In this document: piece after piece, positions 1 to 64,000 of the stretch
How the letters are laid out: each line of letters begins with the position of its first letter
How positions within the stretch are numbered: the stretch's first letter is position 1
DNA from: Corallococcus coralloides DSM 2259
GTDB taxonomy: Bacteria > Myxococcota > Myxococcia > Myxococcales > Myxococcaceae
Direction: 5' to 3'
Length of the DNA stretch: 64,000 nt
NCBI RefSeq assembly: GCF_000255295.1
Contig: NC_017030.1
Coordinates: 186,001 to 250,000 of the forward strand
The notes under the pieces: model-generated
The model's input: only the letters and a program-made list of their open reading frames with translations
Told to the model about the DNA's origin: nothing
Databases searched by the model: none
Translations under genes and position numbers: made by a program

Positions 1-155
1 GCCTGGACGCTTCTGACGGCGGGGAGGTGTGACTGTCCTCACCGTGAAATCGTCATCGCCCCGGGGATGTAGGGGTTGTCCACGAGTCCGTGTTCGAACT
101 AACCAGGGGGCACCCAAGCCACGTCATCCCCCGAGACGTGGCGGAGGAGCCCCTC
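1..155. other. leading edge without a recognisable gene
   Basis: These bases lie upstream of the chosen start of the first gene. I see no convincing coding frame, hairpin or promoter. A GTG at 90 could extend the first gene upstream by 22 codons, but the added residues do not look like part of the family. Confidence 0.4.
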
Positions 156-698
156 GTGTCGAACCCCTCGGAGATCATCTTCGGCCATACGGTCGAAGGG
201 CTGCTGTTGGCCTTGAAGGGCCGGCTGGACGGTCCGCTGCGCGCGAAGCTGAAGGACGCCGGGCTGGACCTGGACCGGAAGCTGGAGCCCGCGTATCCGA
301 ACGCCATCTGGCAGAAGGTCCTGCATCTCTGCGCGACGGAGTTGTTCCCGGGCGTGTCCATGAACGAGGCGCAGTGGCAGCTGGGAGAGCGCTTCGTCGC
401 GGGCTACTTCGAGACGAACATGGGCCGCGCGCTGCAGGCGGTGGTGAAGCTGCTGGGCCCCGCGCGCACCCTGGAGCGCACGTCGCGCAACCTGGCTTCC
501 GGCAGCAACTTCCTGCACGTGGAGGTGGAGCGGCTGGCGGCCACGGACTACCGCATCAAGGTGAACGAGGGCGGGACCTACCCGGAGTTCATCGGCTCCA
601 TCTGCCACCACGGAACGCTGACCACCGGCGTGAAGGGCCTGACCACCGTGGTCGAGTCGCGCCAGGGCCGCGCCGCCATCTACCGCATGCGCTGGTAG
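156..698 (+). CDS. DUF2378 family protein (myxobacterial TIGR02265-type)
   Basis: About 180 aa, cytoplasmic, function unknown. The opening residues (SNPSEIIFGHTVEGLL), the centre FPGVSMNEAQWQLGERFVAGYFET and the end around RGRAAIYRMRW match what I know of DUF2378, a family greatly expanded in Myxococcus and relatives, usually near 180-200 aa. GTG 156 is chosen because GGAGGAG at 143-149 sits six bases ahead of it. The frame remains open further upstream to GTG 90. There is no signal peptide or membrane segment. It is transcribed toward the XRE/ImmA gene with a 49-bp gap, and I infer no functional link. Family call fairly sure; no role can be given. Confidence 0.75.
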   Translation: MSNPSEIIFGHTVEGLLLALKGRLDGPLRAKLKDAGLDLDRKLEPAYPNAIWQKVLHLCATELFPGVSMNEAQWQLGERFVAGYFETNMGRALQAVVKLLGPARTLERTSRNLASGSNFLHVEVERLAATDYRIKVNEGGTYPEFIGSICHHGTLTTGVKGLTTVVESRQGRAAIYRMRW

Positions 699-747
699 TC
701 CCGCAGGTGCCCTTGCCACCTGGGTGGCCCTGCTTGATGCTGAGGTC

Positions 748-1896
748 ATGACGCAAGGGCCGCCCACGGATGACGCCTCGGATGCCCTGCGGGAGCTGGG
801 CCGCCGGCTCTCCAGGCGGAGGAAGGAAGCCGGGCTGGAGGTGGAAGCCCTGGCCTCACGTGCGAGGGTTTCCGCGCATCTCATCCGGACCTTCGAGCAG
901 GGCGAGCAAGCGTTGGGGCTCAGTGCGCTGACCCGGTTGGCCTCGGCGCTGGGACTTGCGCCTACGGCCTTCTTCCACACGTCCGCGCCCGTCGAGCAGG
1001 TCCCCTTGGAGCCCGCGGCGCTGCTGAAGGGAAGCGCGGTCAGCGCTTCGCTTTCCGATACCGATCGGACCTTCCTCTTGGAAGGTCTCCGGCAGGCACG
1101 GGCCTTCAGCCTGCTTGGCGCGCTCCGGCAGGTCCCCCGGTTGGCGGATCAGTTCCATCCCGAACCGCCGCCCATGAGGAACGCCCACCAGGCGGGGTAT
1201 GCGTGCGCCCGGAGGGTCCGAGCCCTGCTGCCGGAGCGTCAGGGCCCGTTGCGCAATCTGGGCCGGTTGATGGAAAGCCACTTCGACGTCCTCGTCCTCC
1301 GCCACGCCTTCACGAATCCCGCCGTGCATGGCGTCAGCTGCCGCTCTGGCAATGCCCGCCTCATCGTCATCCACTCGGAGCTGACACGTGAGCCGGTGCG
1401 CCGCTTCGTGCTGGCTCACGAGCTGGCGCATCAGCTCCTCGACTTGTCGGAGAGCGACGTCCAGACGGACGAGGGGCGCTTGGACTCGTCGCGCTTCTGG
1501 ATGGAGAACCCTCCCGCGGAGAAACGGGCGAATGCGTTCGCCGCCATGCTGCTGGCGCCCGAAGAGGCGGTGACGCAGAGCCTGGGGGCCGCGAAACCGG
1601 AGGGCTATGGCCTGAAGGAAGCCCGCGAACTGGTCATCCGGGCTCGCACCCACTTCGGCCTCAGCTTCTCCGCCATGGCCTGGCATCTCTACAACCTCCG
1701 GTACATCCGGGAACGGGAGACCGTGGAGGCCCTCTTGATGGCCTCGGACGAAACCGTCCTGGAGGGCTTCGAGGACGATACGCGCTTCACCGGCATCGAG
1801 CGTCGTGCCCTAGATGCGCACGCCCACGAGTTGATCTCATCGAGCCGGGCTCGCGAGTTGCTCGGGCGCCCTGTCGAGGACCTGCTCGCGACATGA
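748..1896 (+). CDS. XRE-family regulator fused to ImmA/IrrE-type metallopeptidase
   Basis: About 382 aa. Residues 10-65 form a Cro/C1-type helix-turn-helix (RRLSRRRKEAGLEVEALASRA, then FEQGEQALGLSALTRLASALGL). The C-terminal half holds a COG2856/DUF955 zinc peptidase with HELAH (first His about residue 224) and a downstream AEKRANAFAAMLLAP segment that normally supplies the third ligand. In ImmA/IrrE proteins this domain cleaves partner regulators or acts as an antitoxin module. The stop overlaps the ATG of the PIN gene (ATGA), so the two are translationally coupled. This makes it the likely antitoxin and autoregulator of the pair. ATG 748 was preferred over an in-frame GTG at 724. A stress regulator is the alternative reading. 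Confidence 0.8.
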   Translation: MTQGPPTDDASDALRELGRRLSRRRKEAGLEVEALASRARVSAHLIRTFEQGEQALGLSALTRLASALGLAPTAFFHTSAPVEQVPLEPAALLKGSAVSASLSDTDRTFLLEGLRQARAFSLLGALRQVPRLADQFHPEPPPMRNAHQAGYACARRVRALLPERQGPLRNLGRLMESHFDVLVLRHAFTNPAVHGVSCRSGNARLIVIHSELTREPVRRFVLAHELAHQLLDLSESDVQTDEGRLDSSRFWMENPPAEKRANAFAAMLLAPEEAVTQSLGAAKPEGYGLKEARELVIRARTHFGLSFSAMAWHLYNLRYIRERETVEALLMASDETVLEGFEDDTRFTGIERRALDAHAHELISSSRARELLGRPVEDLLAT

Positions 1897-2408
1897 GCCG
1901 ATACGTCGTCGACACCGACGTGCTGGCGAACGTCCAGCGCGCGGGGCATGCCCTCACGCTGAGGGAGCTGGGGACCCTGCCCGTCGTCATCACCGACACG
2001 GTCTGGGATGAGTTGACCGTAGGCGCCTCCCTCGCCGGTGCCCCGGAGCGTCTGGTCCAGGAAGCGGAAGCGATGCTCAAGGCCATCGCGGGGGCGCCCA
2101 CCGTGTTGGTGCCGCAGAGCCTGGAGGCCCAGACGCTGGTCCAGCTCCAGCTCCCGCCGGTGACAGAAGGGATGGGGGAGCACTCCGTGATTGCCTATGC
2201 CTGTCACCATCCCGACGCGACGGCCATCCTGCATGACCGACGCGCCCTTCATCGAGGCATCGAGGAGCTTCGCGGACGGGTGCTCTCCCTTCACGGGTTC
2301 CTGGACGTGCTTCGTCGAGAGTACGGGCTCGCGCCGAAGGCGGCACACCAGATTTCGGAGTGGTACTGCGTCCGCAACAAGCCGCAGCGTCGCCCGCTCT
2401 GGTGGTAA
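1893..2408 (+). CDS. PIN-domain-like protein, candidate toxin of an XRE/ImmA-PIN pair
   Basis: 171 aa. The N-terminus YVVDTDVLANV has the beta-strand and Asp pattern of PIN ribonucleases. A conserved acid follows in VWDELTVGA, and a later stretch GMGEHSVIAYACHHPDATAILHDRRA supplies the usual E...D acids. PIN proteins cleave RNA and often act as VapC-like toxins. The ATG overlaps the stop of the upstream XRE/ImmA gene by four bases, a typical toxin-antitoxin arrangement with the antitoxin first. The end converges on the acyltransferase gene with a 3-bp gap. I infer a toxin from context; a housekeeping nuclease cannot be excluded. No signal peptide. Confidence 0.65.
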   Translation: MSRYVVDTDVLANVQRAGHALTLRELGTLPVVITDTVWDELTVGASLAGAPERLVQEAEAMLKAIAGAPTVLVPQSLEAQTLVQLQLPPVTEGMGEHSVIAYACHHPDATAILHDRRALHRGIEELRGRVLSLHGFLDVLRREYGLAPKAAHQISEWYCVRNKPQRRPLWW

Positions 2409-2411
2409 CGC

Positions 2412-3152
2412 TCAGGAGGGGCGCGCCGCGTCCAGCAGTCCCTGCACCGCGCCCGTCACCTCGCGGTGCACCTTGAGCAGGGCCTCCCGGTCCGCCGCGT
2501 CGAAGCCTGGGGCCAGATGGGTTGTCAGTGGCTCTCCAATCCACTGGATCATCTTCACCGGGAAGGGCAGGGACAGCGGCCACAGGCCCGTGGCGCCTAC
2601 GCCCAGCCATAGCGGCAGCCTTCCGGGCATCCCCACGCGCTTGCCCCACGCGTAGCCGTCGTTCAGGCCCACGTATGCGTCGTCCATGCCGTGGCCGGCG
2701 ATGGGCACGATGGGCAGGCCGTAGCGCACGGCCAGCCGCAGGTAGCCCAGCCGCTCTCCCCAGTCCACGCGGTAGCGGTGCCGGAAGTCTCGGCAGCCCT
2801 CGCGCGTGCCTCCTGGCTGCACCAGGACGTGCTCGCCCTTCTTCACGGCTTCTGCCAGCAGGGGCCCATCGCTGGTGACGAAGCCCAGCCCGTCCGCCAC
2901 CTGCCGCATGCCGGGGATGCGGTCGAACGCGCCGTGCGCGATTCCGTGCGGCAGGTAGCCCAGCCGGTCGTGCAGCGTCACCGTGAGCATGCACAGGTCC
3001 ACCGCCAGGGGCCGCCCGTGGTAGCCCACCAGCAGCTTCGCTCCAGGGCGCAGGAGCGGCTCCAGGTTCACCACCTCGTAGCGGTGGTAGCGCTGGAGCA
3101 GGCGGAACGTCGTCAGCCACGCGGCACGCGCCGCCGTCGCCGTGACCGTCAC
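2412..3152 (-). CDS. lysophospholipid acyltransferase, MGAT/TMEM68-like
   Basis: About 246 aa. It probably transfers an acyl chain to a glycerolipid at the membrane. Two motifs support this: LLVGYHGRPLAVDLCML (the family HHG/HPxxxD block) and VLVQPGGTREGCRDF, which matches the PGGxRE block of the DGAT2/TMEM68-like branch rather than classic PlsC. The start is GTG 3152, overlapping the TGA of the ketosynthase gene (GTGA). In the same frame the sequence upstream is open but reads as ketosynthase DNA, so a longer start is rejected. It is the last gene of the patatin/FabH-like/acyltransferase run, which suggests lipid remodelling or synthesis of an unusual lipid. Confidence 0.75.
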   Translation of the reverse strand: MTVTATAARAAWLTTFRLLQRYHRYEVVNLEPLLRPGAKLLVGYHGRPLAVDLCMLTVTLHDRLGYLPHGIAHGAFDRIPGMRQVADGLGFVTSDGPLLAEAVKKGEHVLVQPGGTREGCRDFRHRYRVDWGERLGYLRLAVRYGLPIVPIAGHGMDDAYVGLNDGYAWGKRVGMPGRLPLWLGVGATGLWPLSLPFPVKMIQWIGEPLTTHLAPGFDAADREALLKVHREVTGAVQGLLDAARPS

Positions 3153-4117
3153 CCGCCCACCCGGTACAGCACCGCGCCGTGCGCCACGCCCGCGCCTACG
3201 CCCACCATCAATACGCGGTCCCCCGGCTTCACCGGCCGCGTGCGCCACAGCCGGTCCAACCCCGTGCCCAGCGACGCGGAGCCCACGCTGCCCACCGTGT
3301 CCACCACCGTGACGCTCTTCTGCTCCGGTACCTCCAATGCCTGGAGGATGGCCGCGAACATGCTCCCGTTCGGCTGGTGCGTGAGCACCCACTCCACGTC
3401 CGCCACCGTGAGCCCCGCGCCCTGGAGGACCGTCGATGCCGCGCGCTTCAGCGCTCCCAGCGCCACGCGCGTCATGTCGCGCGATGGGGTGAGGAAGCGC
3501 ATGCCCTCGCGCTGGCCCGTCTGGTGCGGGTTCTCCAGCACGACGTCCGGCGGCAGCGTGCCGTCGTTGCCGAACGCGGCCCCCAGCATGCCCTCGCCGG
3601 GCCGTGCCTCCCCCAGCACCACCGCCGCCGCCGCGTCACCCAGCACCAGGTAGGGACGTGGATCTTCCGGCCGCGTGGTGCGCGACAGCAGCTCCACCGA
3701 CACCACGCCCACCGGTCCCAGCCCCGTCGCCACCGAGCGCGCCGCCAGGTCGAACGCGCTCAGGAAACCCATGCACGCGTTGCCTACGTCCATCGCATCG
3801 CACGTGCCGGACAGCCCCAGCGCCGCCGCCACGCGGCTGCCATTGGCCGGCGTGGTGACGTCCCCGCCCATCGACGACACGAACAGGATTCGCCGGAGCG
3901 CCGTCGCTGGGAGCCCCGCCGCCTCCAGCGCGCCTCGCAGGGCCTGGGCTCCCAGGTCCGCGGCGCGCATCCCCGCTGGAGCGAAGTGCCGCGTGCGGAT
4001 GCCCGTCTTGCGTTCCACCTCCGCCGCGTCGCGGCCCACGCGTGCGCAGACCTCTTCCGTCGTCACGGCCGGACCGGGCAGCACGCTCGCGGTGCCGAGG
4101 ATGCGGACCGGAATCAT
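3149..4117 (-). CDS. 3-oxoacyl-ACP synthase III-like (FabH-type) thiolase-fold enzyme
   Basis: About 322 aa, the usual FabH length. FabH-type enzymes make a C-C bond between a primer acyl-CoA and an acyl-ACP. The nucleophile lies in DVGNACMGFLSA (Cys 115) and the catalytic His in VLTHQPNGSMF (His 247). The third residue, normally Asn in GNTSAAS, appears as GSVGSAS near residues 276-282, so the canonical Cys-His-Asn triad looks incomplete; this rests on alignment by eye. ATG 4117 is preceded by GGAGGGCCGC. The RBS and first codons are an exact copy of a segment 68 bp upstream, which forms a small ORF. It couples by GTGA to the acyltransferase gene. Confidence 0.8.
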   Translation of the reverse strand: MIPVRILGTASVLPGPAVTTEEVCARVGRDAAEVERKTGIRTRHFAPAGMRAADLGAQALRGALEAAGLPATALRRILFVSSMGGDVTTPANGSRVAAALGLSGTCDAMDVGNACMGFLSAFDLAARSVATGLGPVGVVSVELLSRTTRPEDPRPYLVLGDAAAAVVLGEARPGEGMLGAAFGNDGTLPPDVVLENPHQTGQREGMRFLTPSRDMTRVALGALKRAASTVLQGAGLTVADVEWVLTHQPNGSMFAAILQALEVPEQKSVTVVDTVGSVGSASLGTGLDRLWRTRPVKPGDRVLMVGVGAGVAHGAVLYRVGG

Positions 4118-4127
4118 GCGGCCCTCC
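4101..4127. repeat. 27-bp direct repeat, copy 1 (RBS and start of the FabH-like gene)
   Basis: Identical over 27 bases to 4169-4195. On the minus strand it reads GGAGGGCCGC followed by ATGATTCCGG and contains the ribosome binding site, start codon and first five codons of the ketosynthase gene. The 41 bases between the copies are not repeated here. Confidence 0.9.
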
Positions 4128-4185
4128 TGCTGCCGGACGGGCTTCCTCGCAAGAACTCCCGCGCATGGATGCGGACCGGAATCAT
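4114..4185 (-). CDS. 23-aa leader ORF between patatin and FabH-like genes, made by a junction duplication
   Basis: On the minus strand an ATG at 4185 with its own GGAGGG ribosome site opens a 23-codon frame. It begins MIPVRI, exactly as the ketosynthase does, and ends SRRAA followed by TGA, close to the patatin C-terminus GGRRAA. Its ATG overlaps the patatin stop and its stop overlaps the ketosynthase ATG, both as ATGA. The 27-bp repeat at each end explains this: the patatin/FabH gene junction exists twice. Translation would couple the flanking genes. Whether the peptide has a role of its own is unknown; it may only be a translational bridge. Confidence 0.55.
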   Translation of the reverse strand: MIPVRIHAREFLRGSPSGSRRAA

Positions 4186-4195
4186 GCGGCCCTCC
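4169..4195. repeat. 27-bp direct repeat, copy 2 (end of patatin gene, start of leader ORF)
   Basis: Exact copy of 4101-4127, 68 bp away. It carries the last codons of the patatin gene (ending RRAA) and the ribosome site and start of the 23-codon leader ORF. Confidence 0.9.
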
Positions 4196-6023
4196 GGCCA
4201 CCGGCAGTGTTCCGGCGCCCTCGCAGCGCCTCCCAGGCTTGCTTGAGCTCCAGCAGCTTCTGCTCCAGGCCCATGTCGCGCGCGGCCTCGTCCAGCACCT
4301 CGTCCACGTGCGTGAAGCGCATGGATCCGAGCAACGGATGCTCACGCGTGCCCACGTCGTAGCGCAGGTCCCCTCGCGCGGACTCCAGGTCGCCGCTGCG
4401 ATGCAGGAGCAGCACTCCGCTGGCCAGCAGGTCCTTGGCTCGCGCCACCGGGTTGAGCGCGGAGAGGAACAGCCCCACGGCTCCGGGCAACAGGGGCCGT
4501 GCGGCGTGGTGATGGCCCGCGGGGAAGATGTTGCTGGAGAAGATCAGGTCCGCGCCCGAGTGGAGCAGCACGTCCACCGGCACCATGCTGGTGAAGGCCC
4601 CGTCCACGTAGCGCGCGGGCGGCTGCAACGTGGGTGCCCAGACGCCCGGCGCCGAGCCACTCGCGCGCACCGCCAGCGCCAGCGGTCCCTTCTCCAGCAC
4701 CACGCAGCGGCCCGTGGTCAGGTCCGTCGTCACCGGCAGGAAGCCCATGGGCAACTCCTCCAGCGCCAGGTCCCCCAGGTCGCCGCGCACCAGCCACTCC
4801 ATGGCCTGCGTCGTCACGACGGAAGACAGCGCCGCCGCGGACAGGTGCCCGCCCCGGGCCCGGTGCTGGAGCCGGCGCAGGCCGTCCAGACCTTCACGTC
4901 CGTCGCGCGCGGTGCCGCAGTAGTACGCGCCCACCAGCGAGCCCATGCTCGCGCTGCTGAGGAAGTCCACCGGCACGTCCAGCGCGGCGAGCCTCCGCAA
5001 CAGGTGCACGTGGTAGAAGCCCCACACGCCGCCTCCGCTGAGCGCCAACCCCACGCGCCGGCCGGTGATGGCGCGTGCCCACCGTGACAGCGCGTCTCGC
5101 GTCCCCGCGTCCAGCCCCAGCGCCGCCAGCGGCCGCGAGTCCCCGGGCCGCACCACCAGCCGCTCCCAGTCCAGCCGCAGCCGGCACCCGGGCGGCGGCG
5201 CCTCTTCGTCCCATCCGTCCTCGTCCGGCAGCGAGCGCCCCCGCAGCGTCGGGCTGCCCTGCGGCCGCCATGGAGACAGCAACACCGTGGGAAGCACCGG
5301 CGCTCCCGGCCTCCCCAGGCCGTCCGCCTCTCCACCCAGCGGCACGAGCCGCACCTCCCGCGGCGTCAGCGACTCCGGCACCGGCACGCCATCCACCAGC
5401 ACGCAGTCGAAGTCCTCACCCTCGGGGAGGAGCGGCGCGCCTGGCGTCACCGTGCGGCGGAACACGCGGTCGGCTCCGCGCACCGCGCCCTCCGTGCGCT
5501 TCGTCCCCGCGCGCACGAGCAGCACCCGGTCCCCGAAGTCGTGGACCATCACCTTCGCCACCAGCTCCACCAGCACGGACAGCGTCGCGGGCGGCAGCTC
5601 CAACCCCTGCTGCGCGCGGAACGTCACCACGTCCGTGCGCGGCGCCGCGCCGACGCGGGGCGCCACCGCCACCGCCTCCAGCTCCGCGCGAGGCAGGAAG
5701 AGGGCATGCGACGCGGACGCCGCTGTCACCGTGACGGGCCACGTGCCGCGCGCGAGCGCCTCCACGCCCAGCGACATCCCCGAGCGCAGGTGCAGGAGCA
5801 CCGTCCCTCCCGCCGTCATCCGCCACTCGCCGGAGCGCAGGAGGTAGATGCCGTCCACCGGCTCGCCCTCGCGGCAGATGCCCTCGCCCGGCTGGGGTTC
5901 CACCGGCCGGGCCCGCTCCAGCAGGTGGAGCAGGGCGGACGCACGCGCGTGGCGCAGCACGGGGGCTTGCTTCAACGTGTACAGCCACCGACGCCGCTCA
6001 TCGACAGTCAGGGGAGAAGCCAT
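4182..6023 (-). CDS. patatin-like phospholipase with N-terminal cyclic-nucleotide-binding domain
   Basis: About 613 aa. The first 110 residues look like a cNMP-binding beta-barrel (PGEGICREGEPVDGIYLLRSGEW, LGVEALARGTWPVTVTAASASHALFL). A middle segment of about 200 residues is unassigned. The C-terminal half is patatin: oxyanion loop LALSGGGVWGFYHVH, nucleophile elbow SSASMGSLVGAYY, and the Asp of VDGAF. The elbow reads S-x-S-x-G, so the usual first Gly is Ser. This is the NTE/RssA-like architecture, a lipase or lysophospholipase regulated by ligand binding. ATG 6023 has only a weak GAG ribosome site. It is separated from the RND pump by 89 bp containing hairpins, and couples downstream to the leader ORF. 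Confidence 0.85.
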   Translation of the reverse strand: MASPLTVDERRRWLYTLKQAPVLRHARASALLHLLERARPVEPQPGEGICREGEPVDGIYLLRSGEWRMTAGGTVLLHLRSGMSLGVEALARGTWPVTVTAASASHALFLPRAELEAVAVAPRVGAAPRTDVVTFRAQQGLELPPATLSVLVELVAKVMVHDFGDRVLLVRAGTKRTEGAVRGADRVFRRTVTPGAPLLPEGEDFDCVLVDGVPVPESLTPREVRLVPLGGEADGLGRPGAPVLPTVLLSPWRPQGSPTLRGRSLPDEDGWDEEAPPPGCRLRLDWERLVVRPGDSRPLAALGLDAGTRDALSRWARAITGRRVGLALSGGGVWGFYHVHLLRRLAALDVPVDFLSSASMGSLVGAYYCGTARDGREGLDGLRRLQHRARGGHLSAAALSSVVTTQAMEWLVRGDLGDLALEELPMGFLPVTTDLTTGRCVVLEKGPLALAVRASGSAPGVWAPTLQPPARYVDGAFTSMVPVDVLLHSGADLIFSSNIFPAGHHHAARPLLPGAVGLFLSALNPVARAKDLLASGVLLLHRSGDLESARGDLRYDVGTREHPLLGSMRFTHVDEVLDEAARDMGLEQKLLELKQAWEALRGRRNTAGGRRAA

Positions 6024-6048
6024 GCGTCGCTCAAGGATAACCAGGACG

Positions 6049-6095
6049 CTCCGGCGCGGGGTAGCACGCCGGAGTGCCTGCCCGCTCCGTGCGGG
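6049..6095 (-). terminator. hairpins between the RND pump and patatin genes
   Basis: CTCCGGCG at 6049-6056 pairs perfectly with CGCCGGAG at 6067-6074 around a 10-base loop. A second small stem, CCCGC/GCGGG, lies at 6081-6095. There is no T-tract on the minus strand. Position after the pump stop suggests a terminator or attenuator of the efflux operon. Confidence 0.45.
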
Positions 6096-6112
6096 TCCTT
6101 CGCGACGCGCCG

Positions 6113-9100
6113 CTACGCCGGCTGGGGTCGCGGCGGCTCCCCCTCGGGAGGGATGGACGGCGGCGGCGGATTCTGCGGTCCGCTCGGTGAATTGCCGTGC
6201 TTGCGGTGTTTCAGGATCTTCGTGCGCGCGCCTTCCACCAGCGCGTAGAGCACCGGGATGAAGATGAGGTTCACGAAGGTGGAGAAGAGCATGCCGCCGA
6301 AGACGGCCGTGCCCAGCGACTTGCGCGCGGAGGCGCCCGCGCCGCTGGCCAGCATCAGCGGCACCACGCCGAAGAGGAACGCGAAGGACGTCATCAGGAT
6401 GGGCCGCAGGCGCGTCTCCGCCGCGTTGATGGCGGACTCCACCACGCCCTGACCCTGCGCGCGCAGCTGCTCGCCGAACTCCACGATGAGGATGGCGTTC
6501 TTCGACGCGAGGCCCACCAGCATCACCAGGCCCACCTGACAGAACACGTCGTTCACCAGCCCGCGCAGGTTCTGCAACAGCAGCGCGCCCATCATCGCGA
6601 CGGGCACCGCGAGCATGACGACGAAGGGCAGGGCGAAGCTTTCGTACTGCGCCGCCAGCACCAGGAACACGAACACGATGCCCAGCGCGAAGATGATGAG
6701 CACGGTGTTGCCCGCGCTCTTCTGCTCCTGGGACAGGCCCGTCCATTCGAAGGTGAAGCCCGGCGGCAGGGCCTGCTTCGCCACCTCCTCCATGGCGTTC
6801 AAGGCCGTGCCGGTGGAGGTGCCAGGGCTGCCCTGGCCGTTGATGTTGGCGGAGCGGAAGAGGTTGTAGTGGGTGATGTTCTGCGCGCTGGTGATGGGCG
6901 TCACCTTCACCAGCGCCTCCAGCGGCACCATGGCCCCGGTGTCCGAGCGCACGTAGAAGCTGCCGATGTCCTTCGGGTTGTCGCGGAAGGGCGTCGCGGC
7001 CTGCACGAACACGCGGTAGACGCGGTTGGCGAAGGTGAAGTCGTTCACGTACTGGCTGCCCAGGTACACCTGGAGCGTGGAGAACAGCGAGGACAGGGGC
7101 ACGCCCATGGCCTTGGCCTTCTCCCGGTCCACGTCGATGTTGAGCTGCGGCGAGCCCGCGGTGAACGCGGAGAACACGCCGCGCAGCCGTTGATCCTGGC
7201 TCGCCTTGCCCACCAGGGCCTGGGTGGCCTGCGCCAGCTCCTCCAGTGTGCGGCCACCCTGCTGGTCCTCCAGCACGAACTCGAAGCCGCCCACGCTGCC
7301 CACGCCGCGGATGGCGGGCGGTTGCAGGGGGAGCACGCGCGCGCCGCCTACCTGACCCAGCGGACCGCGCAGGCGCTCGATGAGGCCCGCGACGCTGGAC
7401 TCCTTCGCCTTGCGCTCCTCCCAGGGCTTCAGGTTGATGAAGAGCGAGCCGTAGTTGGCGCCCGTGCCCAGCAGCGAGAAGCCGCCCACGGTGAAGATCT
7501 GCGTCACCTCCTCCTGCTGCTTGATGATGTCCTCCACCTGGATGAGGACGTTGCGCGTGTACTCCAGCGACGTGCCCTCCGGGCCCTGCACCGCGATGAT
7601 GACGTAGCCCTGGTCCTCGTCCGGGATGAAGCCCGTGGGCGTGGCCCGGTAGAGCAGGCCCGTGGCCACGAGGAACACCGCGAAGATGCCCACGACCACC
7701 CACCGCAGCTTGCCCAGCATCAGGCGCAGCAGCTTCCCGTAGCCGCGCCGGAGCGCGTCCATGCCCTGGTCGAACTTGCGCGCCAGGACGAACTTCTGGC
7801 CCTCGTTGGGGCGCAGGAGGCGCGCGCACAGCGCGGGGGACAGGGTGAGCGCCACGAGCGCGGAGAGGCTGATGGAGAACGCGATGGTGAGCGCGAACTG
7901 GCGGTAGATGGCGCCCGTGGTGCCGGGGAAGAAGGACACCGGGATGAACACCGCGGACAGAACCAGCGCGGTGGCCACCACCACGCCGGCCACCTGCTGC
8001 ATGCCCCGGTGGGTGGCCTCCTTCGCGTCCACCTTCTCGTGCTCGATGACGCGCTCCACGTTCTCGATGACCACGATGGCGTCATCCACCACCAGGCCCG
8101 TGGCCAGCGTCAGGCCGAAGAGGGTCAGCGTGTTGAGCGAGAAGCCGAACGCGTTGACGAACATGAACGTGCCGACCAGTGACACCGGCAGCGTCGTCAC
8201 CGCCACCAGCACGCTGCGCCAGCCGTGCAGGAAGATGAAGATGACCAGGATGACCAGGAGGATGGCTTCCCCCAGCGCCTGGAGCACCTCCTCGATGGAG
8301 GCGCTCACCGCGGCCGTGGTGTCGAACGCCACCTGATAGGTGAGGCCCGGCGGGAAGTTGGCGGACAGCCGCTGGAGCTCCGCTTCCACGCCTTCACGCA
8401 CCTCCAGCGCGTTGGAGCCGGGCAGCTGCGTGATGCCCAGACCCACCGCGTCCTGGCCGTTGAAGCGCAACAGCTGCTGGTAGTTCTCCGCGCCCAGCTG
8501 CACGTTGCCCACGTCGCGGATGCGCACCAGGGCGCCGTCAGCGCCGCGCTGGATGACGATGGCGCCGAACTCGTCCGCGGACGTGAGCTGACCCTTCACC
8601 TGGAGGGACAGCTGGTACGCCTGCTCCTTGGAGGACGGGGCCTGGCCCACCTTGCCCGCGCCCACCTGGACGTTCTGTTCTTGCAGCGCGTTGACCACGT
8701 CCTGCGCGGTGAGGCTTCGGCGGGCCAGCTCCGTGGGGTCCAGCCACAGGCGCATGGCGAAGCGGCGCTCGCCGAAGATGCGCACGTCGCCCACGCCCTT
8801 CACGCGCAAGAGCGCGTCGCGGATGAAGACGTCCGCGTAGTTGCTGATGAACTCCGTGTCGTAGCGCTTCTCCTTGTCAAAGACGCCAAAGGAGACGAGC
8901 AGCTGCGTCTGTGCCTTGCGCACGGTGACGCCCAGCGCATTCACCTGCGCGGGCAGCTGCGGCGTGGCGGTGGCCACGCGGTTCTGCACGTCCACCGCGG
9001 CCAGGTCCACGTCGCGCGACGGGTCGAACGTCGCGGTGATGGTGGACTGACCGTCGTTGGTGCTGGTGGAGGACATGTAGCGCATGCCCTCCATGCCGTT

Positions 9101-9310
9101 GAGCTGGCGCTCCAGCACGGTGGTGACGGCGCTCTCCACCGTCTCCGCGGACGCGCCGGTGTACGTGGCGGTGATCTGCACCTGCGGCAGCGCCAGCTCC
9201 GGGTACTGCTCGATGGGGAGGCTGGGAATGGAGATGGCGCCCACCAGCGTGATGAGGATGGACAGCACGCTGGAGAAGACGGGGCGCTGGATGAAGAAGT
9301 CGGTGAACAT
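6113..9310 (-). CDS. RND multidrug efflux transporter, HAE1 (AcrB/MexB) family
   Basis: 1065 aa, full length for the family. It is the inner-membrane proton/drug antiporter of a tripartite efflux pump. The N-terminus FTDFFIQRPVFSSVLSILITLVGAISI is the characteristic first helix. Proton-relay acids are visible in TM4 (GLVVDDAIVVIENVERV) and the relay Lys in LVMLVGLASKNAILIVEF. Two large periplasmic loops separate the two sets of six helices. The C-terminus is a charged and Pro-rich tail (PSGPQNPPPPSIPPEGEPPR). It lies 9 bp after the adaptor gene, third in TolC-adaptor-pump order, so all three components are co-transcribed. Substrate cannot be read from sequence; no dedicated regulator is adjacent. 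Confidence 0.95.
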   Translation of the reverse strand: MFTDFFIQRPVFSSVLSILITLVGAISIPSLPIEQYPELALPQVQITATYTGASAETVESAVTTVLERQLNGMEGMRYMSSTSTNDGQSTITATFDPSRDVDLAAVDVQNRVATATPQLPAQVNALGVTVRKAQTQLLVSFGVFDKEKRYDTEFISNYADVFIRDALLRVKGVGDVRIFGERRFAMRLWLDPTELARRSLTAQDVVNALQEQNVQVGAGKVGQAPSSKEQAYQLSLQVKGQLTSADEFGAIVIQRGADGALVRIRDVGNVQLGAENYQQLLRFNGQDAVGLGITQLPGSNALEVREGVEAELQRLSANFPPGLTYQVAFDTTAAVSASIEEVLQALGEAILLVILVIFIFLHGWRSVLVAVTTLPVSLVGTFMFVNAFGFSLNTLTLFGLTLATGLVVDDAIVVIENVERVIEHEKVDAKEATHRGMQQVAGVVVATALVLSAVFIPVSFFPGTTGAIYRQFALTIAFSISLSALVALTLSPALCARLLRPNEGQKFVLARKFDQGMDALRRGYGKLLRLMLGKLRWVVVGIFAVFLVATGLLYRATPTGFIPDEDQGYVIIAVQGPEGTSLEYTRNVLIQVEDIIKQQEEVTQIFTVGGFSLLGTGANYGSLFINLKPWEERKAKESSVAGLIERLRGPLGQVGGARVLPLQPPAIRGVGSVGGFEFVLEDQQGGRTLEELAQATQALVGKASQDQRLRGVFSAFTAGSPQLNIDVDREKAKAMGVPLSSLFSTLQVYLGSQYVNDFTFANRVYRVFVQAATPFRDNPKDIGSFYVRSDTGAMVPLEALVKVTPITSAQNITHYNLFRSANINGQGSPGTSTGTALNAMEEVAKQALPPGFTFEWTGLSQEQKSAGNTVLIIFALGIVFVFLVLAAQYESFALPFVVMLAVPVAMMGALLLQNLRGLVNDVFCQVGLVMLVGLASKNAILIVEFGEQLRAQGQGVVESAINAAETRLRPILMTSFAFLFGVVPLMLASGAGASARKSLGTAVFGGMLFSTFVNLIFIPVLYALVEGARTKILKHRKHGNSPSGPQNPPPPSIPPEGEPPRPQPA

Positions 9311-9319
9311 GGCGGCCCC

Positions 9320-10528
9320 CTACCGACCCGCGTCCGCGCCGCCGCCCATGCCCTGGGCAGGGGGGAGGGGCATGCCTTCTGTCTGGCCCTGCGACTGCCG
9401 CGCGGGCTTCGGCTGGATGGGCATGCCGTCGCGCAGCTGCTGCACCCCGCTGATGATGACCTGGGTGCCCGCGTCCAGGCCCTTGAGCACCTCGTAGTCG
9501 TTGCCCTCCACCAGCCCCAGCGTCACGGGCTGGCGCTTCACCACGGTGCCGGCGTCGCCTTCGCCCACCACCATGGCGAAGGACTGGCTGCCCTGCCGCG
9601 TCACCGCGGTGGTGGGCATCTTCAAGGCGTCGCGCACGTCGTAGACGAGCTGCGCGCGCACCAGCTGGCCCGCCCGGAGGCCCACGGTGTTCTCGAAGGC
9701 GGCCTGCACCTCCACCAGCTGCGTGTTGGGATTGGGTGTGGTGGCGACGAAGAAGGCGGGGGCGCGGACGATGGGCTCGCCGTCCTCGTTGAGGATCTCC
9801 AGCGGCGTCTCGCCAATCTTCACCCGCGCGGCCTGGTCCACCGGCACCTGCACGGACAGCTCCAGCGCGCGGCTCTGGTCCAGGATGGTGAGCGCCGTCT
9901 GCGGCGTCACGTAGTCGCCCAGCTTCACCGGGATGTCACCCACGACGCCGTCGAAGGGGGCGCTCACGTTGAAGAAGCCCAGCTGCACCTGCTGGTTCTG
10001 GATCTGCGCCTCCGCCGCCTGGGCCTGGGCCTCGGATTGCGCCGCCTGGGCCACGGCCTGTTCGTAGTCCTGGCGGCTGACGAGCCCTTCCTTGAGGAGC
10101 TGCGCGCTGCGCTCGCGCGTCCTGCGCGCGAACTCGCGGTTGGCGACGGCGGAGGCCTTCTGGGCCTGGGTGGCGCGCAGGGAGGCCTGCTCCTGGCGGG
10201 GATCCACCACGAGCAGCACCTGGCCCGCCTTCACCTTCTGGCCCTGGCGAACGGGAATCTTCTGGATGTAGCCGGCGACCTGCGGGACGACGGTGATGCT
10301 GCTGCGGGAGATGAGGGTGCCCACGTACTCGCGGGTGTCGCGCACCGGGCCGGGCTTCACCGCCATCACCTGCACGGGCGTGGGCTTGCCGCCGCCCTGG
10401 CTCTGCTGGCCCCCCTGGGGGCCGCCTCCGGGCGCGGCCTGGCCGGGGTCCTTGCCGCCGCTGCACCCGCCCGCCGTCAGCGCGAGGACGAGCCCCCATG
10501 CGCCCCAACCGCCCCTCACCACTCGCAT
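9320..10528 (-). CDS. periplasmic adaptor (membrane fusion protein) of RND pump, MexA/AcrA type
   Basis: 402 aa. A lipoprotein-like signal (GLVLALTAGGCSGG) precedes a linker and a split biotinyl-lipoyl-like domain (SITVVPQVAGYIQKIPVRQGQKVKAGQVLLVVDP, later NVSAPFDGVVGDIPVKLGDYV). Between the halves is an alpha-helical hairpin rich in Ala/Gln/Glu. Beta-barrel and membrane-proximal domains follow, and the tail is Gly/Gln-rich. Such proteins bridge the inner-membrane pump and the TolC channel. The ATG overlaps the end of the TolC gene by 13 bp and the stop is 9 bp before the pump gene. The lipobox is acceptable rather than ideal. Confidence 0.92.
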   Translation of the reverse strand: MRVVRGGWGAWGLVLALTAGGCSGGKDPGQAAPGGGPQGGQQSQGGGKPTPVQVMAVKPGPVRDTREYVGTLISRSSITVVPQVAGYIQKIPVRQGQKVKAGQVLLVVDPRQEQASLRATQAQKASAVANREFARRTRERSAQLLKEGLVSRQDYEQAVAQAAQSEAQAQAAEAQIQNQQVQLGFFNVSAPFDGVVGDIPVKLGDYVTPQTALTILDQSRALELSVQVPVDQAARVKIGETPLEILNEDGEPIVRAPAFFVATTPNPNTQLVEVQAAFENTVGLRAGQLVRAQLVYDVRDALKMPTTAVTRQGSQSFAMVVGEGDAGTVVKRQPVTLGLVEGNDYEVLKGLDAGTQVIISGVQQLRDGMPIQPKPARQSQGQTEGMPLPPAQGMGGGADAGR

Positions 10529-12177
10529 GCTGCCTCCGACAGGAATGCATCCACCTGGGCCTGGCGGAACTGGAAGTCGCGGATGACGAGCTCGAGTTCG
10601 GCCTGCCGCAGGGCCCCGGCCGCATCCACCAGCTCGAGGCTCGTTCCGGTGCCCACCTCGAAGCTGCGGCGGGTGAGCCGGTCATTCTCTTCCGCGAGTC
10701 TGCGCTCGCGCTCCGCCAGGTCGCGCGTCGCCTGGGTCACCTGCACGGCGCGCTTCGCCTGGGTGACCTCGATGACGATGTTGCGCTCGCGGTTGGTGAC
10801 ATCCGCGCGGGCCTGCTCCAATTGGCCGCGGGCCTGGCGCAGGCGGCCCTCGCGCGCGCCGCCGTCCCAGAAGGGCAGCACCAGGCTGGCGCCGACGTTC
10901 CAGATGGGGACCTCGGCGAAGCCCGGGTTGACGGTGAGCGCGGTGGTGGTGCTGGTGAGGTCCAGGGTGGGCGCGTACTGGCGATACACCTCGCCGATGG
11001 CGCGTTCGGCCACCACCTGGCGCGACTTCGCGGCGGCGATGTCCGGGCGGTTCTCCAGTGACTCCAGCGTGCGGCAGGTGGCCTTCGTGCCCTCGAAGAG
11101 CGTGGTCAGCTCCAGGCCCGGCTTGATGCCCACGGCGGACGGAGTGCCCAGGGCGAGGCCCAGGGCCTCGCGAGCCTGGCGCAGGTTCTCATCTCCGGTG
11201 ACGACGTTGCGGCGCGCGGTCTGGGCGTCCTGCTCCACGCGGACGACGTCCAGGCGGGTGCCGGCGCCCAGCTCGAAGCGGCGCTGCGCGAGGGCCAGCC
11301 GCTCCAGCGCGGTGCGCAGGTTGACGCGGTTGACCTCCGCCAGGCGCTCGTTGGAGGACACGGAGACGAGCGCCTGCGCGAGCCCCCGGGTGAGCTGCCG
11401 GCGCGTCTCCGCGAGCGACAGGGCGGCGGTGCGCCGCGACTCCTTGGCGCTGCCCAGGGCGTAGAGGCTGGCCAGGTCCACCACGGGCACGTTGGCGTTG
11501 AGCACGCCGATGCCCAGGAGCTCCGTGGGCGTGAAGCCCCCTTCGCCGCTGACGCCACCGCCCACGCCACCGCCGATGCCACCGCCGACAGCGGGGATGT
11601 TCGGGTTGAGGATGTTGTACTGGGCGGACAGGGTGCCGCCGACGGTGGGCAGCAGGTTGGCGAGCGCGATGCGCCACGTGCCCGCGGCGACCTCCACCTG
11701 ACCCAGGACCGCCTGGAGGTCGGTGGAGCGCTGGCGCAGGAGCGTGAGCGCTTCGTTCCAGGACTGGATCTCCTGGGGCGCGGCGGGCGCGGGAGTGAGC
11801 AGCGGATCCGACACGTTCGCCTGGAACGGTGGAGGCACTTCCGGAACGTCGTCCGGATTCTGGGACGAAGGCGTGCGGGTTCGGTCGGGCTGCCGCGCGG
11901 GTGTTCGCGCGGGCGTGTTCGGAGCCGGGGCATTCGGCGCGGCGGGAGGCTGCTCGGGGAGCTTCAGGACCGGGGCGTTCGGCGCGGGCGCGTTCGGAGC
12001 CAGGGTGTTCGGTGGCGTGACGGGAGGCGTGGGCGGCGGAGGCGCGGGCGGAGCGCGCTGCGGTGGCGCGGTGTATTGCGCGACGAGCGGCCGAGAAGGT
12101 CCGGAGCCGTGCGGTGCTGGCGCCTCACCGGGGATTCCGGAGGGGACCAGCAGGGCTGCGAACACGAACGCGTTCAT
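10516..12177 (-). CDS. TolC-family outer membrane efflux protein with Pro/Ala/Asn-rich N-terminal extension
   Basis: About 553 aa. An N-terminal signal-like segment (NAFVFAALLVPSG) is followed by about 100 residues of low-complexity repeats such as APNAP and TPP. Two outer-membrane-efflux repeats then follow (QSWNEALTLLRQRSTDLQAVLGQVEVAAG; LTRGLAQALVSVSSNERLAEVNRVNL; RNIVIEVTQAKRAVQVTQATRDLAERERRLAEEN), with the usual helix ends (FELGAGTRLDVVRVEQD, FEVGTGTSLELVDAAG). It forms the trimeric exit duct for the pump. ATG 12177 follows GGGGAG at the right distance. First gene of the efflux operon; its 3' end overlaps the adaptor start. The Pro-rich extension is longer than in classical TolC. Confidence 0.9.
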   Translation of the reverse strand: MNAFVFAALLVPSGIPGEAPAPHGSGPSRPLVAQYTAPPQRAPPAPPPPTPPVTPPNTLAPNAPAPNAPVLKLPEQPPAAPNAPAPNTPARTPARQPDRTRTPSSQNPDDVPEVPPPFQANVSDPLLTPAPAAPQEIQSWNEALTLLRQRSTDLQAVLGQVEVAAGTWRIALANLLPTVGGTLSAQYNILNPNIPAVGGGIGGGVGGGVSGEGGFTPTELLGIGVLNANVPVVDLASLYALGSAKESRRTAALSLAETRRQLTRGLAQALVSVSSNERLAEVNRVNLRTALERLALAQRRFELGAGTRLDVVRVEQDAQTARRNVVTGDENLRQAREALGLALGTPSAVGIKPGLELTTLFEGTKATCRTLESLENRPDIAAAKSRQVVAERAIGEVYRQYAPTLDLTSTTTALTVNPGFAEVPIWNVGASLVLPFWDGGAREGRLRQARGQLEQARADVTNRERNIVIEVTQAKRAVQVTQATRDLAERERRLAEENDRLTRRSFEVGTGTSLELVDAAGALRQAELELVIRDFQFRQAQVDAFLSEAACEW

Positions 12178-12490
12178 AAAGGGATGCTCCCCAGGTAGGG
12201 GCGAAGCCAGCCCCCGGCCACGGTTCGCGCCCCCCGGCGCTCCAGTGGACAACACAGCAGGGCGAGGAAGTGCTCAGCAATCGATGAACAGACCTCGAGT
12301 CGGCGCTGGAGGTCCGGGATTGCCCTTACGGGCGTAGGGGCAGGGAAGGTGGAGGGGCTCGTGGAGACATGGCGCGTCCTGACGCTGGCTGGGGCAAGGA
12401 AGAGCCAACGTGCGTCACGAGCGCCGAGCGGGCGTCTGTCTTCAAGGGAGGGCGCGCGTTCAACACGCCACGGCGGTCATGACTGCCAGG
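12178..12490. other. intergenic region upstream of the efflux operon
   Basis: 313 bp between the start of the tolC-like gene and the end of the upstream lipoprotein gene, both on the minus strand. It should contain the efflux-operon promoter, but I see no convincing -35/-10 pair, palindromic operator or hairpin. Confidence 0.4.
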
Positions 12491-13048
12491 TCAGGGGCCC
12501 TGGCGTGCGCCGGTTCCCGCATCCGGGAACGGCAGGGGCATGGAGCCATCGGGTGGATCAAAGGACCGGCCGACCTCCGACGTGGGAACCAGGGTACCGG
12601 GCCCTGCATCCGTGGGCACGCGCGATTCATCCGGCTCGCCATCCCGAAGGCGGCGGAGGAGCCGGCCATCGCTCCCGACCGCGTACTGCGCGCCCGAGTG
12701 CAGCGCGGGAACGGTCAGGCCACAGGCCCGGGGATCCTCATCGATCCGGATGAAGATGACCCCTTGCCGCTGAACGACCCTGTACCGGTGTGACTCGCGC
12801 CGGTCGACGCAGGGCGTGTTGGCATCTTGTGGGCCCAGGAAGTCAGCGGCGGCGACTTCGAGCGCGCGCAGGACACTGCCGCTCAACTCGACCGTACTGC
12901 CATCCACGCCCGCTTCCACGGCGGGCTGTTCGAAGAAGCGGGGGAACTCGATGGACGTGTCATTCGTCCACGCATCACGCGTGGGCGTGGACCGCAGGCA
13001 GCCCGCCAGGAGCAATGCTGCCGGAAGCGCGCGCCACGCCACGCTCAC
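12491..13048 (-). CDS. predicted lipoprotein of unknown function
   Basis: About 185 aa starting at GTG 13048. The signal ALPAALLLAGC is a clean lipobox with Cys 17. The mature protein has a segment with two conserved-looking Cys (ANTPCVDRRES and DEDPRACGLTVPALH) around a beta-rich core (SHRYRVVQRQGVIFIRID), then an acidic, Pro-rich tail. It begins 11 bp after the octaheme cytochrome stop, so the two are probably co-transcribed and both exported. I do not recognise a family. Likely membrane-anchored in the periplasm or outer membrane. Confidence 0.65.
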   Translation of the reverse strand: MSVAWRALPAALLLAGCLRSTPTRDAWTNDTSIEFPRFFEQPAVEAGVDGSTVELSGSVLRALEVAAADFLGPQDANTPCVDRRESHRYRVVQRQGVIFIRIDEDPRACGLTVPALHSGAQYAVGSDGRLLRRLRDGEPDESRVPTDAGPGTLVPTSEVGRSFDPPDGSMPLPFPDAGTGARQGP

Positions 13049-13059
13049 GCCGCGAGTCC

Positions 13060-15141
13060 TCACTGCGCCGGCAGCATGCCCAGCCGCTGCTTCGCGGACT
13101 TGTTCTGCGGATCGAACCGGAGCGCTTCCTCCAGCCGCTCGCGGCCCTTCGCCGGGTTGCCCTGCACCACGTAGAGGTCCGCCAGCCGCACCAGCACGTC
13201 CGCGTTGTAGGGCTGCAGGTCCAGCGCCTGTTCGAACTCGCGCGTCGCCGTGGTCACGTCCCTGCGGCGCATGGCCAGCTGCCCCAGCATCACGTGCGGC
13301 TGCACCAGCCCGCGCGTCTCCGGCTCCGTCGCCAGCGCCTGCAAGGCCGGCATCGCCCTCGCGTCCCCGAATGCCGCCAGCGTCAACGCCGCGCCCTGCC
13401 GCACCCACAGCGAGCCGTCCTTGAGCAGCGCCGCCAGGTCCTCCGTCGCCTCGCGCGCGTTCGCCGCGCCCAGCCCGTCGATGATGTCCGAGCGCAACGT
13501 GCTGTCCGTCGTCCCCTTCAACGCCGCCCGCAGCGCCGGCACCGCGTCGCGCTTGAACCGGCGCGCCAGGAACTTCGCCGCCGCGCCCCGCAGCGTGCCC
13601 GCCTCCGTCGTGTCCGCCAGCACCGCCTCCAGCGCCCCACGGCTGAGCGCCGCCGTCTTCTCGTCGAACGCGTCCGCCAGCCGCAGCCGACGCGCCTGCC
13701 GCGCCTCCGCCTTCGGCCACCACTTCACCAGCGACGCCTGCATCGCGTCCGGCGTCTGCTTCGCGTGACAGGTGTTGCACGCGTTGGGGATGTCATGGCG
13801 CGCCGTGTTCCGCGGCGCCGGCACGTCCAGCGCGTGGTCCGCGAAGTGGTCCAACACGCCCGACACCACCGGCGGCATGTGACACGCCAGGCAGTCCTGC
13901 GCCGCCGCGGCCTTGTGGTGCGTGTGCTGCTCGCCCTGCGCCACCACCTCCGGATGACAGCCCTGGCACGTGGACGCGTTCACCGACGTGCGCGCCGCCA
14001 CCGGCTTCTGCTTGCGCACCTCGTTGGGCGCGCTCGCGTCGTGCGGCGCCGTGTGGCACGTCAGGCACGTGGCCCCGCCCTTCAGGTGGCACTGGGACTG
14101 GATGAGCGCCTGGTACTCGAAGCTGGAGGTGCTGGGCCGCCCATCCGCGAAGAAGTCCCCGGAGCGGTCGTTGCCCACCAGCATCACCATGGGCTGATAG
14201 CTCGCATCGTAGCGCTGGCCGGGCTGGAAGTGGTGCTTCGCGTCCAGCATGGGGAACAGCGTGCGGCGCGGCCCGTGGCACTGCGCGCACACCGCGAAGC
14301 CCTCCTCCTTCGACAGCTTCGCCGGCTGGATGATGTCCGCCGGAACCTGCGACTCCGCATGCCGCCCGCCGGGCCCGTGGCAGGACTCGCACGCCACGCC
14401 CGCGTCCGCGAACTTCGTCTCCCACTGGTGGCTCGCCCGGTCATAGCGCGCGTCCAGCCCTGTCACGTGGCAGTCCAGGCACGCGTGCTGCGCGCTGCGG
14501 CGGAAGTTCGTCCAGAAGAACGGGTGGTCCGGCGACAGCGCCCCCTGCTTCTTCTCCGAGTAGTCCACCCACTCGCCCTTGCCCGTGACGTGGAAGTACA
14601 CCGGCATCACCTGCCAGCGGCCGTCCGGCAACAGCGTGATGGGGTCCTGCATCCGCTTGCCACCCACCACCCACTGCACCGGCCACTCGCCCAGGTTCCC
14701 GTCCGCGCCCTTGGTGCGCATCAGGTACTGGCTTCCGTCGCGGCGCATCCACGCCTCGCTGGACTCGCCCTTGAAGTGCGTGCCCGCCGCGAACGTGCCC
14801 ACCACGTACGGCTTCGTCGCCGGAGACAGCGCCCTCGAGTGCCAGTCGTGCTTCCAGCCCGTGTGCTGCTCCTCGTGGCAGTCCGCGCACACCTGCGAGC
14901 CCACGAAGTGGTTCGGCTTCGAGGGCGGCGCCTCCACCGTCTTCACCGGCACGGGCGCGGCCACGCTGCCCGCGTCCAGTGGGGTCTCCGGAGCCGGCGC
15001 GGGCGCCTGCGTCACCGGCGGGGACACGGCGGGCGTGGGCGCTGAAGGGCGCAGGAAGAAGAACAGGCCCGCCGCGAGGACCACCACCGCGAGGGCGACA
15101 AGGACAGGGCGAGAGGAGCGCATCCGGAAGGTGCCGCCCAT
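13060..15141 (-). CDS. octaheme c-type cytochrome with HEAT-like and TPR repeats
   Basis: About 693 aa. After an N-terminal anchor helix (PVLVALAVVVLAAGLFFFL) and a Pro/Ala linker come eight CxxCH haem sites: CADCH, CLDCH, CESCH, CAQCH, CLTCH, CQGCH, CLACH and CNTCH. The CESCHGPGG and GG.TCLTCH contexts recall cytochrome c554-like domains. HEAT-like helical repeats follow from about residue 480 (LKGTTDSTLRSDIIDGLG, LLKDGSLWVRQGAALTLAAFGD), then a TPR pair at the end (FEQALDLQPYNADVLVRLADLYVVQGN). It is a periplasmic electron-transfer protein with a docking module. ATG 15141 has GGAGG three bases away; ATG 15123 is the alternative. No quinol oxidase or reductase partner adjoins it. Confidence 0.85.
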   Translation of the reverse strand: MGGTFRMRSSRPVLVALAVVVLAAGLFFFLRPSAPTPAVSPPVTQAPAPAPETPLDAGSVAAPVPVKTVEAPPSKPNHFVGSQVCADCHEEQHTGWKHDWHSRALSPATKPYVVGTFAAGTHFKGESSEAWMRRDGSQYLMRTKGADGNLGEWPVQWVVGGKRMQDPITLLPDGRWQVMPVYFHVTGKGEWVDYSEKKQGALSPDHPFFWTNFRRSAQHACLDCHVTGLDARYDRASHQWETKFADAGVACESCHGPGGRHAESQVPADIIQPAKLSKEEGFAVCAQCHGPRRTLFPMLDAKHHFQPGQRYDASYQPMVMLVGNDRSGDFFADGRPSTSSFEYQALIQSQCHLKGGATCLTCHTAPHDASAPNEVRKQKPVAARTSVNASTCQGCHPEVVAQGEQHTHHKAAAAQDCLACHMPPVVSGVLDHFADHALDVPAPRNTARHDIPNACNTCHAKQTPDAMQASLVKWWPKAEARQARRLRLADAFDEKTAALSRGALEAVLADTTEAGTLRGAAAKFLARRFKRDAVPALRAALKGTTDSTLRSDIIDGLGAANAREATEDLAALLKDGSLWVRQGAALTLAAFGDARAMPALQALATEPETRGLVQPHVMLGQLAMRRRDVTTATREFEQALDLQPYNADVLVRLADLYVVQGNPAKGRERLEEALRFDPQNKSAKQRLGMLPAQ

Positions 15142-15283
15142 GCTCCTCCCAAGCGTCAGGCCGCACAAGCGGCGCTCCGCGTAAGGCCGCCTCCTCCAGT
15201 GGACAATGACCTCCCAGGGAGGGCTGCGGTCCTGGCGAGCCCTGGATTAGGGTCTCCTTCCCAAGCCAAGGGAGGCCGTGCCC

Positions 15284-16111
15284 ATGCCCATGCGATCCGT
15301 GAATGGAACCCGGCTGTATTACGAGGACACGGGGGGTTCCGGAGACGTGGTCCTCTTCAGCCACGGGCTCCTCTGGAGCACCCGGTTGTTCGACCCGCAG
15401 GTGGAGGCCCTGCGCGGCCGCTTCCGCTGCATCGCGTATGACCACCGGGGGCAGGGCCAGAGCGACGTGTCGCCCGAGTCCTCCATCGACGTGGAGACGG
15501 TGTACGCGGACGCGGTGGCGCTCATCGAGTCCCTGGGCGTGGCGCCCGTCCACTTCGTGGGCCTGTCCATGGGCGGCTTCGTGGGCATGCGGCTCGCGGC
15601 GCGCCGGCCGGACCTGCTGCGCTCGCTGGTGCTCCTGGAGACGTCCGCCGACCCCGAGCCCACCGCCAACGTGCCGCGCTACACCGCGCTCAACCTCATC
15701 GCCCGCTACGTGGGTCTGGCCCCCGTCGCGACCGCGGTGATGCGCATCATGTTCGGCGCGTCGTTCCTCACCGACCCGGGCCGCGCGGAGGAGCGGGCGC
15801 TGTGGCGAACGCGCCTGACGGGCAACCGTCGCGACATCTACCGCGCCGTCAACGGCGTCATCAAACGCAAGGCCATCGCGGAGGAACTGCCGCGCATCCG
15901 CACGCCCACGCTCGTCATCGTGGGGGAGGAGGACCGCGCGACGGTGCCCGCCAAGTCGGAGCGCATCCACTCGCTCATTCCCGGCTCCCAGTTGGTGCGC
16001 CTGTCGCGCGGAGGCCACTCCTCCTCCGTGGAGGAGCCGGCGCTCGTCAACGCGGAGCTCGCCCCCTTCCTCACACAGCACGCGTCCAACCGAGCCGCGC
16101 ACGCGGGCTGA
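15284..16111 (+). CDS. alpha/beta-fold hydrolase
   Basis: About 275 aa. Canonical fold: oxyanion HG in VVLFSHGLLWSTRLF, DHRGQGQSD, nucleophile elbow VGLSMGGFVG, acid in LVIVGEEDRATVP and the final His in LSRGGHSSSVEEP. It belongs to the esterase, 3-oxoadipate enol-lactonase or lactonase-like group; substrate unknown. GGAGG at 15271-15275 suits ATG 15284 (8-base gap) better than GTG 15278 or ATG 15290. It is transcribed divergently from the cytochrome gene and followed by the DUF427 gene 34 bp later. Cytoplasmic, no signal peptide. Confidence 0.85.
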   Translation: MPMRSVNGTRLYYEDTGGSGDVVLFSHGLLWSTRLFDPQVEALRGRFRCIAYDHRGQGQSDVSPESSIDVETVYADAVALIESLGVAPVHFVGLSMGGFVGMRLAARRPDLLRSLVLLETSADPEPTANVPRYTALNLIARYVGLAPVATAVMRIMFGASFLTDPGRAEERALWRTRLTGNRRDIYRAVNGVIKRKAIAEELPRIRTPTLVIVGEEDRATVPAKSERIHSLIPGSQLVRLSRGGHSSSVEEPALVNAELAPFLTQHASNRAAHAG

Positions 16112-16145
16112 CGCGCCGTTAACCAGCACCCCAGGAGGGTTTCCC

Positions 16146-16430
16146 ATGCCAGTCGCGAAATGGAACGGCACGGTGCTCGCGAAGAGCGACACCTACGAGA
16201 CCGTGGAGGGCAACATCTACTTCCCGCCGGACAGCCTGGTTCGCGAGCACTTCAAGCCCAGCGCCACGCACACCACCTGCCCCTGGAAGGGCGAGGCGAG
16301 CTACTACTCCGTGGAGGTGGACGGGAAGACGAACGCCGACGCGGCCTGGTACTACCCGGAGCCCAAGCCGGCCGCGTCCAACATCCAGGGCCATGTGGCC
16401 TTCTGGAAGGGCGTGACGGTGGAGCGCTGA
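16146..16430 (+). CDS. DUF427 domain-containing protein
   Basis: 94 aa, the usual size of a single DUF427 domain. The motifs KWNGTVLAKSDTYETVEGNIYFPPDSL, THTTCPWKGEASYYSVEVDG and AAWYYPEPKPAASNIQGHVAFWKGV are typical of this small beta-rich family of unknown biochemistry. CAGGAGGG precedes the ATG at good spacing. It probably shares a transcript with the hydrolase upstream. The stop is two bases from the convergent MpaB-like gene. Confidence 0.85.
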   Translation: MPVAKWNGTVLAKSDTYETVEGNIYFPPDSLVREHFKPSATHTTCPWKGEASYYSVEVDGKTNADAAWYYPEPKPAASNIQGHVAFWKGVTVER

Positions 16431-16432
16431 CG

Positions 16433-17473
16433 TCAGCGGCCCAGGAGGTACTTGCCCCAGCGCAAGCTGTTGCGCATCTGGGTGACGATGAAGGCGGGGA
16501 CCCACTGGAGCAGGTTCGCCTCCGGCTGCACGTCGTAGCCGGCCCGCAGCTCGGAATGGATGCGGCGGGGGTCCAGCGTCGTGGGGTAGGGCGCGCCGGG
16601 GCCTCCCTGGCACTCGTGGTGCTCGAAGAAGAGGTCCCACAGCTCGGCGGCCTCCGCGTGGGTGTTCGCGATGAGGCGCGTGTCCACGCCCAGGAGCGAG
16701 CCCAGCAGCTTCCAGAAATAGTACCAGCGCTGCTCGTTGAACTCGTAGCGCTTGTCGCGCCAGGCCTGCGCGACGACGTACGAGAACGTCAGCAGCGTGA
16801 ACGCGACCGCGCTCTGGTTGTAGCAGCGCCGGTCGGTGTAGCGGGAGCGGTAGTGCTGCAGCGCCACGTTGTGCATCTGCGCCAGCAGCAGCGTCGTGGC
16901 CAGGGTGCGCGTGCTGTAGAGGCTGCCCCAGCCCATGCTCATGTTGCCGTAGAGGATGCGCAGCATGATCTGCGCCGTCTCGATGACCCGGCGGGACACG
17001 ATGGCCTTGAGCTTGCTGTGCGGCCGCTGCTCGAAGAGCGCGGACACGTCGTAGTGGTAGTACGTGGCCTGGAAGGACACGCCGGCCAGCTCGTTCACGG
17101 ACGTGGCCTGGAAGAAGACGTAGAAGGCCTCGTCGCGCGCGGCCTCGAAGTCGCGCAGGAACTGCGCGGAGGACTGCGCGCCCGTCACCGCCGCGGTCGC
17201 GGTGGCGTGGGCCTGCGCTCCGTAGAGGATGCCCGCGAGCCGATGGTCGCTGTAGGTGTTCCACCAGTCCGCCGCGATGTCGCTGAACGCCTTCAGCGCC
17301 GGTTTCCACCCGTTCACGCTGGGCGTCGCCTGAGCGTGCTTCGTCCAGTGCTGCCGCAGGCCCTGCATGAATTGTGGATCCGCCGCGCTCATGATGCCGA
17401 ACAGGCTGTTGGGCGCGTCGAGCGCATCGCCCAGGATGGCGTCCAGGTTCTGACCACGGAAGGTGAAGGGCAT
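16433..17473 (-). CDS. oxygenase MpaB / DUF2236-like protein
   Basis: About 346 aa, mostly helical, no signal peptide. The block LQHYRSRYTDRRCYNQSAVAFTLLTFSYVVAQAW...FNEQRWYYFWKLLGSLLGVD has the spacing of the DUF2236 family (latex-clearing-protein and MpaB-like), in which a His/Arg-rich centre binds haem b. Typical haem-proximal residues are less clear here, so oxygenase activity is uncertain. ATG 17473 has a CGGAG site. It is transcribed away from the ABC ATPase. A neutral call would be a conserved helical protein. Confidence 0.5.
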   Translation of the reverse strand: MPFTFRGQNLDAILGDALDAPNSLFGIMSAADPQFMQGLRQHWTKHAQATPSVNGWKPALKAFSDIAADWWNTYSDHRLAGILYGAQAHATATAAVTGAQSSAQFLRDFEAARDEAFYVFFQATSVNELAGVSFQATYYHYDVSALFEQRPHSKLKAIVSRRVIETAQIMLRILYGNMSMGWGSLYSTRTLATTLLLAQMHNVALQHYRSRYTDRRCYNQSAVAFTLLTFSYVVAQAWRDKRYEFNEQRWYYFWKLLGSLLGVDTRLIANTHAEAAELWDLFFEHHECQGGPGAPYPTTLDPRRIHSELRAGYDVQPEANLLQWVPAFIVTQMRNSLRWGKYLLGR

Positions 17474-17668
17474 GCGGCGGGCGCTCCGGCGGACGGCGTT
17501 CCCGGCGCAGTGTAGAGAACTGTTGAACCTGTAACAAACCGCCCGCCCTGGAAAACCCGACACGTAGGGGATGTGACGGGGCACGTGGAGACGGGGCTTC
17601 GCGGGGGGACGCGAGCGGCGATGCTGGGGCTTTTCGCGGGGCGTGGCCCTGAGTGGAGGAGCGGAGCC

Positions 17669-18682
17669 TTGGCGACGGTGTCCCTGCAGGACGTGCGCAA
17701 GGTGTACCGGGGTGGCGTGGCGGCGGTGAAGGGCGTGACGCTGGACATCGCGGACGGCGAGTTCGTGTCGCTGGTGGGCCCGTCCGGCTGCGGCAAGTCC
17801 ACGACGTTGAACCTCATCGCCGGGCTGGAGGAGCTGTCCGGCGGCGAGCTGCGCATCGACGGGCAGCTGGTGAACGACCTGTCTCCGCGCGAGCGCGACA
17901 TCGCGATGGTGTTCCAGAGCTACGCGCTCTACCCGCACCTGGACGTGGCGGGGAACCTGGCGTTCCCGCTGAAGGTGGCGGGAATGGACGCCAAGGACGT
18001 CGAGGCGCGCGTGCGCGAGGTGTCCGGCGTGCTGGGGCTGGAGGCGCTGCTGGCGCGCCGGCCGAAGGAGCTGTCGGGCGGGCAGCGGCAGCGGGTGGCG
18101 CTGGGACGCGCGCTGGTGCGCAGGCCCAAGGTGTTCCTCTTCGACGAGCCCCTGTCCAACCTGGACGCGGCGCTGCGCACGCAGATGCGCGGCGAAATCA
18201 AGAAGCTGCACGAACAGCTGAAGGCCACGTTCATCTACGTCACGCACGACCAGGCGGAGGCGATGACGCTGTCGGACCGCGTGGTGGTGATGAGCCAGGG
18301 CGAGGTGCAGCAGGTGGCCCCGCCGCGCGAGCTGTACGACGCGCCGGCGAACCTCTTCGTGGCGGGCTTCTTCGGCTCGCCGCGCATCAACCTGGTGAAG
18401 CCCCAGACGCTGGGCCTGCCCGACGGTGACGCGGTGCTGGGCCTGAGGCCGGAGCACCTCCAGGTAGGGCAGGGCGCCAGGCCGGAGGATGCGCGCGAGG
18501 GGCGCGTGTACCTGGTGGAGCCCATGGGCGCGGAGGTCTGGGTGACGGTGGAGATGGGCGGCGAGCGCCTGGTGGCGCGGGCGCCCGGGGACTTCCGCGC
18601 CGCGAGCGGGGACACGGTGTGGCTGCGCCACGACGCGCGCTACCTGCGCCGGTTCGACGCGAGGACGGGGCGCGCGGCGTGA
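17669..18682 (+). CDS. ABC transporter ATP-binding protein, MalK/UgpC (CUT1) type
   Basis: About 337 aa from TTG 17669, preceded by GGAGGA at 17655-17660. Walker A GPSGCGKST (residues 37-45), Q-loop MVFQSYALYPHLDV, signature LSGGQRQRVALGRAL, Walker B VFLFDEPLSNLDA, D-loop and H-switch VTHDQAEAM are all intact. A shortened TOBE region follows (VLGLRPEHLQV...VEPMGAEVWVTVEMG). These ATPases energise carbohydrate or glycerol-phosphate importers. No permease or binding-protein gene is near, so it may serve permeases encoded elsewhere. A longer frame opens at 17573 but lacks a ribosome site. Confidence 0.9.
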   Translation: MATVSLQDVRKVYRGGVAAVKGVTLDIADGEFVSLVGPSGCGKSTTLNLIAGLEELSGGELRIDGQLVNDLSPRERDIAMVFQSYALYPHLDVAGNLAFPLKVAGMDAKDVEARVREVSGVLGLEALLARRPKELSGGQRQRVALGRALVRRPKVFLFDEPLSNLDAALRTQMRGEIKKLHEQLKATFIYVTHDQAEAMTLSDRVVVMSQGEVQQVAPPRELYDAPANLFVAGFFGSPRINLVKPQTLGLPDGDAVLGLRPEHLQVGQGARPEDAREGRVYLVEPMGAEVWVTVEMGGERLVARAPGDFRAASGDTVWLRHDARYLRRFDARTGRAA

Positions 18683-18683
18683 G

Positions 18684-18881
18684 TCAGGCGTAGACCTGTT
18701 CGCTCTCCACCACGGGCTCCAGCCGGCGCTGGAGGGCGACGAGCCGGTCGTAGCGCTGGTGCAGCGCCTCCTTGAGCTCGCGTTGATCCGCCTGGGCGAT
18801 TTCAGCCAGCAGCATCTGCAGCGAGGAATCCACGGCGTCCTTCAGCACGCGCGATTCGTCGTTCGACAGTTCCAGCAGCAT
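18684..18881 (-). CDS. small helical protein of unknown function
   Basis: 65 aa (MLLELSNDESRVLKDAVDSSLQML...LVALQRRLEPVVESEQVYA), almost entirely amphipathic helix, acidic at the start. A strong GGAGG site precedes the ATG. It converges on the ABC ATPase gene (1-bp gap) and is divergent from the DUF2171 gene. I do not recognise the family; it may form a helical dimer or bind a partner. Confidence 0.6.
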   Translation of the reverse strand: MLLELSNDESRVLKDAVDSSLQMLLAEIAQADQRELKEALHQRYDRLVALQRRLEPVVESEQVYA

Positions 18882-19034
18882 GGGGGCCTCCTTGAGGAAA
18901 CGTTAGGCACCGCGCGACGGGGCCGCGCGCAGGGCAGGCACACGGGCGTGGAAGAAGGCGGCCCGAGGGCCCACCGGGCTGCCTGCCAGGGCGCGCACGA
19001 CGGCGGGAGCGACCCCACTCTTGGTGAGGACCCC

Positions 19035-19370
19035 ATGAGCGCGAGGAGCGACGCGATGATTCACGCGGGAGAGGTTCGCGAGGGCATGTCGGTGCGCACC
19101 GCCGACGGACACCAGCTGGGCCGGGTGGCGGGCGTGGGCGACACGCACTTCGAACTGGAGCAGGGGCTGGTGCCCATTCCCCGGCGCGACTACCTGGTCG
19201 AGTACAGCGACGTGGAGGCCGTGAGCGGGGATGAAGTCCTGCTCAAGCCGGCGGACCATTCGCAGCTCACGCTGGAGGAGGACGACGACGGCGGAGCCCT
19301 GCCGCCGCGCCACAGCGAGGGCCTGGAAGCGGAGCCCGCGAACGACCCCGTGGGTCCCGTGCGGCACTGA
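19035..19370 (+). CDS. DUF2171 / PRC-barrel-like small protein
   Basis: 111 aa. Residues 10-70 (HAGEVREGMSVRTADGHQLGRVAGVGDTHFELEQG...PIPRRDYLVEYSDVEAVSGDEVLL) have the beta-barrel pattern of DUF2171/PRC-barrel domains: a GMxV opening, G-x-x-x-G-x-V turn and closing hydrophobic strand. The tail is acidic. GAGGA precedes ATG 19035. PRC barrels are scaffolding or RNA/protein-binding modules; the role here is unknown. A hairpin follows the gene. Confidence 0.7.
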   Translation: MSARSDAMIHAGEVREGMSVRTADGHQLGRVAGVGDTHFELEQGLVPIPRRDYLVEYSDVEAVSGDEVLLKPADHSQLTLEEDDDGGALPPRHSEGLEAEPANDPVGPVRH

Positions 19371-19389
19371 GGCGGGGGGCCCGGCGCTG

Positions 19390-19452
19390 CCTCCGGGAGT
19401 TCGGGATTTCCAACCCGGAGGGCAGGGCAAGGCCCTGGAATCACAGGGCCTT
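19390..19452. terminator. two hairpins between the DUF2171 and Kelch genes
   Basis: CCTCCGGG at 19390-19397 pairs with CCCGGAGG at 19414-19421. Then AAGGCCCTG at 19429-19437 pairs perfectly over 9 bp with CAGGGCCTT at 19444-19452 around a 6-base loop. A third GGCCCTGG follows at 19457. No long T-tract, but position and stem quality suggest transcription termination. Confidence 0.55.
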
Positions 19453-19517
19453 GCGAGGCCCTGGGTGTCAGACCGGCGCGCTAAACGGACCCCTCGACCA
19501 GACGTCCCGGTGGGGCC

Positions 19518-20648
19518 ATGCGACGGTTTTCGACTTCTTGCGTCACGATGCTGTGGTTGGGAGTGGTGTTCGCGTGCGGGCCCGCGCCGCGAGCGGATGC
19601 GGGCGGCGTGGAGGCGCCGGTGCCGGGCGTGTTGTCCACGCCGAGGCGGCTGTTGCCCTACATCGCGTTGGACGACGGGCGGGTGCTGGCGGCGGGAGGG
19701 CATGACGGCAGCCGCACGCTGGGCAGCAGCGAGGTCTTCGACCCGGACACGGGGCGCTGGAGGTCCACGGGGGCGCTGCGCACGGCGCGGCGCAACCACG
19801 CGGCGGTGCGGCTTTCGGATGGCCGCGTGCTGGTGGTGGGCGGCTCCAACGGCGTGACGGTGGGCGCGCTGGCGAGCGCGGAGCTGTACGCGCCGGACAC
19901 GGGTGTGTGGACGCAAGCGGCGCCCATGAGCGAGGCGCGCAACGACCCGGCGGTGGTGGTGTTGCCGGATGGGCGCGTGCTGGTGGCGGGGGGCACGGAC
20001 GTGGACCTGCGGCCGGTGCGTTCAGCGGAGCTGTTCGACCCGGTGACGGGGACCTGGAGCGCGGCGGAGGCGCCCGCGTACGTGCGGGGCGGCGCGGGGA
20101 CGGCGGTGGTGCTGCGCACGGGCAAGGTGCTGTTCGCGAGCGGCCTGCAGTCGGAGCTGTACGACCCGGTGACGGGCCACTGGGAGAAGGCGGGAGCGGT
20201 GGGCGGCGCGGCGGGGACGCACCGGCTGGGGCACACCGTGACGTTGCTCCCGGACGGGCGCGTGCTGGTGGTGGGCGGCACCACGACGCAGGCGGCGAGG
20301 ACGGCGGAGGTGTACGTGCCGGAGCGCAATGCCTGGGAACTGGTGGAAGCCCCGGCGGTGCCGCGAGAGCATCACGCGGCGTTGCTGACCGCGGAGGGCG
20401 CGGTGCTGGTGGTGGGCGGCGAGCACTCCTCACGAGGCACGCTGGACTCCGCGGAGCGCTTCGACCCGGCGAAGGGCTTCTGGACGCAGGCACCCACGCT
20501 GCATGAGCCGCGAGGCGAAGCCGGAGCGCTGTGGCTGCGCCGGGGCACGGTGCTGGTGGTGGGCGGAGTGAACGAACTGGGCACCCTGGCCACGAGCGAG
20601 GAATACGTCCCCGCCCCCGCCGTGGCCCAGGTCTCGCCGGGAGAGTAG
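19518..20648 (+). CDS. Kelch-repeat lipoprotein
   Basis: 376 aa. The signal MLWLGVVFACGP ends in a lipobox Cys. The rest is a series of about six to seven Kelch blades, each with the pattern DGRVLVVGG...TAELYDPVTGTW. They are visible at RVLAAGGHDG, RVLVVGGSNG, RVLVAGGTDV, KVLFASGLQ, RVLVVGGTTT, AVLVVGGEHS and TVLVVGGVNE. These fold into a beta-propeller, probably a surface or periplasmic protein-interaction platform; such proteins are abundant in myxobacteria. No enzymatic residues recognised. Monocistronic. Confidence 0.85.
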   Translation: MRRFSTSCVTMLWLGVVFACGPAPRADAGGVEAPVPGVLSTPRRLLPYIALDDGRVLAAGGHDGSRTLGSSEVFDPDTGRWRSTGALRTARRNHAAVRLSDGRVLVVGGSNGVTVGALASAELYAPDTGVWTQAAPMSEARNDPAVVVLPDGRVLVAGGTDVDLRPVRSAELFDPVTGTWSAAEAPAYVRGGAGTAVVLRTGKVLFASGLQSELYDPVTGHWEKAGAVGGAAGTHRLGHTVTLLPDGRVLVVGGTTTQAARTAEVYVPERNAWELVEAPAVPREHHAALLTAEGAVLVVGGEHSSRGTLDSAERFDPAKGFWTQAPTLHEPRGEAGALWLRRGTVLVVGGVNELGTLATSEEYVPAPAVAQVSPGE

Positions 20649-20724
20649 GGAACCGGTGACTGGCACCAGAGGGTGATGCCGATTCGAGAAGCGTGGCAGC
20701 AGCAGCTCTGGTGATCTCTCGTCC

Positions 20725-21042
20725 ATGAACCCTGGCCCTCCACACCACGCGTCCATCGATGACCCCGTGGCCGACGACTACTGGTCCTTCGAGGACGACC
20801 ACGGACACAAGCACGTCTCCCGCGTCACCCTGGGCCGGCCCGCGCCCATCCCCCAGGATGCCAACGGGGATTGGTATTGCCCGCTGATCATCGGACATGC
20901 AGTGCCCATCACCGTCAGCATGGTGGGCGTCGGCCCCGTGGATGCCCTGCTCAACGCCGCGCGGTTCGTCCGCGAGCACTTCCACGAGCTGCGCAAGGTC
21001 AGTCCCCGCGCCTCGCCCCCAGGCTCCACGGATTCGAAGTGA
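20725..21042 (+). CDS. small conserved protein, DUF6968-like
   Basis: 105 aa. DANGDWYCPLIIGHAV...VGVGPVDALLNAARFVREHFHELRK resembles small proteins annotated DUF6968 (a LGRP...DWYCP strand followed by a DAL helix). No signal peptide or catalytic motif. The ATG at 20725 has only a weak ribosome site (ATCTCTCG). It sits alone upstream of the M24 gene by 106 bp. Family assignment from memory; function unknown. Confidence 0.5.
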   Translation: MNPGPPHHASIDDPVADDYWSFEDDHGHKHVSRVTLGRPAPIPQDANGDWYCPLIIGHAVPITVSMVGVGPVDALLNAARFVREHFHELRKVSPRASPPGSTDSK

Positions 21043-21148
21043 AGCCAGGACAGTGTGTCTGGCTTTTCCTTGAATGACTGGCAACGGCGGTTCCTGGGGG
21101 CCTTTTGCTCCGCGCGGCGCGCCAGGGCGCGTGACAGACTGCGCGCCC

Positions 21149-22594
21149 ATGCGCTCCTGGAAACACCTGCTCGTCGTCCCGCTCGTCTGTTCCTCCGCCT
21201 GCGCCACCGCGCCCGCCGCTCCCTCGAAGCCCGAGGCCCCGGTCGCCGCCGCGCCCGCCGCGCCGGCTGCTCCTGTCGCCGCGCCGGCCGCCCCCGCCGC
21301 ACCGGTGCGCCCCTTCGGCACGCTGCGCGAACAGGCCGCCCGCCAGCAGGCGTGGCTCCAGGAACGGCTGGAGACCGGCGTGCCCCAGCTCATGCGCAAG
21401 TACGGCGTGCGCATGTGGGTCGTCCCCATGCGCGAGTACAATGAGGACCCCGTCTTCAAGGCGCTCGTCTCCCCCACCACCTTCGCCGCCCGCCGCCGCA
21501 CCATCTACGTCTTCTTCGACCGGGGCGCGGACAAGGGCGTGGAGCGGCTGGCGCTGGGCGGCAGCACCCAGGGCGGCCTCTATGAAGCCCGCCGCGCTCC
21601 CATGATGGTGGACCGTGGCGGCTCGCAGCGCGCCGCGGAGCTCCTGGGCCCCGAACAGTGGCTGCTCCTCAAGCAGGTCGTGGAGGAGCGCAAGCCGGAC
21701 TCCATCGCCATCGACGTGTCCCCCGCCATCGCCTTCGCGGACGGCCTCACCCACGGCGAATACGAAGGCATGACCCAGGCCCTGGGCCCTGCCTGGACGA
21801 AGCGCCTCAAGCCCGCGGGCGGCCTGCCCCTGGACGTGCTCGGCTGGCGCAGCGCCGACGAGGTCCGCTTCTACGCCGACCTCCAGAAGTACGCCTGGAG
21901 CCTCATCCAGACCGCCTTCTCCAACGCCGTCATCACCCCCGGCACCACCACCACCCAGGACGTGGAGTGGTGGATGCGCCAGCGCCTGGCCGACGAAGGC
22001 CTGGACACCTGGTTCCAGCCGGACGTGGACGTGCAGCGCCAGGGCGCCACCGAGGAACAGGTGGGCGACAACCCCGTCATCCAGCGTGGCGACGTGCTCC
22101 ACTGCGACTTCGGCGTCACCGCGCTCCGCCTCAACACCGACACCCAGCACATGGGCTACGTGCTGCGCGACGGAGAGACGGACGCCCCCGAAGGCCTCAA
22201 GGCCGCGCTCAAGGCGTCCAACCAGCTCCAGGACATCGTCAAAGGTGAAATCAAGCCGGGCCGCACCGGCAATGAAGTCCTGCGCGCCTCGCTCGCGCGC
22301 ATGAAGTCCGAAGGCATCAACGGCAGCGTGTACTCACACCCCATTGGCCTGCACGGCCACGGCGCCGGCCCCATGATTGGCATGTGGGACCGCCAGGAGG
22401 GCGTGCCCGGCAACGGCGAGCACAAGGTGATGCCCGACTCCTGGTTCTCCATCGAGCTGCAGGCGACGAGCCCCGTGCCGGAGTGGAACCAGCAGCCCGT
22501 GCGCTCCGCCCAGGAGGAGGACATCGTCGTGGACTCGCAGGGCGCCGTGCACTGGGCCTTCCAGCGGCAGACGTCCTTCCACCTGGTGCGCTAG
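21149..22594 (+). CDS. M24 (Xaa-Pro aminopeptidase-like) metallopeptidase, exported
   Basis: About 481 aa. A signal peptide with a lipobox-like end (LLVVPLVCSSAC) is followed by an Ala/Pro linker and an N-terminal creatinase-like domain. The C-terminal pita-bread fold holds the ligands of the dimetal site: first Asp in VLHCDFGVTAL, second in NTDTQHMGYVL, His in YSHPIGLHGHGAGPMIG, then Glu in WFSIELQATSP. A late acid near AQEEDIVVDSQG could be the final ligand. It likely trims proline-containing peptides outside the cytoplasm. ATG 21149 chosen because the signal peptide starts there. It converges on the di-heme peroxidase gene. Confidence 0.82.
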   Translation: MRSWKHLLVVPLVCSSACATAPAAPSKPEAPVAAAPAAPAAPVAAPAAPAAPVRPFGTLREQAARQQAWLQERLETGVPQLMRKYGVRMWVVPMREYNEDPVFKALVSPTTFAARRRTIYVFFDRGADKGVERLALGGSTQGGLYEARRAPMMVDRGGSQRAAELLGPEQWLLLKQVVEERKPDSIAIDVSPAIAFADGLTHGEYEGMTQALGPAWTKRLKPAGGLPLDVLGWRSADEVRFYADLQKYAWSLIQTAFSNAVITPGTTTTQDVEWWMRQRLADEGLDTWFQPDVDVQRQGATEEQVGDNPVIQRGDVLHCDFGVTALRLNTDTQHMGYVLRDGETDAPEGLKAALKASNQLQDIVKGEIKPGRTGNEVLRASLARMKSEGINGSVYSHPIGLHGHGAGPMIGMWDRQEGVPGNGEHKVMPDSWFSIELQATSPVPEWNQQPVRSAQEEDIVVDSQGAVHWAFQRQTSFHLVR

Positions 22595-22598
22595 AGGC

Positions 22599-23762
22599 CT
22601 ACTTCGCCACGCCCGTCATGGACTTGAGCAGCGTCACCAGCGCCTGCTTCTCCTCGCTGCTCAGGTCCAGCTTGACGATGGTCTCCGTGCGCACGCCGGG
22701 GAAGGTGCCGTCCGGGTCGCCGCCCTCGTTGTAGAAGTCGACCACGTCCTCCAGCGTCTTCTCCGCGCCGGTGTGCATGTACGGCGCGCTCAGCGCCACG
22801 TTGCGCAGCGTGGGCGTGCGGAACGCGCCCTCCACCTCCGTGGGCTTCGTCTGCGCCTGCGCCTTCAGCGTGGACAGCCGCGCCGCGTCGATGCCCGACG
22901 GCGCGTCGCTGTAGGGGCCCGCGGCGTTGAACTGCCAGGACATCAGCGCGTCCACCACGTCCGCCTGCCCGCGCCGCCCCGCCCCCGTGTCCTTCAGCCC
23001 CAGGTTGTGGAACTTGTCGTCCGACAGCGAGCGGCCCTTGTGGCACACCACGCACTGGCCCTTGCGCACGAACGTCTTCAGGCCCAGGTACGCCGGGTCC
23101 TTCTCCTGCGTGCCCGCCTCCACCGCCTGCAGGAAGCGCCGCACGTCCGCGTCGAAGGGCGCGTCGGTGCGGTTGAGCGTGCGCTGGTACGCCGCCAGCA
23201 CCTTGCCCACGTTCGCCATCAGCCGGTTCGGGTCCGACTCGTCCGCGGGCGCCTTGCCGAACAGCTGCGTGTACGCCGCCGTGTACGTGGGCTCCCCGGC
23301 CAGCCGCGCGCGCACCACCGTCGCGTCCGAGTCCATCTCGATGGGGTTCGTCAGCGGCAGCACCGCCTGCGACCAGAGCCGGTCCGCCCGTCCGTCCCAC
23401 ATGAACCAGCGGCTGTAGCCCACGTTCAACAGGCTGGGCGGGTTGCGCTCGGACTGGTGGCCTCCGCAGCCCTCCGCCGTCGCCGTCTCCACCGTGTAGG
23501 ACTCACCCGCGTGGCAGCTCTTGCAGGACACCGTCCCGCAGCGCGACAGCCCCGGGTCCTCGAACAGCCGCTGGCCCAGCACCGCCGCGTCCGCGTTGTC
23601 CGCCCACTTGTTGGTGGGGTCCGCCTCCGGCTTCACGCTCTGCGTGTGCAGGGCGCTCAGCTGGTCCAGCTCGTCTTCGGTCGGAAAGGGAACTTCGGAT
23701 TCGCAACCCGCCCCCAGCAGGGCCAGGGCGAGCACGGCGGTACGCGGACGGAAACCAGTCAT
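22599..23762 (-). CDS. di-heme cytochrome c peroxidase family lipoprotein
   Basis: About 387 aa. Signal VLALALLGAGC with lipobox, then two c-haem sites, CKSCH near the N-terminus and CVVCH in the second half, as in CcpA/MauG-type proteins. Other family marks are GQRLFEDPGLSRCGTVSCKSCH, NPPSLLNVGYSRWFMWDGRADRLWSQA, KTFVRKGQCVVCHKG and FRTPTLRNVALSAPYMHTGAEKTLEDVV. Bacterial members reduce hydrogen peroxide or oxidise substrates in the periplasm. Unlike soluble CcpA it appears lipid-anchored. ATG 23762 has a poor ribosome site. Probably monocistronic. Confidence 0.9.
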   Translation of the reverse strand: MTGFRPRTAVLALALLGAGCESEVPFPTEDELDQLSALHTQSVKPEADPTNKWADNADAAVLGQRLFEDPGLSRCGTVSCKSCHAGESYTVETATAEGCGGHQSERNPPSLLNVGYSRWFMWDGRADRLWSQAVLPLTNPIEMDSDATVVRARLAGEPTYTAAYTQLFGKAPADESDPNRLMANVGKVLAAYQRTLNRTDAPFDADVRRFLQAVEAGTQEKDPAYLGLKTFVRKGQCVVCHKGRSLSDDKFHNLGLKDTGAGRRGQADVVDALMSWQFNAAGPYSDAPSGIDAARLSTLKAQAQTKPTEVEGAFRTPTLRNVALSAPYMHTGAEKTLEDVVDFYNEGGDPDGTFPGVRTETIVKLDLSSEEKQALVTLLKSMTGVAK

Positions 23763-23842
23763 GGGCCGGAGCAGCTTCGCGCCCTTGTGTTCAGCAATCA
23801 ATGGTCCTTGTCCCCCCGCCCGGCATGCGGCCATCCACGCAC

Positions 23843-23878
23843 GAAGGCCGGGGACCCACTCGGGTGCACCCGGCCTTC
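23843..23878 (-). terminator. hairpin after the 23914-24318 lipoprotein gene
   Basis: GAAGGCCGGG at 23843-23852 pairs perfectly over 10 bp with CCCGGCCTTC at 23869-23878, loop 16 bases. It lies 36 bases beyond the stop of the minus-strand lipoprotein gene. No T-tract, so efficiency is uncertain. Confidence 0.5.
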
Positions 23879-23913
23879 ACGGCGTGAAGCACTTCAACAG
23901 GACTTCGGGAGAG

Positions 23914-24318
23914 CTACTCGCAGGCCAGCTTGAAGCTGACGACCGGCGCCGCGAACTTGGCGATCTTCATCTTCGTGGGGCCCGGGGTGACCGTGGGGGC
24001 CGCGCCGCTGGCGCACTTGAGGCCCGCGTCCAGCACCAGCTCCACGTTCAGCTCCTGGTCCTCCGGCAGCGCGCTGACGTTGTAGCTGCAGCGGTTGTTG
24101 CGGCTCTGCTTCACCTCGCCCCGGCCCAGGGCCACGGCGTCACCCTCCGTCACCTTCACCCCGACCAACGTGCACGGATCACCCTGCAGGCCGCTCGCGG
24201 GGTACGCGATGCTGCCCGTGACCGTGGCGTTGCCCGCGCGACCCGCGGCCGCCGCGCCGCCCGAAGAGGCGCAACCCGTGGCGGCAACGACGAGGGCGGC
24301 AACAGCAATTCGCAACAT
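23914..24318 (-). CDS. predicted lipoprotein of unknown function
   Basis: About 134 aa from ATG 24318, with GAGGA five bases upstream. Signal RIAVAALVVAATGC ends in a lipobox. The mature chain is beta-rich (GSIAYPASGLQGDPCTLVGVKVTEGDAVAL...RCSYNVSALPEDQELNVELVL) and contains four Cys that could form disulfides. No family recognised. The upstream 220 bp is comparatively A+T-rich for this genome and may hold its promoter. Confidence 0.65.
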   Translation of the reverse strand: MLRIAVAALVVAATGCASSGGAAAAGRAGNATVTGSIAYPASGLQGDPCTLVGVKVTEGDAVALGRGEVKQSRNNRCSYNVSALPEDQELNVELVLDAGLKCASGAAPTVTPGPTKMKIAKFAAPVVSFKLACE

Positions 24319-24538
24319 GGATATCCTCAATTCAAGAATGGAATGGTTTTCACGCCGGTCTGGCCGCCCTTCCGGCAGCCATTGGCGCGCGCCACGTACA
24401 ATCCCGGCGCGCTTTCATTCCACGCAGCAGCGCATTCTCGATTTCATCACGCGGAGCATTTTTTCGTTCTCCAACAGCCACGCTCCGCGTCCGTGATGCG
24501 CTGCTTACGTCTCCCATGAATTGAGAACCGGGGACGCG

Positions 24539-26293
24539 TTACGGCAGCCGCTGCAGGGCGTCTTTCGCGCGCACCAGGCCGTGGCCGAAGACGGGGTCCC
24601 GGCCCCCGGTGCCCAGGTCCTTCGCGGAGGCCTCCAGGGCGTCGCGCACCTGCTGCGGCGTGAGCTCCGGACGGGCGCTCCAGAGCAGCGCGGCCACGCC
24701 GCTCACGTAGGGCGCGGCCATGGAGGTGCCGGAGACGTGGGTGTAGTCCACGGGCACCAGGGACAGCCGCGCGTCCGCGCCCAGCCGCTCGCGCAGCATG
24801 GTGCTGGCGGCCTGGTTGACGCTGACGGCGGGGGCCCAGCGGCCGATGCGGGGCAGGGAGAGGATGTCCACCGCGCCGCCCGCGGGCGCCTCGTCGGAGC
24901 CGAAGACGACGGCGCGCGCGCCCTGCATCATCACGTTGGCCATGGCCTCGGACACGGGCACCGCGCCCGGCCTCACGTAGGCGACGAAGCCGTCACAGGA
25001 GGCCTCGAAGCACGAGGCCAGTGAATCCCCCAGGCCGCAGTCCACCAGCCGCCCCGCGGTGTCACCGGTGGGCGAGTACAGGAGCGAGCGCGACATGGGG
25101 GACGTGTCGTCCAGGGACATCTCCGCGTAGGCGCCCAGCCCCCGGGGGAAGGTGGACAGCACGTCCACGCCGGGCGCCACCAGCGCGAGCTCCATGCCCA
25201 CGTTGGAGAAGCTCGCGCGCCGCTCGTTCGCGTCCACCGCGCCCACCGCGAGCACGGACGGGTCGGACGCGGGGTACAGCACCGGGCCGCCCTGGTTGCC
25301 CGCGGCCGCCACCACCAGCAGGCCGTGGTCCTTCAGCGCGCGGAACGCCTCCACCGAGCTGCGGGTGGGGTTGCCGCCGCCCAGCGACAGCGACACCACG
25401 CGCGCGCCCTGGGACTCGCACCACTCCATGGCGGAGAGGACCACGCTCATCTGCGTCTGCCCGGACAGGTCCAGCACGCGGGCGATGAGCAGCGACGCGT
25501 TGGGCGCCACGCCCACCATGCCGCCCGGGGTGCCCCGGGGGCCGGTGTCGCCGCCGTGGCCCACGCGCGCCGCGATGATGCCCGCCACGTGCGTGCCGTG
25601 GCCCTGGCCCCACTGGCCCTGGGCGCCGCGGTCATTGGCGTCCTCGTCTTCATCCACGAAGTCGTGGTTGGCCGCCACCGCGCCCTGGAACTCCGGATGG
25701 CCCATGTCCAGCCCGCTGTCGATGACGCACACCCGCACGCCCTCGCCCGTGGGCGCGCCCACGTCCAGCACGCCGTCCCGGTCCGCGTCCCACACGTCCG
25801 GGGCCTGCACCAGGCGCAGGCCCTCCGTGTACTCGTCCTCCGGCATGGGCGTGACGGCCTTCACCTGGCGCTGCAGCGGCGCGAGCAGCCCGGGCGTCAG
25901 GCCCAGGGCGCCCCAGACCTGGTCCGCCTCGATGCTCTCCACCATGGGGCTGCGCTCCAGCAGGAGCCGCTCCTCGGGCGTCACGCGCGCGGCCACCGCG
26001 GGGATGTTGCGGTAGACGGCGCCCACCTTCGCGCCGGTGCTCGCGGTGAAGCTGGCGCCCGACGCCGTGACGCTGGAGGCCTGTGTGCGGTCTCCCCGGC
26101 GGAAGCGGATGATGACCGGCTCGCGCCCGTCCTCCTGCACCCGGGAGGGCTGGTTTCCATCCAGCCCCTGACGGACCGTCATTCCTCCCGCGACGACGCC
26201 CGGGCACACCTGCCCCTGCGCGGAGGTGCGAGGGGACGACTCCGGCGCACACGCGGCCAGCGCCAGCAACCCGACGAATGCCCAATGCCTCAT
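24539..26293 (-). CDS. S8 subtilisin-like serine peptidase, lipoprotein with inhibitor-like N-domain
   Basis: About 584 aa. Signal WAFVGLLALAAC ends in a lipobox. Residues 58-125 (VIIRFRRGDRT...YRNIPAVAARVTPEERLLLERSPMVESIEAD) look like a peptidase-inhibitor I9-type prodomain. The catalytic triad is Asp 192 (VIDSGLD), His 232 (GHGTHVAG) and Ser 524 (GTSMAAPYVSG), with the oxyanion Asn in AAAGNQGGP. A PA-like insert lies near residues 380-470 (DCGLGDSLASCFEASCDGFVAYV...ARAVVFGSDEAPAGG). Extracytoplasmic protease, probably for predation or surface processing. ATG 26293 follows GGGAG. Divergent from the Ser/Thr kinase. Confidence 0.92.
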   Translation of the reverse strand: MRHWAFVGLLALAACAPESSPRTSAQGQVCPGVVAGGMTVRQGLDGNQPSRVQEDGREPVIIRFRRGDRTQASSVTASGASFTASTGAKVGAVYRNIPAVAARVTPEERLLLERSPMVESIEADQVWGALGLTPGLLAPLQRQVKAVTPMPEDEYTEGLRLVQAPDVWDADRDGVLDVGAPTGEGVRVCVIDSGLDMGHPEFQGAVAANHDFVDEDEDANDRGAQGQWGQGHGTHVAGIIAARVGHGGDTGPRGTPGGMVGVAPNASLLIARVLDLSGQTQMSVVLSAMEWCESQGARVVSLSLGGGNPTRSSVEAFRALKDHGLLVVAAAGNQGGPVLYPASDPSVLAVGAVDANERRASFSNVGMELALVAPGVDVLSTFPRGLGAYAEMSLDDTSPMSRSLLYSPTGDTAGRLVDCGLGDSLASCFEASCDGFVAYVRPGAVPVSEAMANVMMQGARAVVFGSDEAPAGGAVDILSLPRIGRWAPAVSVNQAASTMLRERLGADARLSLVPVDYTHVSGTSMAAPYVSGVAALLWSARPELTPQQVRDALEASAKDLGTGGRDPVFGHGLVRAKDALQRLP

Positions 26294-26642
26294 GATGCGA
26301 CTCCCTTCCAAGCAGGACGCCCCTCCTGAGGGCGGTCCCCCTACATGGCGGAGGACCGGGAGGAGCCCGCCCCCCTCACAGAGGAAGGAAGCGGCGTGCT
26401 GCGATGAGGGAACGCATCCCCGCGCGGACTCGCATCGTCCCCAGGCCCCAGGTGCAGGCCCGACGTGCGCGGGTGCACAACAGACCTGTTGTCCGTCGGA
26501 ACACAGGCTCGGGAATTCCGTCGTCCCCGGGACTTTCTCTTTTTCGCGCCAGGGGTGTCCGAAGGCTGGCAAGGAGGGGTGGCGCGAGGTGCGCGGCTTG
26601 ATTCCATGGGGGAGTCCATGCTGCGCTCCGGAGCGAAAAGCC
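26294..26642. other. divergent intergenic region, protease / Ser/Thr kinase
   Basis: 349 bp without a credible gene. It must contain both promoters. At 26477-26492 a 16-bp palindrome reads ACAACAG-AC-CTGTTGT (7-bp arms), about 150 bp upstream of the kinase start; it could be a regulator site. No hairpin terminator seen. Confidence 0.45.
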
Positions 26643-28997
26643 ATGAGCACCGCACCCACAGAGTCCCCCCGTTTCTTCGGGCGCTACGAGCTCGTCCACC
26701 TCCTGGGCCAGGGCGGCATGGGAGAGGTGTACCTGGCGAAGCTGTCCGGGGCGGCGGGCTTCGAAAAGCCCTGCATCGTGAAGACCATCCTGCCGGGGCT
26801 GGTGAAGGACCGGCAGTTCCTGGACCGGTTCCACCACGAGGCCAAGGTGCTGGTGCACCTGGTCCACTCCTCCATCGCCCAGGTGTACGACATGGGCGAG
26901 GCGGACGGCACCTACTACATGGCCCTGGAGTACGTGGCGGGCGTGGACCTGGGCTACCTGCTGGAGCAGGCCCGGGTGCAGGGGCGGGCGGTGCCGGCGC
27001 CGGTGGCGCTCTACGTCGGCCAGCGCATGGCGGAGGGGCTGGGGTACGCGCACCGCAAGACGGGCACGGACGGCGAGCCCCTGGGCATCGTCCACCGCGA
27101 CGTGTCCCCGCACAACGTGATGGTGTCGTACGAGGGCGAGGTGAAGGTCATCGACTTCGGCCTCGCGAAGTCCACCGCGCGCAGCAAGTACACGCTGCCG
27201 TCCACGGTGATGGGGAAGCTGGGCTACATGTCCCCGGAGCAGGTCCGCGCCGAGCCGCTGGACCATCGCAGCGACATCTACTCCTGCGCGGTGGTGGTGT
27301 GGGAGATGCTGGCGGGCCGTGGGCTGGTTCCCCACGGCACCGTGGGCGAGATGATGGCGGCGATGTCGCATCCGGTGGTGCCGCCGCTGACGGACTTCCG
27401 TCCGGACGTGGAGCCGTCGCTGGAGGCGGTGCTGCGCCGCGCGCTGGCGCCGTCGCCGGCGGACCGGTACTCGCGGGCGGATGAGTTCGCGCGGGCGCTC
27501 AACGCGGAGCTGCTGCGCTCGGGGAATCCCCTTGGCGCGGAGGAGGTGGGCGAGTTCGTCCGCGCGCTCTGCCCGGAGGCCTTCGCGGAGCAGCGCAAGC
27601 TGACGTCCAGCGTGCACGGGGAGCGGCGCACGCCGTCGCCCGCGCCCCGGAGCGGTTCGGGCACGGGGCTGTACGGCGGTTCCGGGAGCGGTGCGACTCC
27701 TGACGCGGCGGCCGTCCAGGCCACGGAGGAGCCCGCGGGGAACAGGCCCAACACCGGGCGCATCGACGTGGACGGGCCGGCGCTCGGGCCGGGGGGCACG
27801 TTCGTGTCCCATCCCTCGGGAGCGGGTGGCGTGGCGCCGAGCACGCCGGGATCCGGTGGCGTGGCCGTGCCCGCACCGGGCTCTGGCGGTGTGGCGCGGA
27901 GCACGTCGGGGTCCGGTGGTGTGGCGCGGAGCACCGACGAGGTGGACGCGGCCGCGCTGGGAGCCACGGCGGTGCACCTGTCGCCCGCGCCGCCCAAGGG
28001 CGCCGTGGTGGCGGGCACGTCCGGACCGCTGCCGGCGCAGCCCGAGCCCCGCAGGCCGGTGGCGCGGATCGCCGTGGCGGCGCTGCTGCTGGTGGGCGCC
28101 TCCGTGGGCATCACCGCCTACGTGCTGCGTCCGAACACGGCCGAGCAGCCCGTGGTGCCCCAGACGCTCCCGCCGTCCGAGCCGGTGGTGGCCGCCGCGC
28201 CCCCGAAGGTGGAGGAGCCGCCTCCCGCGGTGACGCCGACCGAGGAGCCCCCGCCCGAAGCGGCGGTGGACGCGGGCGTGGTGGCGGGCGCGGAGGAGCC
28301 GGAGGTGAAGCCGGTGACGAAGCCCGTCCCCGGGACGAAGCGGCCCGCGACGCCCCAGGTCGAGCTGGTGCCTGCGCATCTGCCCGTGGCGAAGATCGGC
28401 GCAACGGGCGGCGGCCAGCGCGTGGTGAACGCGTCAGTGCCGTCCGGCATCAACGCGGGCACGGTGTTCAAGGTGGTGGGCCCTCCGCAGAAGGGGACCC
28501 GCAAGCGTCCGGTGCTGGGGACGGCGACCGTGGAATTCATCAACCCGAACCGCGAGCGCATGACCCTGCGGCTGGACGCGGACGCGGACGCAGCGAAGGA
28601 GCCGCGCTTCCTGCTGATGACCGTGCGCCCGTCGGGGCCGACGCTGCCCACGACGGCGTCCGAGTCTCCGCAGGCCGCCACGCCCGCGCCCGAGCCGAAG
28701 CCCGTGGAGCGCTCACGCCTCCTGGGACAGGTGGAGATCGATGGCATCCTGGGGAGCAGCCTCAACAGCACCCTCTATGTGATCAGCTCCGACACCCGGA
28801 CCTGGCACAACTGCGCCATCGTCCTGAACGGACGGAAGGAAGCGCGGATGGCGAGCCTCGAGCCCTACAAGACGCACAAGGTTCCGGTGGGCGAGCCCTA
28901 CTTCAAGGTGAACTACAAGGCGCCTCCGGTGGGAGAGAAGGCCGTGTGGGTGAGCTGCGACGAGGGCGAGGACACCTTCGCGCTGCGCAGGCGCTGA
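26643..28997 (+). CDS. Hanks-type Ser/Thr protein kinase with single TM helix and extracytoplasmic tail
   Basis: About 784 aa. Kinase domain at residues 12-285: Gly loop LGQGGMGEVYLAK, Lys in CIVKTI, catalytic HRDVSPHNVM, DFGLAKS, activation end MSPEQ. A low-complexity linker follows with repeated GSGGVA units, then a transmembrane helix (ARIAVAALLLVGASVGITAYVL, about 480-501). The outer part has a Pro/Glu-rich stretch and two beta-rich segments; the last, near DTRTWHNCAIVLNGRKEARMASLEPYKTHKVPVGEPYFKVNYKAP, may be the sensor. PknB-like architecture but no PASTA repeats. ATG 26643 chosen from the kinase domain start. Followed by a terminator hairpin. Confidence 0.92.
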   Translation: MSTAPTESPRFFGRYELVHLLGQGGMGEVYLAKLSGAAGFEKPCIVKTILPGLVKDRQFLDRFHHEAKVLVHLVHSSIAQVYDMGEADGTYYMALEYVAGVDLGYLLEQARVQGRAVPAPVALYVGQRMAEGLGYAHRKTGTDGEPLGIVHRDVSPHNVMVSYEGEVKVIDFGLAKSTARSKYTLPSTVMGKLGYMSPEQVRAEPLDHRSDIYSCAVVVWEMLAGRGLVPHGTVGEMMAAMSHPVVPPLTDFRPDVEPSLEAVLRRALAPSPADRYSRADEFARALNAELLRSGNPLGAEEVGEFVRALCPEAFAEQRKLTSSVHGERRTPSPAPRSGSGTGLYGGSGSGATPDAAAVQATEEPAGNRPNTGRIDVDGPALGPGGTFVSHPSGAGGVAPSTPGSGGVAVPAPGSGGVARSTSGSGGVARSTDEVDAAALGATAVHLSPAPPKGAVVAGTSGPLPAQPEPRRPVARIAVAALLLVGASVGITAYVLRPNTAEQPVVPQTLPPSEPVVAAAPPKVEEPPPAVTPTEEPPPEAAVDAGVVAGAEEPEVKPVTKPVPGTKRPATPQVELVPAHLPVAKIGATGGGQRVVNASVPSGINAGTVFKVVGPPQKGTRKRPVLGTATVEFINPNRERMTLRLDADADAAKEPRFLLMTVRPSGPTLPTTASESPQAATPAPEPKPVERSRLLGQVEIDGILGSSLNSTLYVISSDTRTWHNCAIVLNGRKEARMASLEPYKTHKVPVGEPYFKVNYKAPPVGEKAVWVSCDEGEDTFALRRR

Positions 28998-29021
28998 ACG
29001 CGAGCCCAAGCCGGCTCGCGT
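28998..29021. terminator. perfect 9-bp hairpin between convergent kinase and RDD genes
   Basis: ACGCGAGCC (28998-29006) and GGCTCGCGT (29013-29021) form a perfect stem with a 6-base loop, starting at the base after the kinase stop and ending 6 bases before the RDD gene stop. Likely a bidirectional terminator. Confidence 0.7.
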
Positions 29022-29027
29022 GACGCC

Positions 29028-29705
29028 TCAGGGCTTCAGCCGCGTGGCGGCCACGGGGCACTCGTTGCGCAGGAACTCCGTGACCTCCGTGTCGCCGCCG
29101 TTCGCGTTGCGCACCGCGCGGGACAGGGACGCGCGGCACTGCCAGGTGACCTCGCGCGTGCCGTGGCAGCAGTGCCACCCGGTCAGCGTGCGGTCCAGGT
29201 ACTGGAGCATCTCCTGCCGCGTGGGCGTGACGATGCTCCACACCGCGCCCGCCAGCAGCACCAGCCCCACGAGCGGCAGCGGCAGGCTCCGCGCCCAGCC
29301 CCGGAGGCCGCCCGGAATCACGGCCGCGTGCACGCCCAGCTGAGCATCCAGCGGCCGGCGTTGCAGCACCACCTGCAGCAGCAGCTCCACCGGCGCGGTG
29401 AGCGCGCGCAGCAGCCCCGCGCCCAGGCCGGGCACCCTTCCTTCCGTCCGCTCCAGCTTGAGGCCCAGGGCGTGACGGCCCGGGGTGAGCCCCGTCAGCC
29501 CGCCCACGCAGGACAGCACCACCCAGGCGGCCCCCATGGCGAACCCCAACAGCGCCGGCGTGGACACCCACTCCGCCGCGCGCACCGCCCCCCAACCCAC
29601 GAGCGCCGCGCCCGTGAGGTCCAATGCATCCGCCACCCAGAGCCGGTTCTGGAACCGGGCCTCGGTGGGCGGAGTGTCCATGGAGAACAACGTCCCGTCG
29701 CTCAT
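29028..29705 (-). CDS. RDD family membrane protein
   Basis: 225 aa. The pattern NRLWVADALDLTGAALVGWGAV (R...D start of TM1), a second hydrophobic helix AMGAAWVVLSCVGGLTGLTPGRHALGLKLER and a third LPLPLVGLVLLAGAVWSIVTP fits RDD domains, whose namesake R-D-D residues line the helices. The C-terminal 70 residues are soluble and hold Cys residues (WHCCHGTREVTWQCR, RNECPVA), perhaps forming disulfides. Function unknown; some RDD proteins are Na+/H+ antiporters or accessory proteins. It converges on the Ser/Thr kinase. Confidence 0.7.
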   Translation of the reverse strand: MSDGTLFSMDTPPTEARFQNRLWVADALDLTGAALVGWGAVRAAEWVSTPALLGFAMGAAWVVLSCVGGLTGLTPGRHALGLKLERTEGRVPGLGAGLLRALTAPVELLLQVVLQRRPLDAQLGVHAAVIPGGLRGWARSLPLPLVGLVLLAGAVWSIVTPTRQEMLQYLDRTLTGWHCCHGTREVTWQCRASLSRAVRNANGGDTEVTEFLRNECPVAATRLKP

Positions 29706-29786
29706 CAGCCTCTCTCGTGTACGAGCGGGGCGCGAGCATAGGCGGCCCGCCGCGCACAGGCGCGCTTCAAAACGCCGGGGCTGGTG

Positions 29787-30758
29787 CTACAGATCCAGCA
29801 CCAGCCGCTTGGACCGGGCGCGCGACACGCAGACCAACATCCGTTCATTTCCCGCGGGCTCTTGCTGGAAGAACGTGTCACGGTGCTCCGGAGTTCCCTC
29901 GCATACGCGGGTGACGCAGGTGCCGCAGGAGCCCGCCTCGCAGTCGCTCTCCACCTTCACGCCGTGGGTGCGCAGCACGTTGAGCACGCTCTTGCCGGCC
30001 GGCACGCGCAGCACCTGGCCGGTGCTCTTGAGCGACACCTCGAAGTCCTCCTCCGGCGTCGCGTGGGTGGCGGACGTGCCCTCCGCGGTGAAGGCCTCGA
30101 AGTGCACCTTCTCCCAGGGCCACTTGTGCAGCGTGGCCGCCTCGCGCACGGCCTTCATCAGGCCCGCCGGGCCGCAGCAGTACAGCCGGGTGCCCGGGCC
30201 GCGCGTCGCGAGCAGCGCCCGCACGTCCAGCCCCTTCGAAGGGTCACCCCCGTCGTGGTGCACGTGCACGCGGCCCGCGAAGGACGGCGTGGACAACAGC
30301 TCCCGGAAGGCGGTGCGGTCCGCGTCGCGCGTGCAGTAGTGCAGCACCCACTCCGCGCCGGTGCGCTCCAGCAGGCGCGCCATGGCCAGGAGCGGCGTGA
30401 TGCCGATGCCGCCCGCGATGAGCACGTAGCTGCGCCCGTACAGGAGGGGGAAGTCGTTGAGGGGCTCGCTCACGGTGAGCACGTCGCCCTCGTGGACGTT
30501 CTCATGCATCGCCTTGGAGCCGCCGCGGCCGTTGGCGTCGCGCTGCACGGCGATGACATAGCGGTGCGTCTCGCTCGGGTCGTTGCAGAGCGAGTACTGG
30601 CGCATGCCGTTGAGGCCCGGCACCTGCACGTCCAGGTGGGCGCCGGCTTCGAACTCGGGCAGGGCGCTGCCGTCCTGGGAGACCAGCTCGTAGGACTGGA
30701 TGCCTTCCGCTTCACGGGTGATGCGCGCCACCCGGAGGCGCAGCGTGTTCGTCGTCAC
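29787..30758 (-). CDS. phthalate dioxygenase reductase / VanB-type ferredoxin-flavin oxidoreductase
   Basis: 323 aa with three domains in order: FAD/FMN-binding barrel (AGAHLDVQVPGLNGMRQYSLCNDPSE), NAD-binding (LIAGGIGITPLLAMARLL, YCCGPAGLMKAV) and a C-terminal plant-type [2Fe-2S] domain with Cys 273, 278, 281 and 310 (DCEAGSCGTCVTRVCEG...MLVCVSRA). It passes electrons from NAD(P)H to a Rieske oxygenase or demethylase. No oxygenase subunit adjoins it, so the partner is elsewhere. Divergent from the hemerythrin gene across about 305 bp. Confidence 0.93.
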   Translation of the reverse strand: MTTNTLRLRVARITREAEGIQSYELVSQDGSALPEFEAGAHLDVQVPGLNGMRQYSLCNDPSETHRYVIAVQRDANGRGGSKAMHENVHEGDVLTVSEPLNDFPLLYGRSYVLIAGGIGITPLLAMARLLERTGAEWVLHYCTRDADRTAFRELLSTPSFAGRVHVHHDGGDPSKGLDVRALLATRGPGTRLYCCGPAGLMKAVREAATLHKWPWEKVHFEAFTAEGTSATHATPEEDFEVSLKSTGQVLRVPAGKSVLNVLRTHGVKVESDCEAGSCGTCVTRVCEGTPEHRDTFFQQEPAGNERMLVCVSRARSKRLVLDL

Positions 30759-31063
30759 GGTATTGCCCCTGTTCCCTTGCCCGCCGCCCGCGCGAGACCG
30801 ATCTGGCCGCGCACGGTGTGCATTCCGGGGCCGCCCGGGGAGTGGGGCCGGGTGCGGTTTTCCGACCGATACCGGACAGAAGGGGCCCGCCGCCCGGCTG
30901 CCCTCCTGCCGGACGCGGGGGCCAGGGCGGCGGGGGTGGGCACGGCCGGGAATCCATCCCCACCCTTCACCCCGTGCCGCGCTGCGCCAGGGCCTGCCTG
31001 GGCCCGAGCGGCTTCGCGATGGGGGAGGCGCGGCCCCCCGATTCGATGGAAGGGAGACGGCCC
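30759..31063. other. divergent intergenic region, reductase / hemerythrin
   Basis: 305 bp of G/C-rich sequence with runs of GGGGCC and CCCGCC. No gene, clear promoter or palindrome recognised. Confidence 0.35.
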
Positions 31064-31708
31064 ATGGATGCCATCACGTTGCTGAAGGCGGACCACAAGA
31101 CGGTGGAGCAGCTGTTCCGCAAGTTCGAGAAGGCGGGCGACCACGCGCTGGCGCACAAGCGCAAGCTGGTGGACGAGATGGTGCGCGAGCTGTCCATCCA
31201 CGCCGCCATCGAGGAGCAGGTCTTCTACCCGGCCGTGCGCGCGCGTTCGGAGGAGCTGTCCCCGGACGTGCTGCGGGCGCTGGAGGAGCACCACGTGGTG
31301 AAGTGGGTGCTGTCGGAGCTGGACACGCTGCCGCCGGAGTCCGAGCGCTTCGACGCGAAGGTGCACGTGCTGATGGAGAACGTGCGCGCGCACGTCACGG
31401 AGGAGGAGCAGTACCTCTTCCCGGAGGTGAAGAAGGCCTTCAAGCCGCAGGAGCTGCGGCAGGTGGGCGAGGCGCTGGAGCTGGCGAAGAAGGGCGCGCC
31501 CACGCACCCGCACCCGGCCGCGCCGGACACCCCGCCGGGCAACCTGCTGACGGGCGCGGTGGCGGCGGTGATGGACATGGGCCGGGACGCGCTGCGCGTC
31601 GCGCGCCGCAAGGCCGTCACGCAGGTGCGCAAGTCCGCGCCGCGTCCCTTGCGCAAGCCGTTGGAGTCCATGATGTCGCTGGACCAGGCAGGCGATTCGC
31701 TGCACTGA
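31064..31708 (+). CDS. hemerythrin HHE-domain protein
   Basis: About 214 aa. Residues 1-145 form a four-helix hemerythrin-like bundle with diiron ligands in LLKADHKTVEQLF, IHAAIEEQVFYPAV, LEEHHVVKWVL and HVTEEEQYLFPEV. A His/Pro linker and a basic C-terminus (RVARRKAVTQVRKSAPRPLRKPL) follow. Such proteins bind O2 or NO or act in iron and redox sensing. GGGAG precedes ATG 31064. A weak 6-bp hairpin (GCGTCC/GGACGC, 31713-31730) follows the stop. Confidence 0.87.
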   Translation: MDAITLLKADHKTVEQLFRKFEKAGDHALAHKRKLVDEMVRELSIHAAIEEQVFYPAVRARSEELSPDVLRALEEHHVVKWVLSELDTLPPESERFDAKVHVLMENVRAHVTEEEQYLFPEVKKAFKPQELRQVGEALELAKKGAPTHPHPAAPDTPPGNLLTGAVAAVMDMGRDALRVARRKAVTQVRKSAPRPLRKPLESMMSLDQAGDSLH

Positions 31709-31834
31709 GCGAGCGTCCGGCGCAGGACGCCTCGGGTCCGGTGAATGTCCGCCGGGGCTGGGGCGTCCGAAGGGGCATGAGAGGCTTTCGCGCCAGGAAG
31801 CGCGAAGGTACTCCCGCCTTGGGAAGGAGGCGCC

Positions 31835-32584
31835 ATGTCCGCTGTTCGCAGGATGTTGACGACGTTGGTGGTGCTCGCGGGCTTCACGGCCGCGGCGCAG
31901 ACGCAGGGCCCGGCCGGTTCACCGCAGCCCCGGCCGCCGGTGGATCCGCAGGTGCGCACGCTGCGCGTGGAGGGCACCGGCGAGGTGAAGGCGCAGCCGG
32001 ACGAGGCCTTCATCGACGTGGCGGTGGAGACGTCCGCGCAGACCGCGAAGGCGGCGGGCGAGGAGAACGCGAAGCGGATGGAGAAGGTGCTCGCGGCGCT
32101 GACGGGTGCGGGCATCGCGAAGCGGGACCTGCAGACGCGCAACTACAACGTCTATCCGGAGTACACGCCGTCGCCGCCGCAGGGCGGTGAGCCGAAGCTC
32201 AAGGGCTACCGGGTGAGCAACCTGGTGAGCGTCCACGTGACGGACCTGTCCAAGGTGGGGAGCCTGTTGGACAAGGCGCTGGCGGCGGGAGCGAACCGGG
32301 TGGACTCGGTGCGTTTCGGGCTGAGCCGCCAGGACGCGGTGCAGGGCGAAGCGCTGCGGCAGGCGGTGGCGCGAGCGCGCAAGTCCGCGGAGGTGCTGGC
32401 CGCGTCGCTCAACGTGAAGCTGGGAGCGGTGCTGGACGCGAGCACGGTGACGGAAGCCCCGCGCCTGTACCCGGCCACCTTCGCCATGGACATGGCGGAG
32501 TCGCGAGCCGCGCCCACCACGCCCATCCAGCCGGAAGAGCAGACGGTGCAGGCGAAGGTGACGCTCATCTTCGCGATCCAGTAG
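31835..32584 (+). CDS. SIMPL (DUF541) domain periplasmic protein
   Basis: 249 aa. Signal peptide (RRMLTTLVVLAGFTAAAQ) then the SIMPL domain: TLRVEGTGEVKAQPDEAFIDVAVET, LTGAGIAKRDLQTRNYNVYPEY, GYRVSNLVSVHVTDLSKVGSLLDKALAAGANRVDSVRFGL, and ARKSAEVLAASLNVKLG. The family (YggE, BP26) forms periplasmic or outer-membrane oligomers with a role in oxidative stress in some bacteria. GGAGG precedes the ATG. A long terminator-like hairpin follows. Confidence 0.9.
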   Translation: MSAVRRMLTTLVVLAGFTAAAQTQGPAGSPQPRPPVDPQVRTLRVEGTGEVKAQPDEAFIDVAVETSAQTAKAAGEENAKRMEKVLAALTGAGIAKRDLQTRNYNVYPEYTPSPPQGGEPKLKGYRVSNLVSVHVTDLSKVGSLLDKALAAGANRVDSVRFGLSRQDAVQGEALRQAVARARKSAEVLAASLNVKLGAVLDASTVTEAPRLYPATFAMDMAESRAAPTTPIQPEEQTVQAKVTLIFAIQ

Positions 32585-32609
32585 GCCCACGGCCCGACTG
32601 AATGCGAGA

Positions 32610-32653
32610 CACTCCAAGCCGGGACGGCGCCACCTGCGTCCGGGCTTGGAGTG
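32610..32653 (+). terminator. long hairpin after the SIMPL gene, overlapping the next ribosome site
   Basis: CACTCCAAGCC at 32610-32620 pairs with GGCTTGGAGTG at 32643-32653, extended inward by GGACG/CGTCC after one mismatch. It is a strong stem 26 bases after the SIMPL stop. Its descending arm contains the GGAG (32648-32651) that would serve the small lipoprotein ORF at 32659, so in RNA the ribosome site would be paired. Confidence 0.65.
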
Positions 32654-32658
32654 GATCC

Positions 32659-32826
32659 ATGCGTACCGGTGTCTTGTTGTGTTGCGCGGTCCTGCTCTTC
32701 ACGGGCTGCGCGCCGGCTGTCGCCAGCAGGACCCTGCGCTACTCGCCCCGGGAGTCCGCGAGGGCACGAGCTTCAGGAACGAATGCCGACCGCGCCATTG
32801 CGAACGTGAAGAATGGGGTCTGGTGA
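32659..32826 (+). pseudogene. eroded lipoprotein-toxin remnant (55 codons) ahead of a DUF2019-like gene
   Basis: A 55-codon frame with a clean lipoprotein signal (GVLLCCAVLLFTGC), then SRTLRYSPRES, close to LGYAPRESS in the full-length DUF2380 lipoprotein 2 kb downstream. After that it jumps to an unrelated short tail (NADRAIANVKNGVW) and stops. Its TGA overlaps the ATG of the next frame (TGATG). I read it as the N-terminus of a toxin lipoprotein joined by internal deletion to the toxin's last residues. It could instead be a genuine small lipoprotein. The ribosome site is buried in the preceding hairpin. Confidence 0.5.
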
Positions 32827-33172
32827 TGTCGCTTGAGAAGTTCGTAGGGGAGTTCGCCCAGAACATCGCGGCGCAGACGGACTGCATCCTCCGGGGGGAT
32901 GCGAGGGCGGGCAACAAGCACGCCGAAAAGGCGCTTGCCGCGTTCATGGCGTTGCGTGAGAAGGGCGACGCTGGCCGCGATGCACTGGCTGCGCTTTTTT
33001 CTCACGCCCGTATTGATGTCAGGATCACTGCTGCGTTCACAAGACCGCCGAAGCCTCAGCGGTTCTGGAAGATGCAGCAAAGGGCCAGGGTCTGACAGCC
33101 CTGGGTGCCCAGCAGACCCTGCGGAATTGGCAGGATGGCTCGGTGGGCTCTCGACCTCGCCTGACGAGGTGA
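32826..33172 (+). pseudogene. frameshifted DUF2019-like (immunity-type) gene
   Basis: From ATG 32826 the frame reads LEKFVGEFAQNIAAQTDCILRGDARAGNKHAEKALAAFMALREKGDAGRDALAALFSHARIDVRITAAF, the helical pattern I know from DUF2019. The original frame then becomes Arg/Gln-rich and ends near 33095. The other frame from about 33038 continues correctly as HKTAEASAVLEDAAKGQGLTALGAQQTLRNWQDGS and stops at 33172. One frameshifting indel near 33037 therefore separates two halves of one protein. DUF2019 proteins in myxobacteria commonly follow toxin-like genes, so this is probably a decayed immunity gene. A sequencing error is the alternative. Confidence 0.6.
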
Positions 33173-33317
33173 AGACAGTTCCAGGCGCGGGATCGCACCA
33201 GGCTGGGAGACAGCCGCCGACCGTCTGAACTCCTGATGGTTCGGTCGAGTTGTCGGACCTGGTGGTTATGACCAAGCCCTGCACGCCGCACCGGAGTGCA
33301 ACCAGGAGGCGCGCGCA

Positions 33318-34634
33318 ATGTGCACCCGCGGGTGGGTGGTGCTTTGGCTATGGCTTCTTCCCCTGCGAGGGGAGGCGACGGTACCGTCCGACTCCGAACC
33401 CGCGCCGCCAACACGCTCCGGGGCTTCACTGGCACGGCTGGAGGTGGCGACGCTGACGTTTCAGCCGCGCGCGGGAGTGGGCGCGGATGAAGGGTTCGTG
33501 CAGGTGGAGCCGACCCTCATTCTCGACGGAGGCGCTGAGTTCGGCCTCAACCTGGGCGCTCCGGTGCGGCTACGTCTGTGGGGGGAAGGCACGGGCCTCG
33601 TGAGCGGGGAGGATTGGGACAGCCTCTCGGACTGGGGACAGGTGGTGCGCGGCCTCAAGCTGGGTTCACACAACGCGCCTGTGGGCGTCTGGTTCGGCGC
33701 ACTGGAGTCCTACAGCCTGCTGTCCGCGCACCTCGTGCGGCGCTACTCCAACCGAAGCAATCCCGGCTACCACCCAGCGGGAGGCTTCCTCACCGGCACC
33801 CTGGGGCCTCTTTACACGCAGGCCTTCGCCTCGGACGTGCTGGGTGCTCGCCTCATGGGGGCGGAAGTCGCGCTGGACGTGCAGCACGTCCTCTTCGGCC
33901 AGCCCCATGAGCAGGGCCGCTACACGCTGGCGCTGTCGGCGGTGCACGACTGGGGGCGGGCCGGAGGACACGCGCCTTCGGTGACGCTGGCGCAACTGGA
34001 TGGCACCGCCGTGGTGTTGGTGCGGCCGGGCTTCGAAGCGCACGTTCTCGCCGGTTGGGGCGGACGACCCGGTGAGGGCGGCGCGTGGGGCGCGGTGGTG
34101 GGCGCGGGCGTGGATGCGTTGACGCCCACGTTGGATTTGCGGCTGCGGTTGGAGGTGCGCAGGCAGCATGGCGGCTTCCGGCAGGGCTTCTTCGGCCCGG
34201 ACTACGAGTTGGCGCGCTTCAGGGCTGTGGGCCCGGATGGCATGCCGCTGGCGGATTCGCCCTTCCCGGACGGCTATTCCATCTTCAGCGAGGCGGAGGT
34301 GGGCTGGGACGCGGTCCGCTACGGCGGCCTCCAAAAGCACCTGAAGCTGTCGCTGGGCGCGGAAGCCTTCTCGTGGGGCCGCTTCGACGTGGATGGGCGT
34401 GTGGCGGTGCAACTCTTCGCGCGCAGCTTCGAAGTGGCGTTGAAGGGACTCGGGGTGGGCATGGGACAGCCGGAGGCGCGCTACCTCGGCTCCGCGGAGG
34501 TCCGCTGGCGCTTCCTGGGCGGGAAGCTCTACGCGATGGGGACGGGCGGCACGCTGCTGTTCCCCACGTCGGAAGGGACGCTGCGGCCGGGAGCGTTCGC
34601 CTCGGTAGGGTTGGGGGTGGACAATGCGCGCTGA
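33318..34634 (+). CDS. outer-membrane beta-barrel-like protein heading a toxin-type operon
   Basis: 438 aa. N-terminal signal (WVVLWLWLLPLRGEA), then alternating hydrophobic strands rich in Gly and aromatic residues (FVQVEPTLILDGGAEFGLNLGAPVRLRLWGEG, ARLMGAEVALDVQHVLFG, VRPGFEAHVLAGWGG, PTLDLRLRLEVRRQHGGFRQGFFGPDYELARF, GRVAVQLFARSFEVALKGLGVG, AEVRWRFLGGKLYAMGTGGTLLF), typical of an outer-membrane barrel of about 16-20 strands. No named family recognised. GGAGG precedes the ATG. It overlaps the DUF2380 lipoprotein gene by 11 bp, so the two are co-translated. It may help place or release the lipoprotein at the outer membrane; that is inference. Confidence 0.7.
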   Translation: MCTRGWVVLWLWLLPLRGEATVPSDSEPAPPTRSGASLARLEVATLTFQPRAGVGADEGFVQVEPTLILDGGAEFGLNLGAPVRLRLWGEGTGLVSGEDWDSLSDWGQVVRGLKLGSHNAPVGVWFGALESYSLLSAHLVRRYSNRSNPGYHPAGGFLTGTLGPLYTQAFASDVLGARLMGAEVALDVQHVLFGQPHEQGRYTLALSAVHDWGRAGGHAPSVTLAQLDGTAVVLVRPGFEAHVLAGWGGRPGEGGAWGAVVGAGVDALTPTLDLRLRLEVRRQHGGFRQGFFGPDYELARFRAVGPDGMPLADSPFPDGYSIFSEAEVGWDAVRYGGLQKHLKLSLGAEAFSWGRFDVDGRVAVQLFARSFEVALKGLGVGMGQPEARYLGSAEVRWRFLGGKLYAMGTGGTLLFPTSEGTLRPGAFASVGLGVDNAR

Positions 34635-36156
34635 CGCCCTGTTGCTGTCCCTGGTGCTGATGGCCGCGGGATGCGCCTCCGTGCCGCAAGCGCCTGGGCG
34701 TGGCCCAAGCTTGGGCTACGCGCCGCGAGAGTCCTCCTCGCCCGCGTGGGTGGAAACTCCGAGCGATGCGCCCCCGCGCGCCGGGGACTTCCTCCCACGC
34801 GCCTTCGCCGGGTCCGAGCAACGGCTCCTGCGCCGCCAGCAGCCGCGTGACGACGTGACAGCGGTGGGAGACGTCAGCAGAGAGGCAGCCGCTGGGGGCG
34901 GGGCCCGGAACGCTGCCTCGACGCGGCAGGCAGTCCTCGACGCCACGGACGAGGTGAAAGGCTCCCTGCGCGGCGTCGAGGCCGCGTTCACCCAACTGGC
35001 GGCCCGTCTTCCGGCCCTCGGGGGCTGGGGCCTTACCGGCGTCTTCACGCGCTACCTCGACCAGGGCTCCAAGCAGGTGACGTGGCTTCAGGGCGCGCTG
35101 GGGAGCGCCACCGCGTTGACGGACGCGGCCTCGGAAGTCGGCGACACGGACATGGAGCTGGGCCTCCTGCGCATGACGGGGCCGAAGCTCCAGGCTGCTC
35201 AGTTCGGGACCCTCCTGCTGGCCACCTGGGTGGACTTCCTGCACCTCGCGGACGCCGTGCTCCGAAACTGCCCGATGTGTAGCGTCGAGAAGATCTTCAC
35301 CGACCTTCATCGCGTGCAGGGGCTGATGGAGCCCACGCTCACGGACCTCGCCTCATTGGACCCGGAGCGGGTGGAGGCGGCGACGACCGCGATGCCCGAG
35401 CTGATGGGGAAGCTGACCCGCGAGTTCGACACGCTCCAGCGGGAAACCCGCGAGACCATGAAGTTCGGCGGGCAGGTCATCGCGGCGATGCAAGCGGTGG
35501 AGATGGTCACGATGATCTCCACGATGAAGATGGCCATGCCACGCGTGCCGCCCTCGGCCCCCGCGACGCTTGGCGTGGGCCTCGTGATGAGCTCGGGTGG
35601 AGTCATGATGGGCTCGCGGATGGTGGTCTCCGCCGAGTGGGTGGAGATGATGCGAAGGCTCGTGAAAGCGGGCGTCATCTCCGTTCCCGCCGTCAGCGCG
35701 GCCGTCCTCATTCAGGGCGGGCAGGTCATGATGGCCCAGGCGCATCAGGACCTGCCCAAGGGCGTACGCGACGCGCTGGGGGACAGCCCCGAAGTGCGCG
35801 GCATGCAGGTGACGGGCAGAGCGGGGGCGGGCATGTCGGACGCTCCGAAGCACCATGTGCTGCCGCAAGAGCACCGCGAGTGGTTCGAGCAGCGCGGCTT
35901 CAAGGGCACCATGGACATCGACCAGTTTTGCGTCCGGTTGGAGCAGGCCCACCACGAGGCGATTCACGGCGGGGGGAACTGGAAGCTGGGGCGCATGTGG
36001 CCCGGTGAGTGGAACCGGATGATCATGCGCACCTTGAGTGATGCGGAGATGGCGGTAGGCCGGATGTTGACCCGCAATGACATCCTGAGCATCGTTGCAG
36101 AGCGTATGAAGCGCTACGACATCCCGATGAACTTCGTTCCTGGAAGCAGCCGATGA
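34624..36156 (+). CDS. TIGR02269/DUF2380-type lipoprotein with HNH/AHH-like C-terminal domain, candidate polymorphic toxin
   Basis: 510 aa. Lipoprotein signal ALLLSLVLMAAGC. The N-terminal region is helical (LDATDEVKGSLRGVEAAFTQLAARLPAL; LTDLASLDPERVEAATTAMPELMGKL), followed by Gly/Met/Val-rich stretches that look membrane-active (TMISTMKMAMPRVPPSAPATLGVGLVMSSGGVMMGSRM). The last 120 residues carry HHVLPQEHREWFEQRGF, then RLEQAHHEAIHGGGNWKLGR and PGEWNRMIMRTL, the spacing of an AHH/HNH-type nuclease. Lipoproteins with variable toxic ends are exchanged between myxobacterial outer membranes (SitA-type). The stop overlaps the next ATG (ATGA). Toxin role inferred. Confidence 0.65.
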   Translation: MRADALLLSLVLMAAGCASVPQAPGRGPSLGYAPRESSSPAWVETPSDAPPRAGDFLPRAFAGSEQRLLRRQQPRDDVTAVGDVSREAAAGGGARNAASTRQAVLDATDEVKGSLRGVEAAFTQLAARLPALGGWGLTGVFTRYLDQGSKQVTWLQGALGSATALTDAASEVGDTDMELGLLRMTGPKLQAAQFGTLLLATWVDFLHLADAVLRNCPMCSVEKIFTDLHRVQGLMEPTLTDLASLDPERVEAATTAMPELMGKLTREFDTLQRETRETMKFGGQVIAAMQAVEMVTMISTMKMAMPRVPPSAPATLGVGLVMSSGGVMMGSRMVVSAEWVEMMRRLVKAGVISVPAVSAAVLIQGGQVMMAQAHQDLPKGVRDALGDSPEVRGMQVTGRAGAGMSDAPKHHVLPQEHREWFEQRGFKGTMDIDQFCVRLEQAHHEAIHGGGNWKLGRMWPGEWNRMIMRTLSDAEMAVGRMLTRNDILSIVAERMKRYDIPMNFVPGSSR

Positions 36157-36623
36157 CTGACGGGCGTTCGTGGCTGGGGAACTGGAAGGCACGCCTGTAT
36201 GAACGGGTCCGAGAGCGGGGGTTTGACTCGTTGACGGCCTTCGCCGAGTCCCGTCCTGCGATTCCGCTGGATCAGCTAGCCGAGGAGCTCGGTAAGGATG
36301 ACATCGCGGGAGTTCAGGTGATGAGTGGCCTACTCGCCGAGGCGGAGCGACGCAGGCAGCTCACCCGCTTTGTTCGCGATTTGCTCGTGCGTGAATTGGC
36401 TGGAGGTCTTCCCCGGGGGTGGCCAGCAGAGCTTGACGACGTGAACCGCTTCCAGGTCGCCAAGGCACTCAGCCTGTGGTCCGGTTCCACCCCAGAAGCG
36501 TATTCGGAGCGCGCGAGGCAGGTGATTACCGTGCTTCTCGCCCATCCTCCGCCCGCTGGGTGGCGTCCGCTCAGTCCGGATGACGAACTTCTCCAAGCGC
36601 TCCTTCCCGACGAGGAAGTCTGA
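36153..36623 (+). CDS. putative immunity protein for the DUF2380 lipoprotein
   Basis: 156 aa, cytoplasmic, no signal peptide, no family recognised. It is mainly helical (WKARLYERVRERGFDSLTAFAES, LDQLAEELGKDDIAGVQVMSGLLAEAERR) with a C-terminal Pro-rich end (AHPPPAGWRPLSPDDELLQALLPDEEV). The start overlaps the toxin-candidate stop by four bases, the classic position for a cognate immunity gene. Its codons use A/T in third position more often than neighbouring genes, in keeping with acquired DNA. Confidence 0.5.
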   Translation: MTDGRSWLGNWKARLYERVRERGFDSLTAFAESRPAIPLDQLAEELGKDDIAGVQVMSGLLAEAERRRQLTRFVRDLLVRELAGGLPRGWPAELDDVNRFQVAKALSLWSGSTPEAYSERARQVITVLLAHPPPAGWRPLSPDDELLQALLPDEEV

Positions 36624-36755
36624 CCCGGGAGGTGACCCGGCGGGCTGTTGACGGGGAGTCGTGACAGCCAGGCCAAGACCCCTCCCGAAACCTACCGAGT
36701 TGTTCCGGCGCGGCGTGAACCGCGATCCAGTAGGCGCCAGCGTCACGGGGAAGAA

Positions 36756-36785
36756 AGCGGGCTCGTCCTGTGCGGCGAGCCCGCT
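36756..36785 (-). terminator. intrinsic terminator of the cysteine hydrolase gene
   Basis: AGCGGGCTCG (36756-36765) and CGAGCCCGCT (36776-36785) form a perfect 10-bp stem with a 10-base loop. On the minus strand the stem is followed by TTCTT. It lies 14 bases beyond the stop of the minus-strand gene. Confidence 0.75.
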
Positions 36786-36798
36786 GCGTTCCTTCACG

Positions 36799-37410
36799 TC
36801 AGCGGACGTTCAGGTTCACGATGGCGTTGGTGCCCATGACGGCGCCAAAGGTGTCGGCGATGGTCACCAGCGCGGACTTGTGCAGCACATCATGCGGAAT
36901 GGTGCCTCCGCCGGGCACATCGATGTCCCGGGTGGCCGAGGCGTCATCCGCCACGATGACGTTGTAGCCGAGGGGGACCGCATCCCGCGCCGCACCGGAC
37001 ACGCAGGCGTGGGTCATCAGGCCGGAGATGATCAGCGTCTTGATTCGGGAGATCTGCAGCTCGTGATGGAGCTCCGTGCCCTGGAACACGCTGATCTGGT
37101 TCTTCTTGACGACCTTGTGATGGGCGGCCGGCTGGAGGTCCTTGTGGCAGAAGGCCGTCGCGCTGTCGTGGGCGAAGACGGGCGCGCCGGACGGGGACAC
37201 ATGCCACACGTGGAAGACCGGCAGCTTGTGCCGATCCGCGAAGGCGATGAGTCGCCTGGCGTTGTTCAGTGCGCGCATCCCATCCGGAATGGGCAGCTTT
37301 CCGCTGAAGTATTCTTCCTGGAAGTCGATCACCAGCAATGCGGTGCTGAAGGGGTCAAGCGTGTCCGGGGCGGATGCGCCGAGGATGGTGCGGATCGTGG
37401 GGTGCGACAC
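36799..37410 (-). CDS. isochorismatase-like cysteine hydrolase
   Basis: 203 aa. Catalytic triad of the family is visible: Asp 29 (ALLVIDFQEEYF), Lys near 102-103 (HKVVKKNQISVF) and Cys 136 (SGLMTHACVSGAARDA), with the usual cis-peptide neighbourhood before the Cys. Members hydrolyse isochorismate, N-carbamoyl compounds or related amides; the substrate here is unknown. Cytoplasmic. Followed by a good intrinsic terminator and separated from the SCO gene by 61 bp. Confidence 0.88.
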   Translation of the reverse strand: MSHPTIRTILGASAPDTLDPFSTALLVIDFQEEYFSGKLPIPDGMRALNNARRLIAFADRHKLPVFHVWHVSPSGAPVFAHDSATAFCHKDLQPAAHHKVVKKNQISVFQGTELHHELQISRIKTLIISGLMTHACVSGAARDAVPLGYNVIVADDASATRDIDVPGGGTIPHDVLHKSALVTIADTFGAVMGTNAIVNLNVR

Positions 37411-37471
37411 TCTGTTCTCCGGGTCGGGAATGAACGGCCGCGCAAGTCTACATTTCCTGAATTCCTAGTTG

Positions 37472-38104
37472 TTACTCCGGGGCCTGGGCCAGCAGCGCGG
37501 CGTCCCGGAGCAGGGCTTCCAATCCGCCCGCTCCCTCGGTGACCCGGTAGTAGCCGCGCAGCTGTCCCCGGGCGTCCACGAGGACGAAGTGCTCCCCGTG
37601 GAAGACGCTGAAGAAGTCGTCCTCGCCCGCGTCGGCGTCGCGGCCCATCATCACCCGGAAGCCCTCCAGGACGGTCGTCTCCACCTGGTCCAGCGGGCCC
37701 GTCAACAGCGTCCAGTTGGACGTGTCGATGCGGTGGTCGCGCGCATAGGCGGTCAGCCGCTCCGGCGTGTCGTAGCGAGGGTCGACGCTGAACGAGGCGA
37801 AGCGTACGTCCAGCCCCTGCTCCCGGGCCTGTCGCTGTACCCGCAGCATCTTCTCCGTGAGCAGCGGGCACACGGTGGGGCAGCGGGTGAAGAAGAAGTC
37901 CGCCACGTAGAGATGGCCCCGCATGTCGGCGTCGGAGAAGGGGCGTCCCGTCTGGGCGGTCAGCTCGAAGCGCGGGAGCGGGCCATACATCGGCAGGTTC
38001 GCCGCGGCGATGCGCGCGCGTTCCCGTTGAACGTAGGGCCACGCCGTGGACAGCGACGCGATGACCAGTGCTCCGGCGAGCACGAATAGGAATCTGGGCT
38101 TCAT
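37472..38104 (-). CDS. SCO1/SenC-family copper chaperone
   Basis: 210 aa. N-terminal membrane anchor (FLFVLAGALVIASLSTAWPYV), then a thioredoxin-fold SCO domain with copper ligands Cys 75 and Cys 79 (FFTRCPTVCPLL) and a later His in VFHGEHFVLVDARGQ. SCO proteins deliver copper to the CuA site of cytochrome oxidase or act as thiol reductases in the periplasm. Its ATG overlaps the stop of the upstream SCO-like gene (ATGA) and there is no separate ribosome site, so translation is coupled. No oxidase subunits are in view. Confidence 0.9.
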   Translation of the reverse strand: MKPRFLFVLAGALVIASLSTAWPYVQRERARIAAANLPMYGPLPRFELTAQTGRPFSDADMRGHLYVADFFFTRCPTVCPLLTEKMLRVQRQAREQGLDVRFASFSVDPRYDTPERLTAYARDHRIDTSNWTLLTGPLDQVETTVLEGFRVMMGRDADAGEDDFFSVFHGEHFVLVDARGQLRGYYRVTEGAGGLEALLRDAALLAQAPE

Positions 38105-38637
38105 AGAGGGGGGCAGGAGCGCAGACAGCGCGCGTCCGTGATGATGCGTTCGGAGGTGGAGCGGTCCTGGCTCGAGTCGTAGACGCCCCGGACCTGGAGG
38201 CGTTGGTCCACCAGCAACAGGAGGCGTCCGCTGTCCCGCAGTGGCTGCCAACCCGGGTGGAGCACCGTGGAGTCGCGCGACGACGCGATGACGACCTGGA
38301 CCGGGACGCCGTCAGCCTTCAGCCGCTCCTGGACCTGTCGCAGGAAGGGGAGGGGATGCGCGTCCAGGTGGAGCAGGGTGAGCTGTCCCTGAAGCTGCCC
38401 GGGCTCCAGCGGCTGGCCCCGTTCATCGCGAAGGGTGAGCGAGGGCAGAGGGCCATACACAGGAGGGGGGACCTCCAGCTCCCACGAGGCATTCGAAGGG
38501 GGCGCCTCCGACCATGCGAAGTCCAGCACCAGCACGAGCGCCGCGCATGCCAGCGCGGACACGGCCAGCGCCGCTGCTCCCAGCACCACGAACACCCATG
38601 AACGGGGCTGCGCGGAAGAGGAGGAAAGGGCGGACAT
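38101..38637 (-). CDS. SCO-like protein lacking the copper-binding cysteines
   Basis: About 178 aa. Membrane anchor (WVFVVLGAAALAVSALACAALVLVLDFAW) then VYGPLPSLTLRDERGQPLEPGQLQGQLTLLHLDAHPLPFLRQVQERLKADG, parallel to the SCO gene's MYGPLPRFELTAQTGRPFSDADMRGHLYVADFFFTRCPTVCP. Where the chaperone has CxxxC this protein has LDAHPLP. A CLRSC pair occurs at the extreme C-terminus. Tandem position and shared motifs suggest duplication followed by loss of the canonical site. It is translated just ahead of the SCO gene and may act as its partner. Confidence 0.6.
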   Translation of the reverse strand: MSALSSSSAQPRSWVFVVLGAAALAVSALACAALVLVLDFAWSEAPPSNASWELEVPPPVYGPLPSLTLRDERGQPLEPGQLQGQLTLLHLDAHPLPFLRQVQERLKADGVPVQVVIASSRDSTVLHPGWQPLRDSGRLLLLVDQRLQVRGVYDSSQDRSTSERIITDARCLRSCPPL

Positions 38638-38729
38638 GATGGCGCACCCTCTCGCATCCGGACCGCATGCGCGATGCGACACCTTGTCGCAGAACCCAGG
38701 CGGGCCTCTTCCGCTACACAGCAGGCGTG

Positions 38730-39158
38730 ATGAAAGCACTGCTGATGGGAATGCTGTTGCTGGGAGCGACGCCCTCCGCCGCGCCAGACGCCGGGAGCGA
38801 CGCGGGACAGGTGAGCGTGGCCACCACCGTGGGAACAGTGGCCAGCGCCTCCGGCCGGCTTCGCGTCGAGGTCCTCTCTTCGATGACACCGCTCCGAAGA
38901 GGCGTTCAGGTGTTCCAGGTGCGGGTCACCGACGCCGCTTCGGGAAAGCCGGTGCCCGGTGTCGTGCTGTCCGTCCAACCCTGGATGCCCGCCATGGGCC
39001 ACGGCATCTCCGAGGTCCCTCGCGTCACCGCGCGAGAGCCCGGGACCTTCGAGGTCTCCGACGCGGACCTCTTCATGCCCGGAGTCTGGGAGCTGCGCTT
39101 GACGCTGAAGGGAGCGGTGGAGGACTCCGCGACCGTGACCCTCAAGCTGGGACGGTAG
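38730..39158 (+). CDS. FixH/YtkA-like periplasmic protein
   Basis: About 142 aa. Signal peptide (KALLMGMLLLGATPSAAP), then an immunoglobulin-like beta-sandwich (RLRVEVLSSMTPLRRGVQVFQVRVTDAASGKPVPGVVLSVQPWMPAMGHG, later GTFEVSDADLFMPGVWELRLTLKG). WMPAMGHG is the hallmark of YtkA/FixH-like domains, often tied to copper or cytochrome oxidase assembly. It is divergent from the SCO pair (93-bp gap), which supports that theme. Confidence 0.75.
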   Translation: MKALLMGMLLLGATPSAAPDAGSDAGQVSVATTVGTVASASGRLRVEVLSSMTPLRRGVQVFQVRVTDAASGKPVPGVVLSVQPWMPAMGHGISEVPRVTAREPGTFEVSDADLFMPGVWELRLTLKGAVEDSATVTLKLGR

Positions 39159-39245
39159 GCGCGGCGGGCTCTGCGCGCCGGGAGGTGCACGACCTGTGGA
39201 GTGCCATCCCTGTCCGACGAGGAAGCCTGAGCAGGAGCGAGGGCC

Positions 39246-39701
39246 TCAGGACTTGAGCGCCGCGCGAGCCGGCTCACGCGGCATCAGGCCGGTGAACTCG
39301 TAGATGAACGCGCCGTTCTCCGTGACGTCCACGGTGCAGGCACCCGCGCGGGCGAGCTCCTCGAGCACCTCCTTGGCCTCGGTGAAGGAGAGGTGCGTGC
39401 CCGTCGCCACCTCGGCGATGGTGACGCGGCCGCCGTGCCCCTGCGCGCAGGCGAGCACGGCCCGCTCGACTTCGCGAGAGTCCAGCGAGGGCCGCACCAC
39501 GACTGGCGCATCCCTCAGCTCGGGCGGCAGCTTCGCGCGCCGCGCGGAGCGGACGAGCGCCAGGCCTCCGAGGACGAAGAAGGCGCCGAGGATGATCCCC
39601 GCGATCGTGTGTTCCGCCTTGCCCTGGATCAGCTTGTCGATCTCAAGGCCAATGCCAAAGACGCCGAACGCGGCGAGCGCCCAACCGATGATGCTCTTCA
39701 T
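39246..39701 (-). CDS. small membrane protein with C-terminal winged-helix-like domain
   Basis: About 151 aa. Two N-terminal transmembrane helices (IIGWALAAFGVFGIGLEID and IAGIILGAFFVLGGLALV), then a cytosolic region RVTIAEVATGTHLSFTEAKEVLEELARAGACTVDVTENGAFIYEF with the spacing of a winged helix-turn-helix. It could be a membrane-tethered regulator, but HTH-like folds also serve in protein contacts. ATG 39701; a run of G precedes it. Function unknown. Confidence 0.6.
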   Translation of the reverse strand: MKSIIGWALAAFGVFGIGLEIDKLIQGKAEHTIAGIILGAFFVLGGLALVRSARRAKLPPELRDAPVVVRPSLDSREVERAVLACAQGHGGRVTIAEVATGTHLSFTEAKEVLEELARAGACTVDVTENGAFIYEFTGLMPREPARAALKS

Positions 39702-39849
39702 GCAACCCCCATCGCGACGGGACCGCACCTCCGTCCCCCAGCGTGGGTTCATAGCAGAAGCCGCCATGCCTCAAGTGGACGGGATGCTCCACTCCGAGTG
39801 CGTTGGCGCGTCAGTCCGTCCGTGGAGTTGAATGGGGTCGAGGACTCCC

Positions 39850-40671
39850 ATGCCGACCGACCCGTCCAACGCCTCCGCGCGACTGCCCGTCGTCTTCATC
39901 CCTCACGGCGGCGGCCCGTGGCCCTTCGTGGACCTGGGCCTTCCGAAAGCGGAGGTCCAGGCGCTCGCGACCTACCTGCGTCAGGTGGGCCAGCGGCTCG
40001 TGACGCCACCCAAGGCGCTGCTCGTCATCTCCGCCCACTGGGAGGAACCCGTGGCCACCGTGATGACGTCCGCCGCGCCACCCATCCTGTATGACTATTA
40101 CGGCTTCCCGCCGGAGTCGTACCGCATCCCCTGGCCGGCGCCGGGCAACCCCCAGCTCGCCGCGCGCGTGCGTGAGCTGCTCTCCTCGGCGGGCTTTGCC
40201 TCGTCGGAGGATGCGGCGCGCGGCTACGACCACGGCACCTTCATCCCGCTGAAGCTGACGTACCCGGAGGCGGACATCCCCTGCGTCCAGCTGTCGCTGA
40301 AGCAGGGGCTGGACCCGGCGGAGCACCTGGCCATGGGCCGGGCGCTCGCGCCGCTTCGCGACGAGGGCGTGTTCATCATCGGCAGCGGGATGACGTTCCA
40401 CAACCTGCGCGCCTTCGGAGACCCTCGCGCGCAGGAGGTCTCCGCGAAGTTCGACGCGTGGGTCCAGGACGCCGCCACCTCTCCCGCGGCTGAGCGTGAC
40501 GCGAAGCTCACGCAGTGGATGCAGGCTCCCTACGCGCGGCTCGCCCATCCTCGCGAGGAGCACCTGCTCCCCTTGATGGTCGTCGCCGGTGCCGCCGGTG
40601 AGGACCGGGGCACCACCGCCTGGTCCGGCTCCATGATGGGGACGCGCATCTCCGGCTTCCAGTTCGGCTGA
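39850..40671 (+). CDS. DODA-type extradiol aromatic ring-opening dioxygenase (LigB family)
   Basis: About 273 aa. Class III extradiol fold with likely non-haem iron ligands in VVFIPHGGGPWPFVD, LLVISAHWEEP and IGSGMTFHNL, and a GYDHGTFIPLKLTYPEADIP block typical of 4,5-DOPA/YgiD-like enzymes. It opens a catechol-type ring. ATG 39850 is preferred because GAGGA sits just upstream; ATG 39832 is the alternative. It converges on the DJ-1 gene. No catabolic gene cluster surrounds it. Confidence 0.88.
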   Translation: MPTDPSNASARLPVVFIPHGGGPWPFVDLGLPKAEVQALATYLRQVGQRLVTPPKALLVISAHWEEPVATVMTSAAPPILYDYYGFPPESYRIPWPAPGNPQLAARVRELLSSAGFASSEDAARGYDHGTFIPLKLTYPEADIPCVQLSLKQGLDPAEHLAMGRALAPLRDEGVFIIGSGMTFHNLRAFGDPRAQEVSAKFDAWVQDAATSPAAERDAKLTQWMQAPYARLAHPREEHLLPLMVVAGAAGEDRGTTAWSGSMMGTRISGFQFG

Positions 40672-40683
40672 CGGCAGCGGGCT

Positions 40684-41400
40684 TCAGCCCTTGGGGGCCG
40701 GGGCCTGCTTCTTCTCCGCCAGGACCTTCAGGACCTCCTGCGCGGTGGCGGCGGAGGACGCCGGGTTCTGCCCCGTGACGAGCCGCCCGTCGCGCACCGT
40801 GAAGCTCTTCCACAACGGCCCGGACTCGTAGCGCGCGCCCAGCTCGCGCATCCGGGTCTCCAGCGGGAAGGGGACGATGGCGTCGAACTTCGCCGCCTGC
40901 TCCTCCGCGTTGCTGAAGGCCGCCACGCGCTTGCCCGCCACCAGCGGCTTGCCGTCCGGCCCCTTCACGCCCACCAGCGCCGCCGGGCCGTGGCAGACCG
41001 CCGCCACCACCGAGCCCCGCGCGTAGCCCGCGGCCAGCAGCTGGTGCGTCGGCGCGTGCTTCGCCAGGTCCCACATCACGCCGTGCCCGCCCACCACGAA
41101 GTACGCGTCGTAGGTGTCCTTCACCTGGGCGAGCACCTTCGTGTTCGCCAGCTTCTTCGTCGCCTCGGCGTCCGCGAGGAAGGCGCGCGTGTCCTCCGTC
41201 TGCTCCTTCTCGCTGCGCGGATCCACGGGCGCCTGGCCGCCCAGCGGCGACGCGATGTCCACCTGCGCACCGGCCTTGGTGAACTGCTCGTACGGCGCGG
41301 CGAGCTCCTCCAACCAGAAGCCCGTCTTCTCCCCGGTGTTCCCGAACTGCGAGTGGCTGGTGACGATGAGCAGCACCTTCACGGCGGTGAGCGCTTCCAT
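40684..41400 (-). CDS. DJ-1/PfpI family type 1 glutamine amidotransferase-like protein
   Basis: About 238 aa. Nucleophile elbow AAVCHGPAAL with Cys 136, Glu in the first strand region (GEKTGFWLEELAAPYEQF) and YFVVGGHGVMWDL, as in Hsp31-like glyoxalase/chaperone proteins. These detoxify reactive carbonyls or act as holdases. GGAGG precedes the ATG. It is divergent from the LysR gene with a 102-bp shared intergenic region holding a palindrome, so LysR control is likely. Confidence 0.88.
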   Translation of the reverse strand: MEALTAVKVLLIVTSHSQFGNTGEKTGFWLEELAAPYEQFTKAGAQVDIASPLGGQAPVDPRSEKEQTEDTRAFLADAEATKKLANTKVLAQVKDTYDAYFVVGGHGVMWDLAKHAPTHQLLAAGYARGSVVAAVCHGPAALVGVKGPDGKPLVAGKRVAAFSNAEEQAAKFDAIVPFPLETRMRELGARYESGPLWKSFTVRDGRLVTGQNPASSAATAQEVLKVLAEKKQAPAPKG

Positions 41401-41482
41401 GGGACGTCCTCCTTCGAGCCCCTCTTCTTGGGGCGATGGGCGATGGAATACGTCCCGGCCGTCCCCAAGAAAATCGAGAGCC

Positions 41483-41501
41483 GCTTCACATAAACTGAAG
41501 C
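41483..41501. promoter_or_regulatory. LysR-type operator between the DJ-1 and LysR genes
   Basis: GCTTCA-CATAAAC-TGAAGC: perfect 6-bp arms around 7 bases, containing a T-N11-A core (TCACATAAACTGA). It ends 2 bp before the LysR start codon, so binding would block the regulator's own translation start region and could activate the divergent gene. Confidence 0.6.
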
Positions 41502-41502
41502 C

Positions 41503-42408
41503 ATGCTTGGCAATCACGAAGCGCTCTGGACGCTGTGGGAGGTCAGCCGGGCGGGCACGCACGCGGCCGCCGCCACGCGCCTGGGCATCACCGCCTCCGC
41601 CGTGGGCCAGCAGCTCAAGGCCCTGGAGCGGCACGTGGGCGTGGCGCTGTTCGAACGGGTGGGGCGCCGGGCCCGGCTCACTCCAGCGGGAGCCGCCCTC
41701 GTCGCGAGGCTGGGCGAGCACCTGCCCGCGGTGGACGCGGCGTTGGAGGCGGCCTCCGAAGCGCAGCGCGCGGTGCGCGGCGAGGTGTCCCTGGGCGGCC
41801 CCTGGCCCTTCTTCCGGTACTGGCTCCGGCCCCGCCTGCCGGGCCTGCTGGCGCGACACCCGGAGCTGCGGCTGGACGTGCGCTTCGACGTGCCCAGCCG
41901 CGTGTCACGGCTGTTGCTGGAGGGGGCGTTGGACCTGGGCATCCTCGGGCTGTTGCCGGACGCGCCGGGCCTGGAGGTCCGTGCGGTGGCCCAGGAGGAG
42001 TTCGTTGCCATAGGCGCGCCCGCGTACCTGAAGCGCTGGGGTGCGCCGCGCGGGGCACGCGACTTCGCTGCGCACCGGTTCATCGCCTTCGACGCGGACC
42101 TGGCCATGCTGGCGCCGTGGTGGCGCGCCACCTTCGGTCCGAAGGAGCCCCTGCCGGCGCAGGTGGTGTGCCGCGTCGCGAACCTGGACGAGATGCTGGC
42201 CCTGGTGGAGGCGGGCGTGGGGCTGGCGGTGTTGCCCGACTACCTGGTGGCGCCCGCAGTGCGCGAGAAGCGGGTCGTGACGCTCACGCCGGAGCCGGGC
42301 CGACGCTCCGCGCGGCGGCCTCGGGGAACGCTCTATGTCGCGTGGCGCAGGGCCGCGGCCCCCACGGCCCGCTTCCTCGCGGTGCGCGACTGGCTCCTGG
42401 CCGGATAG
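41503..42408 (+). CDS. LysR-family transcriptional regulator
   Basis: 301 aa. N-terminal winged HTH (WTLWEVSRAGTHAAAATRLGITASAVGQQLKALERHVGVALFERVGRRARLTPAG), then a periplasmic-binding-like effector domain (VSLGGPWPFFRYWLRPRLPGLLARHPEL; NLDEMLALVEAGVGLAVLPDYLV). It is probably the regulator of the divergent DJ-1 gene and of itself through the palindrome at 41483-41501. Inducer unknown. Confidence 0.92.
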   Translation: MLGNHEALWTLWEVSRAGTHAAAATRLGITASAVGQQLKALERHVGVALFERVGRRARLTPAGAALVARLGEHLPAVDAALEAASEAQRAVRGEVSLGGPWPFFRYWLRPRLPGLLARHPELRLDVRFDVPSRVSRLLLEGALDLGILGLLPDAPGLEVRAVAQEEFVAIGAPAYLKRWGAPRGARDFAAHRFIAFDADLAMLAPWWRATFGPKEPLPAQVVCRVANLDEMLALVEAGVGLAVLPDYLVAPAVREKRVVTLTPEPGRRSARRPRGTLYVAWRRAAAPTARFLAVRDWLLAG

Positions 42409-42553
42409 GCAGCCAGGCCCAGGCCGGAGCGTTCGTGGTTCCCGGCGGGGCAGGGTGGCCCCACCTTTACCGGGGGAGAGCGGGCCCGCGTGCCATGGAG
42501 GGGGACTCCGTCGGGATGCGGGCTCCTTCGCACGACACGGGAGGACGTGGCCA

Positions 42554-43087
42554 ATGCGGAGAATGCACGGGACGGCGGGCCTGCTGGTGCTGGGCCTGGT
42601 GGGACTCGGAGGGCTGTCGGCGTGCAACGGCGGCGAGCCGGGGCCCGACGGCCCTTCCGCGAAGCACCGCGAAGGACGTTCGGAGGTGCTGCGCGGGCTG
42701 ATGGCCTCCAAGGAGACCGTGGATCCCAAGGCGCTGAAGACCGCGGGCGCGGAGGCGAAGGGCGAGCCGGCCCCCGCTCCAGAGGGAACGGGCGGCTCCG
42801 GTCAGCAGCCCAGGCCCATGGGCTGGGCCGCGGGCCGCGTGTCCTGGGTGGGCGACGACGAGCTGCTCTTCGTGGACGGCCATGGCCACGAGCAGGAGGT
42901 CTTCGTGGACGAGGCCACGCGCCTCAAGCGCGCCGACGAGAACGTGCAGCTGCGCGACATGTCCGAGGGTGACGAGATCCGCGTCACCTACGAGGACCAT
43001 GGCCAGGAGTGGATCGCCCGGGACGTGGAGGCGGTGCCCGTGGAGCCGGCGCCCGGGCCCGACCCCGAGGCCCCGCCGCTGCGCTGA
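42554..43087 (+). CDS. predicted lipoprotein of unknown function
   Basis: About 177 aa. Lipoprotein signal GLLVLGLVGLGGLSAC. After a Lys/Glu/Pro-rich linker a beta-rich segment follows (AAGRVSWVGDDELLFVDGHGHEQEVFVDEATRLKR...MSEGDEIRVTYEDHGQEWIARDVEAVP), which looks like a small OB- or SH3-like barrel. GGGAGGA precedes ATG 42554. The end abuts the convergent nuclease-like gene. No family recognised. Confidence 0.6.
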   Translation: MRRMHGTAGLLVLGLVGLGGLSACNGGEPGPDGPSAKHREGRSEVLRGLMASKETVDPKALKTAGAEAKGEPAPAPEGTGGSGQQPRPMGWAAGRVSWVGDDELLFVDGHGHEQEVFVDEATRLKRADENVQLRDMSEGDEIRVTYEDHGQEWIARDVEAVPVEPAPGPDPEAPPLR

Positions 43088-45367
43088 CTAGAACGCGCCT
43101 CCGTCCGCGCGCCGGCCCGGCGAGGACTGCAGCCCGGGCGTCAGCGTGGTGTGCAGCACGAAGCCCGCGTCCGGCGACAGGTCCGGGGAGCGGTTGATGG
43201 ACACCGCGTCCACGGTGCTGAGGTACTCGACGCTGTCCACGACGCCGCCGTCCGGGAGCTTGAGCTGCACGGTGTCCGACGTGTTGTTGAGGCTCAGCGA
43301 CCCGCTGGAGGCCGCGACGGTGTCGGGCGTGCCGGCCGGGAAGCCCGCGGGCCCACCGAAGACGACCAGGGGCCGGCCCGGTTGCAGCACCGTGCCCGCG
43401 GCGAAGACGTGCTGCGGGTTCAGGGCGTCCCACAGGCTCCAGCCGGACAGGTCCATGGGGGCGGAGCCCGTGTTGTAGAGCTCCACGAACTCGTGCGCGG
43501 TGGTGCCGGGGAGCGCGGGCTCGTTGGCGAGCAGCTCGTTGATGATCACGCGCGGCGCCGTGCGCGTGAACCAGATGCGGCCGGGGTTCATGTCGAAGCG
43601 CGACGCGTTGGCCATGTCCACCACGCGCACGCGCACCAGGTCGCTCTCCACGTCCGGCACGGTCCACGTGAAGGTGCCCGCGCTCGCGCTCACGGAAGGG
43701 GCCACGACGTTCCAGGTGTCGCCGCTGTCGTAGGAGGCCTCGATGCGCACGGTGCTCACGCCCGCCGAGCGCCACGTGAACGTCAGCGAGGTGCCCACGA
43801 CGAACGTGCCGCCCAGGGGCGCGGTGAGCCGCACGCGCGGACCGGGAACGCCGCTCAGGTCGTAGCGGGTGAGGACGGGGTAGTGGTCGCTGACGGTGTG
43901 GGCGTAGTCCGGAATGGACGTGTCGGGCCGGAGCACCTGGACGCCGCCGGGCACCGCGTCCACGGCGACCTCGTCGGTGACGAGCGTGTGGTCGATGACC
44001 TCGTTGTACTCCGTGGTGGTGCGGATGGTGGCGTCGGTCAGCACCTTCGTGAGGAAGGTGTAGTGCGTGGGGTCGTCCAGGAAGTTCGCGAAGGGCGTGG
44101 GCAGCGCGACGCCGTTCTGCGTGGAGATGGAGTGGTCCAGGTCATCGTTCCAGTCGCCGATGACGAGCACGCGCGCTTCGGGCAGCCACTGGTCCAGGTA
44201 GCTCTTGAGGGCGGTCGAGGAGCGCTGGCGCTGGCCGTAGGACGTCATGTCCTCGAAGGCCTTCATGTGCGTGACGATGACGACCAGCGGCGCGTCCTCG
44301 CCGTGGATGCGGGTGGTGAAGTCCACGCGCAGCGGCGGGCGTCCGCCGAAGTCGGCGGCCTGCGCGGTGAGGATGACCTGGGCGCTGCGGTAGGTGAGCG
44401 AGCTGTCGTAGAGGATGCCGGGCTTCTGCTCGCCCGCGGAGTACAGCGACGTGCCGCTGAGGACGTAGGTGGTGTTGTTGGCGAGGAAGCCTCTGTAGCC
44501 GCCGGGCAATCCCGCCATGAGCGTGTTGAAGTCCGCGGTGTCCACCATCTCCACCAGACCCCAGACGTGAGCCCCCGCGTCGCGGATGACGCTCGTCGCC
44601 CCCGCGACCTGGAGGTCGTCGGGCACGCCGCCGCCGGAGGTGGAGTTGGCCGGGCCCTGGTTGGGCGCGCCGAACCACTCCAGGTTCCAGTGGCCCACGG
44701 TGAACAGCGAGAGGAGCGGCTCCACCCGCAGCAGCAGCCGTGCGGAGGCGGTCTGGCCGTCCGCGTCGCGCACGATGACGGTGAAGGGCACCGTGCCCGC
44801 GGCGGTGGGCGTGCCGGACAGGGCGCCGTCCGTGGAGAGGGTGAGCCCCGCGGCCAGCGTGCCGGTGAAGCTCCAGGTGAGCGGCGCCCGCCCGCCAGAG
44901 GCCGTGAACGTCATGGCGTAGGGCTCCCCCACGCGTCCGTCCCCGAGCCCCAGGGACGTCACGCTCAGCGCCGGAATGCCTGCATCCGGCACTCCCGCAT
45001 CGGGGGGCATGCTGCCGCCATCGGAAGGCACACCGCCGTCACCGGGCGAGCCGCCATCGTCGGAGGCGCCGCCAGCATCGAGCGCACCCGCGTCGCCAGG
45101 CCCACCGTCATCGCCGGGCACGCCACCGTCGTCAGGTGTACCGCCGTCCGCCGTGCCGCCGTCGCTGCCACCGTCGGAAGACAGGCCGCCGTCCTCCTGC
45201 TCGCCACCATCGGCTTGCTCCCCCCCACCGTCGGACGCGCCGCCGTCGGCTTTCACCCCGCTGTCGGAGGGCTCGACCGGCGTCGGAGGTGTGGCGCCGG
45301 GACACGCGGTGAGCAACAGCAGGGCGACGAGGGGCGCGACGATTCGAGGAAGAGCCATGGATGCCAT
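43088..45367 (-). CDS. secreted lipoprotein with EEP-nuclease-like and lamin-tail domains
   Basis: About 759 aa. Lipobox LLLLTACPG, then about 100 residues of Asp/Gly/Ser linker. Next is a putative Ig domain (GDGRVGEPYAMTFTASGGRAPLTWSFTGTLAAGLTLSTDGALSGTPTAAG), then an endonuclease/exonuclease/phosphatase domain with family motifs HWNLEWFG, WGLVEMVD, VIVTHMKA, VIGDWNDD, DHTLVTD and SDHYPVLTRYD. An Ig-like module follows, and the C-terminus is a lamin-tail domain (VIINELLANEPALPGTTAHEFVELYNTGSAPMDLSGWSLWD). Probably a surface DNase or phosphodiesterase. ATG 45367 or 45358. Confidence 0.85.
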   Translation of the reverse strand: MASMALPRIVAPLVALLLLTACPGATPPTPVEPSDSGVKADGGASDGGGEQADGGEQEDGGLSSDGGSDGGTADGGTPDDGGVPGDDGGPGDAGALDAGGASDDGGSPGDGGVPSDGGSMPPDAGVPDAGIPALSVTSLGLGDGRVGEPYAMTFTASGGRAPLTWSFTGTLAAGLTLSTDGALSGTPTAAGTVPFTVIVRDADGQTASARLLLRVEPLLSLFTVGHWNLEWFGAPNQGPANSTSGGGVPDDLQVAGATSVIRDAGAHVWGLVEMVDTADFNTLMAGLPGGYRGFLANNTTYVLSGTSLYSAGEQKPGILYDSSLTYRSAQVILTAQAADFGGRPPLRVDFTTRIHGEDAPLVVIVTHMKAFEDMTSYGQRQRSSTALKSYLDQWLPEARVLVIGDWNDDLDHSISTQNGVALPTPFANFLDDPTHYTFLTKVLTDATIRTTTEYNEVIDHTLVTDEVAVDAVPGGVQVLRPDTSIPDYAHTVSDHYPVLTRYDLSGVPGPRVRLTAPLGGTFVVGTSLTFTWRSAGVSTVRIEASYDSGDTWNVVAPSVSASAGTFTWTVPDVESDLVRVRVVDMANASRFDMNPGRIWFTRTAPRVIINELLANEPALPGTTAHEFVELYNTGSAPMDLSGWSLWDALNPQHVFAAGTVLQPGRPLVVFGGPAGFPAGTPDTVAASSGSLSLNNTSDTVQLKLPDGGVVDSVEYLSTVDAVSINRSPDLSPDAGFVLHTTLTPGLQSSPGRRADGGAF

Positions 45368-45529
45368 CCGGTCCGGACGCTGGACGGGGACCGCGGCCCA
45401 CCGCGGTGACGGGCGGTGCATCCCCATGCTTCCAAGAGTGACACATCCCCCTGTCTTCCAAGAAGAAGGGCCGCGCTCCCCGGTGGGGGAACGCGGCCCT
45501 GGGTTACGGCAGGGTTTCAGGTAAGGCGA

Positions 45530-47467
45530 TTACTGGCAGGCGTTGACCGCGCCGGGCGTCGGCGCCGCGACGCGGCTGAACACGCGACCATCCTTGCGCG
45601 CCGTACCGCAGCGCTGGATGGAGTTGGCGGCGGAGCCACCCGAGGTGCCCGTCTCGTCGATCTGCACGCGCTCCGGACCCGTGCCGAGCAGCGCGTCGAG
45701 CAGGCCCGTGTCATCCGCGTCCGCCGTGTCGTAGACGAGGGTGTCGATGAGGTTGGTGGTGCTCGGCACCGTGCCATTGGGGAACGCGCTGGCCGGGGCC
45801 TGGTAGATGCCCACCGCGTCCGCGCCGTTCTGGAGCGTCTCGTTCGCGAAGGTGACGGCAGGCGTCGGGGTCACCCCGGCGTTACCCACCAGCAGCAGGC
45901 CGTTCGCGTCCGCCTTCCCGCTGATGTCGACGGCCAGGTACGACTGGTCGTTGGAGCCGTTGAACATCACCAGCGAGAAGCCGGACACAGAGAGGTTCGG
46001 CACGCCCGTGGAGATCTCCACGAACTCCAGCACGTCGGTGCCCGGCGTGTCGGCGTCCAGCTCGTTGATGACCAGGTGCGCGACGGGCAGGGCGCCCGCG
46101 CTCACGGCGCCGGCCGGGGTGGTGATCTCCACCGGCTGGGACGCACCCACCGGGGTGGTGTCCGGCACGTTGGTGACGGTGATCTGCGTGTCGGAGTCGA
46201 CCGTGAAGGTCTGCGCCGTGCCGCCAATCGTCACCGCCGTCGCACCGGTGAAGCCCGTCCCGGTGAGCACCACGCGGCCGCCGTGGACGGCCAGCAGGGA
46301 GAAGCCCTGGAACTGGGTGGAGTTCGGCGTGACGATGGCCTTGCCCTGCGTGTCCGTCACCCCGGAGACCTGCACCGTGTACTGCGCGCCGGCGGTCTGC
46401 TCGGTCGTGGTCACCAGCACGTCCTTGCCGTTCACGGTCGCGCTCTGCGCCTGCAGGCCGTTGTCGAACGTGAACTGCGTGGCGGCGGCGGTGATGCTCG
46501 CCGGCGCGATGCGGCGGTCGAACGTCATCCGCACCTGGGTGCTGGACGTCGCGGTCGCGGCGAGCGCGGACGGGGCCGGGCAGCTGGTGATGGTGAGCTG
46601 CTCCGGCGCGAACACGGACACCTGCGGCTGGGCGTTGAAGCGCCAGACGATGCCGGCGGGCACGGCCACGTCGCAGCCCAGGACCAGGTCCAGGTCCGTG
46701 GACAGGGTGGTGGGCACGCGCAGGCGCAGGGGGCTGGGGGACTGCTCACCCGTGGTGATCAGCGGGAAGGCGGTGAAGGCCGAGCCGCTGCTGACGCCCG
46801 TCTCCAGCTTGCCGGACACGGTGACCAGGCGGCTCTCGTAGACGCCGGTCGTGCCCGCGTCCTCGAAGCTGCTCACGCCGGAGATGTCCGCCTTGAGGCC
46901 CGACACGTCGTTGTTCTTGCTCTCCACGGTCAGGTCCGTGACGGTCTTCGCCACGTTGAGCCCGCTGACGATCTCCTTCTCCGTGACGTTCAGCGTCACG
47001 AGGTCACCCACGGCGACCGCCGTGGTGGACGCGGAGCCGCGCACGAACATGGCCGGCCCGTTGGCCTCGGCCTGCAGGAAGAAGCCGGAGGCCTCCGTGG
47101 ACGAGCTCCCCGCCACCTCGGGCTTGATGAAGGTCACGAACGCGCCGCTCACGGGCTGCGGCGTGGCCAGCGCGCCCGCCGGGGCCGCGAGGAACGCGGC
47201 GATCTGCTCGCTCGCCGTGGTGGTGGTGCCCGCGTCCGTGCCCGCGTCCACGTCCGTGCCCGCGTCCTCTTCCGGAGGAATGTTCAGCTTGCGCAGCTCG
47301 CACTTGTTGTCCGCGTTGCAGGTCCACGCCTGGCCCGCGGGGGCCGAGCCCTTGTCACGACAGTCGAACTGATCAACACACTCATCGCCGCAACCCGTGC
47401 CGACCGTGACGAACACGGTGGTCACGAGCGCCGGCAGCCAGCTCCGCTTCAGGCTCTGCTTCAGCAT
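45530..47467 (-). CDS. surface lipoprotein with Ig-like/IPT and lamin-tail domains
   Basis: About 645 aa. Signal ending VTVGTGC (lipobox), a Cys-rich start (CGDECVDQFDCRDKG...WTCNADNKCELRK), a short Asp/Gly/Thr linker, an OB-like region, Ig-like modules (VRMTFDRRIAPASITAAATQFTF; VLTGTGFTGATAVTIGGTAQTFTVDSDTQITVTNVPDTTPVG is an IPT/TIG pattern) and a C-terminal lamin-tail-like domain (LVINELDADTPGTDVLEFVEI). GGGAGG precedes ATG 47467. No catalytic residues recognised. Probably a cell-surface adhesin or carrier; it shares domain style with the nuclease-like neighbour. Confidence 0.75.
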   Translation of the reverse strand: MLKQSLKRSWLPALVTTVFVTVGTGCGDECVDQFDCRDKGSAPAGQAWTCNADNKCELRKLNIPPEEDAGTDVDAGTDAGTTTTASEQIAAFLAAPAGALATPQPVSGAFVTFIKPEVAGSSSTEASGFFLQAEANGPAMFVRGSASTTAVAVGDLVTLNVTEKEIVSGLNVAKTVTDLTVESKNNDVSGLKADISGVSSFEDAGTTGVYESRLVTVSGKLETGVSSGSAFTAFPLITTGEQSPSPLRLRVPTTLSTDLDLVLGCDVAVPAGIVWRFNAQPQVSVFAPEQLTITSCPAPSALAATATSSTQVRMTFDRRIAPASITAAATQFTFDNGLQAQSATVNGKDVLVTTTEQTAGAQYTVQVSGVTDTQGKAIVTPNSTQFQGFSLLAVHGGRVVLTGTGFTGATAVTIGGTAQTFTVDSDTQITVTNVPDTTPVGASQPVEITTPAGAVSAGALPVAHLVINELDADTPGTDVLEFVEISTGVPNLSVSGFSLVMFNGSNDQSYLAVDISGKADANGLLLVGNAGVTPTPAVTFANETLQNGADAVGIYQAPASAFPNGTVPSTTNLIDTLVYDTADADDTGLLDALLGTGPERVQIDETGTSGGSAANSIQRCGTARKDGRVFSRVAAPTPGAVNACQ

Positions 47468-47608
47468 GTGAATGCCTCCCAGATGGGGGTCCAGATTGCA
47501 GGTGCGGTCCCCCTTACACCCGAAAACAGAGGGGCGTCCATTTGCCCAACCACCTGCCACGTCCCTGTCACGCGAAAGGACGCCCAGGGGCCTGGGAATC
47601 AAAGGAAC

Positions 47609-49030
47609 TCAGGGACTCTTCCGGGCGGGAGCGGACGCTGGACCCGCGTACAGGTCGATGACCTCCGTGATGCCGCGCTGGCACACCGCGCAAAAAGGCA
47701 CCCGGTCCCGGGTGAACATCACGCAGTCCGTCTGGGGCCGGAAGTAGCCCTTCGCCTCGTAGTGGGCCCCTTCGAAGGCGCCCACCTTCCCGGAGACCTT
47801 CTGGGTGCCGAGGAATTTCTCCTCCCAGTTCCGCTGCTCCGTGAAGAGCGCGTCCATCTGCGACTCGGGTTTGCGCTCCGCGCGAATCTTCTGCCGGCGC
47901 TGCTGCACCTGCAGGGCATGCGCGTCATAGGTGGGCTGATTCCAGGGCGTGGGCAGCGGGGTCCCCGGTGCCACCAGGTCCTTCCACTTGAGCTGGGCGG
48001 GGTCGTGGAGGGCGGTGACGTTCTTCTCCCAGGGCTCCACCCGCTCCGCGGGCGCGGCGCCGTAGACGGGGGCGGACGTGTAGTACTCGTCCGCCAGCCC
48101 CGCGAAGTGGTGGCCGAACTCGTGGACGAAGACGTAGGGGGCCCAGAGGCTGTCGGAGGCCACGGTGCTGAAGAGGTTGAAGATGCCGCCGCCGCCGTAG
48201 GTGTTGCCGTTGGACAGGATTTCGATGAACTCGTAGGGCGCGAAGGCGGCGGTGTTGCGCAGCGCGGCGTTGTCGAAGGTGAGGATGTAGCGCTCCGCGC
48301 CGAAGGCGTCGTAGGTGGAGCCCAGGGGCGGGCGGCGGTGGACGCCAGTGGAGGGCCGGGAGATTCCGGACTCGGCCGCCGCGGGCATCAGGCCCCAGAC
48401 GTTGAAGTCCGCCTTGCGCTCCTTGAAGGGGGAGAAGCTGAAGAGGGTGTCCACCAGCTTGCGCGCGTCCTTCTCGAACTTGGCGCGCTCCGCCTCCGTG
48501 TAGCCGTCCCCCAGGATGAGGAAGTCCACCTTGTCCTGCGGCGGCCCGTTCTCCAGCAGCTTCAGCAGCGGACCCGGGGCGGGCGGCGAGGACGGATCCA
48601 CGAAGGGGTCCTTCGGATCCACCACCAGCGACCAGATTTCGCGGAAGGCGTTCTGCGCGTCGCGCTTCTTCAGGATGACCTGGACGGGGCTGTCCGGCGC
48701 GGGGAAGCGCAGCGATTCACTGAAGGTGCGGTGGGCCTGCTTCGCCTCGTCCGTCAGCTCCCACTCGCCGAAGATGGAGGCGAAGCCGCGCGAGAACAGG
48801 AGCCGGTTCGTCCGCCGGTCCCGCACCTCGAAGAGGTACTTGCCCAGGTTCGTCTCGTCGATGGCCCGCGCCGGGTGGCCCGGCCAGGGCAGGGGCTCCA
48901 CCACCAGCCGCTCCAGGCTGAAGCGCTCCTCGGTGGCGTTGCCGGTGTGGAAGTAGTCGACGCGGAACGTCCGGGGCGCGGCGAGGGCGGTGCTCGCCGT
49001 GAGCAGCAACAGCAGGAGGGAAGCGCGCAT
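47609..49030 (-). CDS. M64 family metallopeptidase (IgA-peptidase-like)
   Basis: 473 aa. Signal peptide (ASLLLLLLTASTALA). The zinc site HEFGHHFAGLADEYY lies near residues 300-314 and is preceded by the typical M64 string LILGDGYTEAERAKFEKDARKLVDTLFSFSPFKERKADFNVW. An N-terminal beta-rich domain precedes the protease. The family cleaves host IgA in Clostridium; in a predatory soil bacterium a digestive or processing role is more likely. The C-terminus has a CAVCQRG pair. It follows the PEGA-protein gene on the same strand. Confidence 0.9.
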   Translation of the reverse strand: MRASLLLLLLTASTALAAPRTFRVDYFHTGNATEERFSLERLVVEPLPWPGHPARAIDETNLGKYLFEVRDRRTNRLLFSRGFASIFGEWELTDEAKQAHRTFSESLRFPAPDSPVQVILKKRDAQNAFREIWSLVVDPKDPFVDPSSPPAPGPLLKLLENGPPQDKVDFLILGDGYTEAERAKFEKDARKLVDTLFSFSPFKERKADFNVWGLMPAAAESGISRPSTGVHRRPPLGSTYDAFGAERYILTFDNAALRNTAAFAPYEFIEILSNGNTYGGGGIFNLFSTVASDSLWAPYVFVHEFGHHFAGLADEYYTSAPVYGAAPAERVEPWEKNVTALHDPAQLKWKDLVAPGTPLPTPWNQPTYDAHALQVQQRRQKIRAERKPESQMDALFTEQRNWEEKFLGTQKVSGKVGAFEGAHYEAKGYFRPQTDCVMFTRDRVPFCAVCQRGITEVIDLYAGPASAPARKSP

Positions 49031-49061
49031 GGGGCGCGACTCTACGCGCCCGGCGCTTCCC

Positions 49062-49079
49062 GGCCAGGAGCCTCTGGCC
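49062..49079 (-). terminator. small hairpin after the PEGA-domain gene
   Basis: GGCCAG-GAGCCT-CTGGCC, a 6-bp stem with 6-base loop, 13 bases beyond the PEGA gene stop on the minus strand. No T-tract; weak evidence. Confidence 0.35.
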
Positions 49080-49091
49080 AGGACCGTCCGC

Positions 49092-50627
49092 TCAGAACGC
49101 TCCGGACACGCTCGCCGCCGCGCCCGTCTCGTCCGCCGTCACGCCCAGCGTCACGGGCGCGGGCTTCGAGGGGGAGGACACGAGGAAGAGCACCGCCCCG
49201 GTGACGACCGCCGCGCCCCCGCCCACGAGCAGCCCCGTCATCAGATGGCTCTTGCCCACCAGCGAGTCGCGCAGCGCGACGGCCCGCGCATCCGTGCTCA
49301 CCAGCTGGCCGCCGTTGGCCGCGCGGCGGTCCTCCAGGCCGTTCAGGTCCTTCTGGGCCAACAGCCGCACCACGCCCGCGCCGCCCAGGGCCGCCACGCC
49401 CGCGCCCATCGTCACGTACGACGCCGTGCGCAGGCCCGTGCCGGGGGCGGCGCCAGAGACGTCCTCCGACAGCAGATGGGGCGCGGTGAGGTCCGCGCCG
49501 GTGCCGGAGGCGCCGGCCGTGCCGCGCGCGCTGCCCGCGTCCCAGGGCGCCTTGCCGTTGGCGTTGTTCATCACCACGAGGTTGGAGGGCGAGCGCCCGG
49601 TGGTGACGAAGTCCACCAGCGCGGAGAGCGCCTCACCGGGCGCGTCCAGGCCCTGCGTCTTGAAGCCGCCCTCGCGCAGCTTCTGCCCGCCGTCGACGTT
49701 GAGCACCGTGGCGGCGAACCACTTGGGCCCGCTGCTCGGGCGCTCCAGCCGCACGACGATGACCTCCTCCACGCCCAGCGTGCCGCCCAGGCGCACCGCG
49801 TGGCTCCAGGTGCGCTCCTCGTTGCCGTCCGCGGCGGCGAGGCACGGGAAGGGCGCGGCCGTCACGGACCCCTCGTAGGCCAGGTCCACCAGCAGCGGCG
49901 TGTCCGCCCCCTGCGCCTGCACCTGCCGGGGGAAGCTCACCGCGGCCCCCTTCACCATCGTCAGCTCGTACGCGCCCGCGGGCAGCTCCAGCGTGAGCGG
50001 CGTCTGCCCCACGCTCAAGCCCTCCAGGTACACGTCCGCCGCGGGCAGCGTGGACTTCAGGGACAGCTTCACCTTGGGCGTCCGGGTCAGGTCGCGGCGC
50101 AGCTTCTCGAAGGCCTGCCGGATGGAGGGGGCGTACTGGTCCGGGTCCAGCTGGTACTTCGGCTGGAGGCGCAGCACCTGGAGGAAGGCCGCGTCGCTGT
50201 CCTTCGTCTTCCCCAGCGCCCGGTGGTTGAGGCCGTGCAACAGCTGCGCGTGGGCGAAGAGCTTCCAGCGCGGCTCGCCCGGCGGCAGGCGGCGGATGTC
50301 GCGCAGGGCGTCGTCCAGGAGCTGGGTTGCGCGGGCGTTGCGGCCCTCGTAGAACTGGTCCTGCGCGGCGTCCAGCTGGCGCTGGAGGTCCTCGAAGGAG
50401 CGCGAGGAGTCGGGGAAGAGGCGCTCGGCGAACTCAGGCGCGCTCAGCAGGTGCTGTTCGGGGCGGGCGCGGAGGGCGTCGTAGAACGCCTTGGACTGGC
50501 CGCTCAGCTCCGCGTCCCGGCAGTCGCCGCTGGAGACCACCAGCCGGTGGGGCGCGGCCCCCGAGGCGGTGGCGCACAGCAGGCACAACATCAGCGCGAA
50601 CGCGGACGGCTTCGGACGGAAGGGCAT
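49092..50627 (-). CDS. exported PEGA-domain protein with C-terminal membrane helices
   Basis: About 511 aa. Signal peptide (AFALMLCLLCATASGAAP). Residues 60-175 contain TPR-like helices (ARATQLLDDALRDIRRLPPGEPRWKLFAHAQLLHGLNHRALGKTKDSDAAFLQVLRLQPKYQLDP). A PEGA-like domain follows (KVKLSLKSTLPAADVYLEGLSVGQTPLTLELPAGAYELTMVKGA). Two C-terminal hydrophobic segments (YVTMGAGVAALGGAGVVRLL and LMTGLLVGGGAAVVTGAVLFLV) probably span a membrane. This layout is common in myxobacterial envelope proteins, with unknown role. Start ATG 50627 or GTG 50633. Confidence 0.75.
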   Translation of the reverse strand: MPFRPKPSAFALMLCLLCATASGAAPHRLVVSSGDCRDAELSGQSKAFYDALRARPEQHLLSAPEFAERLFPDSSRSFEDLQRQLDAAQDQFYEGRNARATQLLDDALRDIRRLPPGEPRWKLFAHAQLLHGLNHRALGKTKDSDAAFLQVLRLQPKYQLDPDQYAPSIRQAFEKLRRDLTRTPKVKLSLKSTLPAADVYLEGLSVGQTPLTLELPAGAYELTMVKGAAVSFPRQVQAQGADTPLLVDLAYEGSVTAAPFPCLAAADGNEERTWSHAVRLGGTLGVEEVIVVRLERPSSGPKWFAATVLNVDGGQKLREGGFKTQGLDAPGEALSALVDFVTTGRSPSNLVVMNNANGKAPWDAGSARGTAGASGTGADLTAPHLLSEDVSGAAPGTGLRTASYVTMGAGVAALGGAGVVRLLAQKDLNGLEDRRAANGGQLVSTDARAVALRDSLVGKSHLMTGLLVGGGAAVVTGAVLFLVSSPSKPAPVTLGVTADETGAAASVSGAF

Positions 50628-50915
50628 GGTCACGTGGGTGTGGAAGGGATGGCCGGACCGGCGATGCAGGCCGCGTTCCGTCCTCTACCGGACTGTCCAC
50701 CCTCCAGGCCAGCGACCCCCGGCGCCTGCCTCCCGGTCCCGCACGTGGACCCCCGTCCGGATTCCGGGCCCCCTGCCTCGCTGGCTGCCCTCCGGGTGAG
50801 TCACCGGTGGCCCGGGTGCGACGCCGAGCGTCATCCCCACCTTTCCGTCCACGAACCCATTTTGAACGCTCGGGCCCTCCAGAGCCGGCGGGCCCGCCAA
50901 CAAGGACCCCACTCC

Positions 50916-51920
50916 ATGGATCGCATCTGGAAGAAGAAGGTCATCGTCATCACGGGCGCCTCCAGCGGCATTGGCCGGGCCACGGCGCTGCTGCTGGCGA
51001 AGAAGGGCGCCCACGTGGTGCTCGCCGCGCGGCGGGAGGAGCCCCTGGAGGAGCTGGCGGCCGAGTGCGAGTCCCACGGCGTCCAGGCCCTGATGGTGCC
51101 CACGGACGTGTCGGACGCGGCGGCCGTGAAGGGGCTGGCGGAGGCCGCGGTGGAGGCCTTCGGCCACTTCGACGGCTGGGTGAACAACGCGGGCGTCTAC
51201 ATGCTGGGCAGCCTGGAGGAGACGCCGGACGAGGCCTTCCGCCAGCTCATGGAGACCAACTTCTTCGGCACGGTGAGCGGCGCGCGCATGGCGCTCTCCC
51301 AGTTCCGCCGCCAGGGCTACGGGACGCTCGTCAACGTGTCCTCCACCTTTGGCACCGTGCCCGCGCCGTACCTGAGCGCCTACGTGGCCTCCAAGTTCGC
51401 GGTGCGCGGCTTCTCCGCGTCGCTGCGCCAGGAGCTGCTGAACACGGGCATCGACGTATGCACGGTGATGCCCGCCGCCATCGACACGCCCCTGTGGCGC
51501 CACACCGCCAACTACACCGGCTGGCGCGTCCGCCCGGTGGAGCCCGTCTACACGCCGGAGCGCGTGGCCCGCACCATCCTCCGCGTGCTGCGCCACCCCC
51601 AGGACGAGGTGATGGTCGGCCCCGCGGGGAAGAGCTTCTCGGCGATGCACGGCCTGCTCCCCGGCACGTTCGAGCGCACCATGAAGGCCGGCACGGACGT
51701 GCTGCACTTCAAGAACGAGCGGCAGGGCCCCACCCCCGGCAACGTCTTCCAGCCCATGGAGGAGGGGGACACGGCCTCGGGCGGTTACCACGGCACCGGA
51801 AAACAATGGCTACGTCGTCTATTGGTGGCCGGAGGGCTGGCCGCCGCGGCGGTGACGCTGCGCCGGCGTGCGGCCGAGCGGCGCCTGGACGCGCGGCTCA
51901 TGCACGCCCTGGGGGTGTGA
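50916..51920 (+). CDS. short-chain dehydrogenase/reductase with C-terminal extension
   Basis: About 334 aa. Rossmann nucleotide motif VIVITGASSGIGRATAL (residues 9-25), NNAG in WVNNAGVYML, catalytic Ser in LVNVSSTFG and Y-x-x-x-K in SAYVASKFAVRG. It is longer than typical SDRs (about 250): after residue 260 come HGLLPGTFERTMKAGTDVLHF and a C-terminal hydrophobic helix (RLLVAGGLAAAAVTL) with basic residues on both sides, so it may be membrane-attached. Substrate unknown. The lipid kinase follows by 58 bp. Confidence 0.88.
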   Translation: MDRIWKKKVIVITGASSGIGRATALLLAKKGAHVVLAARREEPLEELAAECESHGVQALMVPTDVSDAAAVKGLAEAAVEAFGHFDGWVNNAGVYMLGSLEETPDEAFRQLMETNFFGTVSGARMALSQFRRQGYGTLVNVSSTFGTVPAPYLSAYVASKFAVRGFSASLRQELLNTGIDVCTVMPAAIDTPLWRHTANYTGWRVRPVEPVYTPERVARTILRVLRHPQDEVMVGPAGKSFSAMHGLLPGTFERTMKAGTDVLHFKNERQGPTPGNVFQPMEEGDTASGGYHGTGKQWLRRLLVAGGLAAAAVTLRRRAAERRLDARLMHALGV

Positions 51921-51978
51921 TGCCCATGTTTCCGGGGGAGTCCCCATGCCGGGGCTCTTTTCGTGACGGGGCCATGAC

Positions 51979-53007
51979 ATGAACTGGGGAAGAGTCGCGC
52001 CCGCCATGAACATCGCCGTCCTCGTCAATCTGCGTGCGCGTAAAGGGACCGAGGGGATGGGCGGGCTCGTCAGAGACCTGCTCCCCCGGGCCCGGGTGGC
52101 CCTGACCCGTTCCCTGGAGGAAGCCCAGGAGTGGGTGGACCAGCTGAGGCACGACCCGCCCAGCCTGCTGCTCGCGGGCGGAGGCGACGGCACCATCACG
52201 GGCCTGCTCAACGAGCTGCGCTCCCAGGGCGTGGCCCTGCCGGCCATTGGCGTGCTGCCGCTGGGCACGGGCAACGCCTGGGCCCGCGTCACCGGGGCGC
52301 CGCGTCCCCAGGTGGCCCTGAAGCAGATCGCCGCGTATGGCGAGCGCCTGCCGCCCCTGCGTCCCTTCTCCCTGGTGCGGGTGGAGGGCCGGGTGGCGCC
52401 CTTCGCGGGCACGGGCTGGGACGCGGAGATGATTCAGGACTTCAAGAACCAGCTCGCCGCCGCCGGTCCGCTGAAGAAGGCGCAGTCCGGCCTGCGCGGC
52501 TACCTGGGCGCCATGTTCACGCGCACGGTGCCGCGCCACCTGTTCGGCGAGGGCAACCCGAACGTCTCCGTCTACAACCTGGGCGCGTCCGCGCTGACCA
52601 TCGACGCGTCCGGCGCGGTGCGGCCGTTGCCCAACGGCGGCGAGGGGCAGCTCCTGTACCAGGGCCCCGCGGGCGTGGCGGGCGCGGCGACGACGCCGGA
52701 GTGGGGCTTCGGCTTCAAGGCGTTCCCGTTCGCGCAGGCGGTGCCGCACCGGCTGTCCGTGCGCGTGTACGGCGCGGGCGTGATGGAGGCCACGCGCAAC
52801 ATGTTCCGCCTGTGGCGCGGCGAGCACCCCATGCCGCGCATGCACGACTTCTTCGTGGAGCGCCTGCGGATGGACTTCGACCGCGAGGTGCCCTTCCAGA
52901 TGGGCGGCGACGTGCTGGGCATGCGCCGCTCGCTGGAGTTCGACCTGGCGGAAGAGAACGTCAACCTGGTCGACTGGCGGCGCCTGGGGCGGCTCGTCGC
53001 CGTCTAG
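51979..53007 (+). CDS. diacylglycerol kinase-like lipid kinase
   Basis: 342 aa (or 333 from ATG 52006, which gives the more typical start MNIAVLVN). DAGK catalytic motifs are LLLAGGGDGTITGLLNEL (residues 64-81) and LPLGTGNAWARVTGAP. The second beta-sandwich domain follows (FAGTGWDAEMIQDFKNQ...). Members phosphorylate diacylglycerol, ceramide or sphingosine. The final strand motif is FQMGGDVLGMR rather than the usual DGE. The stop overlaps the convergent GntR gene by four bases. Confidence 0.85.
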   Translation: MNWGRVAPAMNIAVLVNLRARKGTEGMGGLVRDLLPRARVALTRSLEEAQEWVDQLRHDPPSLLLAGGGDGTITGLLNELRSQGVALPAIGVLPLGTGNAWARVTGAPRPQVALKQIAAYGERLPPLRPFSLVRVEGRVAPFAGTGWDAEMIQDFKNQLAAAGPLKKAQSGLRGYLGAMFTRTVPRHLFGEGNPNVSVYNLGASALTIDASGAVRPLPNGGEGQLLYQGPAGVAGAATTPEWGFGFKAFPFAQAVPHRLSVRVYGAGVMEATRNMFRLWRGEHPMPRMHDFFVERLRMDFDREVPFQMGGDVLGMRRSLEFDLAEENVNLVDWRRLGRLVAV

Positions 53008-54164
53008 GACGGCGGTTCGCGGTCCGTTGACGCATCCGGCGCGGAAGCACGATTCGTGCGGATGCGTCCGGAGCAATCGACGCGGAGCAATCCACCCTCC
53101 TTGTCCTCCGTTACGGGATTCTGTCCAGGAGCGCCGGTGGATGGAGTCCTGAGTTGGTCGGGAGGCGAAGCGTCACAACCTGTCCGACAGTCGGACAGGC
53201 TTCCCAAGGGCGCGTTCGTCTCGTCTCCTCCGGCACACTCCCCATCACGCTCGCAGGGATTGAGCGCCGGGGCCGCTGCGAGCAACGGCGCCGCGCGGTC
53301 CGCTTCCACGGGACAGTCCTGCCGAGAGGCATGAGGTGCAACCTCGAGCGCCTCGTCGGCTGGTGCGAGGTGGCCCGCATCATCCTGCGTGGTGGCTGAC
53401 GCGGGGGCGCTGGGGCTGCACTCCTGGGGGCGGTTGTCCTCGGGGGACGCATGCTTCCGTGAAGTGGGTGCGAAGGCGTCCAGTACACGCTCATCATACG
53501 CCTTCAGGAGTGCCGGCAGCTGGTGCAGGAGTGCCTGGGTGTCGCGCTCGTTCAGGGCATGCATCGCGCACACGGCCCATTCGCGCAGCGACTCGCCGCC
53601 CATGAAGGGCAGCAGCCCGGCCGCAGTGCCTCTGAAGGCCCGCAGTAGCGACTGGATGAGGAGCTGGTACCCGGGACGTGCCGCCGCCCGGGCCGCCAGC
53701 CGCAGCAACTCGAATTCCAGCTGCACGCACCGCTCCGCGGGGTGCCAGCGTGCCGCGTCCCAAAGCTGGAAGCAGGTGCTCCCCAGCAGCCCCAGGTCCA
53801 TGACGGAGGCATTCGCGCAGCAGTCGGCCAGTAGCTCCACCAACACCTGCCGCTTGAGGAGGAAGAAGCCCTCCAAGAGGCGTCGGCACTCCTCGGGGCG
53901 CTCGCCATGGAGTGCCAGGCCCAGGTTCTCCAACGTCAGCGACTCATCCAGTGCCACCGCTCGTGCCTGGCGTCCGGGATGCTGCACCACCAGCCCCCGC
54001 GCTGACAGTCGCCGCAGTGCCTCGCGCACGGTGCCCCGGCTCACCCCATAGCGACGAGCCATCATCCGCTCCGAGGCCAACCGCCCGTTCCCCGGCAGCC
54101 GTCCCAGCGCGATCTCCCGCTCGAGCTGCTCCTCCACGTACGCCACGAGCCCCACCCTCACCAT
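53004..54164 (-). CDS. GntR/FadR-type transcriptional regulator with long C-terminal tail
   Basis: About 386 aa from ATG 54164, which follows AGGGGG at good distance; ATGs at 54197 and 54218 are possible. GntR winged helix at residues 5-63 ([50 protein letters not shown]). A helical FCD-like ligand domain spans about 70-240 ([25 protein letters not shown]...). The last 140 residues are low-complexity Ser/Pro/Asp/Ala, absent from normal FadR/FCD regulators. A 33-bp palindrome lies upstream and a related one is inside the tail-coding DNA. Confidence 0.82.
53179..53199. promoter_or_regulatory. palindrome inside the 3' end of the GntR gene
   Basis: CCTGTCCGAC-A-GTCGGACAGG, perfect 10-bp arms and one central base. 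Its core GTCCGACnGTCGGAC is the same as in the palindrome upstream of the GntR gene. It lies in the region encoding the low-complexity tail and may be a second operator for the same protein. Confidence 0.6.
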
Positions 54165-54280
54165 CTCCGACCCCCTCCTCGCCAATGCTTCGCCCATCCA
54201 ACCAGACGGGTCTGACATGGACGCGAGGGCCCGCCCTCCCTGGCGCCCGCCGCGACAGCGCGGCCTTGGGTGGCAGGCGG

Positions 54281-54313
54281 CGCGAACTGGTCCGACTGTC
54301 GGACCAGTTCGCG
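54281..54313. promoter_or_regulatory. 33-bp near-perfect palindrome upstream of the GntR gene (FadR-like operator)
   Basis: Two 16-bp arms, CGCGAACTGGTCCGAC and its exact reverse complement, flank a single base. The core AACTGGTCCGAC matches the E. coli FadR operator half (CTGGTCCGAC). It begins 117 bp upstream of the chosen GntR start codon and is the obvious site for autoregulation. It could also form an RNA hairpin. Confidence 0.75.
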
Positions 54314-54505
54314 GACATCGCGCCCGGCAGGCGGCTTCTGCCCGTGGCCTGCCTTGGTGTCCGTTCCAGCACGCTGTCACGGCCTACCGCTGCGCTCCGG
54401 GCGTCGCGCGTTCTCGTGGGAACTTCGGCCGCCGGGGGCTCACGAACCGCGGGAGCCCTGTCCAGCCGTCGTGCGCCTCCCACGTGTGAAGGCGCTTGCC
54501 GGCAC

Positions 54506-54522
54506 CGTGTCATCTGGACACG
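54506..54522. promoter_or_regulatory. palindromic operator upstream of the NrtR-like gene
   Basis: CGTGTC-ATCTG-GACACG, perfect 6-bp arms, 22 bases before the Nudix/NrtR start codon. The same GTGTCAT-N3-GACAC pattern recurs at 55301-55315 in front of the PP2C operon, so it is the likely binding site of the NrtR-like protein. Confidence 0.7.
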
Positions 54523-54544
54523 ATGCTGTCTGGAGGGTCTCCCC

Positions 54545-55234
54545 ATGAGCCACACCTATGAGTACCCGCGCCCGGCGGTGACGGTGGACTGCGTCGTCTT
54601 CGGGTTGGACGAGGAGGACCTCAAGGTGCTGCTCATCCAGCGCGGCGTGGAGCCGTACCAGGGCCGGTGGGCGCTGCCCGGTGGCTTCGTGCGCATGGAC
54701 GAGTCCCTGGAGGACGCCGCGCGCCGCGAGCTGGAGGAAGAGGCGGGCCTGCGCACCAGCCACCTGGAGCAGCTCTACACGTTCGGTTCTCCGGACCGTG
54801 ACCCCCGGGGCCGCGTCATCACCGTGGCGTACTTCGCGCTGGTGAAGCTGTCCCAGCACCACCTCCAGGCCTCCACCGACGCGCGTGAGGCGGCGTGGTT
54901 CTCTGTCTGGGACACGCCGAAGCTCGCGTTCGACCACGCGGACGTGCTGGCCACGGCGCTGCAGCGGCTCAAGGGCAAGGTGCGCTACCAGCCCATCGGG
55001 TTCGAGCTGCTGCCGCCCAAGTTCACGCTGTCGCAGCTCCAGCGGCTGTACGAGACGGTGCTGGAGCGCGAGCTCGACAAGCGCAACTTCCGCAAGAAGA
55101 TCCTCGCCATGGACCTCCTGGAGGAGCTGGACGAGGTGGAGCAGGACGTTTCCCACCGCGCCGCGCGCCTCTACCGGTTCGACCACAAGAAGTACAAACA
55201 GCTCGAGAAGGCCGGCTTCAACTTCGAGCTCTGA
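54545..55234 (+). CDS. NrtR-like Nudix-fold transcriptional regulator
   Basis: 229 aa. A complete Nudix box at residues 47-69 ([23 protein letters not shown], with all E/R positions) sits in a Nudix domain. The C-terminal 80 residues ([36 protein letters not shown]...[25 protein letters not shown]) match the winged-helix region of NrtR, the ADP-ribose-responsive regulator of NAD genes. Many NrtRs have a degenerate Nudix box; here it is intact, so hydrolase activity may remain. GGAGGG precedes the ATG, and a palindrome before it implies autoregulation. Its likely target is the next operon. Confidence 0.85.
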
Positions 55235-55292
55235 ACACACCCACCTCCCGCCACGCCCATCAGCGCCCGCTGACAGGTTGTCCCTCGTTGCC

Positions 55293-55321
55293 TTGACTTC
55301 GTGTCATTTAGACACTATGTT
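55293..55321 (+). promoter_or_regulatory. sigma70-like promoter of the PP2C/kinase/nicotinamidase/vWA operon
   Basis: TTGACT at 55293-55298 (-35, 5 of 6), a spacer of exactly 17 bases, then TATGTT at 55316-55321 (-10, 4 of 6). The spacer is almost filled by the operator GTGTCATTTAGACAC. The start site would be near 55328, giving a leader of about 90 bases before the PP2C ATG. Confidence 0.6.
55301..55315. promoter_or_regulatory. NrtR-like operator A in the -35/-10 spacer
   Basis: GTGTC-ATTTA-GACAC, perfect arms, same form as the site before the NrtR-like gene. Its position between the promoter boxes implies repression of the operon. Confidence 0.7.
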
Positions 55322-55322
55322 G

Positions 55323-55337
55323 GTGTCGTAGATACAC
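55323..55337. promoter_or_regulatory. NrtR-like operator B at the predicted start site
   Basis: GTGTC-GTAGA-TACAC, arms matching at 4 of 5 positions. It is centred 22 bp downstream of operator A, about two helical turns, so two dimers could bind side by side. Confidence 0.5.
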
Positions 55338-55416
55338 GAAGTCGGGCGGCGCGGGGCCGCTCACTCGCCAGCAGGTTCCTGTGTCGTGCGTGCCCTTCGA
55401 GGGCCACGGGAGAGCC

Positions 55417-56220
55417 ATGTCCACGCTGCCCTTCGATGTCGCGGTGGGTTCGGTGCAGGGCCGGGAGCACGCGCGCTCGGGACGCAACAACCAGGACGCC
55501 GCCTGCGTCCGGGAGAGCGAGCACGGGCTGGTGGTGGTGGTGGCGGACGGGTGTGGCAGCCAGCCGTGCAGCGAGCTGGGCGCGCAGTTGGGCGTGCGGC
55601 GGCTGGCGCAGGCGGCGCAGGCGCGGCTGGCGCGGGGGGAGGCGGTGGACGGCGCGGACTTCCTGCCCGGGCTGCGCTCGGACCTGTTGGAGCTGATGGA
55701 GGGCCTGGCGTCCACGCTGGGGCGGGACGTGCTGGGGGACCTGCTCTTCACGCTGGTGGGGGCGGTGATGACGCCGGCGCATACGCTCGTCTTCTCGGCG
55801 GGGGACGGGGTGTGGATGCTCAACGGTGAGGTGCACGCGCTGGGGCCGTTCCCGGGCAACGCGCCGCCGTATCTCGCGTATGTGCTGCTGCGCGGCGAGG
55901 ACGTGCGGCTGGAGCCCCGGGCGCTGGTGCCCACGGAGGACGTGCACGCGCTGCTGGTGGGCACCGACGGGGTGGGGGACCTGCTGGGCCTTTCGCAGGC
56001 GCGGCTGCCGGAGCGCGATGAGCCCGTGGGCCCGCTGTCGCGTCTCTGGACGGAGGACCGGTACTTCACGAACCCGGACGCAGTGCGACGGCGGCTCGCG
56101 CAGCTCAATCGCGAGTCGGTGCGCGCCGACTTCGCGGAGCGGCGGCTGCTGCGCACGCCGGGCCTTCTGACGGACGACACCACGCTGGTGGTGCTGCGCC
56201 GCCGGATGGGGAGGGCGTGA
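55417..56220 (+). CDS. PP2C-family Ser/Thr phosphatase (TerY-P triad member)
   Basis: About 267 aa. PP2C metal motifs are GRNNQDAACVRESEHGLVVVVADGCGSQP, FSAGDGVWMLNG, LLVGTDGVGDLL and LTDDTTLVVLRRR. It would dephosphorylate Ser/Thr residues placed by the kinase-like protein encoded 5 bp downstream. GGGAGAG precedes ATG 55417. First gene of the operon behind the promoter and operators at 55293-55337. PP2C, kinase and vWA genes together form the TerY-P triad known from comparative work on tellurite-resistance and stress systems. Confidence 0.85.
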   Translation: MSTLPFDVAVGSVQGREHARSGRNNQDAACVRESEHGLVVVVADGCGSQPCSELGAQLGVRRLAQAAQARLARGEAVDGADFLPGLRSDLLELMEGLASTLGRDVLGDLLFTLVGAVMTPAHTLVFSAGDGVWMLNGEVHALGPFPGNAPPYLAYVLLRGEDVRLEPRALVPTEDVHALLVGTDGVGDLLGLSQARLPERDEPVGPLSRLWTEDRYFTNPDAVRRRLAQLNRESVRADFAERRLLRTPGLLTDDTTLVVLRRRMGRA

Positions 56221-56224
56221 GGCC

Positions 56225-58093
56225 ATGGACGTCTGGCTGGAGGGAAGGAAGGTCCGGTTGGATCCGCAGCGGGCGCTGGGCAAGGGCGGCGAGGCGGATG
56301 TCTATGACCTGGGCGATGGCCGCGCGCTCAAGGTCTTCAAGCAGCCCGAGCACCCGGACTACCTGGGCCTGTTGCCCGAACAGGCCGCGGCGAAGGCCCG
56401 GCTCGTGGAGCACCAGCGCAAGCTGCGCGCGTTCCCCTCGGGTCTTCCTGCTCGCGTGGTGACGCCGCAGGCCCTGGCCACGGACAAGAAGGGCGCGGAG
56501 GTGCTGGGCTATGCGATGCGCAAGCTGGACGGCGTGGAGCCGCTGCGCCGGTGGAGCGAGCCCGCGTTCCGGCGCGCGGGAGGCAAGGCCTCGGACGCGG
56601 TGACGGTGCTGGCGGGGCTGCATCGGGTGCTGGCGGCGGTGCACTCGGCGAGTGTCGTGGTGGGGGACTTCAATGACCTGAACGTGCTGACGGTGGGCAC
56701 GGACGCGTACTTCATCGACGCGGACAGCTTCCAGTTCGGTCCCTTCCTGTGCCCGGTGTTCACGGAGAAGTTCCTGGACCCGCTGCGGTTGGATCCGGGG
56801 GCGCAGACGCTGACGCCCGCGCGGCCGGCGACGGTGGAGAGCGATGGGTATGCCTTCGCCGTCACCGTGATGCAGTCGCTGCTGTGCGTGGGGCCGCAGG
56901 GTGGCATCCACAAGCCGAAGACGCAGGCGGCCCGGCTGAACGCGGTGGGACGGATGCTCCAGCGCGTCACCGTGTTTCATCCGGACGTGCAGTACCCCAA
57001 GCCGGCGCTGCCCCGGGCCTCGCTGCCGGATGACCTGCTGCACCTGTTCCACCAGGTGTTCGTGGAGGACCGGCGCGGCGCGTTCCCACTGCCGATGCTG
57101 GAGGGACTTCGCTTCTCGGTGTGCGCGTCGTGTGGCCTGGAGCACGCGCGGGCCGCGTGTCCCACGTGTCAGCCGCACGCGACGGTGGCGGCAACGCCGG
57201 TGTCGGCGGTTCGCGGGCAGGTGACGGCGAAGCGGACGTTCACGACCCGTGGCGTGCTGGTGCACGCGAGCGCAGAGGATGGGACGGTGCGCTTCGTCTA
57301 CCACGCGGACGGCGCGTACCGGCGTGAGGACGGCCGCACGGTGATGCGCGGCGAGCTGGACCCAACGCTGCGCTGGGCGGTGCAGGGGGACGTGACGCTG
57401 CTGGGGCAGCGGGGGCGCGTGGCGGTGTTCGCGCCAGGCCGGGAGCAGGAGTTCCTGGGCGTGGATGTCTGCGACAACCGGCCGGTGTTCGCGGCCAATG
57501 CCAGACACCGGTTCTGGGCGTCGGGTGGCGGGCTGTGGCGGGACGGCGTGTACGGGGCCGAGCGGTGGGGGGACGTCTTGCAGGGGCAGACGCGGCTGTT
57601 CGTGGGACCGCGGTTCGGGCTGGGGTTCCACCGCGCGGCGGGGCTTCGGGGCGCCTTCCTGTTCAACGTGGAGCGCAAGGGGCTGCGGGACGGGCTCGCG
57701 CTGCCGTGGCCGTCGGGGCAGCTGTTGGATGCGGAGGCCGTGTTCGACGCGGACTCGGTGTGGCTGCTGCTCGCGGAGGAGGCCCACGGCCGCACGGTGC
57801 ACCACGCGGTGTTGCTGGGGGCGGATGGAGCGGTGCGCGCGAGCGCCCGGGCCGACGCGGGGGACGGCTCGTGGCTGGGGACGCTGGGTGGAAAGTGCGC
57901 CGTGGGGGGCGCGCTCTTCTGCGCCACGGACGCCGGGCTGACGCGCGTGGAGCTCCAGCAGGGCCAGTTGGTGGCGGTGCGCGAGTTCCCGGACGCGGAG
58001 CCGTTCGTGGACGCGGGCCGCGGGTTGCTGCTGTCGCGTGAGGGATTGACGGTGGTGGGGGCCCAGGACCTCACCGTGCTGCGGATGAAGTGA
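56225..58093 (+). CDS. protein kinase-like protein with zinc ribbon and beta-propeller-like C-terminus (TerY-P triad)
   Basis: 622 aa. Kinase-like domain at residues 10-290: Gly loop LGKGGEADVYDLG, Lys 36 (ALKVFKQ), catalytic loop VVGDFNDLNVLTVG with Asp 148 and Asn 153, metal Asp 165 in YFIDADSFQ (replacing DFG). A zinc ribbon follows near 298-317 (CASCGLEHARAACPTC). The last 300 residues are repeated beta-rich units (FVYHADGAYRREDGRTVMRG; FWASGGGLWRDGVYG; VWLLLAEEAHGRTVHHAVLLG), perhaps a propeller. Kinase plus ribbon is the form found in TerY-P triads. Co-transcribed with PP2C and the downstream genes. Substrate unknown. Confidence 0.8.
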   Translation: MDVWLEGRKVRLDPQRALGKGGEADVYDLGDGRALKVFKQPEHPDYLGLLPEQAAAKARLVEHQRKLRAFPSGLPARVVTPQALATDKKGAEVLGYAMRKLDGVEPLRRWSEPAFRRAGGKASDAVTVLAGLHRVLAAVHSASVVVGDFNDLNVLTVGTDAYFIDADSFQFGPFLCPVFTEKFLDPLRLDPGAQTLTPARPATVESDGYAFAVTVMQSLLCVGPQGGIHKPKTQAARLNAVGRMLQRVTVFHPDVQYPKPALPRASLPDDLLHLFHQVFVEDRRGAFPLPMLEGLRFSVCASCGLEHARAACPTCQPHATVAATPVSAVRGQVTAKRTFTTRGVLVHASAEDGTVRFVYHADGAYRREDGRTVMRGELDPTLRWAVQGDVTLLGQRGRVAVFAPGREQEFLGVDVCDNRPVFAANARHRFWASGGGLWRDGVYGAERWGDVLQGQTRLFVGPRFGLGFHRAAGLRGAFLFNVERKGLRDGLALPWPSGQLLDAEAVFDADSVWLLLAEEAHGRTVHHAVLLGADGAVRASARADAGDGSWLGTLGGKCAVGGALFCATDAGLTRVELQQGQLVAVREFPDAEPFVDAGRGLLLSREGLTVVGAQDLTVLRMK

Positions 58094-58114
58094 AACACAC
58101 ACAGGGGGCTGGAC

Positions 58115-59182
58115 ATGAAGAAGACGACCGTGAAGGAGCTGCCGCTGCCCGGGTTCTACAATTCCAACCACGCGGCGGAGTACGGCTACGGCCCGAACGC
58201 CGGGAAGCTCCAGCGTGACGCCGGAGCGTGGAAGGCGGCGCAGGGCGTGACGGCGGCGGCCACGGACCGCTTCAACCTGCACCTGCTGCTCATCGACGTG
58301 CAGAAGGACTTCTGCTTCCCGGATGGCTCGCTGTACGTGGCGGGGCGCAGCGGGCGGGGCGCCATTGACGACAACCGCCGCATCGCGGAGTTCATCTACC
58401 GGAACCTGGGGACGCTGACGAACGTCACCGCGACGCTGGATACGCACTTCGCCTACCAGATCTTCTTCCCGTCCTTCTGGGTGGACCAGGACGACCAGCC
58501 GCTCCAGCCGTACCGCGAGGTGACTCGCGAGCAGATCGAGCGCGGCCAGGCCAGGCCGAACCCCGCCGTGGCGAAGTGGTTGTGCGGCGGCAACTACCCG
58601 TGGCTGCTCAAGCAGGTGAAGTTCTACTGCGAGGAGCTGGAGCGCGCGGGGAAGTACACGCTCTACCTGTGGCCGCCGCACTGCCTGCTGGGCAGCGACG
58701 GGCACGCGCTGTCGGGCGTGGTGCAGGAGGCGCGGCTGTTCCACTCGTACGCGCGCGGCGTGCAGTCGTGGGCGGAGGTGAAGGGCGGCAACCCGCTGAC
58801 GGAGAACTACTCGGTGCTGCGGCCGGAGGTGCTGATGCGGCATGACGGCCAGCCGCTCGCGCAGCGCAACACGCAGTTCCTGAAGACGCTGCTCACGTCG
58901 GACGCGGTGGTGATTGGCGGACAGGCGGCCAGCCACTGCGTGAAGAGCAGCATCGACGACCTGTTGGGGGAGATCGTCGCGCAGGACGCGGCGCTGGCTC
59001 GCAAGGTGTACCTGCTGACGGACTGCATGTCGTCGGTGACGGTGCCGGACGGCAAGGGCGGCTTCGCGGCGGACTTCACGCCGCAGGCGGACGCGGCGCT
59101 CAAGCGCTTCGCGGACGCGGGCATGCACCTGGTGAAGTCCACGGACCCGCTGGCGAGCTGGCCGGACCTGCACCTGGCGTGA
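58115..59182 (+). CDS. nicotinamidase-like cysteine hydrolase, long form
   Basis: 355 aa, much longer than usual nicotinamidases (about 180-215). The full triad is visible: Asp 61 (LLLIDVQKDFCF), Lys 223 (AEVKGGNPLTENYSV) and Cys 275 (IGGQAASHCVKSSIDD). Metal-site residues also appear: DTH (109-111) and WPPHC (186-190). It has a 50-residue N-terminal extension and an insert around 120-180. Nicotinamidase turns nicotinamide into nicotinic acid in NAD salvage. Placement in an NrtR-type operon supports an NAD-related role, but the inserts may alter substrate. Followed 38 bp later by the vWA gene. Confidence 0.82.
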   Translation: MKKTTVKELPLPGFYNSNHAAEYGYGPNAGKLQRDAGAWKAAQGVTAAATDRFNLHLLLIDVQKDFCFPDGSLYVAGRSGRGAIDDNRRIAEFIYRNLGTLTNVTATLDTHFAYQIFFPSFWVDQDDQPLQPYREVTREQIERGQARPNPAVAKWLCGGNYPWLLKQVKFYCEELERAGKYTLYLWPPHCLLGSDGHALSGVVQEARLFHSYARGVQSWAEVKGGNPLTENYSVLRPEVLMRHDGQPLAQRNTQFLKTLLTSDAVVIGGQAASHCVKSSIDDLLGEIVAQDAALARKVYLLTDCMSSVTVPDGKGGFAADFTPQADAALKRFADAGMHLVKSTDPLASWPDLHLA

Positions 59183-59220
59183 TGTCTGGCATTGGCACTC
59201 ACACGAAGGGAGACACGGAC

Positions 59221-60015
59221 ATGAGCAAGGCGAACGGGACGGGCGTCACGAAGCTCTTCGAGGACGCGCACGCGGAGGGCACCCTGAGCATGGCGGGGTT
59301 GCAGACGCTCACGGTGGTGGACCTGGGGGCGCAGATCCAGGCGGGCCTGGGCATCCACGTGGACGACGTGCAGGCGAGCGAGGTGGTGCTGGTGACGGTG
59401 ATGCCGGATGACTCCGGGAGCATCTCGCACTCGGGGCACACGAAGACGGTATGTGATGGGCACAACCTGGTGCTGGACGCGCTGCTGGCGAGCCAGCAGA
59501 AGGACGGCGTCCTGTTCCACACGCGCTACCTGAACGGGCACGTGCTCAATCCGTTCCGGCCGCTGGAGGACGTGGTGCGGATGCACTCCAAGAACTACTC
59601 GGCGGACATGGGGACGCCGCTGTACGACCAGGCGGTGGTGCTGCTGGGCACGGTGCTGGCGAAGGCGCAGGAGTTCAGTGGCAACGGGGTGCCGGTGCGC
59701 ACGGTGACGTTGCTCATCACGGACGGCGCAGACGCGGGGTCGCAGAAGGCGCGGGCGAAGGACGTGGCGGCGCTGGTGAAGGACCTGCAGCGGGTGGAGA
59801 ACCACATCGTCGCGGCGATGGGCATCGACGATGGGGTGACGGACTTCCGGCGCGTGTTCCAGGAGATGGGCATCTCGGACCGGTGGATCCTCACGCCGGG
59901 GCAGAGCGCCCAGGAGATCCGCGCCGCGTTCCAGGTGTTCAGCCAGTCCGCCGTGCGCGTCAGCCAGGGTGCGGCCAGCTTCAGCCGCACGGCGCTGGGC
60001 GGCTTCGGGGCCTGA
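59221..60015 (+). CDS. TerY-like von Willebrand factor A domain protein
   Basis: About 264 aa, cytoplasmic. MIDAS metal site: DDSGS (residues 63-67), Thr in SADMGTPLYDQ and Asp in LLITDGADAG. A short helical N-terminus (GVTKLFEDAHAEGTLSMAGLQTL) precedes the vWA domain. TerY-type vWA proteins are thought to act as switchable scaffolds phosphorylated by the partner kinase. Last gene of the operon; it ends 2 bp before the convergent hydrolase gene. No TerB/C/D genes are in the window. Confidence 0.82.
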   Translation: MSKANGTGVTKLFEDAHAEGTLSMAGLQTLTVVDLGAQIQAGLGIHVDDVQASEVVLVTVMPDDSGSISHSGHTKTVCDGHNLVLDALLASQQKDGVLFHTRYLNGHVLNPFRPLEDVVRMHSKNYSADMGTPLYDQAVVLLGTVLAKAQEFSGNGVPVRTVTLLITDGADAGSQKARAKDVAALVKDLQRVENHIVAAMGIDDGVTDFRRVFQEMGISDRWILTPGQSAQEIRAAFQVFSQSAVRVSQGAASFSRTALGGFGA

Positions 60016-60017
60016 CG

Positions 60018-60893
60018 TCACGCCCGGAGGAAGTCTCCGAGCAGCTCGCGGACCTCCTCGGGCCGCTCCTCGGACACCCAGTGGCCGGTGTCCCGGAGGA
60101 TGTGGGGCTCGACCTGATTCGCCACCGCACGCGCCTGCGCGACGAGCGGTTCGCCCAGGGACTTGTCACCGCCAATGACCATCACGGGCATGGGGAGCTT
60201 GTTCCGGGCCAGCTCCCGGAAGGCCTTCTTGTCCTGGTCGAAGGCCTGGAAGTAGCTCCACGTCGAATGGAGCCGGCCCGGGGCCGCGTAGGCCTCCGTG
60301 TACGCCTGCCGTTCCGCTTCGCCGACGGCCTGGGGATTGGCGGCAAGGTCGGTCCAGAAATGGTCGAAGTAGATGCGCTCACGCCCCTGCACCAGCTTCT
60401 CCGCGGTGGCGCCGTTGAAGGTGAAGTGCCACACGTCCCTGCTGCTCATGACCTGGTCGGACCAGGGCTCGATGCCCGGCAGGAACGCGTCCAGGAGGGC
60501 CAGGCGTTCGACCTCGTCGGGGAACAAGGCGGCGTAGGCGTAGGCGACCATCAGCCCGATGTCGTGGCCCACGACGGAGACCTTGTCGAAGCCGAGCTTC
60601 TTCACCAGCGCGCGCATGTCGCGGGCCATCGTCTCCTTGTCATAGCCCCGCGCGGGGGCGGCCGAGGCGCCCGCGCCTCGCAGGTCCGGGATGAGCACGG
60701 TGTGCTGCTTCGCGAGCTCCGGCGCCAGGCGCCACCACATGAGGTGCGTCTGCGTGTAGCCGTGCAGCAGCAGGACGGGGCTGCCCTTGCCCCCGATGAC
60801 GAAGTGGATCCGCGTGCCATTGACGTCCTCGTCGCCTTCGCGGAAGCCTTCCGGGAAGAAGGGACGGACGCTGCTCGGCTGCTGGCGTGTCAT
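60018..60893 (-). CDS. alpha/beta hydrolase, epoxide hydrolase/dehalogenase-like
   Basis: 291 aa. VLLLHGYTQTHLMWW (oxyanion HG), LRGAGAS, nucleophile Asp in VVGHDIGLMVAYA (GHDxG rather than GxSxG), late His in ILRDTGHWVSEERPEEV. An Asp nucleophile points to epoxide hydrolase, haloalkane or fluoroacetate dehalogenase activity. The cap region (WHFTFNGATAEKLVQGRERIYFDHFW) is typical of epoxide hydrolases. Cytoplasmic. Convergent with the vWA gene. Confidence 0.88.
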   Translation of the reverse strand: MTRQQPSSVRPFFPEGFREGDEDVNGTRIHFVIGGKGSPVLLLHGYTQTHLMWWRLAPELAKQHTVLIPDLRGAGASAAPARGYDKETMARDMRALVKKLGFDKVSVVGHDIGLMVAYAYAALFPDEVERLALLDAFLPGIEPWSDQVMSSRDVWHFTFNGATAEKLVQGRERIYFDHFWTDLAANPQAVGEAERQAYTEAYAAPGRLHSTWSYFQAFDQDKKAFRELARNKLPMPVMVIGGDKSLGEPLVAQARAVANQVEPHILRDTGHWVSEERPEEVRELLGDFLRA

Positions 60894-60998
60894 GGGCGCC
60901 TCCTCGCGGGAGCGGGTTCACGCCTCAGGGTGTGCATGCCCCGTGTGCGTGAGGCGCCAGGTCGAGCGGGGAGTCCGGCGCTCGGGTCCCCGGAACCC

Positions 60999-61436
60999 TC
61001 AGGCGTCCTGGGGCGGCTTCAGACGGGACTGGATGAACTCCAGGTACTTCGCGTCGTCGCCTTCGAAGAGCTCCTCGCCTCCGCCCATGTATGCGCGGGC
61101 CAGCTCGTCGGCGGCGCGGGCTTCGTCTCCCAGCTCCAGGGCGCACTGGCCGAGCCGCAGGTGGATGAAGGGATTGCCGAGCCCTCCCGGCGAGTGGACG
61201 GCTTCGCGGAAGTGTTCGCGGCAGTCCTCGAAGCGCTCGAGCTGGAAGTACATGTCGCCGATGGCGGCGCGTACCCAGGTGTTCTGCTGATGGTCGCGGG
61301 TGGGTTCGGGAATCAGGGCGAGGGCGGCCTTGAAGTGTTTCAGGGCCTGCTCGAAGTCGCCATCACCTGCGGCGGAGTCTCCCTGGGCGCAGAGGTCGGT
61401 GATGCGCTCGTGGGTCTCATCCGAAATCGACGTCAT
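60999..61436 (-). CDS. TPR-like protein next to the Imm52 cassette
   Basis: About 145 aa of helical repeats (ERITDLCAQGDSAAGDGDFEQALKHFKAALALIPEP; NTWVRAAIGDMYFQLERFEDCREHFREAVHS; PFIHLRLGQCALELGDEARAADELARAYMGGGEELFEGDDAKYLEFIQSRL), three TPR-like units. GGAG precedes ATG 61436. Similar small TPR proteins occur beside polymorphic toxin loci in myxobacteria, sometimes as immunity proteins. It is divergent from the toxin remnant (49-bp gap). Function unproven. Confidence 0.7.
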   Translation of the reverse strand: MTSISDETHERITDLCAQGDSAAGDGDFEQALKHFKAALALIPEPTRDHQQNTWVRAAIGDMYFQLERFEDCREHFREAVHSPGGLGNPFIHLRLGQCALELGDEARAADELARAYMGGGEELFEGDDAKYLEFIQSRLKPPQDA

Positions 61437-61485
61437 CTCTGCTCCGGGGACCGGGGGGACATTCGCGGTCCTCGGTACAGTGTAG

Positions 61486-61683
61486 ATGACCTGCCGTGAG
61501 TTGGAGACGCCGCTTGCGCGCGAAACCGTGGGGCGGGCTGGCTGCTGGTGGGTGCTGCTGGTGTTCTGGGTGGGCTGCGCCAGTGGGGTGGTTGCCGAGG
61601 AGAAATTCGCGGACGCATTGCGCGCCCTCTTCAAGGACCAACGCATCAAGGTTGAAGTGCGTTACCTCCGTCCCACTCAATGA
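61486..61683 (+). pseudogene. eroded lipoprotein toxin: lipobox joined to a Tox-REase-5-like tail
   Basis: 65 codons. A lipoprotein-type signal (WWVLLVFWVGCASG) is followed within a few residues by EEKFADALRALFKDQRIKVEVRYLRPTQ and the stop. That tail resembles the end of restriction-endonuclease-fold toxins of the Tox-REase-5 kind, the usual partners of Imm52. The whole catalytic region is missing, so this looks like an internal deletion of a toxin that kept its export signal and its ATGA coupling to the immunity gene. A small functional lipoprotein is the alternative. Confidence 0.5.
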
Positions 61684-62402
61684 ACACCATGGATCAAATG
61701 CCGGACACGTACTACGTCGGGGCCTACTGGGGGGCGCGACACGAGTCCGACGCGTCTTGTGCCCGCAGAGCGGAAAGGTTGTTTGAGAGCCTGGGCCACC
61801 TTGAGCCGCTGTGGCGTCAGTGGCACGAGACCGGGCGGACCTTCAAGAAAGCCCAGGCTCGCCAGGTTCAGACCCACCAAGCGTCCTTCTTGGAGCTGTT
61901 CGCTCGAAAGAAGAACCGTATTGGCGATGGCTTTCAGTATTGGCTGTGGACGGGCCCGAACCCGGACGAAACAACCTCAGTCAATGGCTTCTGCGGCTCC
62001 GCGGACGCTGTGCTGACTTCGGTGTGTGTCGTCGATCCTCCTTCTCGGGGCGAAGTGGCCGAACGCGTACTGACCACACCCATCCTGCGCGAGGTGCTCC
62101 TTGCAGTGGTGCGCTGTTGGGAGCCAACTTGGGGTGTCGTTGCATCCCAGCAGTATCGGGATCAGGCGTCGCCTTCCTCGGGGGACGCGGGCACCTTCGT
62201 GGGCTGGATGACCTACTTCTCCCGGCAGTGGGGAGAGGTTCCTCCGCTCCCTGCCCCTGTGCGCGCCGAGCCCGTGGAGGACCTGGGCACCCTGGTGATC
62301 CTCACGGAGGAGCGGTTCACGGTGACGAACCCTGAGCACGTCCGTTTGGCCACGGAGGTGCACCAGGTCCTCGATGCAGCCGGTCTACTGCGCGCCTTGT
62401 GA
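61680..62402 (+). CDS. Imm52-like immunity protein
   Basis: 240 aa, cytoplasmic. The opening TYYVGAYWGARHESDASCARRAERLFESLGHLEPLWRQWHETG and the later NGFCGSADAVLTSVCVVDPPS and VLLAVVRCWEPTWGVVASQQYR agree with what I know of Imm52, a family that protects against REase-fold toxins and is common in Myxococcus. The ATG overlaps the stop of the eroded toxin (ATGA). With its toxin reduced to a stub it is an orphan immunity gene. Its 3' end overlaps the convergent PIG-L gene by 18 bp. Confidence 0.68.
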   Translation: MNTMDQMPDTYYVGAYWGARHESDASCARRAERLFESLGHLEPLWRQWHETGRTFKKAQARQVQTHQASFLELFARKKNRIGDGFQYWLWTGPNPDETTSVNGFCGSADAVLTSVCVVDPPSRGEVAERVLTTPILREVLLAVVRCWEPTWGVVASQQYRDQASPSSGDAGTFVGWMTYFSRQWGEVPPLPAPVRAEPVEDLGTLVILTEERFTVTNPEHVRLATEVHQVLDAAGLLRAL

Positions 62403-63143
62403 CAGGAACACCTCCGCGGCTCCGGAATGACCGCGTGCCTGCGCTTCCATCCGGTGGAACGCCGTGAGCGTCCGCGCCAGAGCCTCAACTCCGCCAAACT
62501 GGAAGCCCAGCTGCGTGCCGTAGCGGACGCAGCCCTCCACCTTCTTCGGCAGGTGCTCCGTGATGTCCACGGCCAGGGGGCGCAGACCCTGGGGCACGGC
62601 GGCGTCGGGGCGGGCCTTGGGCTGGCGCACGGCGTACGGCGTGTCCCGGTAGTAGAGGATCCGGTTCGTCGGGATGCCCAGCCCCTTCACGGCTCGCACC
62701 ACCTGCACGTGGTCCACGTGGCTCCCCAGCGCCTGGGGCACGAAGACCCGGTCTGGCTTCAGCTCCCACAACACCGGCTTCAGACACTTCGCCACCTTTG
62801 CTTCGATGACGTCGTCCGCTCGCGGCGGCTGGAACAGCGCTTCCGGGCTCGCGTAGCCCCGGTGCGGCGCTTCTTCCAGGTCCCCCCACCGCACCTGGTC
62901 CACTCCCATGCAGGCCGCGAAGGCGCGGTCCTCCTTCCTCCGCAGGGCCATGTAGTCCACCTCCGGCCCCAGCCCTTTCGATGTCTGGCATTGCAGGGCG
63001 AAGCCCTCCGGCTTCGGCACCGAGCGCGTGAAGACGGTGACGAGCGCCACCGTCCACCCCTGCGCCTTCAACGCCGCCAACGTGCCTCCACAGGAGAAGG
63101 CCACGTCGTCCAGGTGCGGCGACACGAACAGGGCCGTGCTCAT
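62385..63143 (-). CDS. PIG-L/LmbE family deacetylase
   Basis: About 252 aa. Zinc-site motifs are FVSPHLDDVAFSCGGTLA (HxDD) and LGSHVDHVQVVRAV (HVDH). These enzymes remove N-acetyl groups from GlcNAc-type sugars, as in mycothiol or bacillithiol synthesis or glycolipid maturation. Its ATG overlaps the stop of the glycosyltransferase gene (ATGA), so the two act together, probably on a cell-surface glycan. Confidence 0.9.
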   Translation of the reverse strand: MSTALFVSPHLDDVAFSCGGTLAALKAQGWTVALVTVFTRSVPKPEGFALQCQTSKGLGPEVDYMALRRKEDRAFAACMGVDQVRWGDLEEAPHRGYASPEALFQPPRADDVIEAKVAKCLKPVLWELKPDRVFVPQALGSHVDHVQVVRAVKGLGIPTNRILYYRDTPYAVRQPKARPDAAVPQGLRPLAVDITEHLPKKVEGCVRYGTQLGFQFGGVEALARTLTAFHRMEAQARGHSGAAEVFLSQGAQ

Positions 63144-64000
63144 AGCAGGTGTGGTTCCGCCCGGAACCGGCAGGTGTGGTCCGCGCGCTCCTCCGTCATC
63201 GCCGGGTCGTAGAGGTGCGTCCACCGCGTGTCCGGCCGCGTGCCCGTCAGGTTCCTGTAGACGCCTTGAATCCTCCGCCCCACCGCCCGCCACGAGTACA
63301 GCTCCCGCACCTCGCGCAGCGCCGTGGCCGCCAACCGCTTGCGCAGCGGCGCGTCGTCCATCAGCCGGCCCATCGCCTCCGCCAGCGCGGCGCTGTCCTT
63401 GGGCGGCACCAGCAACGCATCCCTGCCGTCCTCCAGGCAGTCCACCACCCCCACCGCTCGCGTCGACACGATGGGCAGTCCGGAGGCCATCGCCTCCAGC
63501 AGCGTGTTGGAGAACCCCTCTGAGTACGTGGGCGATACGAACAGGTCCCCACCCCGGTACAGGTCTGGCGCCTCCGCGTAGGTGGACGCCCCCGTCAGCT
63601 CCACCACGCCCTGGAGCCCCTCTGTCGCCACCCTCGAACGCAGCGCCTCCACGTCCGGCCCAATCCCAGACACCCGCAGCTTGAACTTCCGCCCGTCCGC
63701 GACCAGCCGCTGCACGGCATCCAGCAGCTCCATCACCCCTTTCCGAGCGTCCACCCGGCCGTGGTACAGCCACACCGGCACGTCCCGCAGTTCTCCCTGC
63801 GTCGACTCACTCCTCGGATGGAAGCGCTGCGTGTCCGTGGCGCCGGGGACGATGGTGAACCGCTCCAGCGGGGTCCCGTGGTGCTCGCTCACCTCTTGCG
63901 CGAAGGACCTGCTCCCAATCAGCAGCGCCCCCGCGTGGCCCAGCACCGCGAGCATCGCCTGCTTGTGCGTCCCGCAGCAGGTCCCCACCCAGTGCCCGTC
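63140..64000 (-). CDS. glycosyltransferase family 4-like protein (partial, 5' end outside window)
   Basis: The frame runs off the window end, so the N-terminus is missing; at least 286 residues are seen. GT-B fold marks: VPVWLYHGRVDARKGVMELLDAVQRL, FKLRVSGIGPD, LTGASTYAEAPDLYRGGDLFVSPTYSEGFSNTLLEAMASGLPIVSTRAVGVVDCL, with the E-x7-E motif (EGFSNTLLE). It transfers a sugar from a nucleotide donor. Translationally coupled to the PIG-L deacetylase, which may act on the sugar it adds. Confidence 0.9.
   Translation of the reverse strand, partial: DGHWVGTCCGTHKQAMLAVLGHAGALLIGSRSFAQEVSEHHGTPLERFTIVPGATDTQRFHPRSESTQGELRDVPVWLYHGRVDARKGVMELLDAVQRLVADGRKFKLRVSGIGPDVEALRSRVATEGLQGVVELTGASTYAEAPDLYRGGDLFVSPTYSEGFSNTLLEAMASGLPIVSTRAVGVVDCLEDGRDALLVPPKDSAALAEAMGRLMDDAPLRKRLAATALREVRELYSWRAVGRRIQGVYRNLTGTRPDTRWTHLYDPAMTEERADHTCRFRAEPHLL

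Follow-up and report, generated by a model that had tools for sequence, protein, structure and literature searches.

Termination-reinitiation coupling at overlapping gene pairs (ATGA or TGATG) with Shine-Dalgarno (SD) motifs has been established in E. coli and H. volcanii, according to the accessible part of PMC6728339. A related arrangement is found in the mycobacterial interspersed repetitive units (MIRUs), which, as described in the portion of PMC12548453 that was available, contain a small ORF whose 4-nt overlap with the following gene couples the two, and whose insertion costs little expression. Here we describe a junction between two lipid genes of a soil bacterium, Corallococcus, at which a 23-codon mini-ORF stands between a patatin-like phospholipase gene and a FabH-like ketosynthase gene, overlapping both. 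The reading that we consider probable is that a single tandem duplication of about 74 bp took place in an ancestor shared by two Corallococcus species, that the resulting relay was kept in one of them (the window genome, G000), that translation reads into the downstream gene in the other (its sister species, G006), and that the peptide is a by-product.

Anatomy of the junction

The window is a stretch of 64,000 nucleotides from Corallococcus coralloides DSM 2259. The patatin gene, the mini-ORF, the FabH-like gene and an acyltransferase-like gene all lie on its minus strand, with the following features:
4182..6023, minus strand: upstream gene, cNMP-binding and patatin-like phospholipase (Pfam PF00027, 3.6e-10; PF01734, 7.3e-21)
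4184-4182, minus strand: patatin stop TGA, read from the sequence
4167..4195, minus strand: repeat copy 1, with the patatin stop, an RBS-like GGAGG and the mini-ORF ATG (29-bp exact repeat)
4114..4185, minus strand: mini-ORF of 23 codons, 6 from the FabH-like head and 17 derived from the patatin tail, with an ATGA overlap with both neighbours
4128..4167, minus strand: 40-bp spacer, a second, diverged copy of the patatin tail from which about 6 bp are missing, as judged by its score against relatives' tails
4099..4127, minus strand: repeat copy 2, with the mini-ORF stop, the RBS AGGAGG and the FabH-like ATG (29-bp exact repeat; anti-SD duplex)
3149..4117, minus strand: downstream gene, FabH-like ketosynthase of 322 aa (PF08541, 5.3e-23; PF08545, 6.1e-12)
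2412..3152, minus strand: next gene, acyltransferase-like, GTG start (PF01553, 1.4e-4, just below the curated cut-off)

The mini-ORF begins with the ATG at 4185, within an ATGA that also contains the patatin stop, and ends with the TGA at 4116-4114, within a second ATGA that contains the FabH-like ATG at 4117; both ends, with an SD motif upstream of the overlap, have the anatomy of a 4-bp-overlap gene pair. The predicted product has 23 aa, MIPVRIHAREFLRGSPSGSRRAA. The first-pass annotation had recognized this frame and its two overlaps, and had described two copies of an exact repeat, 68 bp apart, covering the stop of the patatin gene together with the RBS and start of the FabH-like one. Reading of the sequence bears this out, including the start-to-start distance, except that the length it gave for the repeat, 27 bp, is a small undercount: the copies are identical over 29 bp (plus strand 4099-4127 and 4167-4195) and match at 92% over 38 bp. 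The RBS is intact in both copies. With the anti-SD sequence, the duplex energy for copy 1 is -10.0 kcal/mol in both G000 and G006, slightly weaker than that for copy 2 (-10.8 and -12.8 kcal/mol, respectively).

Further downstream, a GTGA at 3149-3152 (minus strand) joins the FabH-like stop to the acyltransferase-like start, which makes this an operon with serial 4-bp overlaps. The FabH-like protein matches PRK09352 with an E-value of 8e-52, yet below the curated cut-off of that model. It keeps the Cys (GNACMG) and the His (HQPNG), and has the motif GSVGSAS, in G006 as well, in which a Ser occupies the place of the triad Asn of FabH/OleA proteins; its function may differ from that of FabH. On the plus strand, a gene coding for an HTH and IrrE/ImmA-like peptidase protein (724-1896; PF06114, 7.8e-12; PF13560, 6.2e-10) overlaps by 4 bp with a 171-aa frame (1893-2408), for which Pfam gives no match at E 0.01. 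Together, the two (724-2408) look like a toxin-antitoxin-style or regulator unit.

A chance origin of the repeat was ruled out by a Markov-1 simulation, in which one run of 464 kb gave no exact direct repeats of at least 15 bp at a spacing of 28-300 bp. Exact direct repeats of at least 27 bp do occur in G000, with 4 in the window and the next 400 kb (including the one at the junction) and 10 in another 400 kb; by their sequences, several of the others appear to be members of a single palindromic repeat family or parts of repetitive coding sequence. One array of tandem palindrome-bearing units (CCTGTCCGACTGTCGGACAGG-like), spaced at 71 and 142 bp, was observed at L116:15100-15750 (approximately 5,315,100-5,315,750 in G000). 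It includes one exact pair of 101 bp, its motif is also found at other sites in the 864 kb sampled, and it is possibly a REP-like family. A simple assembly artefact would not account for the junction repeat, since the window genome is one contig and the genome of G006, independently assembled and also one contig, has an insert at the same place. RNA structure was rejected as a selected feature, as local folding is ordinary: for positions 4080-4260 of the minus strand, z is -0.36 and 79 of 200 shuffled sequences are as stable or more so.

Distribution and origin of the duplicated unit

The locus was found in all 16 Corallococcus genomes of the genus set. In 14 of them there is a single 4-bp-overlap junction, as indicated by the query splitting into two overlapping pieces, and two start sites are present only in G000 and G006. 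A single junction is also found at 21 of 21 named Myxococcaceae loci, where the start overlaps the TGA and the upstream frame is open for 624 to 774 codons. This count refers to L031-L051 out of 34 loci, drawn partly from the same genomes and overlapping with the genus set, and includes L046, which is labelled Comamonas and groups with Myxococcus-like loci; L052-L064 are more distant and lie outside it. Among those, L052-L055 have no such conserved junction sequence. An old conserved minigene is thereby ruled out by the single junctions in the genus and at the Myxococcaceae loci.

The spacer links the insert to the upstream gene. In G000, its mean local score is 28.9 when compared with the patatin tails of the 14 congeners that have one junction, while 2000 shuffles reach 15.5 +/- 2.1 (maximum 26.7) and none matches as well; in G006, the spacer scores 54 against the patatin tail of the same genome (shuffle mean 19.5; 0 of 2000). 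The G000 spacer matches neither its own tail (P 0.18) nor the G006 spacer (P 0.23) better than shuffles do. Its link to the patatin tail runs via relatives without the duplication, and it seems to be closer to the ancestral tail than to the current one. These scores argue that the 40-bp spacer is a diverged, homologous copy of the patatin tail, which would mean that approximately 74 bp were duplicated in tandem: 19 patatin tail codons, the stop/start and 6 FabH codons. When all units were modelled, the best one for G000 was 74 bp with 10 of the 14 relatives, and 60, 60, 62 and 73 bp, with other left ends, with the remaining four. For G006 it was 66 bp with all 14 and no later gap. As in a tandem duplication, the insert is a copy of adjoining sequence and is missing from the outgroups.

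A unit that starts in the patatin frame and ends six FabH codons on in phase yields a hybrid mini-ORF. Modelling of the 74-bp duplication in the 14 relatives gives, in every case, a 25-codon ORF whose stop lies over the next start, and in which 6 codons from the FabH head are followed by 19 from the patatin end, up to the copied patatin stop. The window peptide, MIPVRI-HAREFLRGSPSGSRRAA, aligns with the modelled VIPVRI-QAWESLRVRRTPSGGRRAA of one relative (G011) and is shorter by two codons. G006 is in another phase: from its upstream start, the frame runs through VMPVGLDGTARAPEHGQRKEGR and on to MIPVRILG without a stop, a 22-residue extension of FabH; the minigene is therefore not conserved, nor is the peptide common to that species.

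These comparisons qualify the proposal of the first-pass annotation that a tandem event had produced a new minigene. A recent duplication across the overlapping junction is upheld, with a unit of about 74 bp that reaches beyond the exact repeat and of which the spacer is the diverged rest. It also predates the window species, being present in the sister species as well. "New minigene" is too strong a term, as G006 has no such separate minigene. The comparison of the junction in relatives, which the annotation had suggested, revealed no instance of the same minigene with diverged repeats among the other genus genomes and the 21 Myxococcaceae loci.

A probable single event and its predicted products

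The favoured course of events can be reconstructed as follows. A tandem copy of about 74 bp spanning the patatin/FabH-like overlap would have arisen in the common ancestor of G000 and G006, most likely in a single event, giving a mini-ORF with a FabH head and a patatin tail that ended at the copied patatin stop atop the copied FabH start. In the G000 lineage, the unit would later have shrunk from 74 to 68 bp through an in-frame loss of about 6 bp, with the relay kept; the G006 lineage would have lost about 8 bp. The upstream start of G006, in another phase, reads into FabH. We infer both the single event and the order of these changes.

The main alternative, which we regard as unlikely although it fares best among those considered, is that a slippage-prone junction was duplicated twice independently, by 68-74 bp in the window species and by 66 bp in G006. 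It would agree with the gapless fit of 66 bp in G006 and the preference of G000 for 74 bp with most relatives, and the repeat, exact over 29 bp in G000 and matching at 20 of 30 positions in G006, suggests different ages. On the other hand, the carriers are sister species, and none of the other 14 genus genomes has a duplication. In a tree built from this locus alone, G000 and G006 group with an SH-like support of 0.998 (FastTree, 16 taxa, 2903 columns), or 1.000 with 99 of 100 bootstraps when L012 is left out (15 taxa), and G010, without the duplication, is the next branch. (L012, from G015, shows odd divergence outside the core, with about 76% identity to G000 and a long branch, maybe due to a contig join or rearrangement.) The distance between the two species is dS 0.19 and dN 0.021 for the FabH-like gene (321 codons), and dS 0.16 and dN 0.024 for the patatin gene (610 codons). 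Two events are also at odds with the left ends, which agree within one base (offset 0 or 1) for the 10 of 14 relatives that give 74 bp in G000, and with the start codon at copy 2, which is ATG in both carriers and GTG in 13 of the 14 congeners (TTG in one). This change of the FabH start codon may be tied to the duplication. Copy 1 starts with ATG in G000 and GTG in G006. Less easily reconciled with the favoured course is that 29 bp are identical between the G000 copies and the adjoining 40 bp strongly changed, despite a dS of 0.16-0.19 between the species; this uneven pattern would be accounted for if copy 2 had converted copy 1 in the G000 lineage, with chance as the alternative.

The mini-ORF most likely acts passively, as a relay in termination-reinitiation by which FabH would stay coupled. 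A ribosome finishing patatin would restart at the mini-ORF, translate 23 aa, terminate at the copied ATGA and restart on FabH. A peptide under selection, for instance one tuning the FabH-like enzyme or the patatin, would be in keeping with the intact start, stop and RBS, the unchanged 29-bp repeat and the frame-preserving loss of 6 bp. We nevertheless judge it improbable, as a loss that keeps the frame is expected in one third of cases by chance, the patatin-derived part has many residue-changing codons, the 23-aa peptide has no Pfam match, and G006 has no separate minigene. Nor does the distribution resemble that of a conserved small protein, the frame being missing from 14 of the 16 genus genomes and not common to G006. 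The peptide is most likely a by-product without a function of its own.

It is more doubtful still that the mini-ORF is irrelevant because FabH starts further upstream in its frame: this is open back to 4345 and contains a GTG at 4201, but the start codon at the overlap is kept at all 21 named Myxococcaceae loci, and AGGAGG precedes it in G000. Least credible of all is the insertion of a MIRU-like dispersed mobile repeat, which would have the same geometry, a small ORF coupled at a 4-bp overlap (as far as the accessible text of PMC12548453 describes it), whereas the spacer is copied patatin tail, and at up to 3 mismatches the spacer core and the repeat are confined to this locus (1 and 2 sites in G000, 0 and 1 in G006). 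A dispersed element was rejected on these counts; the plasmid relatives gave no match.

Phase of the copied seam and comparison with known systems

The two species suggest that the same duplicated seam can give either a relay mini-ORF or an extended N-terminus. We tentatively put forward a phase rule, which may well not hold, under which duplicated stop/start junctions would be a built-in source of coupled mini-cistrons. With a unit of 2 mod 3, the copied start would read the copied tail and stop on the next start, as in the relay of G000; with 0 mod 3, it would read into the downstream gene, as in the extension of G006; and only 1 mod 3 would lead into a random frame. Two thirds of lengths would then keep the downstream gene coupled, and operon seams could for that reason be places where hybrid small proteins are born and tolerated, with the two sister species as a natural experiment in which one event had both outcomes. 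The reach of this is one locus in two species, read at the level of sequence. With its informative outgroups, the locus appears to illustrate the birth of a coupled small ORF within an operon, assembled from pieces of both flanking genes and with expression not obviously disrupted. It also calls for caution in annotation, where a 23-codon frame of this kind is the scar of a duplication and no evidence for a gene.

No report of a minigene born from a duplicated stop/start junction was found in the literature searched, which lay mostly outside subscription journals, and the accessible part of PMC11188072 contains no such case. The one paper in that literature to mention both Corallococcus and ribosome profiling is a Streptomyces review. 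The components have counterparts. Like the ATGA/TGATG gene pairs treated in the available part of PMC6728339, the junction combines stop/start overlap with an internal SD motif, but here two overlaps follow each other in series with a 23-codon relay between them. Like the ribosome-delivering uORFs in the portion of PMC12548453 at hand, the mini-ORF is short and its stop falls on the start of a longer gene; in contrast to these, it is itself predicted to be coupled to an upstream gene and is built from pieces of both neighbours. With MIRUs, as far as the same text covers them, it shares the anatomy of a short intercistronic ORF with a 4-nt overlap to the following gene, although MIRUs are dispersed and apparently mobile, while the mini-ORF is a single local tandem copy of the host junction, present once per genome. 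By its anatomy, it would thus work like a MIRU and yet not be one: a coupled mini-ORF made from the junction itself, an evolutionary accident with precedent in known systems.

Follow-up and report, generated by a model that had tools for sequence, protein, structure and literature searches.

A predicted NrtR/AraR-type repressor with tandem operators and a dispersed NAD and ADP-ribose regulon in Corallococcus coralloides

In the soil bacterium Corallococcus coralloides DSM 2259, an operon encoding a phosphatase, a kinase, a nicotinamidase-like hydrolase and a von Willebrand A (VWA) protein is preceded by a sigma70-like promoter that carries one palindrome between its -35 and -10 hexamers and another over its predicted start, and a palindrome of the same type lies upstream of a neighbouring Nudix gene. 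This arrangement raises the question of which regulator reads these sites, which genes it governs and which signal would release it. We approached it computationally in a window of 64,000 nucleotides (the whole stretch of DNA analysed, C1:186001-250000) and in the single-contig genome C1 of 10.08 Mb, which was the target of the genome scan. The reading that we favour, with a probability of about 85%, is that a NrtR/AraR-type repressor binds GTGT-N7-ACAC and blocks the operon, its own gene and distant ADP-ribose genes until it is released by ADP-ribose or a close relative of that molecule.

The promoter, its operators and the operon

The promoter TTGACT-17-TATGTT had been predicted from the letters of the window, and it proves correct base for base (Table 1); it is the sole sigma70-like promoter in the 5.8 kb from 54400 to 60200, where shuffled sequences give 0.1. 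The original prediction also placed an operator filling the 17-bp spacer, a second operator two turns downstream at the predicted start and a further copy of the site ahead of the Nudix gene. All of these held up: the spacer palindrome is conserved in relatives, the second operator is a variant copy of the first at exactly 22 bp from centre to centre, and the third palindrome, GTGTCATCTGGACAC, lies 24 bp ahead of the start codon (ATG) of the Nudix gene, now called nrtR. The motif is best written as GTGT-N7-ACAC. With a weight matrix built from relatives, only these three operators score above 10 in the 64-kb window, and the next best site reaches 9.4. In Corallococcus, the nrtR promoter itself gave no good sigma70 match.

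Table 1. Positions of the promoter elements, operators and genes within the window
Feature	Position	Strand	Basis
Operator GTGTCATCTGGACAC upstream of nrtR (predicted autoregulation site)	54507-54521	no strand	matrix score 18.4
nrtR, NrtR/AraR-family repressor (predicted), 229 aa, Nudix domain and winged helix	54545-55234	+	Pfam, PDB match
-35 hexamer TTGACT	55293-55298	+	sequence read directly
Complete tandem operator, CTTC-operator 1-TATGTTG-operator 2-GAAG	55297-55341	no strand	sequence and consensus of 36 relatives
Spacer, 17 bp	55299-55315		between TTGACT and TATGTT
Operator 1, GTGTCATTTAGACAC	55301-55315	no strand	inside the 17-bp promoter spacer; matrix score 23.1
-10 hexamer TATGTT	55316-55321	+	sequence read directly
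Operator 2, GTGTCGTAGATACAC	55323-55337	no strand	over the predicted start; matrix score 20.8
PP2C-type phosphatase, first operon gene	55417-56220	+	Pfam PP2C_2 8e-21
Protein kinase, YegI-like	56225-58093	+	BLASTP to E. coli YegI 4e-16
Nicotinamidase-like cysteine hydrolase	58115-59182	+	AlphaFold pLDDT 92; top structural matches nicotinamidases
VWA (MIDAS) protein	59221-60015, alternative start 59179	+	AlphaFold pLDDT 88

The layout is highly conserved. Among 30 related genomes, 16 from the same genus and 14 from other genera, every nrtR locus (about 3.7 kb) holds exactly three GTGT-N7-ACAC cores, of which one precedes nrtR and the other two follow it at 22 or 23 bp from each other. Of 125 pairs of adjacent operators, 109 are spaced by 22 bp from centre to centre, a redundant count because some loci overlap, and such a fixed distance fits cooperative binding on one face of the DNA. 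Across 44 distinct homologous tandem promoters, the -35 hexamer is TTGACT or TTGACA in 43 and the -10 hexamer is TATGTT in 37, although only the variable hexamer positions are informative here, since the pattern used to collect these promoters itself demanded T(T/C)GA(C/T) and TA. In several genera (loci L088-L090, L092, L094, L095, L098 and others), an additional tandem-operator promoter, absent from the window, lies within the operon, directly ahead of the nicotinamidase-like gene.

The proteins of the operon resemble known families to different degrees. The phosphatase and the kinase are clear homologues of E. coli PphC and YegI: within a three-protein database, the PP2C family profile matched PphC at 1.5e-18 and the kinase profile matched YegI at 7.5e-25, with BLASTP in agreement. 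The last protein has a VWA fold, but its sequence match to E. coli YegL in that database is weak (0.0015). The best structural matches of the VWA model are integrin I and other VWA domains, and the protein carries the motifs DDSGS and TDGAD. The model of the nicotinamidase-like hydrolase superimposes on yeast Pnc1 with a Z score of 22.1 and 2.5 Å over 210 residues, and it combines the isochorismatase/nicotinamidase fold with an Asp-Lys-Cys triad, given by D61, K223 and C275, which are invariant in 40 sequences. In nicotinamidases such as PncA, the metal site consists of one Asp and three His. D109, H111 and H189 are invariant in the alignment of the same 40 sequences, in which a counterpart of the remaining metal His was not found. 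The hydrolase, of 355 aa, is 95-100% identical to Corallococcus proteins. A second nicotinamidase-like paralog adjoins the nicotinate phosphoribosyltransferase gene pncB (C1:7648840; L119, G000:C1:7638000-7657000, 10838-13295); no GTGT-N7-ACAC operator was found across its 19-kb region, which places this paralog outside the regulon, and it probably serves housekeeping salvage.

The predicted repressor and its signal

The original prediction had noticed the shared operator upstream of the Nudix gene, but it did not recognise that this gene itself encodes the predicted repressor, and the function of the regulon escaped it. The protein has an N-terminal Nudix domain and a C-terminal NrtR winged helix (Pfam E-values of 5e-30 for NrtR_WHD, 5e-24 for NUDIX and 3e-14 for AraR_C), with bit scores of 85 for PF00293, 104 for PF21906 and 54 for PF19368 against cut-offs of 21, 27 and 24. 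Like other members of the family, it is accompanied by palindromic operators, read from the sequence, in its own and its target promoters, and its DNA-contact residues suit them. The closest solved structure in the PDB is BtAraR (5bs6, E 1e-57), which was crystallised on GCAAAAGTGTTACTTTTACACCCATGC, a DNA that includes GTGT-N7-ACAC, and in which Lys179, Arg180, Asn181, Lys184, Lys204 and Arg205 define GTGT (PMC4666351). Of these residues, only Lys204 differs in NrtR, where it is His; the others are retained in a DKRNFRK helix and the wing. The helix is identical in nearly all NrtR orthologs, over a range of overall identity that extends to 65%, a value reached in cyanobacteria.

Loci with and without this helix are also informative. 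The tandem-operator model matches exactly 16 of 39 family genomes, which are those with a canonical NrtR (84-100% identical), and has zero matches in the other 23, including those with a 42-50% identical paralog whose helix reads DPGNFR; the split follows phylogeny, so its events are not independent, and we take it as support, not as a formal test. At one locus in these 23 genomes (L097; G050:C30, 1026-5111), a relative with 62% identity has Ile in place of Lys179, and the site GTGT-N7-ACAC was not found there, so that its operator has likely been rewired. At loci L121-L125, a 42-46% identical paralog with DPGNFR lies near nicotinamidase/PncB genes or near a full PP2C-kinase-nicotinamidase-VWA set; a matching operator is absent, and these loci may represent a parallel circuit with a different DNA code. 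The arrangements NrtR-NADAR-SPFH in L097 and PncB-PP2C-kinase-nicotinamidase-like-VWA-NrtR paralog in L122 also show that the genes discussed below recur as neighbourhoods.

The Nudix catalytic box GX5EX7REUXEEXGU is intact in every covered ortholog of at least 62% identity (one truncated locus lacks the region), whereas it is reported to be impaired in the NrtRs studied so far (PMC6800001). A degenerate box, typical of studied members although not strictly defining, is thus a family trait that this NrtR does not share, and on the evidence of its sequence the repressor may hydrolyse its own inducer.

From these data, a mechanism can be envisaged in which an apo-NrtR dimer would sit on each GTGT-N7-ACAC palindrome. 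Occupation of operator 1 between the hexamers and of operator 2 over the start, on the same DNA face, would repress the operon, the site before nrtR would allow autorepression, and the same protein would control distant NADAR, PARG, SPFH and NAD-kinase-like genes and, in this clade, also ARH. When NAD is split or ADP-ribosyl groups are removed, free ADP-ribose or a close relative would appear, bind the Nudix domain and make the winged helices swing off the DNA; release from DNA by ADP-ribose is known for other NrtRs (PMC6800001, PMC4666351). The induced enzymes would then free nucleic acids and proteins of ADP-ribose and deamidate the released nicotinamide, and induction would also supply the kinase/phosphatase/VWA signalling module.

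A dispersed regulon and competing explanations

Elsewhere on the chromosome, the extended palindrome TTCGTGT-N7-ACACGAA occurs without mismatches in two places in 10 Mb, once upstream of a NADAR gene (Pfam 3e-53) and once upstream of a gene for a microbial PARG (Pfam 9e-51). Another tandem pair, again spaced by 22 bp, lies upstream of two genes, one of them SPFH (Band_7 2e-19) and the other NAD-kinase-like (PDB NADK2 7e-7, without a Pfam match), and a weaker operator precedes an ADP-ribosylglycohydrolase (ARH) gene (Pfam 2e-72). The operator footprint is conserved at 29 of 30 loci for NADAR, in 30 of 30 for the SPFH pair and in 24 of 30 for PARG, from which it is missing in 66% paralog copies among others; for ARH it is found in 7 of 30, confined to the closest Corallococcus. 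These sites define a predicted regulon that consists of nrtR, the PP2C-kinase-nicotinamidase-like-VWA operon, NADAR, PARG and the SPFH and NAD-kinase-like genes, with ARH in close relatives only.

The genome scan that the original prediction called for thus yielded a functionally coherent regulon, which means that the conserved sites are not randomly scattered in coding DNA. The motif proposed for it, GTGTCAT-N3-GACAC, was nevertheless too narrow: it has three exact matches in the genome, one of them intragenic, and misses most of the regulon sites. A longer pattern, TTGAC-N3-GTGT-N7-ACACTA with 3 mismatches, was also rejected, as its 20 matches against 57 in the control are at or below chance. 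The core shows no raw enrichment either (the 10.08 Mb contain 29 exact matches to it and 22 to the reversed control), many of the 29 being intragenic as expected by chance, and the significance of the operators therefore rests on their position and conservation. Other high-scoring cores are mostly intragenic (L337, L339, L342, L328, L014 and L333), while L338, L335 and L340 lie between genes or where no gene is called. L338 (G000:C1:6493764), a single GTGT-N7-ACAC 56 bp upstream of purH, may be due to chance. A strong tandem operator in another genome (L399, G037:C1 near 9885835, scores of 20.5 and 23.0) could belong to a new regulon member in one genus.

With regard to the signal, it is conceivable, although we consider it distinctly less probable, that the same repressor and operators respond to an inducer other than ADP-ribose, such as NAD, a sugar or another nucleotide. 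The C-terminal domain and the overall best match of NrtR point to AraR, its closest DNA-bound relative, which responds to arabinose, and in Corynebacterium the effector of NdnR is NAD (PMC4666351). Moreover, NrtR matches the NCBIfam model NF050029 for ADP-ribose-responsive NAD repressors at 181 bits, well below its equivalog cut-off of 400. Against such an inducer, the arginine with which SoNrtR contacts ADP-ribose, which is Gly89 in AraR, appears from alignments to be retained here (RDPRG), and the regulon comprises ADP-ribosyl hydrolases and nicotinamide salvage, with no sugar genes.

The position of operator 1 recalls MerR, whose activators sit between -35 and -10 and need a spacer of 19-20 bp, and one could imagine a similar activation from the spacer rather than repression. 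The spacer here has the normal 17 bp, however, the hexamers are near consensus and operator 2 covers the start, while the studied members of the family are repressors (PMC6800001, PMC4666351), all of which makes activation improbable.

It is less probable still that the palindromes are bound by the product of the divergent gene at 53004-54180 (- strand) instead of NrtR, even though this gene lies directly beside the 54507 site and encodes a GntR-type helix-turn-helix by sequence. Of 129 related loci, no more than 2 have this gene nearby, one of them being the window itself, while the operators and NrtR stay together and operators track NrtR genome-wide in 16 of 16 cases; we rejected it as the cognate regulator for this lack of conservation. 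Finally, that the sites are palindromes which arose by chance in GC-rich intergenic DNA, as the raw counts might suggest, is already refuted by their conserved position and spacing in all 30 genomes and beyond the phylum, and by the coherent regulon.

Relation to known systems and meaning

NrtR and AraR are well known as regulators. The predicted repressor shares with NrtR of Shewanella, Synechocystis and Mycobacterium smegmatis the Nudix domain and winged helix and the palindromes that precede both its own gene and genes of NAD metabolism. Whereas NAD biosynthesis genes are the targets there, its predicted targets are ADP-ribosyl hydrolases and a kinase/phosphatase/VWA operon; its Nudix box is intact, and its operator is GTGT-N7-ACAC as opposed, for example, to GTTTTCGA-N7-TCGAAAAC in Mycobacterium. 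With AraR of Bacteroides thetaiotaomicron, its closest solved protein, it has in common the DKRNFRK helix, the operator seen in the crystal and tandem sites before the target operon; AraR, however, has arabinose genes as targets, arabinose as ligand and an impaired Nudix box, whereas the targets here are NAD and ADP-ribose genes. The operon in turn resembles the yegI-pphC-yegL triad of E. coli (a TerY-P-type kinase, PP2C and VWA set) in its homologues of YegI and PphC and in the presence of a VWA protein, and to these it adds the nicotinamidase-like enzyme and predicted control by NrtR.

A survey of NAD and ADP-ribose systems in viruses described predicted Nudix-HTH regulators that sense ADP-ribose and control ADP-ribose-removing enzymes in single neighbourhoods (PMC9503650). 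In contrast to those ADP-ribosylglycohydrolase systems, the targets here are dispersed on the chromosome and belong to three unrelated hydrolase families that share one operator. As far as the literature covered shows, three features appear to be new, namely this dispersed regulon, the intact Nudix box and the predicted control by NrtR of a kinase/PP2C/VWA/nicotinamidase-like operon; no earlier description of the regulon was found in a literature that excluded most subscription journals and the founding NrtR paper (Rodionov 2008), where part of it may be listed.

The module reaches well beyond the genus, since PP2C-kinase-nicotinamidase-like-VWA sets occur in Sorangium, Minicystis, a Desulfococcaceae bacterium, an Acidobacteria MAG, Pseudanabaena and Argonema, and the same operators often accompany it in these distant genomes, including Sorangium, the Acidobacteria MAG and the cyanobacteria. 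In bacteria, nucleic acids and proteins are cleared of ADP-ribose by NADAR, PARG and ARH enzymes, several of which have unexplored physiological roles (PMC11833690). Little is known of how these enzymes are controlled. One conserved operator that unites three hydrolase families, nicotinamide salvage and a kinase/phosphatase/VWA module suggests that they act as a single response, and it names a signal that can be tested. The same operator assigns to NAD and ADP-ribose metabolism the Yeg/TerY-type kinase-phosphatase-VWA set, about whose role little is known. Should the intact Nudix box prove active, the NrtR sensor would act as switch and off-switch in one. We venture, as a tentative idea, that NrtR is part of a self-terminating switch, in which a working Nudix site would sense ADP-ribose, open the regulon of NADAR, PARG, ARH, the nicotinamidase-like and NAD-kinase-like enzymes and the kinase/PP2C/VWA module, and hydrolyse the inducer to reset the system, and that such a switch might protect Myxococcota and, by way of the shared operators, some cyanobacteria and acidobacteria quite generally from toxins or phage enzymes that ADP-ribosylate their targets.
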